Origin: a virus
IMG/VR virus record: IMGVR_UViG_3300037068_000133
Span: 1-27,794 of that record
Length of the DNA stretch: 27,794 nt
Direction: 5' to 3' (one strand)
Under the pieces are notes generated by a model. It had not been told where the DNA came from. It worked only from the letters and a program-made list of their open reading frames with translations, and did not search any database. The position numbers and the translations under genes were made by a program. This document shows, piece by piece, positions 1-27,794 of the stretch (its first letter is position 1; every line of letters begins with the position of its first letter).

Positions 1-87
1 ATCGACGCGGCCATCACGCTGTGCATGGGCGTCGACGCGCTGGAGCGGCTGACCGAGGAAATCGACATCATGCAGACCATCTGGTGA
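1..87 (+). CDS. Terminase large subunit, C-terminal end (partial)
   Basis: Open from the first base to TGA at 85-87, giving the last 28 residues of a protein that starts outside the window. The fragment contains IDAAITLCMGVDALERL, which resembles the helix that closes many actinophage large terminase subunits (usually IDAAVALxMAxDRA). It sits just upstream of a portal gene, where the terminase is expected in HK97-type phages. The large terminase is the ATPase/nuclease that packages DNA into the prohead. The ATPase and nuclease motifs are not in view, so the call rests on this short motif and on gene order. Confidence 0.6.
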   Translation: MDAAITLCMGVDALERLTEEIDIMQTIW

Positions 88-153
88 TCAGGCAGTTTAG
101 GTAACGGCTGTGGCATCCTTGGCGCAACATCTGTTCGTTTCCCCGGAGGCCGT

Positions 154-366
154 GTGAGCGCATTCGGTAAGTCCGCCACCGCCGCCGTGGTGACCGCCGG
201 GAAAGCGATCCGCTGGGGCTGGCACATCGGCCCGGCCGTGACCGGGATGGGCGCGGTGTCGGCGGCGATCGGCGGCCTGGTGCAGACCTTCGCCGGGACG
301 GGCGGCCTGTGGGCGGGCCTGTTCGTGGCCGGTGTCTTCGCGATCGCGATCGACTTGAAGGGCTGA
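154..366 (+). CDS. Small membrane protein between terminase and portal
   Basis: A 70-residue protein with a GTG start and GGAGG at 145-149 as ribosome binding site. Residues about 25-45 and 48-66 are hydrophobic and rich in Gly and Ala, consistent with two membrane helices. It ends in a short charged tail (DLKG). It lies between the terminase and the portal and is followed after two bases by the portal start. Two-helix proteins of this size can be holins, but the lysis genes of this phage lie about 17 kb away, so I do not assign that role. Function unknown. Confidence 0.6.
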   Translation: MSAFGKSATAAVVTAGKAIRWGWHIGPAVTGMGAVSAAIGGLVQTFAGTGGLWAGLFVAGVFAIAIDLKG

Positions 367-368
367 GG

Positions 369-1613
369 ATGCCCGGGGTGCTGGCCCGGCGGCCGCCGGA
401 GCGCGTGCTGGAAGGCCGCGTCGTCGGCAACCCGAATCGCGAATCGCGATTCCTCACGTTCATCAGCCCGCCGGTCGGCGCCTACACCCAGGCGCTGCAG
501 GACTGGGCGAGCTCGGATCCCGAAGGCGCGATGCGCCAGGCGACGGTCTGGACGTGCGTGAACAAGGTCGCGCTGTCCATGTCGGTGATGCGCCCGCTGC
601 CCTACTCCGGCCCCGTCGTCGGTTTCGGCCAGGCGACCCGGCTGCCGCCCGGGCCGATGCTGTCCAAGCCGTCCTCAGACCGGTATATGGGCGCGTTCAC
701 CTACTCGGCGTGGCTGTCGCTGATGCTGCGCGGGAACGTCTACGGGATCATCGCGGCCCGTGACCCTTTCGGCCTGCCGTTGCAGATCGAGCTGCAGCAC
801 CCCGACCAGATGCGCGTGCGGCGGCTGCAGCACGACACCACCGGCCAGAAGGCCGGCGAGTACGAATACCGGCTGCGCAACACCGTGGTGGACCCGGCCA
901 AGGTGTGGCACAAGGCGATCTTCCAGATGCCCGGCTCCCGGGTAGGCATGTCCCCGATCGAGTACGCCGCCCGCACCACGCGCACGACCCAGGCGGCCGA
1001 GCAGTTCGGCCTGTCATGGTTCGAGGACGGCGGCCACCCGTCGGGTCTGCTGACGAACGCGAACAAGCCGGAGATCAAGCAGGAGCAGGCCCAGGGCGTC
1101 AAGGCCCGGTTCATGGCCGCCGTCCGCGGCTCCCGCGAGCCGGTGGTGCTCGGCGACGGGTGGAAGTACGACCAGATCTCGGTCAAGGCCGAGGAGTCGC
1201 AGTTCCTGAACACGATCCAGGCGACGGCCAGCGACATCTGCAAGTTCTTCCTGATGAAGCCCCAGCACGCCGGCATCGCGCAGCAGGGGTCGGCGATCAC
1301 CTACGCCAACATCGAAGACAACATGCTCGACTTCCTGGCCTACCCGATGACGCCGTGGATGCAGGAGTACGAGACCTGGCTCGCCGAGTGGGTGCCGAGC
1401 AGCCAGTACGTGAAGCTGGACAGCTCGCCGCTGCTGCGCACGGACATGCTGAGCCGGATGCAGGCCTACCACATGATGATCGGCTCCCGGGCGTTCACGC
1501 AGGACGAGATCCGGGAGATGGAAGACCGGCCGCCGCTGACCCCGGAGCAGAAAGCCGAGATCGACGCTATGCCGATGGTGCCGCCCATCCCCGGCCCGAA
1601 GAGCGGGAGCTGA
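369..1613 (+). CDS. Phage portal protein (HK97 family)
   Basis: A 414-residue portal protein, forming the ring at the capsid vertex through which DNA enters and leaves. The ATG at 369 is preferred because AAGGG lies seven bases upstream, and it follows the upstream stop by two bases. Family features in order: TVWTCVNKVALSMS near residue 60, a WLSLMLRGNVYG stretch where HK97 portals carry their conserved LLL/GNAY segment, SRVGMSPIEYA in the middle, a QFLNTIQATASDICKFF helix and GSAITYANIEDNM. The C-terminal region (TQDEIREMEDRPPL) matches the usual end of these portals. The length is typical. Open frames extending upstream of 369 have no ribosome binding site. Confidence 0.93.
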   Translation: MPGVLARRPPERVLEGRVVGNPNRESRFLTFISPPVGAYTQALQDWASSDPEGAMRQATVWTCVNKVALSMSVMRPLPYSGPVVGFGQATRLPPGPMLSKPSSDRYMGAFTYSAWLSLMLRGNVYGIIAARDPFGLPLQIELQHPDQMRVRRLQHDTTGQKAGEYEYRLRNTVVDPAKVWHKAIFQMPGSRVGMSPIEYAARTTRTTQAAEQFGLSWFEDGGHPSGLLTNANKPEIKQEQAQGVKARFMAAVRGSREPVVLGDGWKYDQISVKAEESQFLNTIQATASDICKFFLMKPQHAGIAQQGSAITYANIEDNMLDFLAYPMTPWMQEYETWLAEWVPSSQYVKLDSSPLLRTDMLSRMQAYHMMIGSRAFTQDEIREMEDRPPLTPEQKAEIDAMPMVPPIPGPKSGS

Positions 1614-1614
1614 C

Positions 1615-3093
1615 ATGGCCGCAAAGTATGACGCCGACGAACTCAAGAAGCTGCTGGCCAAGGGCCACGCGATCAAGAACGCCGACGGTGACCCGTCCTA
1701 CCCGATCGCCGACGAGGAGGACCTCGACAAGGCGATCAAGGCGGTCGGCCGCGGCGGCGCCGACCACGACTCGATCCGCAAGCACATCATCAAACGTGCG
1801 AAGGCCCTCGGCCTGTCGGCCAAGGTCCCGGACACCTGGAATGCGAACGGGTCGGTGAAGACGGCCAGCCGCGTCCCGCTCGAGCTGCGCCGCCAGCGCC
1901 GGTCGTCGATGCTGGCCATCCCCGAGCGCCTGTCGCTGGCGTTCGCCGCCGGGAACATCGAGATGCGGGCGAAGGCCAACGGCACCGGCGGCACCTCATA
2001 CCGGTTCGAGGGATACGCGGCGACGTTCAGCGACCCGTTCGAGATGTGGGACATGTGGGGCGAGCCCTACACCGAGGAGGTCGAGCCGGGCGCGTTCACC
2101 CGCACCCTGGCCAACAACTGCGACACGGCGTTCCTGATCGGCCACTACGACGCCGGGATCCTGATGGCCCGGACCAAGTCCGGGACCATGACCCTGTCGC
2201 AGGACAGCGGCGGCCTGGCGGTCCTGGTGCCCGCGATGGACGGCTCCCGCGAAGACGTCCGCGCTCTGGCCTCCGCGGTGGACCGCGGCGACATGGACGA
2301 GATGTCCTGCGCGTTCATCACCCGCCAGCAGAAGTGGGACGACGCCTTCGAGCACCGGTCGATGATCGAGATGGACCTGCACCGCGGCGACGTCTCCGCC
2401 GTGGTGTTCGGCGCCAACGCCGGCACCGCGGGCAGCTCGATGACCGCGCTGCCCACCGAGGCGCTGACGCTGCGCCGCCCGGTGTCGGTGCGGATGCCCA
2501 CGGCCCCGTACCGGGTGAACGAGGGCGAGGACACCCTCTGCGGCCAGTGCCAGTCCGCCAACGACGCCGACGCCAGCTTCTGCGACCAGTGCGGCGCGAA
2601 GATGGCCGGCCAGCCCGGCGACAGCACCGTCACCGGCGAGGACGAAACCCAGCAGTGCCAGAGCTGCTTGTCCATGAACGCGACCGACGCGAAGTACTGC
2701 GACCAGTGCGGCAGCTCGCTGGCCGGGATCCGGCCGTGGAAGGCAGCTGGCGGCGGCTACCTCGACTGGGCCGCGGCCCGCCGCGGCGAGAAGCGCGCCC
2801 AGGACGAGATCGTGGACATGTCCGGGGCACCCGACTACAACCCGGTCCCGCACGCCTACGACCCCGGCGCGCTGCAGTGCCCGAACGACGACTGCACCGT
2901 GCCGGGCGGGGCAAAGAACAGCCCGGACGCGAAGTTCTGCGACCAGTGCGGCTACCCGATGTACGCGGGGAACGGCGTCGAGGTCGTCGATGACTCCGGG
3001 GTGGTCGAAGACATCGAGGGCGCGGCGATGTCAGACGCCGAGCTGCTCGCCCACCGCCGCCGCGAACTCGAACTCCTGGAGCTGAGCGCATGA
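1615..3093 (+). CDS. Prohead maturation protease with C-terminal zinc-ribbon array
   Basis: A 492-residue protein starting one base after the portal stop. Residues 1-80 are a small charged helical domain (DADELKKLLAKGHAIKNADG) like one seen at the front of other actinophage proheads proteases. Residues about 112-285 are an S78-type protease: candidate catalytic His177 in LIGHYDAG and Ser231 in DEMSCAF, followed by the VSAVVFGANAG strand. It should cleave the scaffold part of the capsid precursor. The unusual part is residues 305-450, with three CxxC-type zinc ribbons: C309/C312/C323/C326, C348/C351/C362/C365 and C422/C427/C442/C445. All three share a DA-K/S-F/Y-CDQCG end. The tail is acidic. 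Protease identity is firm; the role of the ribbons is unknown. Confidence 0.88.
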   Translation: MAAKYDADELKKLLAKGHAIKNADGDPSYPIADEEDLDKAIKAVGRGGADHDSIRKHIIKRAKALGLSAKVPDTWNANGSVKTASRVPLELRRQRRSSMLAIPERLSLAFAAGNIEMRAKANGTGGTSYRFEGYAATFSDPFEMWDMWGEPYTEEVEPGAFTRTLANNCDTAFLIGHYDAGILMARTKSGTMTLSQDSGGLAVLVPAMDGSREDVRALASAVDRGDMDEMSCAFITRQQKWDDAFEHRSMIEMDLHRGDVSAVVFGANAGTAGSSMTALPTEALTLRRPVSVRMPTAPYRVNEGEDTLCGQCQSANDADASFCDQCGAKMAGQPGDSTVTGEDETQQCQSCLSMNATDAKYCDQCGSSLAGIRPWKAAGGGYLDWAAARRGEKRAQDEIVDMSGAPDYNPVPHAYDPGALQCPNDDCTVPGGAKNSPDAKFCDQCGYPMYAGNGVEVVDDSGVVEDIEGAAMSDAELLAHRRRELELLELSA

Positions 3094-3431
3094 CCGACAT
3101 CACTGCCGAGGTCACCGGCTGGGTCGCCGGCGAGATCGCCAAGCAGCGGTTCGGGGAGGACTTCGGCTACGCCGTCAGCCTCGGCCTGGCCGCGGTGCAG
3201 ACCCCGCAGGGCGTGGCGCAGGTGCCGATGTGGACCCTGCTGATCACCGCCCGCAACCCGCTGCTGAAAGAGGGCCCGCTGTATCACGGGCCGGTGCCGA
3301 TCGGCACGCCGCGGCCGGAAGAGAAAAACGTCCGGGCCGAGGTGACGAACGGTCTCAAGGCGCTGCGGGACCTGGCCGCGTCCAAGCTGTCCGCCGGCAA
3401 CGGCCGCGCGCCGGCCGGGGCGCGGCGGTGA
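3090..3431 (+). CDS. Small phage protein, unknown function
   Basis: A 113-residue protein whose ATG overlaps the protease stop codon (ATGA), indicating translational coupling. The N-terminal half has alternating strands (YAVSLGLAAVQTPQGVAQVPMWTLLITARNPLL). The C-terminal half is helical (VRAEVTNGLKALRDLAASKL) with a basic, Ala/Gly-rich tail. No cysteine cluster, signal peptide or membrane segment is visible. It lies between the protease and the capsid gene, so a head-related role is plausible, but I recognise no family. Confidence 0.7.
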   Translation: MTDITAEVTGWVAGEIAKQRFGEDFGYAVSLGLAAVQTPQGVAQVPMWTLLITARNPLLKEGPLYHGPVPIGTPRPEEKNVRAEVTNGLKALRDLAASKLSAGNGRAPAGARR

Positions 3432-3577
3432 CCGTCTTCGTGGTGCTCGAGCACCAAGGGCAGGCGACCCGCCTGGTTGGCGTCTACGCCACCGGGGAGA
3501 TCGCCGGGCAGGCCGCGCCGTCGACGGGCTGGAGCGCCGAGGTCGTGCCCTGCGACGTCCTCGACCAGGCACCCTGA
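3428..3577 (+). CDS. Very small phage protein, unknown function
   Basis: A 49-residue frame with a GTG start overlapping the previous stop (GTGA). The sequence begins TVFVVLEHQGQATRLVGVYAT and ends CDVLDQAP, giving a small mixed alpha/beta composition. The overlap arrangement and the lack of rare codons favour a real gene, but it is short and I know no family for it. It closes the portal-protease group; the stretch that follows looks like a promoter and leader. Confidence 0.5.
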   Translation: MTVFVVLEHQGQATRLVGVYATGEIAGQAAPSTGWSAEVVPCDVLDQAP

Positions 3578-3600
3578 CACACCCGGGCCATGGCGGCTGC

Positions 3601-3630
3601 TTGACGGCCGTCATTTCAGCGCCATACCCT
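3601..3630 (+). promoter_or_regulatory. Candidate sigma70-type promoter of the capsid gene
   Basis: TTGACG at 3601-3606, then an 18-base spacer, then TACCCT at 3625-3630 (actinobacterial -10 pattern TAnnnT). It lies in the only sizeable gap (3578-3786) of the late block, directly before the capsid gene. The predicted transcript would have an untranslated leader of about 150 bases. The match is to consensus only. Confidence 0.45.
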
Positions 3631-3674
3631 GGCCTCGTTACGGGCAGGTTCGGACAGTCCCGGTAGTGCCAGGG
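3627..3674 (+). other. Inverted repeat in the capsid leader
   Basis: CCCTGGC at 3627-3633 pairs with GCCAGGG at 3668-3674 around a 34-base loop that itself has partly complementary sequence (ACGGG and CCCGGT). It begins at the candidate -10 box and would fold in the leader RNA of the capsid gene. It could be a weak terminator of upstream transcription, a stability element or a coincidence in GC-rich DNA. Confidence 0.3.
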
Positions 3675-3786
3675 CCCGCAGGCCCGCAGCTCCCCGGCAG
3701 GGCGGCTGCACCCCGCGGTTCTGCCGCCACCACACGAGATGACGCGCCCACGTCGATGCGTGCCTCGTGTGAAGGGGATACCTGCC

Positions 3787-5460
3787 GTGGATGAGCTGAT
3801 CCGCAAGCTGCTGGAGCGTCGCGCTGCCCTGGTCAAGGCCGGGAAGGAAGCGCTGTCGAAGTCCGCCGAGTCCCTCGCCGCGGGCGGCCCGGCCGAGGAC
3901 CGCAAGGCCCACGACGAGGCCGCCGACAAGGCCACAGCGGACATCAAGGAAATCGACACCCAGGTCGAGAAGCTCAAGGCCCAGCAGGCCTCAGACAAGC
4001 GCGCCGCCGACCTCGCGGCCGCCACCGGCGGCACCGGCGAGGAGGAAGGCCGCGCTGGCGGTTCCGGTGTCCAGGTGACCAGCGAGCCGACCATGTACGG
4101 CCGCCACTCGGGCCGGTCGTTCTTCCTCGACATGGCCCGCGCCAACCCGGCCCTGGGCAACGACCCCGAAGCCCGCGGCCGCCTCGACCGGCACCGCCAG
4201 GAGCTCGACGTCGAACTGCCGAAGCGGCGCGCGGCCCGCGCGAAGGCCGCGACCGCGCAGCTGGAGCAGCGCATGGCCCGCTCCCAGCGCGAGGAACGCG
4301 CCTATGACCGGTTCCTCGGCGAGGGCGGCAAGCCGTTCCGCGGCGGCCAGGAGTCCCGGGCACTGTCGCGCACCGACGGGCAGGGCGGGTTCTTCGTCCC
4401 GCCGCTGTGGCTGGTCGACGACTACATCCCCTACCTGCGGGCCGGCCGGACGTTCGCCGACCTGTGGATGAACCTGCCGCTTCCCTCAGGCACCGACAGC
4501 ATCAACATCCCCCGGGTGGTCCTCGGCGCCGCGACCGGCCCGCAGTCCGCAGACGGGCAGCCGCTGGTCAGCCGCGACATCCAGGACAACTTCGTCAACG
4601 CCCTGGTCCGCACCGTGGCCGGCCAGCAGGACGCGGCGCTGCAGCTGCTCGACCAGTCGCCGGTCGCCTACGACCAGATCCTCTTCAAGGACCTGATGGC
4701 CGACTACGCCATGAACCTGTCCGGGCAGCTGATGCTCGGCTCCGGCGTGAACGGGCAGCTGACCGGCCTGTACCCGACCGGGATCCTCGCGGCAACCGGC
4801 GCCAGCACGACCGGGTTCCACGTGCGGAACGCGGCCACCAAGTGGACCGACCCGACGAACCCGAACTTCTACCAGTCGGCCGCGCAGGTCATCTCCAAGG
4901 TCTCCCGGAACCGGTTCCGCCGGCCGACCGCCCTGGTCACCAACGACGCCGCCTGGTTCGGGATGGCATCGTCCACCGACAGCCAGGGCCGGCCGCTGGT
5001 CGTCGCCACCGCGGCGGGCCTGGGTTACAACCAGTCCGCCGGTGAGGACGGGTCGCAGAACGTCGAGGGCCCGGTCGGGCACATCTTCGGGGTGCCGTGG
5101 TCGGCGGACCCGAACATCCCGCTGACCTTCGGCGGGGCGACCACCGCCCCGGTGATCGGCGCGATCTCCCAGGGCAACGTGGCCCCGATCGACGGCACCG
5201 GCGCCGGGAACACGCAGACCCCGGCGATCGCGATGGTCGCCGACGACCTGTTCCTGTGGGAAGGCGAGCTGCGCACCCGGACCCTGTCCGAGGTGCTGTC
5301 CGGGACGCTGCAGATCCGCTTCCAGGTCTACGGCTACGCGGCCAGCATGCCGAACCGCTACCAGGACTCCAGCGGCAACCTGCTGTCCTACGGCGAGTAC
5401 AACACCGTCGCCACGGCGGGCGGGATCCTGTCCACCGCCGGCGGCCTGTCCGGCTTCTAA
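3787..5460 (+). CDS. Major capsid protein with N-terminal scaffold domain (HK97 fold)
   Basis: A 557-residue capsid precursor. The GTG at 3787 is preferred because GAAGGGG lies at 3771-3777; an upstream ATG at 3739 has no such site. Residues 1 to about 195 are charged, Ala/Lys/Glu-rich and helical (LLERRAALVKAGKEAL, DIKEIDTQVEKLKAQQ), typical of the delta/scaffold domain that HK97-type proteases remove. The mature capsid probably begins near LSRTDGQGGFFVPPLWLVDDY (about residue 200), a standard start for this fold. The following strands (FADLWMNLPLPSG, SINIPRV) and the C-terminal region (FQVYGYAASMPNRYQD) fit the family. The total exceeds the HK97 protein because of the long scaffold. Confidence 0.93.
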   Translation: MDELIRKLLERRAALVKAGKEALSKSAESLAAGGPAEDRKAHDEAADKATADIKEIDTQVEKLKAQQASDKRAADLAAATGGTGEEEGRAGGSGVQVTSEPTMYGRHSGRSFFLDMARANPALGNDPEARGRLDRHRQELDVELPKRRAARAKAATAQLEQRMARSQREERAYDRFLGEGGKPFRGGQESRALSRTDGQGGFFVPPLWLVDDYIPYLRAGRTFADLWMNLPLPSGTDSINIPRVVLGAATGPQSADGQPLVSRDIQDNFVNALVRTVAGQQDAALQLLDQSPVAYDQILFKDLMADYAMNLSGQLMLGSGVNGQLTGLYPTGILAATGASTTGFHVRNAATKWTDPTNPNFYQSAAQVISKVSRNRFRRPTALVTNDAAWFGMASSTDSQGRPLVVATAAGLGYNQSAGEDGSQNVEGPVGHIFGVPWSADPNIPLTFGGATTAPVIGAISQGNVAPIDGTGAGNTQTPAIAMVADDLFLWEGELRTRTLSEVLSGTLQIRFQVYGYAASMPNRYQDSSGNLLSYGEYNTVATAGGILSTAGGLSGF

Positions 5461-5506
5461 ATTCCGGCCCACCTGGGCGCGATCGCACAAGGGAGAGGAA
5501 CTCCAC

Positions 5507-6142
5507 ATGGCTGATCTGGCTTCGGGCCGGTACCCCGACAGCGAGGAAGAGTGGCTGCTCGACGGGTCACCGTTCCCGCCGTACCGGCGCACCATCTCGC
5601 GGCGGGACATCGCGACCGGCGCGACCGGGCTGGCGCTGACCCAGGCGCAGCTGTTCGTCTACGCGGTGCCGGTGCAGGTCGGTGACATCTTCAACTTCAT
5701 CACGCTGCTGGTGAAGACCGCGACGGCGACACCGACGCACTCCTGGGCGGCCCTGTACAACGGGGTCGGCGCGACCGCGACGCTGCTGGCGCAGACCCCG
5801 GACGTGGTGGGCGGGTTCGGTGTCGGGACCAACAAGCTGCAGCTGGCGTCGGCGGTGGCGAACATCGGCACGGTCGGCACCCCGCAGGGTGCCGGCCAGC
5901 CCGCGATCGTCCCGAACGGCCCGGCCGTGTGGGGTGTGGCCCTGTACAACTCGGGCGCCACCGGCGCGGTTCTCGACGGCATGCCCGGCGGGCAGGTCGC
6001 CGGCGAGATCGCGGTCACCGGCCAGCTGCCGTTCGTGTCGCAGGTCGCCCTGGCGGCCACCGCGGCCGCACCGGCGAACCTGGCGGGCATCGCCGCGGTC
6101 GTCGGCACCGGCGTCCCCTACGCCCTGCTGTCGCGGCAGTAA
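5507..6142 (+). CDS. Putative head decoration or minor structural protein
   Basis: A 211-residue protein with GGGAGAGG eight bases before ATG. After about 45 residues (SGRYPDSEEEWLLDGSPFP) the sequence becomes small, hydrophobic and strand-rich with many Gly, Thr, Val and Ala residues (FNFITLLVKTATATPTHSWAALYN). This is typical of a beta-sandwich structural protein without catalytic residues. It lies directly behind the capsid gene, where many siphoviruses encode a decoration protein. The role is inferred from position and composition only; a head fibre is an alternative. Confidence 0.55.
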   Translation: MADLASGRYPDSEEEWLLDGSPFPPYRRTISRRDIATGATGLALTQAQLFVYAVPVQVGDIFNFITLLVKTATATPTHSWAALYNGVGATATLLAQTPDVVGGFGVGTNKLQLASAVANIGTVGTPQGAGQPAIVPNGPAVWGVALYNSGATGAVLDGMPGGQVAGEIAVTGQLPFVSQVALAATAAAPANLAGIAAVVGTGVPYALLSRQ

Positions 6143-6147
6143 CCCCG

Positions 6148-6387
6148 TTGGCGACCCGGGAGTACGTGCTGGCTCGCCTGGCGGCCGAGCGCCGCCAGGC
6201 CGAGCAGTGCTTCGAGCCGGAGCGCGTCGCGGAGATCGACGACCAGATGGCCCGGCTGTCCGCCGGGACGGCATCCAACCCAGCCAGGGAGACCACGAGT
6301 GGACATCGCCCAGATGATCGGCAGCCTCGAAGAGCACCTCAAGCACGGCGCGGAACTGGCCGCCAGCCACGTACCGGCGCTCGTTGA
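6148..6387 (+). CDS. Small coiled-coil phage protein
   Basis: A 79-residue frame beginning at TTG (6148), five bases after the previous stop. GTG at 6166, with GGGAG just before it, is an alternative start. The first half (ATREYVLARLAAERRQAEQ, then PERVAEIDDQMARL) is a strongly amphipathic helix pair typical of tiny actinophage head-neck proteins. The last 28 residues are basic, low in complexity and read over the start of the next gene in another frame, an 89-base overlap. The helical half looks coding; the exact ends are uncertain. Confidence 0.45.
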   Translation: MATREYVLARLAAERRQAEQCFEPERVAEIDDQMARLSAGTASNPARETTSGHRPDDRQPRRAPQARRGTGRQPRTGAR

Positions 6388-6613
6388 GTGGGCAACCAAG
6401 GTCCAGTCTGACGACCTCGTCCAGGCCGCCATCGGCCTCGTCGTGCCACCGGCCACCAGGACGATGCTCGTCGGCCTGCTCAAGAGCGTCGAGACGGAAG
6501 TTGCCCGCGTCGCGGAGGAAGCCAAGGCCGCGGCCGCGGCGCAGGCCGCCGCGGACGCGGCTGCAGCTGCCAGCCCGGCGCCGGAGCCCGCTCCCGAGCC
6601 GCCGCCCGCCTGA
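6299..6613 (+). CDS. Small phage structural protein with Ala/Pro-rich tail
   Basis: A 104-residue protein with a GTG start and AGGGAGA upstream. It is mostly helical (IAQMIGSLEEHLKHGAELAASHVPALVEWATKV), with a second amphipathic helix ending in a run of Ala, Lys and Glu and a Pro/Glu/Ala tail (residues 90-104). There is no clear membrane segment. It lies between the head protein and the connector gene. Function unknown; a head-associated role is inferred from position only. Confidence 0.65.
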   Translation: MDIAQMIGSLEEHLKHGAELAASHVPALVEWATKVQSDDLVQAAIGLVVPPATRTMLVGLLKSVETEVARVAEEAKAAAAAQAAADAAAAASPAPEPAPEPPPA

Positions 6614-6645
6614 CGCACGCCAGCGACCGTGAAGGGAGGTGAGGG

Positions 6646-7557
6646 ATGCCAGCGTCGGCCCCGTGGTACCAGGGCGTGCAGGTGCCCCTCACCTTCCTGC
6701 TGACCGACACCGCCGGCAACCCGCAGGACGCGGCCCTGCTCGCCAGCGTCACCGTCACGGTCACCCTGCCCGACCAGACCACGGACGTCCCGGCCGTCAC
6801 CCACGGCGGGACGGGCACCTACTCGGCGAAGTACACGACCACCCAGCCCGGCCACCACCTCGTCACCTGGGTCTGCACCGACGCCACCTACCCGGGCGCG
6901 CTGACCGACAGCTTCGACGTGCTGCCGCTGTCAGAGAACGCGATCCTGCCGTTCGCCGTCGCCAAACGCGCCGCCCGGGTTCCCGCCGCGGTCACCACCG
7001 AGGACGACTTCATCCGCGAGTTCAACGAGGCGACCACCGAGATCATCGAGTGGTACTGCGGGCCGGTGCTGCAGCAGGCCGTCACCGAGCGGCTGCCCGC
7101 CGGCGGCCTGTCCATCCAGCTGTCGCACCCGCCGGTGCTCGGGCTGACCGCCTGGACGGCGATCCCGCCGGCCCTGGCCAGCGCCGGCATCGCGGTCCCG
7201 AACCCGCCGTCGCCGATGTTCCCCACCCGCGTGTTCGGGGTGTCCTACCCGCTGGCCCAGCTGTACGCCGACCCGAAGCTCGGCGTCGTCACCCACACCT
7301 CCGGCCTGCCGTTCTACTACGGCGAATACATCTGGTCCTACCGGGCGGGCCGGCTGGTCGTCCCCTCATGCATCACCAACGCGGCCCGGGCGATCTTCCG
7401 GCACCTGTACGGGATGGAACGCGGCGGCCAGGCCAGCGCGGTGTCGGCGGCCGCCGCCGGCGACGAGGAAACGACGATGACGCCGCTGGGGTTCGCCATC
7501 CCGAACCGGGCGCTGCAGATGATGACCCCGGAAAAGCTCCCGGCGGCGATCGCATGA
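6646..7557 (+). CDS. Head-tail connector (gp6-like) with N-terminal Ig-like domain
   Basis: A 303-residue protein with a very strong ribosome site (GGGAGGTGAGGG). Residues about 10-95 look like an immunoglobulin-type beta-sandwich (VPLTFLLTDTAGNPQDAA, VTVTVTLPDQ, GTYSAKYTTTQPGHHLVTW). From about residue 110 the sequence resembles HK97 gp6-type connectors: TTEDDFIREFNEATTEIIEWYCGP, then VTERLPAGG and strands, then a helix near YRAGRLVVPSCITNAARAIFRHLYG. Connectors of this family are usually about 100-200 residues, so the N-terminal domain is an addition. It would form the ring below the portal. The overlap with the next gene (ATGA) supports the C-terminus. Confidence 0.7.
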   Translation: MPASAPWYQGVQVPLTFLLTDTAGNPQDAALLASVTVTVTLPDQTTDVPAVTHGGTGTYSAKYTTTQPGHHLVTWVCTDATYPGALTDSFDVLPLSENAILPFAVAKRAARVPAAVTTEDDFIREFNEATTEIIEWYCGPVLQQAVTERLPAGGLSIQLSHPPVLGLTAWTAIPPALASAGIAVPNPPSPMFPTRVFGVSYPLAQLYADPKLGVVTHTSGLPFYYGEYIWSYRAGRLVVPSCITNAARAIFRHLYGMERGGQASAVSAAAAGDEETTMTPLGFAIPNRALQMMTPEKLPAAIA

Positions 7558-7766
7558 AGCTGCTGGCGGAGTGGTGGGCGCAGATCTGGCCGAACCTGGC
7601 CGCCTCGGGCCTGTGCGTGGGCGGCGCCTACTTCAAACTGCGCACGGAAGCCGCCGCCCGCCACCTCGAGGTCCTGGCCGTCCACCGCGCGACGCGGCAG
7701 ATCGTGGCCGACCTGTACAGGCACCGCACCGGCAAGGACCACCCGGCGGCGGGTGAGCGGCCGTGA
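7554..7766 (+). CDS. Small phage protein with hydrophobic N-terminus
   Basis: A 70-residue protein whose ATG overlaps the connector stop (ATGA). The N-terminus MKLLAEWWAQIWPNLAASGL is aromatic and hydrophobic, followed by CVGGAYFKLRTEAAARHLEV and a helical, basic C-terminal half. It could be anchored weakly in the membrane or be a neck component. Coupling on both sides (GTGA with the next gene) supports that it is expressed. No family recognised. Confidence 0.6.
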   Translation: MKLLAEWWAQIWPNLAASGLCVGGAYFKLRTEAAARHLEVLAVHRATRQIVADLYRHRTGKDHPAAGERP

Positions 7767-8281
7767 CGACGCTGACGAGCCTGGCGGCCGACGTGACCGA
7801 CTACCTGGTGGCCCAGTGCCAGGCGAGCACGTCCCTCGGCGCCGCTGCGCCGCCGGTGGAAGTCTTCGATGGGCCGAACATCACCACCGACGCGTTCGTG
7901 GGCACGCAGCGGCTATGGATCGGCCACGACCCGTTCAGCACCGGCCAGCCGACGATGGAAGCCGACCAGGACTTCGCGACGATGGGCGACCAGGCCCGCA
8001 CCCGCAACGAGACCGGGCACGTGGTCTGCGCCGCGGAGGACGCCTCCGGCGACCTGGCGATGGGAACCCACAGGGACGCCGTCAAGGCGCTGATCGGCGC
8101 GGTCGAGCTGATGTTCCGCGGCCTGCCGTCCTCCGGCGGGCCGGGCGACTTCTCGATGGGCGGCCTGGTGCTGTGGGCGAGCGTCACCGGGCCCTTCGCC
8201 TGGTACCAGGACCAGCTTGAGACCGGCGCGTCGGCGTCGTGCGTGTTCCGGGTGTCCTATTTCGGCCGGCTGACCACATGA
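7763..8281 (+). CDS. Putative tail terminator protein
   Basis: A 172-residue protein with a GTG start overlapping the previous stop. It begins with an amphipathic helix (TTLTSLAADVTDYLVAQCQAS), then has strands (RLWIGHDPF, HVVCAAEDASGD), a long helix near AVKALIGAVELMFRG and a final strand pair ending FRVSYFGRLTT. This layout, and its place between the head-tail connector and the tail tube gene, fits tail terminator proteins that cap the tail tube before joining to the head. There is no sequence motif that proves it. Confidence 0.5.
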   Translation: MTTLTSLAADVTDYLVAQCQASTSLGAAAPPVEVFDGPNITTDAFVGTQRLWIGHDPFSTGQPTMEADQDFATMGDQARTRNETGHVVCAAEDASGDLAMGTHRDAVKALIGAVELMFRGLPSSGGPGDFSMGGLVLWASVTGPFAWYQDQLETGASASCVFRVSYFGRLTT

Positions 8282-8291
8282 GGAGCGGGAC

Positions 8292-8582
8292 ATGCAGGTG
8301 AGATGTATCAAAGCGTTCGGCGGCCACCAGGCCGGCGACGTCGTCGACGTCCCGGACGGGGCCGAGGTGAGCCCGCTCTACTTCGCCGCAGAGGACTCGC
8401 TTGAAGCGGTCACCGCGGCGGCCGTGGGTGCCCGGGCCGCGGCCGCCGCGAAGGCCGCGGCCGCCGCGAAGGCCGCAGCTGCCGGAGCTGCCGCCAGTCC
8501 CCCGCCGCCGCCCGCGGCCACCCCGGCCGCGGCTCCGGCCCGTCCTGCGGCCCCCGCTGACACCACGAAGGCAGGTGCATGA
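8292..8582 (+). CDS. Small phage protein with Ala-rich and Pro-rich tail
   Basis: A 96-residue protein. The first 35 residues (VRCIKAFGGHQAGDVVDVPDG, then SPLYFAAED) form a compact strand-rich module seen in small phage head-tail proteins. The rest is low complexity: an Ala run broken by Lys, encoded partly by a perfect 18-base tandem repeat, then Pro/Ala. Such tails may be flexible linkers. The stop overlaps the tail tube start (ATGA). Function unknown. Confidence 0.65.
   Translation: MQVRCIKAFGGHQAGDVVDVPDGAEVSPLYFAAEDSLEAVTAAAVGARAAAAAKAAAAAKAAAAGAAASPPPPPAATPAAAPARPAAPADTTKAGA
8436..8471 (+). repeat. 18-base tandem repeat, two perfect copies
   Basis: Positions 8436-8453 and 8454-8471 are identical 18-base units, followed by a 5-base partial unit. 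They encode repeated Ala/Lys residues within the small protein at 8292-8582. This looks like slippage in GC-rich coding DNA and can change copy number in frame (six residues per unit). Confidence 0.8.
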
Positions 8583-9661
8583 TGGCCGGTCCCGGGTCGG
8601 GTCTCTCCACCCAGCTGTGCATGATCGACGAGGCCACCTACGGCGTCGCGCCGGCCCTGACCGGCGCCCTGTTCTACGAGTTCACCTCCGAGCAGCTCAA
8701 GTCGAAGAAGACGACCGTGCAGGGCATCGGCCTGCACCCGCAGGCCCTGCACGGGCGGGCCGCGCGGCGTGTGCTGACGAACTGGGAAGCGGCCGGCCCG
8801 ATCGCCATGGACCTGCCCGACCGGCAGCTGAACAAGCTGCTGTTCCGCATGTTCGGCTCCTACGGGCAGGCGAAGGCGACCCTGACCCAGGACGCGAGCA
8901 CGGGCGCCTACTCGGCTGTCCACGCCCCGGGCGACCTCGGCGGGCACAGCTTCGTCATCCAGAAGGGCGTCCCGGCGGTCGACAACGCGGCTGTCGAGCC
9001 GTTCACCTATGTCGGCTGCAAGATCGCCGACTGGGAGATCTCGGTTCAGACCGGGGAGATCGCCAAGCTGGCCCTGACGATCGACGCCCGCAACGAGCTC
9101 GCCGGTGGCGGGAACGCCGACCCGCTGAACGGGTCGGTGCCGGGCCTGCTGGCTTTCACCAGCGTGCCGGGTGGGGTGTTCCACTTCGCGGAGGCCGCCC
9201 TCTACACCGGCGGGACGCCGTCCACCAGCACGGGTGTGACCAGCGTGTCCGGGGCGACCCTGGCCGGCAACATCAAGTCGGCCAACGTGAAGTACACGAT
9301 CCCCTACGACAGCACCCGGTTCTTCCTCGGCGGCGCCGGCTTCAAGTCAGAGCAGATCCAGAACGCGCTGCGCACGATCGGCGGCCAGTTCGTCGTCGAG
9401 TGGCTGAGCTCGGAAGCCATGTACAACACCTATGCCGCGGACACGGCGACCACGCTGGAGCTGCGGTTCACCGGCGCGATCATCGGGTCGGGCGCCGACC
9501 ACTCCATGCTGTCGATCCTGGTCCCGAACATCCACCTCGACGGCGACGCCCCCGAGGTGCCCGGGCCCGCGGTGATCACGCAGACGGTGCCGTTCACTGG
9601 CCTCGACGACGGGACTAACAACCCGATCCAGGCCACCTACTGGACGCTGGACACCGTCTGA
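8579..9661 (+). CDS. Major tail tube protein
   Basis: A 360-residue protein starting in an ATGA overlap. It opens with STQLCMIDEATYGVAPALTG, a typical start for the large actinophage tail tube family, in which the protein describes how it differs from its neighbours around residues 30-70 (FTSEQLKSKKTTVQGIGL). A repeated beta-sandwich pattern follows (KIADWEISVQTGEIAKLALT and NIKSANVKYTIPYDS). The C-terminal part (HLDGDAPEVPGPAVITQTV) resembles the usual closing strands. It forms the hexameric tube of a non-contractile tail. Position between the terminator candidate and the chaperone and tape measure genes agrees; no sheath gene is present. Confidence 0.88.
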   Translation: MMAGPGSGLSTQLCMIDEATYGVAPALTGALFYEFTSEQLKSKKTTVQGIGLHPQALHGRAARRVLTNWEAAGPIAMDLPDRQLNKLLFRMFGSYGQAKATLTQDASTGAYSAVHAPGDLGGHSFVIQKGVPAVDNAAVEPFTYVGCKIADWEISVQTGEIAKLALTIDARNELAGGGNADPLNGSVPGLLAFTSVPGGVFHFAEAALYTGGTPSTSTGVTSVSGATLAGNIKSANVKYTIPYDSTRFFLGGAGFKSEQIQNALRTIGGQFVVEWLSSEAMYNTYAADTATTLELRFTGAIIGSGADHSMLSILVPNIHLDGDAPEVPGPAVITQTVPFTGLDDGTNNPIQATYWTLDTV

Positions 9662-10059
9662 TGGCCCGCTACCGCAAGGCGATGTCACGCCAGGCGCAGG
9701 TCACGGTCCGCCGTTCCGCGCTCGGCACGCTGTCCGCCGGCGGCGGCGACCTGGGCGCCGCGGCCGCCATCATCGCCGCCGCCGCCCGGACGCTGGCAGC
9801 ACGCTGGTCGCGGCAGGTCCCGGCGGCGATCGGCGTGAGCGTGAGCGGGAACGTGGCCACGATCTCCTGCGACGCGCCGCCCGCCTACCCCAACGAGGTC
9901 GAGGGCGTCCGCCACCCGGTGTACGGCAACCCGGACGCCTGGGTCACCAACGCGCACCGCCCGTTCCTGGAGCCCGCGGCGGATGCGGCCGCGGACGCGG
10001 CGATGGCCAGGTACGCGGACAAGATCGACGGCTGGGCCCGCCGGGCCGGATACAGATAG
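9661..10059 (+). CDS. HK97 gp10-like neck / tail completion protein
   Basis: A 132-residue protein overlapping the tail tube stop by one base (TGATG). It has a helical N-terminal half (GAAAAIIAAAARTLAARWSRQ) and then the recognisable strand and motif RHPVYGNPDAWVTNAHRPFL, followed by a helix (EPAADAAADAAMARYADKID). This arrangement is typical of gp10-like proteins that contribute to head-tail joining. The usual place is before the tail tube; here it follows it. Confidence 0.75.
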   Translation: MARYRKAMSRQAQVTVRRSALGTLSAGGGDLGAAAAIIAAAARTLAARWSRQVPAAIGVSVSGNVATISCDAPPAYPNEVEGVRHPVYGNPDAWVTNAHRPFLEPAADAAADAAMARYADKIDGWARRAGYR

Positions 10060-10071
10060 GAACCCCCTCAC

Positions 10072-10494
10072 ATGCGGATCACCTACCTAGGCCAGGAGTA
10101 CGACCTTGACCTCGACAAGGTCGGCATCGATGAGTGGCGGGAGGCGAAACGGAAGTACGGGCTGACGCCGAAGGCGGTGCAGGACGGCCTGGACGAGGCC
10201 GACCCGGACGCGATGACGTTCGCCTACTGGGTGATGCTGCGCCAGTCCGGCCAGCCGGCCGGGACTCTGGGCGACCACCTCAAGCCGGACATCATCGCGC
10301 TGAACAACGCGGTCGGCACCGCCGTTGAGGCCGAACGCAAGGCGCAGCTGGAGGCCGAAGCGCAGCGGGCCGCCGCGCCGGACCCTACACAGGTGCTCAC
10401 GTCCCCTCCGGCGTCTCCCTCGCCCCCGGCAGCCCCCAGCCCGCCCAGCCCGGCAGCCCAGGAGGAGGTGAGTCCGCCCCCCACCGGGCCGTAA
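10072..10494 (+). CDS. Tail assembly chaperone, short form (gpG-like)
   Basis: A 140-residue protein with an N-terminal strand-helix region (RITYLGQEYDLDLDKVGID, EWREAKRKYGLTPKAVQDG) and a helix near DPDAMTFAYWVMLRQSGQ, followed by a long acidic/Ala helix and a Pro/Ser/Ala-rich tail. It lies directly before the tape measure gene, the defining place of chaperones that hold the tape measure before tail polymerisation. It ends at TAA 10492-10494. A longer form is likely made by frameshifting just before this stop (see separate entry). Confidence 0.85.
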   Translation: MRITYLGQEYDLDLDKVGIDEWREAKRKYGLTPKAVQDGLDEADPDAMTFAYWVMLRQSGQPAGTLGDHLKPDIIALNNAVGTAVEAERKAQLEAEAQRAAAPDPTQVLTSPPASPSPPAAPSPPSPAAQEEVSPPPTGP

Positions 10495-10652
10495 CCGGTG
10501 ACATCGAAGCGCTGCGCGCCGAGTACCTGTTCCACCTGGCGCACCTCTGCCACCTCGGCCCGGCGCAGGTAGGGGTCCTGACCCTGACCGACTTCGCCTA
10601 TTTCATCGACGCGATCGACGCCTACGTCAAGGCCGCGACCAAGAAGGGGTGA
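10072..10652 (+). CDS. Tail assembly chaperone, -1 frameshift form (gpGT-like)
   Basis: The -1 frame is open from 10329 to TGA 10650-10652. After the slip it encodes an extension of about 56 residues, including DIEALRAEYLFHLAHLCHLG and TLTDFAYFIDAIDAYVKAA, a compact helical domain like the T part of gpGT proteins. This frame has no ATG or GTG start in its coding-looking part, so translation by frameshift is the simple explanation. A run of six C at 10477-10482 read as CCC CCC in the main frame is the best slip site. The extended protein would contact the tape measure. The exact slip codon is inferred. Confidence 0.75.
10460..10482 (+). other. Candidate programmed -1 frameshift signal
   Basis: AGGAGGAGG at 10460-10468 lies eight bases before the six-C run at 10477-10482. 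Shine-Dalgarno-like sequences at a similar distance are known to stimulate -1 slippage (as in dnaX). No ORF starts at this site in the -1 frame, so the purine run is otherwise unexplained. The main-frame stop follows 10 bases after the run. Confidence 0.55.
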
Positions 10653-10654
10653 GC

Positions 10655-13072
10655 ATGGCCGGGAACCTGGTCAAGTCGGTCATGCTCAAGATCGTCACCT
10701 CCGACGGCGACAGCCAGGCCCGGCTCGACGCGATCACCGCCAAGGCCGACGAACTCGGCCGCCTGCACCCCGACATCAAGGTCCGGATCGACACCGCGGC
10801 CGCCTCGGCGAAGGTGTCGGTGCTGCGCGCCGAGCTGAAAGCGGCCAGCAGCGACGCCGGCGACGGCCCGGGCCTGCGCGGCCGGCTGATGGCCCTCGGC
10901 TCCACAGCCGGGGTGATCTCCGGGGTCGGCGACGCGTTCGGCGCGTTCAACGCCGAAGCCAGCATGGGGGCCCGGATCATGTCCGGGTTCTCCCTGGCGA
11001 CCGGGCTGCTCGAAGGGCCGATGGCCGGGCTGATCGTCGGCGTCGGCGGCCTGGCCTCAGGGCTGGCCGCCGCCGGCGCCGGGCTGGGCGTGTTCGGCGC
11101 CGTCGCCAAGTCGGTGTTCACGACCGCGTCGACGGCCGCCACGGCGTACGCGGCCGCCCAGCAGCGCCTTGCCCTGGCCACCACCGCGGCGCAGCGCACC
11201 TCCGCGCTCGCGGCCGAGAAGGCCGCCCTGTACGGGCTGACCGGGGCGCAGAAGCAGCTGGCGATGCAGATCGCCGGCGCGCACAAGGAATGGCAGGGTT
11301 TCGTCGCCGCGGCCACGCCCGGGGTATCGAAGGTGATCGCCGGCGGCCTGCGGCTGATCCCCCAGGTGCTGGCCGACATCAAGCCGCTGCTCGCCCCAGT
11401 CGAAGGTGCCCTGTCCGGGCTGGTCTCCAAGCTCGGCAAGGGCCTGGGGTCGGCCGGGTTCATGAACTTCATCTCCATGATGGCGGCCAACACCGGGCCG
11501 GCCATCACCAAGCTCGGCACCGCCATCGGCCATATCGCCGTCGGGTTCGGCGGGATCCTGCGCGCGTTTATGCCGTTCTCGCAGATCATCCTGTCCGGCC
11601 TGGACTCGATCACGGCGAAGTTCGCGCACTGGGGGCAGACCCTCAGCTCCCACTCCGGATTCCAGTCTCTCGTCTCGATGGCCCGGGCGGACATGCCGTA
11701 TGTGATCACCATCGTGAAGAACCTGGGCGGGGCGATCGTCCACCTCGGCGGGGCGATGACAGGCCTGTCGACGTTCTCCAACTCCAAGATGCTGCTGCAG
11801 ATGGCCGCGCCGCTGTCCCAGCTGGTCAACGCCCTGTCTCAGGCGAACCCGGCGCTGCTGCGGCTGGGCCTGTACGCCCTGGCCGCCGGGTCGGCGTTCG
11901 GGAAGCTGAAGGCCGTCTTCGGTGAGGGCGGCGCGATCGGCAACCTGGTCTCCGGCGTCAAGGGCGGCGTGGCCGCGTTCGGGAACCTGCGCTCCGGGAT
12001 GGCTTCCACGGAAGCCGCCGCGGCGGCCGAGACCGGGATCTGGGGGACGCTCGGCGGCGGCATCATGACCGCTGTCACCGCAGTGAAGTCGTGGACCATC
12101 TGGTCGAAGATCGCCGCCGTGGCCACCCGGGTGTGGACCGGGGTGCAGGCAGCTTTCGACGTCGTGATGGACGCCAACCCGATCGCCCTGGTCGTCATCG
12201 CGGTCGCCGCCCTGATCGCCGGCGTGATCCTGGCCTACAACCACTTCAAGATCTTCCGCGAGATCGTCCAGGTTGCCTTCAAGCCGCTGATCGCCGCCGG
12301 TGAAGCGGTGGTGTCGTTCTTCAAGACCCACTGGCGGCAGATGCTGTCGATCCTGACCGCGCCGTTCACCCTGGCCATCAGCTTCATCCGCGGGCACTGG
12401 CAGCAGATCACCGCGATCGTCGGCGACGTCATCAGCTGGGTCAGGTCACACTGGCCGCTGCTCCTGTCGATCATGACCGGGCCCATCGGGGCGGCCGTGA
12501 TCTTCATCGTGCAGCACTGGCACCAGATTCTCTCCGGCGCCCAGTCCATGATCACCGCCGTGGTCGGCTGGTTCCGGCGGCTGCCCGGCATGATCCTCTC
12601 GGCGGTCGGGAACCTGGGCCGGCTGCTGTGGCAGGGCGGCGTCAACATCGTCATGGGCCTGGTCCACGGCATCGAATCCGTCGCGATGGCACCCGTCCAC
12701 GCGCTCGGGTCGATCGTGTCCGGGATCCGCAACCTCCTCCCGTTCTCCCCGGCCAAGACCGGGCCCCTATCGGGATCCGGGAGCCCTGACCTGGCCGGCC
12801 GGAAGATCCCGCTGATGCTCGCAGCCGGGATCGACGCGGGCTCCGGCGCGGCGGCCGCGGCCGCCAACCGGATGGCCGGGGCGGTGGCCGGCGGCGTGCA
12901 CGGGGCCCGCGCTGGCACCACCGCCGCGGCGGGCGGCCAGCAGCTCGTGCTGGAGATCCAGCCGGGCGGCCACGGAGGCCTGGACGCCCTGTTCATCACG
13001 TGGCTGCAGAACGCCATCCGGGCGAAGGGCGGCAGCCCGGACATCATCATCCGGAAGGTGAAGTTCGCGTGA
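10655..13072 (+). CDS. Tail tape measure protein
   Basis: An 805-residue protein. The ATG at 10655 is chosen over GTG at 10649 because AAGGGG at 10644-10649 fits only the later start. The N-terminal part has MLKIVTSDGDSQARLDAITAK and long helices. Residues about 85-175 are Ala/Gly-rich and hydrophobic. Near residue 500, DANPIALVVIAVAALIAGVI is the membrane-like segment common to actinophage tape measures, followed by Trp-rich repeats (HWRQMLSI, HWQQITAI, HWPLLLSI, HWHQILSG). Near residue 692, RNLLPFSPAKTGPLSG is the usual C-terminal motif. It sets tail length; at about 1.5 angstrom per residue this implies a tail near 120 nm. Confidence 0.92.
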   Translation: MAGNLVKSVMLKIVTSDGDSQARLDAITAKADELGRLHPDIKVRIDTAAASAKVSVLRAELKAASSDAGDGPGLRGRLMALGSTAGVISGVGDAFGAFNAEASMGARIMSGFSLATGLLEGPMAGLIVGVGGLASGLAAAGAGLGVFGAVAKSVFTTASTAATAYAAAQQRLALATTAAQRTSALAAEKAALYGLTGAQKQLAMQIAGAHKEWQGFVAAATPGVSKVIAGGLRLIPQVLADIKPLLAPVEGALSGLVSKLGKGLGSAGFMNFISMMAANTGPAITKLGTAIGHIAVGFGGILRAFMPFSQIILSGLDSITAKFAHWGQTLSSHSGFQSLVSMARADMPYVITIVKNLGGAIVHLGGAMTGLSTFSNSKMLLQMAAPLSQLVNALSQANPALLRLGLYALAAGSAFGKLKAVFGEGGAIGNLVSGVKGGVAAFGNLRSGMASTEAAAAAETGIWGTLGGGIMTAVTAVKSWTIWSKIAAVATRVWTGVQAAFDVVMDANPIALVVIAVAALIAGVILAYNHFKIFREIVQVAFKPLIAAGEAVVSFFKTHWRQMLSILTAPFTLAISFIRGHWQQITAIVGDVISWVRSHWPLLLSIMTGPIGAAVIFIVQHWHQILSGAQSMITAVVGWFRRLPGMILSAVGNLGRLLWQGGVNIVMGLVHGIESVAMAPVHALGSIVSGIRNLLPFSPAKTGPLSGSGSPDLAGRKIPLMLAAGIDAGSGAAAAAANRMAGAVAGGVHGARAGTTAAAGGQQLVLEIQPGGHGGLDALFITWLQNAIRAKGGSPDIIIRKVKFA

Positions 13073-16000
13073 GCGTCTACGACGTGGTGGTAGACGCCGA
13101 CTCGCCGCTGCTGTGGTGGAAACTCGCCGACCCCGTCAGCTCGGCGGCGGCCGGGGATTCCAGCGGCGCCGGCCACGGCGGGACCGCCACAGCCGTCACG
13201 TTCGGCGCGGCCGGGCCGATCGCGGCGGACGCCACCGAGACAGCCGCGTCTTTCAACGGCACCACCAGCACCATCACGTCTACCTACAAGCCGGCGCTGG
13301 CCGCCGTCACCGTCGAGGCGTGGGTCAACAACCTCGGCAACGCCGCCTCGGGCAGCCCGCGGCTGGCCGCCGACTCCCACACCGACGCGGACAACAACGG
13401 CTTCCAGCTGATGCTGTTCACCTCCGCGGGCCAGTTCTTCGCCCAGGTGTGGTTCGGCACCGGCGCGGCGAACGCGAACGTGGCATCGGCGGTCGCGCTG
13501 CCCGCGACCGGGTGGGTGCACCTGGCGGCGACGTGGGACGGGACGACGGTCCGCCTCTGCCAGAACGGCGTCCAGGTCGCCTCCCAGGCCTTCTCCGGCG
13601 CCATGTCCGCCGGGTCCGCGGCCGGGACCGGCGCCGGATTCAACCCCACCTACAACGGCGACTTCTTCAAGGGCGCCATCGGCCAGGTCGCCATCTACGG
13701 GACCGCGCTCTCACCCACCCGGGTGTCGGTGCACCACTGGGCCGGGCTGACCTCAGCTTTCCCGCAGGGCCCGCTGGGCGTGACCGCCGAACTGTTCGGC
13801 AACGGCTGGACGGACATTACCCCCCAGGTCCTCGAGCCAGGCAACCCTCTGCCGCCGGCGGTGACGATCACCCGCGGCCGGCCAGACGAAACCAGCCAGG
13901 CCACCGCCGCCGCGGCGGCATTTCGGGTGGACAACACGGCCGGCCAGTTCACCGCCCGCAACCCGGTCGGCCCCTACTACCCCTACCTGGGGCGCAACGC
14001 GCCGATCCGGTGGTCGGTGCCCGCGGCCGCGCCGTTCCTGCGGCTGGAAAACGACTCCGTCTCCTACATCAGCGCGCCGGACACCGCTGGCCTGTCGATC
14101 ACCGGGGACACCGAGATCCAGATCGACATCCAGCCGACCAGCTACGTCGCCGCCACCCTCGCGTCGAAGTGGGCGGTGGCCTCAAACCAGCGGTCGTGGT
14201 GGCTGGGCCTGAACGCTGACGGAACCGTCAGCTTCTCCTGGTCGGCCAACGGCACCGCCGTACTGTCGGCCACGTCGACGCAGCCGCTGCCGGGCCCGCT
14301 CGGGCGGATCGCCATCAAGGTCACCCTCGCCGTCGCGACCGGCACAGTCACCTTCTGGAGCGCGCCGTCGATCGGCGGCTCGTGGACGCAGCTGGGCAGC
14401 ACCATCGTGGCGGGCGCCACCTCCGTGTTCGACTCCACTGCCCCGGTCACGATCGGGTACAACGCCGACCAGGCGGCCCTGACGGGCGTGCTGGGTGTCC
14501 TGGGCGCCGCCGCCGGTGTCGCGTGGGCCCCCGCCGCCTGGACCGGGCTGAACGGCGCCGTGAACGAGCTGCGGCTCCTGTCCGGCATCGGCGGCACCCT
14601 CAAGGCCAACCCGGTCTTCACCACCGCCCCGGCCGGTGCCGCCAGCCTCACCGACGCCCAGGCCAACGTGTGGACCCTCGTCGGGACCGCCGAGCTGTCC
14701 GCCCGCGACTACCGTTTCCACGGCGAGCTGTCCGCCCTGCCGACCGAGTGGGACCCGACCGGGCACGACGTGTGGTCGCCGATCACCGCCAGCGGCCTGC
14801 TGCGCCGCCTGTCGCAAGGCTCCCAGCCTCCCGTCACCTCCCCCATGACCCGCGGCTGGCAGCAGGTCACCGGCATCTACGCCCCCGTCGCCTACTACCC
14901 GTGCGAAGACAGCGCCGGCGCCACCCAGATCGCCTCCGGCCTGCCCGGCGGCCCGCCCATGTCCGTGCAGGGCACGGCCACGTTCGGGTCGAACTCCTCA
15001 TTCGCCGGATCCGGGCCGATCCCCGCTTTCAGCAAGTCCAGGTGGGCCGTCAACATCCCCGCCTACACCAACCCGGGCGCCGCACCGGCGAACGTCGTCC
15101 GCTTCCTCCTGGTCGTGCCTTCCGGCGGCGACACCGACACCGGGACCATCCTGCGGTTCTACACCTCCGGCACCGTCCACCACGTCGAGCTCCAGTACGG
15201 GGTCTCCAGCAGCGGCAGCCTGCAGGTCGTCGGATACGACTCGAACGACACCCAGCTGTTCGCCTCCGGGTTCATCAACTTCTCGGCGGTCGCCAAGGGC
15301 CTGACCGGCAACCCCGCCTACGTCGAGGTGGCGCTCACCAAGAACGGCACCGGCGTCGACTGGCACTGCAACGTCCTGTTCCCAGGCGACTCGGTCCAGC
15401 ACGGCCTTTCGGCCACGCAGGCCTCAGCGACGATCGGCACCGTCTCGCGGGTCGTCTTCGACGTCCACTCGAACATGACCTCCGCGGCCGGGCAGTGGAG
15501 CCTGCAATCCTCCTACGACCCCCTCGGCCTGGCCTCCGGGGTCGTCGCCGGCCCGTTTCAGGCATGGCTCGGGGAAACCGCGGCGCTGCGGTTCGCGCGG
15601 ATCTGCGCCGAGCAGGGCGAGCCCGCCCGGGTGTTCGGCTACCCGGCCGCGTCGATGCCGATGGGCACCCAGGCGATCGACTCGTTCATCAACCTGCTGC
15701 AGTCCTGCGAGGACGCCGACCGGGGCCTGCTGGGCGAGCCGCGCCAGTCCCTGGCCCTCGGCTACCGGACGCTGGCCGCGATGGTCAACCAGACCCCCGA
15801 CCTGGCCCTCGACTACTCCGCCGACCAGGTCAGCCCGCCGCTGTCACCGATAGACGACGACCAGCACACCGTCAACGACGTCACGGTCTCCAACGTGGAC
15901 GGCTCCAGCGCCCGCGTCACCCTCGCCGACGGCACCGCGATGTCCACCGGCAGCCCCCCGAACGGGGTCGGCAGCTACGCGAACAGCTACTCCGTCAGCA

Positions 16001-16608
16001 TCGGCAACGACGCGATGCTCGGCGACGTGGCCGGGTGGATCCTGCACGTCGGCACGGTGAACGAGGAACGCTACCCGTCGATCGCCGTGGACCTGGCCGA
16101 CAGCGCCCTGGCCGGCATCGCCGCGGCCGCCCGGGCCGCCGACGTCGGCGACTACCTGGCCGTGACCAATCCGCCGGCGTTCCTGCCACCGGGCACCATC
16201 AAGCAGATCGTCTACGGCGCCACCGAAACCCTCGGCGACTTCGCCGAGCAGATCGCATGGAACACCGTCCCGGAGTCCCCCTACGAGGTGGCCGTCGTCG
16301 CCACCGGCTCCGCCGCCGCGGACTACCACATCGACACCGACGGGTCGTCCCTGCACGCCGGCATCACCAGCGGCGCCACCTCGATGCAGGTGGACAGCGG
16401 CGCCGGGGTCACCCTCTGGACGACCACGGCGGGCGACTTCCCGTTCGACGTGATGATGGGCGGCGAGCAGATCACCGTCACCAATATCACCGGCGCCAGC
16501 TCCCCGCAGACCTTCACGATCACCCGCTCCGTCAACGGCGTCGTCAAGGCCCACACCGCAGGCGAGGACATCCGTCTCGCCTTCCCCGCGATCCTGGCCC
16601 TGACGTAG
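13069..16608 (+). CDS. Large tail-tip protein with lectin-like (LamG) domains
   Basis: A 1179-residue protein with GTG overlapping the tape measure stop (GTGA). Residues about 10-225 are a concanavalin/LamG-like domain (LLWWKLADPVS, VTVEAWVNN, GWVHLAATWDGTTVRL, GAIGQVAIYG). Residues 235-320 match the distal tail motif of actinophages (DITPQVLEPG, PAVTITRGRPDETSQ, FTARNPVGPYYPYLGRNAP). A second LamG-like segment spans about 320-500 and a third about 602-800 (YAPVAYYPCEDSAG). From about 827 (LRFARICAEQGEPARVFGY) it resembles tail hub proteins. It probably forms the tail tip and binds cell-surface glycans. Fusion of these parts in one chain is typical of large actinophage tail proteins but three such domains is rich. 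Confidence 0.8.
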   Translation: MSVYDVVVDADSPLLWWKLADPVSSAAAGDSSGAGHGGTATAVTFGAAGPIAADATETAASFNGTTSTITSTYKPALAAVTVEAWVNNLGNAASGSPRLAADSHTDADNNGFQLMLFTSAGQFFAQVWFGTGAANANVASAVALPATGWVHLAATWDGTTVRLCQNGVQVASQAFSGAMSAGSAAGTGAGFNPTYNGDFFKGAIGQVAIYGTALSPTRVSVHHWAGLTSAFPQGPLGVTAELFGNGWTDITPQVLEPGNPLPPAVTITRGRPDETSQATAAAAAFRVDNTAGQFTARNPVGPYYPYLGRNAPIRWSVPAAAPFLRLENDSVSYISAPDTAGLSITGDTEIQIDIQPTSYVAATLASKWAVASNQRSWWLGLNADGTVSFSWSANGTAVLSATSTQPLPGPLGRIAIKVTLAVATGTVTFWSAPSIGGSWTQLGSTIVAGATSVFDSTAPVTIGYNADQAALTGVLGVLGAAAGVAWAPAAWTGLNGAVNELRLLSGIGGTLKANPVFTTAPAGAASLTDAQANVWTLVGTAELSARDYRFHGELSALPTEWDPTGHDVWSPITASGLLRRLSQGSQPPVTSPMTRGWQQVTGIYAPVAYYPCEDSAGATQIASGLPGGPPMSVQGTATFGSNSSFAGSGPIPAFSKSRWAVNIPAYTNPGAAPANVVRFLLVVPSGGDTDTGTILRFYTSGTVHHVELQYGVSSSGSLQVVGYDSNDTQLFASGFINFSAVAKGLTGNPAYVEVALTKNGTGVDWHCNVLFPGDSVQHGLSATQASATIGTVSRVVFDVHSNMTSAAGQWSLQSSYDPLGLASGVVAGPFQAWLGETAALRFARICAEQGEPARVFGYPAASMPMGTQAIDSFINLLQSCEDADRGLLGEPRQSLALGYRTLAAMVNQTPDLALDYSADQVSPPLSPIDDDQHTVNDVTVSNVDGSSARVTLADGTAMSTGSPPNGVGSYANSYSVSIGNDAMLGDVAGWILHVGTVNEERYPSIAVDLADSALAGIAAAARAADVGDYLAVTNPPAFLPPGTIKQIVYGATETLGDFAEQIAWNTVPESPYEVAVVATGSAAADYHIDTDGSSLHAGITSGATSMQVDSGAGVTLWTTTAGDFPFDVMMGGEQITVTNITGASSPQTFTITRSVNGVVKAHTAGEDIRLAFPAILALT

Positions 16609-16617
16609 GAGGCGAGC

Positions 16618-17109
16618 ATGCCGACGTTCCCCGCGGGCACCCGGATCACCAGCTCCGTGCTGGCCCTGGTCGCCCCGCTCGCGGCCGTCAAGACCTCCCC
16701 CGAATCGGTCGTCTCGTCCACGGTGCTGCAAAACGACGACGCCCTGTTCCTGACCGTGGCCGCGAACTCGACCTACAAGTGGAAATGCCAGGTCTTCTAC
16801 GTCGGCGGCACCCAGGCCAGCAGCGACATCAAAGTCCAGTGGACCGGGCCGGGCAGCGCGGCGCTGTCGTGGAACTCGATGCACTTCACCACCGCCGGGG
16901 CGTTCTCCGACACCTCCTTCAACGACTTCACCACCGTCAACGTGATCGGCACGAACGGCGCCGGGAACAACCGGACGATCCACATGGAAGGCACCCTCGT
17001 CACGGTCAGCGCCGGGACCTTCCAGCTGCAATGGGCGCAGAACACGAGCTCGGCCACGGCCACCCAGGTGCTGGCCAACTCCACCCTGCTCGCCTGGAAG
17101 ACAGCGTGA
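16618..17109 (+). CDS. Minor tail protein (beta-sandwich)
   Basis: A 163-residue protein with GTAGGAGG seven bases before ATG. After a short start (PTFPAGTRITSSVLALVAP), it is all strand: STYKWKCQVFYVGGTQASSDIKVQW, MHFTTAGAFSDTSF, IHMEGTLVTVSAG, FQLQWAQNTSSATATQVL. The last motif is common in small actinophage tail or fibre proteins. It lies directly behind the tail-tip gene and before the lysis genes, so it is probably a peripheral tail protein. No enzyme motif is seen. Confidence 0.6.
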   Translation: MPTFPAGTRITSSVLALVAPLAAVKTSPESVVSSTVLQNDDALFLTVAANSTYKWKCQVFYVGGTQASSDIKVQWTGPGSAALSWNSMHFTTAGAFSDTSFNDFTTVNVIGTNGAGNNRTIHMEGTLVTVSAGTFQLQWAQNTSSATATQVLANSTLLAWKTA

Positions 17110-17128
17110 CAACCGAGAGCGAGGTGCA

Positions 17129-17473
17129 GTGACTAGTGAGCCGACGCCAGGGGAAGTCGACCGGGCCCTCCAGCAGCTGCGCACCGACGTCCGCGAGGAC
17201 ATCCGCGACCTGGCCTCCGCGCTGCGTGACGGGCTCGCCGGGATCAACTCGCGCCTCGACAAGACACCATCCCTCGACGTGTACCAGGTGGACAAGCTCC
17301 GCGCCGAAGAACGCCACGGCGACCTGCGGGAACGGATCAAGGGACTGGAAGACGAACGGGTGGCCACCGCGCGGACGCGGACTACGGAACGCCGGTGGGT
17401 CATCGGCGCGGTCATCCTGCCCATCGGCGTCGCCCTCACCGACCTGTGGCTCAAGGTGACAGGCAGGCTGTGA
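17129..17473 (+). CDS. Holin-like protein (coiled coil plus C-terminal membrane helix)
   Basis: A 114-residue protein with a GTG start. Residues 8-85 form a long charged coiled coil (VDRALQQLRTDVREDIRDLAS, DKLRAEERHGDLRERIKGLEDE). Residues about 90-108 (WVIGAVILPIGVALTDLWL) are a single membrane helix, ending VTGRL. This layout resembles XhlA-type haemolysin/holin accessory proteins. It stands first in the lysis group, followed by an overlapping membrane protein and the putative endolysin. It would act at the membrane to release the lysin; the role is inferred from layout and context. Confidence 0.6.
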   Translation: MTSEPTPGEVDRALQQLRTDVREDIRDLASALRDGLAGINSRLDKTPSLDVYQVDKLRAEERHGDLRERIKGLEDERVATARTRTTERRWVIGAVILPIGVALTDLWLKVTGRL

Positions 17474-17898
17474 AGCTGAACCGGGGAAACCTCACCACCG
17501 CCGCGGCCGCCGCGGCCGGGTCGGTTGTACTCGGCGTGGTGGCCGTGGTGACCGCCCCCGCCCTGTTCCCTGGCCGCCCCGCCGGCCCGGCAGCAGTCCG
17601 CGGCATATCCCCGCCACCGCCGATCACCGGCCCGCCGCCGCGGCGCTCAGCGCCACACACAAGCCCGCAGCCACCCGGCCCGGCCGCCACCCCGCTGCCG
17701 GACCTGACCGCCCCCCGCAGCCCCTCACCCGCGCCGCCAGCACCCGGCCCTGCCCCGGCGCCGTCCCCCGCAGTGACCGTGACCGCCACACCGCCACCAC
17801 CCAGCGGCCCGCCGCAGCAGCCGTGCACGATCAGCCTCACACTCCGCCTCCCGGCGGGCGCCTGCGTGAGGATCCAGCTGAACAGGAGCACCCGATGA
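17470..17898 (+). CDS. Proline-rich membrane-anchored protein in the lysis group
   Basis: A 142-residue protein with GTG overlapping the preceding stop. KLNRGNL is followed by an Ala/Val/Gly membrane helix at residues about 9-31. The next roughly 80 residues are Pro, Ala and Ser rich and the end carries two cysteines (QQPCTISLTLRLPAGACVRIQL). The topology is probably N-in with a stiff external stalk and a small disulfide-closed tip. It lies between the holin-like gene and the endolysin-like gene. It may be a wall-spanning lysis accessory; no family is recognised. Confidence 0.6.
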   Translation: MKLNRGNLTTAAAAAAGSVVLGVVAVVTAPALFPGRPAGPAAVRGISPPPPITGPPPRRSAPHTSPQPPGPAATPLPDLTAPRSPSPAPPAPGPAPAPSPAVTVTATPPPPSGPPQQPCTISLTLRLPAGACVRIQLNRSTR

Positions 17899-18614
17899 GC
17901 ACTGACCGGATCATGCTCGACTCCGCGACCCCCTCAGCGGTGATCGCCGCCGTCAAGGCCCGCAAGACGTTCCTGGGCCTGCACATCTCCCTCGCCGCCC
18001 TCTACCTCGACGGCCGGTACGCGGCCACCGCAGCCGACTGGGCGCAGCTGCAGGCCCTGGGGATCGATGCGCGGTCCCTCGTCGGCATCACCGTCACCGG
18101 CACCGGCGGCGAAGCGATGAAGGCCGCCGCGGGGGACGAGGAGCCGGGTGACATGACTCCGGCCGGGGTCGCCCGGTGGGCTCACGCCGAGCACCAGGCC
18201 GGCCACTACCCGGTGCCCTACCGGGACCGCGCGGACAAGGCCGCTGTGACCGCCGAATGCGCCAAGCTGGGCCTCACCCTGGGCCACGACTACGGGCTGT
18301 GGGTGGCCACCCTCGACGGCACGTTCCACGACGTCGACGCCAACGGGCACGTCGATCCGTCCACGGACCTGCGCAAGGAGCACGGCGTGGTGGCCATCCA
18401 GTTCCTGGGCGCCGCCGCTGCCGGGATCAACGCCGATGTGTCCCTGGTGGTCGCGCCGTGGTGGCGGGCTCCGGCCGCCCCGAAGCCTCAGCCGGGCCCG
18501 GGCCCGAAGCCGCCGGTCCCGCCGCCCGCCGAGATCACCTACGCGGCTGTGCGGCTAAAGGATGGGGTGACGCGCCTGGTCGTCAGCACCGATGGCGGAA
18601 AGACGATGCACTAG
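17895..18614 (+). CDS. Putative endolysin, glycoside-hydrolase-like (DUF1906-type) domain
   Basis: A 239-residue protein; ATG at 17895 with AGGAG six bases before it. Residues 5-190 follow the pattern of the GH25-like/DUF1906 TIM-barrel domain: IMLDSATPSAV at the start, LYLDGRYAATAADWAQL (residues 37-53), an acidic strand end AAGDEEPGDMTPAGVARWA (candidate active-site Asp81-Glu83), GLWVATLDG and VVAIQFLG, closing with DVSLVVAPWW. A Pro-rich linker (193-212) leads to about 25 residues of strand. Position after a holin-like gene supports a peptidoglycan-degrading role. It has no signal peptide, as expected for holin-dependent release. Divergent active site; not certain to be catalytic. Confidence 0.55.
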   Translation: MSTDRIMLDSATPSAVIAAVKARKTFLGLHISLAALYLDGRYAATAADWAQLQALGIDARSLVGITVTGTGGEAMKAAAGDEEPGDMTPAGVARWAHAEHQAGHYPVPYRDRADKAAVTAECAKLGLTLGHDYGLWVATLDGTFHDVDANGHVDPSTDLRKEHGVVAIQFLGAAAAGINADVSLVVAPWWRAPAAPKPQPGPGPKPPVPPPAEITYAAVRLKDGVTRLVVSTDGGKTMH

Positions 18615-18724
18615 CGCCCGTACCACAGCCGGTCGAAGCCAGCGATCATGCCGGCGTGGATGTCCTCGCCGGTGCGCTCGATCCAGGCTCCGAGGGCCCG
18701 CAGGAACGCCACCAGGTCACTCAT
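18611..18724 (-). CDS. 37-residue protein at the end of the transfer-like operon
   Basis: ATG at 18724 overlaps the end of the gene upstream by eight bases. The translation (SDLVAFLRALGAWIERTGEDI, then HAGMIAGFDRLWYGR) is an amphipathic helix with an aromatic end. The TAG stop at 18613-18611 overlaps the TAG of the + strand endolysin-like gene in the palindrome CTAG. Coding status rests on the overlap and clean helical pattern. Function unknown. Confidence 0.45.
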   Translation of the reverse strand: MSDLVAFLRALGAWIERTGEDIHAGMIAGFDRLWYGR

Positions 18725-18974
18725 TGGCCTGCCACTTCTGTACGCCGTCCGCGGGGAACTCCGCCAGCGGATAGCGCCATAGCTTTCCGTCGCGGTCCTG
18801 CAGTTCGATGACGCCCTCAGGTAGTGACGGGTCGCACGCCTCGTCCCAGACAGCGTGGTCGATGTAGCCGCCAGCCGCTGGGCCGTCCTCATGGTCGTCT
18901 CCGATGCCCAGGACCGCGCACGCGCAGCCCTGCCCTGTCCAGTACGGACACAGCTCGGTATCGCATCCGCTCAT
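18717..18974 (-). CDS. Small cysteine-containing protein of the transfer-like operon
   Basis: An 85-residue protein. ATG at 18974 is preferred since it overlaps the preceding stop (ATGA) and AGGA lies about eight bases before it. The N-terminus SGCDTELCPYWTGQGCACAVLG holds four cysteines that could bind a metal. The middle is acidic (GIGDDHEDGPA) and the C-terminus has strands (GVIELQDRDGKLWRYPLAEF). No family is recognised. It is soluble as far as can be seen. Confidence 0.6.
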   Translation of the reverse strand: MSGCDTELCPYWTGQGCACAVLGIGDDHEDGPAAGGYIDHAVWDEACDPSLPEGVIELQDRDGKLWRYPLAEFPADGVQKWQANE

Positions 18975-19135
18975 CCCTGCATCCTGCCACGCAGCTGCTG
19001 GCGGGCTACCCGCACCATCCGCCGCCACTCCTGCCGCGGCACCCGCTCACCCGCCGCCCACCGCCTGTTCGCCCGGTGCGTCGCTAGCCGCCGGGCGTCA
19101 TCGTGCAGCCACAGCCACGCGGCCAGCCGCCTCAC
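18971..19135 (-). CDS. 54-residue Arg-rich protein
   Basis: GTG at 19135 overlaps the stop of the upstream gene (GTGA) and its own TGA at 18973-18971 overlaps the next ATG. The protein begins RRLAAWLWLHDDARRLATHR and ends VARQQLRGRMQG. It is helical and very basic. The paired start-stop overlaps on both sides are good evidence that this short frame is translated. It might bind nucleic acid, but nothing proves it. Confidence 0.6.
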   Translation of the reverse strand: MRRLAAWLWLHDDARRLATHRANRRWAAGERVPRQEWRRMVRVARQQLRGRMQG

Positions 19136-19488
19136 GGCAGCCTCCGCACGGCCGCGGCCACCTGCTCAGCGGCCGGCGCCGTCCTGGGCGCCTCGATGGC
19201 CAGCGGGGCCCGCGCCGGGACCGCGCGCAAGTTACTGGCGGGAAGTGCGGCCGCACTTCGCCGCACCGGCGGCCGGGCCGGGCGGGTCAGCTTCCACGCC
19301 CGCCGCAGCCCGTACCCGACCAGGATGCTCCCGGCCACCAGGATCCCGGCCAGCACGGCGATCAGGACGTGCCCGATCAGCGTTGCCGCCGCGGACACCA
19401 GCGCGGCCAGGGCGACGACGGCGACCGCCCGGCCGAGCGGGAAGCCGGAGCTGCCGCCACACCCGCAGGACGCACCAGAGCGGCACAT
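19132..19488 (-). CDS. Small membrane protein (spread-protein-like)
   Basis: A 118-residue protein with ATG overlapping the preceding TGA by one base (TGATG). The N-terminus CRSGASCGCGGSSGFPLG is Cys/Gly-rich. Residues about 19-62 form two membrane helices (AVAVVALAALVSAAATLIG, IAVLAGILVAGSILVGYGL). The C-terminal 50 residues are basic and Pro/Ala-rich, presumably cytoplasmic. Small hydrophobic proteins next to a TraB-type gene in actinomycete plasmids and AICEs are spread (Spd) proteins that help DNA pass along the mycelium. This role is suggested by context, not by a proven match. Confidence 0.6.
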   Translation of the reverse strand: MCRSGASCGCGGSSGFPLGRAVAVVALAALVSAAATLIGHVLIAVLAGILVAGSILVGYGLRRAWKLTRPARPPVRRSAAALPASNLRAVPARAPLAIEAPRTAPAAEQVAAAVRRLP

Positions 19489-19646
19489 CAGCTCGAACCG
19501 GCCTTCTTGCGCTGCGCCTCGCTGGCTTGCCGCTGCGCGACCTGGCGGCGCGAGAACATCGACTCCTTCTGGGCCTGCTGCGCCCGGCGCTGCAGGTCTT
19601 TCATCTTCTTGTCGCTGATCGTGTTCGGCACCTTCGCCTTACCCAT
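19488..19646 (-). CDS. 52-residue Lys/Gln-rich protein of the transfer-like operon
   Basis: ATG at 19646 with a clear AAGGAG site nine bases upstream. The protein starts GKAKVPNTISDKKMKDLQRR and continues with a highly charged helix (QQAQKESMFSRRQVAQRQ) ending KKAGSS. It is soluble and basic. Its place between a membrane zinc-ribbon gene and a membrane gene matches the small proteins found after TraB-type genes in AICEs. A longer frame to 19844 lacks a ribosome site and overlaps a better gene. Confidence 0.6.
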   Translation of the reverse strand: MGKAKVPNTISDKKMKDLQRRAQQAQKESMFSRRQVAQRQASEAQRKKAGSS

Positions 19647-19651
19647 CGTGA

Positions 19652-19864
19652 TCACTCCTTTTTCGCGCCCGGGCGGCGTTGCCGCCCGCTGCCACCGCAG
19701 CGGCCACACAGGCCATGCCGCCGCGAGTTCGACCCCCGGCTCCTTCCGCTTCCTCCGCACTTCGGGCACGGCCCCCACGGCCACAGCCGCAACCCCACCC
19801 GGTAGCCGCCCCACAAGATCGCGGCCCCGGCCAGCAGCGGCCACGCGTGCACCAGGTGAGTCAT
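19652..19864 (-). CDS. Membrane-anchored zinc-ribbon microprotein
   Basis: A 70-residue protein with ATG overlapping the stop of the translocase gene (ATGA). Residues about 5-27 (VHAWPLLAGAAILWGGYRVGL) are one membrane helix. Residues 34-63 contain CPKCGGSG and CGRCGGSG, a DnaJ-type pair of CxxCGxG knuckles that would bind one zinc, followed by a basic end (RQRRPGAKKE). Similar helix-plus-knuckle proteins are a frequent neighbour of FtsK/TraB-type genes in actinomycete mobile elements. Function unknown; possibly a membrane partner of the translocase. Confidence 0.65.
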   Translation of the reverse strand: MTHLVHAWPLLAGAAILWGGYRVGLRLWPWGPCPKCGGSGRSRGSNSRRHGLCGRCGGSGRQRRPGAKKE

Positions 19865-21546
19865 CGCCGGGTCGCCTCCCACTCGGCTAGCTCGACCGCG
19901 TCCCACTCCCCGGCCAGGCCCCGGTGGCCGGCCCGGCCCGGGAAGCCATCGCGCTGGCTGGCCTTCCGCAGCGCTTCCAGGTTCAGCGTCGTAATCACAC
20001 CGTCGTCGATCGCCTGCCGCAGCGTCACCCGGCCGGACGGCAGCAGCGGGGCTGTCCCAGTCCCAGGGACAAACGGCTGGCCAGGGCCAGGAACCGGGGT
20101 CAGTTCGGGTGTCCCTGGGACGCGCCCGACGAACGGCATGTCCGACCGCGGCACCCCGATCTCCCCGGCCAGTGCCAGCGCCCGCCGCTCGGCCGCCGTC
20201 GTGTACACCGCCTGGGTCTCCCGCACCCGGTCGGTCACCAGCTGGATCCGGCCGGGCGTCAGCGACTTCGGCGGCATCGGATGATCCCCGGCGAGCATCT
20301 TCCAGTTCGACGGCGTGTACCGGCCGAACGCGAGCACCCCGATGTTTTCCCGCGCGTCCCCGTCGCCGCCGGAGGCCTTCACGGACAGCCGCTGGCCGAT
20401 GTACATGATGTTGGTCAGGATCTGGCGGCCCATGAAGCTGGCCGAATCGAGGGCTTCCAGCGCGGGGGAGCGGACCGGGTCGTCTTTCCCGCGGATCTGC
20501 CGCCAGTAGGCCCGCTGCCGGGTCACCGTCGCGTTCAGCTCCTCGCCGACGACGATCAGCCGGGGCCCGACCGTGGCGTGCACGTTGCCGTCCATGTCCG
20601 CCCCGGCGAGGGCCACCTCGTTGCGCCGCTCAACCTCGCGGCCGAGCCAGACGAGGGCCTGGTAGATCTCGTGCGGGCGGCGGGCGATGGCCACGTTCGG
20701 CAGGCCAGCAGCCCACTGGTGGGAGATCATCTTGTGGTCGAGGACCAGGCCGATGCACCCGCGGTAGAGCATCTGGGCCAGCAGCCAGCCCGCCGTTACG
20801 CTCTTGCCGGCGCCGGAGCCCATCGACAGGCCCAGGTGCGGCGAGTCGCCGGACAGGCTGCTGTCCACCACCGCGCCGCGTTTGCCGAGGCCCCACACCA
20901 TCTGGTCGGGTTTCGCCCGGTCGATCGCGTCCCGGACGTCGGCCAGGACCACCCGCCTCGGTGGCGGCTGGGACGCGGTGAGCTCCAGCTGGGGTTTCGG
21001 CCCGGCCAGCCGCCAGGACACCTCGGGGGATTCGATGCCGAGCTTCGCCGCGGTGATGGCCACCAGGCGCTGCTTGTCCTTGTCGTCGGCCGGCCAGCCG
21101 CTGGGGAGCGCGAGCACGGCCTTGGACCGGTCCGGCTCGACCGCCAGCCACTGGCGGGCCGGGCGGCGGCGGTCCACCTGGGCGACCGGGTGGGCGGCGA
21201 GGTGCAGCGGGCGCAGCCAGCGGCGGTAGTGACGCCAGCCGAGGGACAGCCGGACGGCCAAACCGATGGACAAAACAAGGCCCGATATCGCCAGCCCCAC
21301 CACAATCCACGCGGTGACCTGCGGCGACGCGAACCATCCGGCGACCAGCGCGAGGACAGTCAGCGCGCCCCCGGTCCGCCACGCGGCCCGCCGGACCCGG
21401 CCCGGCTTGTCATCACGCCGGTGCCCGGACAGGAACCGCCACACCACGCCCAGGAACCACTGCGCGGCCAGGTGCCGGTGCAGCCGCGCGGCCACATAGC
21501 CGCCTGCGACGACGACTAGGACAGCAGCCAGGACGTAGGAGATCAT
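19861..21546 (-). CDS. FtsK/TraB-type DNA translocase (AICE transfer-like)
   Basis: A 561-residue membrane ATPase. Membrane helices are at residues about 3-20 and a pair at 60-100. A soluble domain follows (WLAVEPDRSKAVLALPSGWP). The FtsK-type motor has the Walker A GSGAGKS at 243-249, VLDHK at 268-272 and a Walker B-like RLIVVGEELN at 329-338, where the usual Asp is Gly; the following Glu pair is kept. YIGQRLSV and NIGVLAFGR fit the family. The C-terminus (VTLRQAIDDGVITTLNLEALRKASQRDG) looks like a small helix-turn-helix. In AICEs such a protein pumps double-stranded DNA between hyphae without a relaxase. It is smaller than chromosomal FtsK. ATGA coupling with neighbours at both ends. Confidence 0.85.
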   Translation of the reverse strand: MISYVLAAVLVVVAGGYVAARLHRHLAAQWFLGVVWRFLSGHRRDDKPGRVRRAAWRTGGALTVLALVAGWFASPQVTAWIVVGLAISGLVLSIGLAVRLSLGWRHYRRWLRPLHLAAHPVAQVDRRRPARQWLAVEPDRSKAVLALPSGWPADDKDKQRLVAITAAKLGIESPEVSWRLAGPKPQLELTASQPPPRRVVLADVRDAIDRAKPDQMVWGLGKRGAVVDSSLSGDSPHLGLSMGSGAGKSVTAGWLLAQMLYRGCIGLVLDHKMISHQWAAGLPNVAIARRPHEIYQALVWLGREVERRNEVALAGADMDGNVHATVGPRLIVVGEELNATVTRQRAYWRQIRGKDDPVRSPALEALDSASFMGRQILTNIMYIGQRLSVKASGGDGDARENIGVLAFGRYTPSNWKMLAGDHPMPPKSLTPGRIQLVTDRVRETQAVYTTAAERRALALAGEIGVPRSDMPFVGRVPGTPELTPVPGPGQPFVPGTGTAPLLPSGRVTLRQAIDDGVITTLNLEALRKASQRDGFPGRAGHRGLAGEWDAVELAEWEATRR

Positions 21547-22001
21547 CGCTGCTGGTCGCCTGTCCCAGGTGTCCGGACGCAGAGCGGACGAGTCCCAGCC
21601 CTATTTTCCTTCCCCTTCTCTCTCCTCTTGTCCCTCTCGTTGTCCCTCCGGGACCCCCAGGCCAGATTCACTGGCCTGGTGTCCTGCCGGTCGTCGTTCA
21701 TGTGACGGACCTCCGGCGCACCGAGCCACGCCAGCGCCACCAGCGTGGCCACCCGCACCTTGCGGCGGCCCACCTGCACCCTGGGGTACCCGTCCTTATC
21801 CAGGGTCGGGGTCAGCACCTGGCCACCCGCCGTCCGGCCATCGGCCAGGGTGCGGTCCACCGACCGGACCTGGCCAGCCGACGACGCCTGGTAGCCGGGC
21901 CAGCCGGGGACCGGCCGCCACCGGCCCCCGGCTGGCGCCCCGGACCCGGCCGGGACGGGAGCCACGCTCGCACCGCCCCGGCCGGGGTCTATGTCAGGCA
22001 T
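21543..22001 (-). CDS. NUMOD4/HNH nuclease-like protein
   Basis: A 152-residue protein overlapping the genes on both sides (8 bases upstream and ATGA downstream). Residues about 28-50 (WRPVPGWPGYQASSAGQVRS) are a clear NUMOD4 motif, the DNA-binding module of homing nucleases. Residues 85-122 are the HNH segment: VATLVALAWLG, then RHMNDDRQDTRPVNLAWGSR with candidate His100 and Asn112, then RDN. The C-terminal 30 residues are charged. It may be a nicking or homing enzyme, or it may act in element transfer. The core His/Asn are retained, so activity is plausible but untested. Confidence 0.8.
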   Translation of the reverse strand: MPDIDPGRGGASVAPVPAGSGAPAGGRWRPVPGWPGYQASSAGQVRSVDRTLADGRTAGGQVLTPTLDKDGYPRVQVGRRKVRVATLVALAWLGAPEVRHMNDDRQDTRPVNLAWGSRRDNERDKRREKGKENRAGTRPLCVRTPGTGDQQR

Positions 22002-22731
22002 CGGGCCCGTTCCCGTTCAGCGACGGTGACGGCACCAGCTCGCGGTGCAGATTGCCCGCCTCCGTGCGGGTCAGGCCAAACCGCTCGGCCAGCTGCCGCA
22101 CCGACAGCGGATTCGAAGCCTCGACAGTCGCGGCCAGCGCCAATCTGGCAGCAGCGGTTTTCCCGTCCGGCACCCTCGCTGACCTGCGGTCCGGCCGGGC
22201 CGATGCTTGCCGGGCCGACCGGGCCGCGACCACTCTTTTCAGCACCCCCAGGCCCACGGCCAAAGCGGCAGCGGCGGCCAGCGGCGGCACCGCGGCGGTC
22301 GCCCGGGCCGCGAGCGAGTGACTGGCGATGTGGCCGATGTTGCCGGCCACGGACACGGCAAGGCCGATGATGGTCACCGCCCACGCCCCGCCGCGGTCCC
22401 GGCGCCGCCACCCGTCGATCAGCGCGACGAACAGTGCCAGCTCGCCGACCGCGATGAACACGTCCACCTGCAGCGGCCAGATCCGCGCCCACCCGCCGGA
22501 CAGGCCGTGCTCCCGCGCCCAGTCGTACAGGCCCCGGTAGGACTCGGCGAACGACACCGCGGACGCGGCGGCGACCAGGACGGCGATCACGATGAGCGCG
22601 GCGGTGCGCCAGCCGCCCAGGATGACCGGGCCGGGCGCGGACTGCAGCTGGTGGGTACGGGGACGAAGCGCGGCGAAACGCGCGAGCAGCCGTCTGGCCC
22701 AGCGTGGGGGATTCTCAGTAGGGTCTTGCAC
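21994..22731 (-). CDS. DUF2637 membrane protein with C-terminal helix-turn-helix
   Basis: A 245-residue protein. The GTG at 22731 is chosen because GGAGGGG lies at 22740-22734; an in-frame GTG at 22773 has no site and starts inside a hairpin. Membrane helices are near residues 42-62, 88-105, 116-135 and 145-168. The segment SFAESYRGLYDWAREHG followed by WPLQVDVFIAVGE is the signature of DUF2637, found mainly in actinomycete integrative and conjugative elements beside TraB/FtsK. The C-terminus (ANPLSVRQLAERFGLTRTEAG, about 206-226) is a helix-turn-helix. It may act in DNA transfer or in spread of the element; the exact role in the family is unknown. Confidence 0.82.
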   Translation of the reverse strand: MQDPTENPPRWARRLLARFAALRPRTHQLQSAPGPVILGGWRTAALIVIAVLVAAASAVSFAESYRGLYDWAREHGLSGGWARIWPLQVDVFIAVGELALFVALIDGWRRRDRGGAWAVTIIGLAVSVAGNIGHIASHSLAARATAAVPPLAAAAALAVGLGVLKRVVAARSARQASARPDRRSARVPDGKTAAARLALAATVEASNPLSVRQLAERFGLTRTEAGNLHRELVPSPSLNGNGPDA

Positions 22732-22751
22732 AACCCCTCCTTGGGGGGCCA

Positions 22752-22787
22752 GCCCCGGGATCACGGTGTTCACGCACCGCCCGGGGC
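22752..22787 (-). other. Strong hairpin between the 87-residue gene and the DUF2637 gene
   Basis: GCCCCGGG at 22752-22759 pairs with CCCGGGGC at 22780-22787. The loop holds a second stem, CGGTG with CACCG, around TTCACG. Read on the - strand it begins two bases after the TAG of the 87-residue gene and ends about 11 bases before the ribosome site of DUF2637. It lacks a T-tract, so it may be an attenuator, an RNA processing site or a weak terminator. Confidence 0.55.
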
Positions 22788-22788
22788 G

Positions 22789-23052
22789 CTATTTCGTTAT
22801 GTGGCCGGGACGTAGCCGCGGCGCGGGTGTCAGCACGTTCAGGAAGTCCCGCAGCTGGTCCGCCGAGTCGGCGGTCACCGCGGGCATCGCCGGCTTCTCC
22901 CGGTGATACGCCAGCCACGACGGCTCTCCCACTGCCCGTTCGAGGTAGTGGATCTCCCACAAGTGCCCGAAGTCCTCACGCAGCAGTTTGAGATCGAGGT
23001 CCAGACCGGGGCGGTCCGGGTCCACCAGATCGGCGTCCATGGACGGCAGCAT
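22789..23052 (-). CDS. 87-residue protein heading the transfer-like operon
   Basis: ATG at 23052 (83 residues if ATG at 23040 is used). An acidic start (ADLVDPDRPGLDLDLKLLRED) is followed by FGHLWEIHYLERAVGEPSWLA, a pair of strands, and a helical end (AVTADSADQLRDFLNVL). Such strand-rich small proteins are common near regulators of actinomycete mobile elements, but have no known function. It is divergent from the two GntR genes with 75 bases between them, and is the first gene of the - strand series. Confidence 0.65.
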   Translation of the reverse strand: MLPSMDADLVDPDRPGLDLDLKLLREDFGHLWEIHYLERAVGEPSWLAYHREKPAMPAVTADSADQLRDFLNVLTPAPRLRPGHITK

Positions 23053-23085
23053 ATGCCTACTGCCTCACGGTGCGGCAGGACGCAC

Positions 23086-23118
23086 CAGGTAGGACTTTGT
23101 ATCTTCCTGGTAAGTTAC
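23086..23118 (+). promoter_or_regulatory. Candidate GntR operator and leaderless promoter
   Basis: CAGGTAGG at 23086-23093 and CTGGTAAG at 23107-23114 repeat with 21-base spacing, and the second runs into the 9-base palindrome GTAAGTTAC at 23110-23118. ACCAGG at 23084-23089 and CCTGGT at 23106-23111 are also inverted repeats. TAAGTT at 23111-23116 fits a -10 box whose start would fall only a few bases before ATG 23128, so the transcript may be leaderless. Binding here would block the repressor gene and perhaps the divergent operon. Confidence 0.45.
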
Positions 23119-23127
23119 GCTGCGCCC

Positions 23128-23370
23128 ATGATCGACAGGGATCTGCCCGTGCCGCCATACCGGCAGCTAGCGGACGTCCTGCGCACCGAGATCACCGAAG
23201 GGCGCCTGAACGGCAGGCTCCCCGGTGAGCGGCGTCTCGCTCAGGAATACGACGTCGCGATCAACACCGTCCGCAAGGCCATAGCCATCCTGCGCGAAGA
23301 GGGCCGCATCGAGTCCGTGCACGGACTTGGCAGCTTCGCCGTTCCCGGCCGGCCGCCTCCAGCTTCGTGA
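23128..23370 (+). CDS. Minimal GntR-family repressor, first copy
   Basis: An 80-residue protein that is little more than a winged helix-turn-helix: PPYRQLADVLRTEITEGRLN, LPGERRLAQEYDVAINTVRKAI and ILREEGRIESVHGLGSFAV. These are the family's three helices and wing. There is no effector-binding C-terminal domain, so it may respond to no ligand or to a partner. ATG 23128 has no ribosome site, which fits a leaderless transcript. GntR-type repressors (KorSA-type) control transfer genes in AICEs. Here it stands divergent from the transfer-like operon, so control of that operon is likely. A longer frame from 22903 is antisense to another gene and is not used. Confidence 0.8.
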   Translation: MIDRDLPVPPYRQLADVLRTEITEGRLNGRLPGERRLAQEYDVAINTVRKAIAILREEGRIESVHGLGSFAVPGRPPPAS

Positions 23371-23385
23371 TCGCAGGGGGCCGCC

Positions 23386-23700
23386 GTGGAGATCGATCAT
23401 GGTTCGCCGGTGGCTCCTTACCGGCAGCTGGCCGCCTATATCCGGGCGCGCATCGACGACGAGACCTTCCCCGAAGGCCAGGCCATTCCGTCGCTGGTAA
23501 GGCTGCAGCAGGAGACAGGCCTGGCCGTGACAACGATCCGCCGCGCCATCCACCTCCTGGAGGAAGAGCGGTACGTGTACTCGATCCCGGGCCGCGGCAC
23601 GTTCGTCGGGCAGGCACCGGAGCGCGAGGAGCGGCCGGACTTACCGAGGGAGCCTTACAGCGGCGCCCGGCTGACGGGGGATGAGCCGACGTACTGGTGA
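23386..23700 (+). CDS. Minimal GntR-family repressor, second copy
   Basis: A 104-residue protein starting at GTG (23386), 15 bases after the first copy. SPVAPYRQLAAYIRARIDDE, LVRLQQETGLAVTTIRRAI and LLEEERYVYSIPGRGTFVG repeat the arrangement of the first copy, so they are paralogues. It has a short acidic/Pro tail (RPDLPREPYSG) but no effector domain. The AGGGGG at 23375-23380 may serve as ribosome site. Both proteins probably form dimers and may bind related sites. The gene ends eight bases before a bidirectional terminator. Confidence 0.8.
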   Translation: MEIDHGSPVAPYRQLAAYIRARIDDETFPEGQAIPSLVRLQQETGLAVTTIRRAIHLLEEERYVYSIPGRGTFVGQAPEREERPDLPREPYSGARLTGDEPTYW

Positions 23701-23708
23701 CAGCGAAA

Positions 23709-23739
23709 CGCCCCGCCAGCGGGCAGGGCTGGCGGGGCG
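23709..23739. terminator. Bidirectional terminator between GntR and MmpS-like genes
   Basis: A perfect 12-base-pair stem (CGCCCCGCCAGC at 23709-23720, GCTGGCGGGGCG at 23728-23739) with a 7-base loop. It lies between the convergent stops at 23700 (+) and 23757 (-), as expected for a terminator serving both strands. It lacks a T-tract, which is common in actinomycetes. Confidence 0.85.
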
Positions 23740-23756
23740 CCCGGTATGGGGAGCGG

Positions 23757-24347
23757 TCAGCCGCCGCTGTTCGTGTCGGACCAGTCCCCCGTGATCGGGT
23801 CCTGGGAGATCTCGCACGAGGCGATGTTGTAGCTGCCGGTCGCCGTGCTGGTCGAGATCACCTTGCCGTTGACCTTGATCGCGCACGTGACCGACCCGGC
23901 GCCCTGCAGCTGCGCGGTGATCGCGTAGTACTGGGCGCTGCCGAGGGCCGCGGCGACCTTCATCGGGACCTGGCCGGATGAGTTGCTGCCTGCCGGGCCG
24001 TAGGTCACGTTGGCCGGCGAGCCGGAGACGACATAGGTGATCGTCCCGCCGGAACTGCCCGCCCCCCCGGATCCGCTCCCGCTGCCCGAGCTCAGCGCGG
24101 CGCCGATGACGACCAGGACGACGAAGGCGACGACGATGCCGAGGAAGATCCGCAGCCCGGTGCGCTTGCGGCGGCGCGGCGGCCCGGGCGGCGGGCCCCA
24201 CTGCGGCTGCTGCTGGTAGCCGGGTGGCGGCGCCTGGCCGTAGCCGGGCTGCGGGTACTGCTGCTGCTGGGTGTAGGCGGGCGGGACGTGGCGGCCGCGC
24301 CGCTGCGGCTGCTGGGGCGGATATGGCTGTCCCCCGTAGTTGGCCAT
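23757..24347 (-). CDS. MmpS-like membrane protein near the attachment site
   Basis: A 196-residue protein; ATG at 24347 with AGGA seven bases upstream. Residues 1-60 are Pro/Gln/Gly/Tyr-rich and cytoplasmic. A membrane helix runs about 64-86 (GLRIFLGIVVAFVVLVVIG). After a Ser/Gly linker the external part (about 102-180) has the beta pattern of the MmpS family: GTITYVVSGSPANVTYG, YYAITAQLQGAGSVTCAIKV, NGKVIS and YNIASCEIS, with Cys155 and Cys178 able to form a disulfide. It lies between repressors and the tRNA, where lysogens often express genes that protect from superinfection or alter the envelope. That role is inferred. It has no MmpL partner in the window. Confidence 0.7.
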   Translation of the reverse strand: MANYGGQPYPPQQPQRRGRHVPPAYTQQQQYPQPGYGQAPPPGYQQQPQWGPPPGPPRRRKRTGLRIFLGIVVAFVVLVVIGAALSSGSGSGSGGAGSSGGTITYVVSGSPANVTYGPAGSNSSGQVPMKVAAALGSAQYYAITAQLQGAGSVTCAIKVNGKVISTSTATGSYNIASCEISQDPITGDWSDTNSGG

Positions 24348-24407
24348 GAGGAGTTCCTTTCGCTGGCCGGTGATGACAGGACGCTTTGCCCTATTCGCCG
24401 GGTTACG

Positions 24408-24461
24408 CAGGTAAGGAACTGATGGCCAGCAGGTAAGCGCCGGGACCTCTTGGCTGGTAAC
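24408..24461 (+). repeat. Direct repeats of a C(A/T)GGTAA motif upstream of the MmpS-like gene
   Basis: CAGGTAAG at 24408-24415, CAGGTAAG at 24430-24437 and CTGGTAAC at 24454-24461 lie 22 and 24 bases apart, about two helical turns. The first is part of TTACGCAGGTAA. The same motif occurs in pairs before the first GntR gene. They may be operators of the GntR proteins or arm sites of a recombinase at the attachment site. Confidence 0.5.
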
Positions 24462-24473
24462 CGTGCTGGCATT

Positions 24474-24491
24474 GATCTTGAATAGAAGATC
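24474..24491 (-). other. AT-rich inverted repeat beside the tRNA 3' end
   Basis: GATCTT at 24474-24479 and AAGATC at 24486-24491 are perfect inverted repeats around GAATAG. The sequence is AT-rich for this genome and lies 17 bases from the tRNA 3' end, on the element side. It may end tRNA transcription or be part of the recombination site. Confidence 0.4.
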
Positions 24492-24508
24492 GCAATAGGC
24501 CTCTGACC

Positions 24509-24585
24509 TGGAGCCGCCTATCGGAATCGAACCGATGACCTACGCATTACGAGTGCGTCGCTCTGACCGACTGAGCTAAGGCGGC
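24509..24585 (-). tRNA. tRNA-Thr (anticodon CGT)
   Basis: The reverse strand folds as a complete tRNA: acceptor stem GCCGCCT with AGGCGGC, D arm GCTC with GAGC, anticodon stem ACGCA with TGCGT and loop CTCGTAA (anticodon CGT, reading ACG), T arm ATCGG-TTCGATT-CCGAT, discriminator T and encoded CCA. The gene is intact and its 3' end points left toward the phage genes, which is the normal orientation when a prophage or AICE inserts at a tRNA 3' end. Confidence 0.95.
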
Positions 24586-24706
24586 GGCACCGCCTCGGGG
24601 CGGCAGCGCATCGAGTCTACCGACCCCGGACGGCCCGGCGCTCCCGGCTGTGCATCGCGGCGCGGGCATGCCGCCGGCCAGGTGTCCGGCTCTGGCTTCA
24701 AGTAGG

Positions 24707-24740
24707 CCTGGGCCCCTCCCCGGCGGGGAAGAGGCCCAGG
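24707..24740 (-). terminator. Terminator of the secreted-protein gene
   Basis: CCTGGGCC at 24707-24714 pairs with GGCCCAGG at 24733-24740, and inner C-rich and G-rich runs extend the stem nearly to a GGC loop. It lies 14 bases beyond the stop of the - strand gene at 24754. It is very stable and without a T-tract, as usual for actinomycetes. Confidence 0.8.
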
Positions 24741-24753
24741 TCAGCAGGCGGGT

Positions 24754-25395
24754 TCAGCCGGAGATGTTGCCGTCGCCGGCCAGCTGGCCGTCGCCGTTGA
24801 AGGAACCGTCCACCCACGACTGGTGATGCGGTGCGTGGTAGTAGTAGCCGTAGTCGCTCTCGTTCACGCCATTGACGGTGGCCGAGGACGGGAAGAATAG
24901 CTCGGGCCACAGGTAGCTGTGGTAACCGTCGCCGTACACGTGCCCGGGCACCCGGCTGGCCTTCGGCATGGCCGTCGCGTAGAACGTCGTGAACAGGCCG
25001 TACCCGTGGAGCTCGCCCCGCACCTCGCGGTTGATGAGCACGCCCGGGTGGCTGCCGAAGTTCGGGCTCTGCTGGCCTGCGATGGTCTCGAACGAGCCCT
25101 GGTCGGACATGCTCGCGGTGAAGGCGTAGCAGTTGCCCGAGACGGTCAGGCAGTCGGTGACCGGGGCCACGCCACGGAACGTGACCTTGGCGGTCCTGGT
25201 GAAGCTGTCGTAGGCCCAGGTGTCGCCCGATCCGCCGCCGTCGCCCCGGTGCACGAGGTGGGTGACCGCCGTCACGGTGCGGGAGTCGTGGTGATGAGAT
25301 TGCGTGCTGGCCGCTGCCGCCGATGCGGCGGCGACGGGCAGGACGGCCGCTACCGTCACCGCCGGCAGCCACCGTCTGAGAGTCATGGTTGTCAT
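24754..25395 (-). CDS. Secreted protein of unknown function
   Basis: A 213-residue protein (209 if ATG at 25386 is used). The N-terminus LRRWLPAVTVAAVLPVAAAS followed by AAAAS is a clear Sec signal peptide with a likely cut near residues 28-30. The mature part begins with a His run (QSHHHDSR) and is strand-rich: TWAYDSFTRTAKVTFRGVAP, CLTVSGNCYAFTASMSD with a Cys pair, REVRGELHGYGLFTTFYAT, and a Tyr/His-rich end (SDYGYYYHAPHHQSWVDGS). It has no catalytic motif I recognise. It lies beyond the tRNA and so belongs to the host side. It is single, with its own terminator and a structured leader. Confidence 0.7.
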   Translation of the reverse strand: MTTMTLRRWLPAVTVAAVLPVAAASAAAASTQSHHHDSRTVTAVTHLVHRGDGGGSGDTWAYDSFTRTAKVTFRGVAPVTDCLTVSGNCYAFTASMSDQGSFETIAGQQSPNFGSHPGVLINREVRGELHGYGLFTTFYATAMPKASRVPGHVYGDGYHSYLWPELFFPSSATVNGVNESDYGYYYHAPHHQSWVDGSFNGDGQLAGDGNISG

Positions 25396-25569
25396 GGTTG
25401 TGCTCTGCCTCTTCCCCCTGGACAGAGCGGGTTCGCCTGGCTATTCCGGGCCCCCGCTTTCTTGTCCCCTTAGGGGACGCTTCGGGGTGGGCGGCGGTTG
25501 ACGCCGTGGGCGGTTAGTATCGCCGCACGATAGTTTGCCCAGATATGCGTACCCGGTCAGCTGGGAGGC
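25396..25569 (-). other. Leader and promoter region of the secreted-protein gene
   Basis: A 174-base gap. On the - strand it contains a perfect hairpin GTCCCC-TAA-GGGGAC (25464-25478) and, nearer the gene, complementary AGCGGG and CCCGCT segments (25426-25431 and 25453-25458) enclosing a further GC-rich part. This suggests a folded leader RNA. I see no certain promoter. The structure does not match a riboswitch class well enough for me to name one. Confidence 0.35.
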
Positions 25570-27150
25570 TCAGCCGCACAGCGTGCCGTCGCGGGGCGGC
25601 CTGAGGTTGATCAGGTACTGGTCAACGGCCGTATCCACGCAGGAACTGCCTTCCCGGTAGGCGGTGTGGCCGTCGCCGTTCCAGCCCAGCAGCACCCCGG
25701 ACTGCAGCGTGCCCGCCAGCGCCTTCGCGTCCCGGAACGGGGTCGCCGGGTCCCGGGTCGTCCCCACGACCAGGATCGGCGGCGCGCCGGCCGCCCGCAT
25801 CACCGGCACCGGCGCGGCCTTGACCGGCCAGTACGCGCACGCCAGGCTGCCCCACATGATCGGCGCGCCGAACTGCGGCGAGGCCTTCCCCGCGGCGGCC
25901 GCCGCCGACTGCCACACGGGCAGGGATGCCGGCCAGGGCCGGTCCACGCAGTTCACCGCGGTGTTGGCGGCGGTGAGGTTGGAGTAGTGCCCGTTCGGGC
26001 TCCGTTCGACCAGCAGGTCACCGAGCTCGACCATGAGCGTGCCGTCGCCGCTGCTCAGCGCCGCCTTCAGGCCCGACCGCAGATACGGCCAGTACGACTT
26101 GCTGTAGAGCGACGCCGCCACCCCGTTCAGGAGCAACGGCTCGTTTCCTGGCTGGCCGCTGATCTCGCTGGACAGCGGCCTGCGGCCGGCCCGGTCCAGC
26201 AGCCCCTGCAGCCGCCCGATGGCCGTGCTGACCGTGACGCCATGCCCGAGCGGGCAGCTGGCCTGCTGCAGGCAGTTGGCGGTGAACGAGCGAAGCGCGA
26301 CCTCGAACCCCTGCGCCTGCACGGAATTCATGGTCAGTGCGGGCGTCGCCGGGTTGACCGCGCCGTCCAGCACCAGCGCCCGCACGTGCGTGGGGAACAG
26401 CTGGGCATACCAGGCACCCAGGTAGGTGCCGTAGGACTTGCCCAGGTAGGTGAGCTTGGCATCGCCGAGCACCGCCCGCAGCACGTCCATGTCGCGGGCC
26501 GCGTTGGCGGTGCCGACGTACGGCAGCAGCGGGCCGGACAGCTGCTGGCAGCCGCGGACGAACAGCTTGCTCTGGGACACCACGGCCGCCAGCTGGGCCG
26601 GTGTGGCCGGGCTGTCGTTGGTGGAGAAGTACCGGTCCAGCTGCGGCCCGCTGAGGCAGGTGATCGCGGGCACGCTCTGGCCGACGCCGCGGGGGTCGAA
26701 GCCGACCACGTCGAACCGGGCGCGTACCGCGGCCGACACCTGGCTGCGGGCCTGCAGCGCATAGTCGATCCCGGACCCGCCGGGACCGCCCGGGTTGACG
26801 ACCAGTGAGCCGATCCGCTGGGACGGGCTGCTGGCGGCCAGTTTGATCACCGGCAGCGAGAACCGGCGCCAGGCCGGCCGCTGGTAGTCGAACGGAACCC
26901 ACATCCGGGCGCACTGGAACCCCTTGTTGCACGCCTGCCAGCGGAGCTTCTGGCTGTCGTAGCCGGCCAGGGTGGTGGGCGGCGGGCCGGCCGGGCTGGC
27001 GGCGTGGCTGGCAGCCGGGCTGCTGGCGGGGCTGCCGCTGGCCTGACCGCTGGGCGTGCCGGTGCTGCAGGCGCTGAACGCCAGCGCAGCGGTGAGCACC
27101 ATGACCGCCGGCGCTGTGCGCCGCGCGAGCCGCCGGTCGCCGAGGCTCAC
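25570..27150 (-). CDS. Secreted alpha/beta-hydrolase, tripeptidyl aminopeptidase (TAP) family
   Basis: A 526-residue exported enzyme. GTG at 27150 overlaps the upstream stop (GTGA) and places the signal sequence correctly (RRTAPAVMVLTAALAFSAC); Cys near residue 27 may be lipidated, though Phe at -3 is unusual for a lipobox. A Ser/Pro/Ala linker follows. Motifs: oxyanion-loop NPGGPGGSG, VGFDPRGVG, nucleophile GKSYGTYLG, catalytic Asp in GTTRDPATPF and His in GDGHTAY, with the TAP-like C-terminal region holding cysteines. Family members remove tripeptides from exported proteins and peptides. Frames extending to 27270 overlap the upstream gene and are rejected. Confidence 0.9.
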   Translation of the reverse strand: MSLGDRRLARRTAPAVMVLTAALAFSACSTGTPSGQASGSPASSPAASHAASPAGPPPTTLAGYDSQKLRWQACNKGFQCARMWVPFDYQRPAWRRFSLPVIKLAASSPSQRIGSLVVNPGGPGGSGIDYALQARSQVSAAVRARFDVVGFDPRGVGQSVPAITCLSGPQLDRYFSTNDSPATPAQLAAVVSQSKLFVRGCQQLSGPLLPYVGTANAARDMDVLRAVLGDAKLTYLGKSYGTYLGAWYAQLFPTHVRALVLDGAVNPATPALTMNSVQAQGFEVALRSFTANCLQQASCPLGHGVTVSTAIGRLQGLLDRAGRRPLSSEISGQPGNEPLLLNGVAASLYSKSYWPYLRSGLKAALSSGDGTLMVELGDLLVERSPNGHYSNLTAANTAVNCVDRPWPASLPVWQSAAAAAGKASPQFGAPIMWGSLACAYWPVKAAPVPVMRAAGAPPILVVGTTRDPATPFRDAKALAGTLQSGVLLGWNGDGHTAYREGSSCVDTAVDQYLINLRPPRDGTLCG

Positions 27151-27794
27151 CCGGCGGCCCCGTCCCGGGACTTCCCGTTGCCCGCGTCCGCGTCCCCGGC
27201 CGGCCCGCCGCCACCCCGGGCGGCGGCGCCGTCGCCGTAAGCCGCCTCGTACGCATGCCGGGAGCCGCACGCACTCGCCCGCGAGCAGGCGGTCCGCCGC
27301 CCGTCACCCGTGAGCTTGACCACGACCTTGTCACCCGGGACATTGTGCCCGGTCACCACCCCAGGCCCGTCCGGGGTGTCCACGGACTCGCCGACCCCCG
27401 GCGCGTCCTTGCGGAACTCCTGGTACAGCGGGTGCTCGTACTTGAGGCAGCACATCAGCCGCCCGCAGGCACCGGCGATCCGCAGCGGGTTGACCGGCAG
27501 GTCCTGGTCCTTGGCCATCCGCACCGAGACCGGCTCGAAGTCCTTGAGGAAGGTCGAGCAGCACAGGTCCCGCCCGCACGGGCCGATCCCGCCCTGCAGC
27601 CTGGCTTCGTCGCGCGGCCCGATCTGCCGCAGCTCCACCCGGGTGCCGAGCCGCCCGGCCAGGTCGCGGACCAGCGCCCGGAAGTCCACCCGGTGCGGCG
27701 CGCTGAAGTACACGGTGAACACCGGCGGCGAGCCGGTGTAGTCCACCCCGATCACCTTCATCGGCAGTTCGTGCTGGCGCACCAGCCGCCGGGC
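27147..27794 (-). CDS. ricT: PSP1-domain protein (RicT/YaaT-like), partial at the right edge
   Basis: Open from the right edge to TGA 27149-27147, so the N-terminus is missing. The PSP1 core is clear: VIGVDYTGSPPVFTVYFSAP, VDFRALVRDLAGRLGTRVEL and QIGPRDEARLQGGIGPCG. The cysteine pairs GPCGRDLCCSTF and ACGRLMCCLKYEH are the residues that in the Bacillus RicT protein hold an iron-sulfur cluster. It then has PGVVTGHNVPGDKVVVKL and a Gly/Ala-rich charged tail. In Bacillus the Ric complex acts in RNA maturation; in actinomycetes the role is unproven. The gene is coupled to the hydrolase by GTGA. Confidence 0.92.
   Translation of the reverse strand, partial: ARRLVRQHELPMKVIGVDYTGSPPVFTVYFSAPHRVDFRALVRDLAGRLGTRVELRQIGPRDEARLQGGIGPCGRDLCCSTFLKDFEPVSVRMAKDQDLPVNPLRIAGACGRLMCCLKYEHPLYQEFRKDAPGVGESVDTPDGPGVVTGHNVPGDKVVVKLTGDGRRTACSRASACGSRHAYEAAYGDGAAARGGGGPAGDADAGNGKSRDGAAG

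Follow-up and report, generated by a model that had tools for sequence, protein, structure and literature searches.

The prohead protease gene and its neighbours

The window analysed here is a 27,794 nt stretch of soil phage DNA (positions 1–27,794 of IMG/VR record IMGVR_UViG_3300037068_000133), in which the gene of a prohead protease lies between those of the portal protein and the major capsid protein (MCP). The genes and the protease domains that precede its tail are as follows:

309..1613, + strand: portal protein gene (PF04860), 5' neighbour of the protease gene
1615..3093, + strand: S78/HK97-type prohead protease with a zinc-ribbon tail, 492 aa (ORF, Pfam and PHROG matches)
1657..1839, + strand: N-terminal small helical domain of the protease (structure model, comparison with relatives)
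1969..2430, + strand: Peptidase_S78 catalytic domain (PF04586, structure model, conserved H177 and S231)
3739..5460, + strand: MCP gene (PF05065, phrog_2263), 3' of the protease gene

Residues 119–272 of the protease match PF04586 in Pfam with 70.6 bits (gathering cut-off 21), and a PHROG search also matches the protein to phage head-maturation protease families; its score with the HK97 equivalog TIGR01543, 57.4 bits, is just below the curated cut-off of 59. S231 (nt 2305–2307) is invariant in 36 aligned sequences and H177 (nt 2143–2145) is at least 90% conserved, and we take these, from what is known of the S78 family, to be the catalytic Ser and His. AlphaFold (36 aligned sequences) models the protease domain with pLDDT of about 71–94, and the first matches of the whole model in a fold search are Epstein-Barr virus protease (E = 1.8e-3, probability 0.99) and T4 gp21 (E = 5e-2, probability 0.89), with low TM-scores and no match at E ≤ 0.001. 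The N-terminal small helical domain, which may be DUF6582-like, matches no family of Pfam or NCBIfam at E < 1. It is optional: some relatives lack it, some have a domain of another kind at the N-terminus, and in others a domain of this type comes after ribbon 2.

In the window MCP about 200 residues precede the capsid fold, and mycobacteriophage MCPs are 33–35% identical to it. A small gene of unknown function (window 3090–3431) lies between the protease and MCP genes, as it does in locus L004; its homologue is 3' of the MCP gene in L008, L035 and L073 and 5' of the portal gene in L007. Further along, window 13000–16608 encodes a 1202-residue protein with a strong match to phrog_5313 (unknown function) and a phosphodiesterase-family match as well.

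The zinc-ribbon tail

The features of the tail, which follows the S78 domain, are these:

2491..2538, + strand: conserved leader R-x-P-T-x-P-Y-x4-G-E, 5' of ribbon 1 (alignment of relatives)
2515..2754, + strand: recombined cassette with ribbons 1 and 2, residues 301–380, borders approximate (identity comparison)
2539..2595, + strand: zinc ribbon 1, C309-x2-C312-x10-C323-x2-C326-G, residues 309–327 (Pfam, alignment, model)
2656..2712, + strand: zinc ribbon 2, C348-x2-C351-x10-C362-x2-C365-G, residues 348–366 (Pfam, alignment, model)
2878..2952, + strand: zinc ribbon 3, C422-x4-C427-x14-C442-x2-C445-G, residues 422–446 (alignment, model)
3034..3087, + strand: predicted C-terminal helix, residues 474–491, ending LELLELSA (AlphaFold, profile alignment)

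The initial annotation, made from this sequence alone, had placed three four-Cys ribbons in the interval 2530–2965 (residues 305–450), with a shared CDQCG end, differing spacing and a longer third member, and all of this is correct: apart from residues 169 and 232, the cysteines of the protein are at 309/312/323/326, 348/351/362/365 and 422/427/442/445, all three ribbons finish in CDQCG, and ribbon 3 is Cx4C-x14-CxxCG where ribbons 1 and 2 are CxxC-x10-CxxCG. Its description of every ribbon as a CxxC...CxxC module is thus accurate for ribbons 1 and 2 and has to be amended for the first knuckle of ribbon 3. Zn_Ribbon_1 (PF13240) matches with 46.2 bits (gathering cut-off 25, E = 3e-12) and the double zinc ribbon DZR (PF12773) with 41.8 bits (cut-off 27.3, E = 1e-10), while the RanBP2-type zinc finger PF00641 stays below its cut-off of 27 with the whole protein (14.1 bits) and with the tail alone (20.9 bits). 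Chance CxxC pairs are ruled out by residue shuffling, since among 20,000 shuffled versions of the protein 10 contained a single ribbon and none contained two or three.

Conservation was examined in a tail alignment of 25 sequences, in which the relatives are 37–72% identical to the window protein. In ribbons 1 and 2 all eight cysteines are shared by every one of the 25 tails, the outcome opposite to the loss of conservation that the initial annotation had named as telling against it, and those of ribbon 3 are nearly so. In each of 122 profile-aligned ribbons, Cys 3, Cys 4 and the Gly after them are retained, and Cys positions 1 and 2 show Cys or an alignment gap and no other residue. Besides the cysteines, the leader PY-x5-E, an Asn, an Asp-Ala pair and the CDQCG end are kept across unrelated proteins. 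Judged from these alignments the ribbons are real and selected, and because the Cys quartets are invariant we infer that each ribbon binds one zinc. A catalytic zinc in the ribbons was considered and rejected; they lie outside the S78 domain, and S78 is a serine protease family.

Structure prediction, which had been proposed as a check, shows three beads modelled with confidence and joined by disordered linkers, followed by a C-terminal helix (the tail was also modelled alone); pLDDT is about 88–92, 77–87 and 78–81 for ribbons 1, 2 and 3 and below 50 in the long linkers (36 aligned sequences). A Foldseek search with the tail model found RanBP2- and eL40-type zinc ribbons as weak matches, none of which passes E 0.001, and a PDB sequence search with the tail gave zinc-ribbon matches that are all weak.

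Separate translation of the ribbon part, which the initial annotation had also listed as contrary to its reading, could in principle begin at an internal start in the manner of lambda C/Nu3, and an ATG at residue 294, directly 5' of the array in the window and in six relatives, might seem to favour this. That codon is, however, ACC, ACG or GCC in 18 of the 25 sequences, and the window ATG has no ribosome-binding motif 5' of it. Since the candidate start is unconserved, a separately translated ribbon protein was rejected as extremely improbable; the codon comparison indicates that the array is translated as part of the protease and that separate translation is not general.

Distribution and exchange of the ribbon module

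Viral contigs hold many relatives of the window protease, and at least one ribbon was found by profile in 52 of 66 complete S78-bearing ORFs, a biased set made up of the best 80 matches plus the ribbon-search matches. Their architectures include three ribbons, ribbon 3 alone, ribbons 1 and 2 alone, and an arrangement in which a small helical domain separates ribbon 2 from ribbon 3. At the site of ribbon 3, L005, L007 and L089 carry a His-rich block, L077 a mixed Cys/His block, and L058, L074 and L092 another Cys pattern; His-rich blocks also adjoin ribbons on the ClpP-type proteases of L020, L166 and L168. Conserved His-rich blocks of the type HAPMxGxHxHxHxAYGxQGG...HxHEHxH occur, beside ribbons or instead of them, on S78 and ClpP-type head proteases in L005, L007, L020, L043, L059, L166 and L168.

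The identities of different parts of the protease do not run in parallel. Between the window and L028/L004 the S78 domains are 82–87% and the C-terminal segments 82–85% identical but ribbons 1–2 only 51%, whereas between the window and L030 the corresponding values are 65%, 47% and 90%, and DNA identity changes level near residues 300 and 380. Portal and MCP identities to the window (81% and 67% for L004, 40% and 49% for L030) track the protease and not ribbons 1–2. Because the ribbon identities break in this way from those of the S78 domain, portal and MCP, sequence comparison indicates that ribbons 1–2 have been exchanged as a unit between distantly related phages. Ribbon 3 is part of another, C-terminal segment. 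Triplication in place can therefore account for the array only in part, and the view of the repeats as duplications was too simple.

A ribbon-only scan of viral contigs with a 37-residue profile that includes the leader PY-x5-E-x3-C confirmed 105 loci, of which the best 80 were kept, so that the proportions given here are approximate; loci were grouped by profile and phmmer, tied to PHROG and Pfam results. In 65 of these best 80 the ribbon is on a head-maturation protease, namely S78 proteases of several groups (50), phrog_859/18402, named portal and head maturation protease in PHROGs (7), the ClpP type (PF00574, phrog_2976; 5), phrog_21715 (2, one of which also matches phrog_80) and phrog_15531 (1). 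In most carriers the ribbons follow the protease domain, and in L018 and L158 they precede it. Two of the best 80 have the ribbon in the N-terminal region of an MCP and five are stand-alone double-ribbon proteins, whose genes are near the portal gene in L134 and L143 and upstream of scaffold and MCP in L165. Eight are other proteins; those of L149/L150 and L164 have head genes as neighbours, and L141, L146, L160, L162 and L167 (five of the best 80) have no evident head-gene context. In L147 a single polypeptide contains an S78 domain (90–250), two ribbons (289–356) and a capsid fold (864–1144). This distribution, as seen in sequence profiles, marks the ribbon of about 37 residues with its leader as a portable phage module, and its presence on several unrelated protease families suggests that it was joined to them repeatedly and independently.

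Some of these carriers deserve separate mention. L153 and L159 group with L147, and all three are single polypeptides of 1052–1150 aa. L146, L160, L162 and L167 form one family of unknown proteins with the same ribbon, and in L146 the ribbon gene comes after a phrog_850 'RNA-binding protein' gene. The ribbon-bearing portal/protease-family protein at L140:3851-7039 has Hint and LAGLIDADG matches, which probably mark an intein.

At the sensitivity used, the tail alone had no match in 50,697 isolate-phage records; the ribbon-bearing queries L019, L020, L134, L152 and L147 either had no match or matched protease domains, helicases and hypothetical proteins, with no ribbon-bearing head protein among the isolate-phage matches listed; and a search of genome contigs returned only unrelated zinc-ribbon proteins. 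The nearest isolate relatives of the window protease are the capsid maturation proteases of Omegavirus (cluster J) and Marvinvirus, such as Mycobacterium phage Thibault gp9, in which the S78 domain is followed by an acidic tail of 130–209 residues with at most one Cys and hence no ribbons where the window tail has three. That prohead proteases as a rule stop shortly after the catalytic domain is thus only partly true, in view of these further residues; and since the Omegavirus and Marvinvirus enzymes manage with such tails, S78 proteases as a group can do without the ribbon tail.

A proposed role in head assembly

What does the tail do? The ribbon occurs on proteases that differ in fold, on either side of the catalytic domain, and also on MCPs, which speaks for a part in location or assembly and not in catalysis. 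We propose that the tail acts inside the prohead as a zinc-stabilised docking or retention device, a reading whose chances we judge to be evenly balanced and in which both the zinc and the partner are deduced. A flexible tail of three independently folded Cys4 ribbons and a terminal helix would bring the protease into the assembling prohead, would keep it there through numerous weak interactions with a partner that these phages have in common, and would be lost as the protease digests the prohead contents; it would act much as a capsid-targeting tag does, with zinc ribbons in place of a short peptide. In favour of docking, the ribbons are linked to heads, on several unrelated maturation proteases and other head proteins, and ribbons 1–2 are swapped although portal and MCP differ, as expected of a portable function. 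The earlier suggestions of scaffold or portal binding, or of keeping the protease inside, may be correct and fit the other occurrences of the module. Against docking stand the five ribbon loci that lack an evident head-gene context and the isolate-phage proteases that manage with Cys-poor tails. A close fit of the ribbons to portal or MCP is argued against by the free exchange of the cassette between phages whose portals and MCPs have diverged; the partner may instead be some conserved feature, nucleic acid or a host factor, or the ribbons may bind to one another. Metal binding would be the constant feature, as His-rich blocks replace ribbon 3 in L005, L007 and L089.

That same interchange of ribbons, His-rich blocks and small helical domains, together with their variable number, the mobility of the ribbon 1–2 cassette and the acidic Cys-poor tails of the nearest isolates, would also be expected if the tail were under loose constraint, as a metal sponge or a spacer that resists proteases. 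Beads and His-rich blocks would then only keep a long disordered tail in solution and safe from cleavage, or store zinc, and would have no particular partner. We consider this unlikely, as the retention of PY-x5-E, Asn, Asp-Ala and CDQCG across unrelated proteins seems to go beyond the needs of zinc binding. Zinc ribbons of such size can bind nucleic acid, and in that case they might tie protease action to DNA packaging or to prohead RNA; the weak Foldseek matches include RanBP-type fingers that bind single-stranded RNA, and other ribbon carriers weakly match the phage 'DNA binding protein' family phrog_16351. However, no fold match passes the threshold given above, the ribbons and linkers have many acidic and few basic residues, and the known phage proteases act earlier, those of HK97 and T4 working before DNA enters the prohead. 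We found no positive support for the DNA binding mentioned in the initial annotation, and regard a nucleic-acid role as quite improbable. Nor does it seem at all likely that the tail is an autoinhibitory or timing device, in which zinc-bound ribbons block the protease as long as it has not gathered in the prohead and are then cut off. Attachment of the module to proteases of unrelated folds could be read in this way, and T4 gp21 provides a precedent, its N-terminal segment blocking the active site until self-cleavage (PMC9958956), but the ribbons stand before the protease domain in L018 and L158 and after it in most loci, and they also occur on MCPs and stand-alone proteins that have no protease to inhibit.

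As the same kind of bead occurs in uncultured phages on unrelated proteases and on further proteins that build the head, it looks like a portable part employed during virus head assembly. More tentatively, and with a probability that we would put as rather low, this one small ribbon type may serve uncultured phages widely as a prohead-targeting module that depends on zinc. Recombination would have carried it from phage to phage, and it would have been fused independently to maturation proteases of several unrelated kinds, to scaffold regions of MCPs and to stand-alone head proteins, all of which it would recruit into the assembling head. To our knowledge, the way in which maturation proteases enter the prohead and stay there has been worked out in few phages, and a small, recognisable module found repeatedly on proteases that differ in fold, on MCP N-terminal regions and on S78-MCP fusions would make the question of recruitment directly testable. 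Genes of head assembly could also be recognised by it in uncultured phages, and it would imply that zinc has a part in capsid assembly, which is absent from the literature searched. In that literature (open-access papers) we found no description of zinc ribbons in prohead or head-maturation proteases; the conserved feature described here is an S78 prohead protease with a zinc-ribbon tail, made from a module common to several head-protease families.

With the HK97-family prohead proteases (PF04586, TIGR01543, phrog_80/7053) the window protein shares the S78 domain, the conserved His and Ser and the portal-protease-MCP order, and it differs from them in its additional C-terminal tail of about 200 residues with three zinc ribbons; in the fold search T4 gp21 and herpesvirus assemblin come near the head of the list, with low TM-scores and no match at E ≤ 0.001. 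Its ribbons share the CxxC-x10-CxxCG type with PF12773 and PF13240, but they add the PY-x5-E-x3 leader at fixed spacing, are located in phage head proteins, and in ribbon 3 open with a Cx4C knuckle. In T4, a targeting peptide common to several internal proteins places them, and GFP fused to it, in the prohead core (PMC9958956). The likeness to this capsid targeting sequence is one of proposed role only, that of a portable tag on several proteins destined for the prohead interior; the T4 tag is a short peptide, whereas that of the window is a zinc ribbon.
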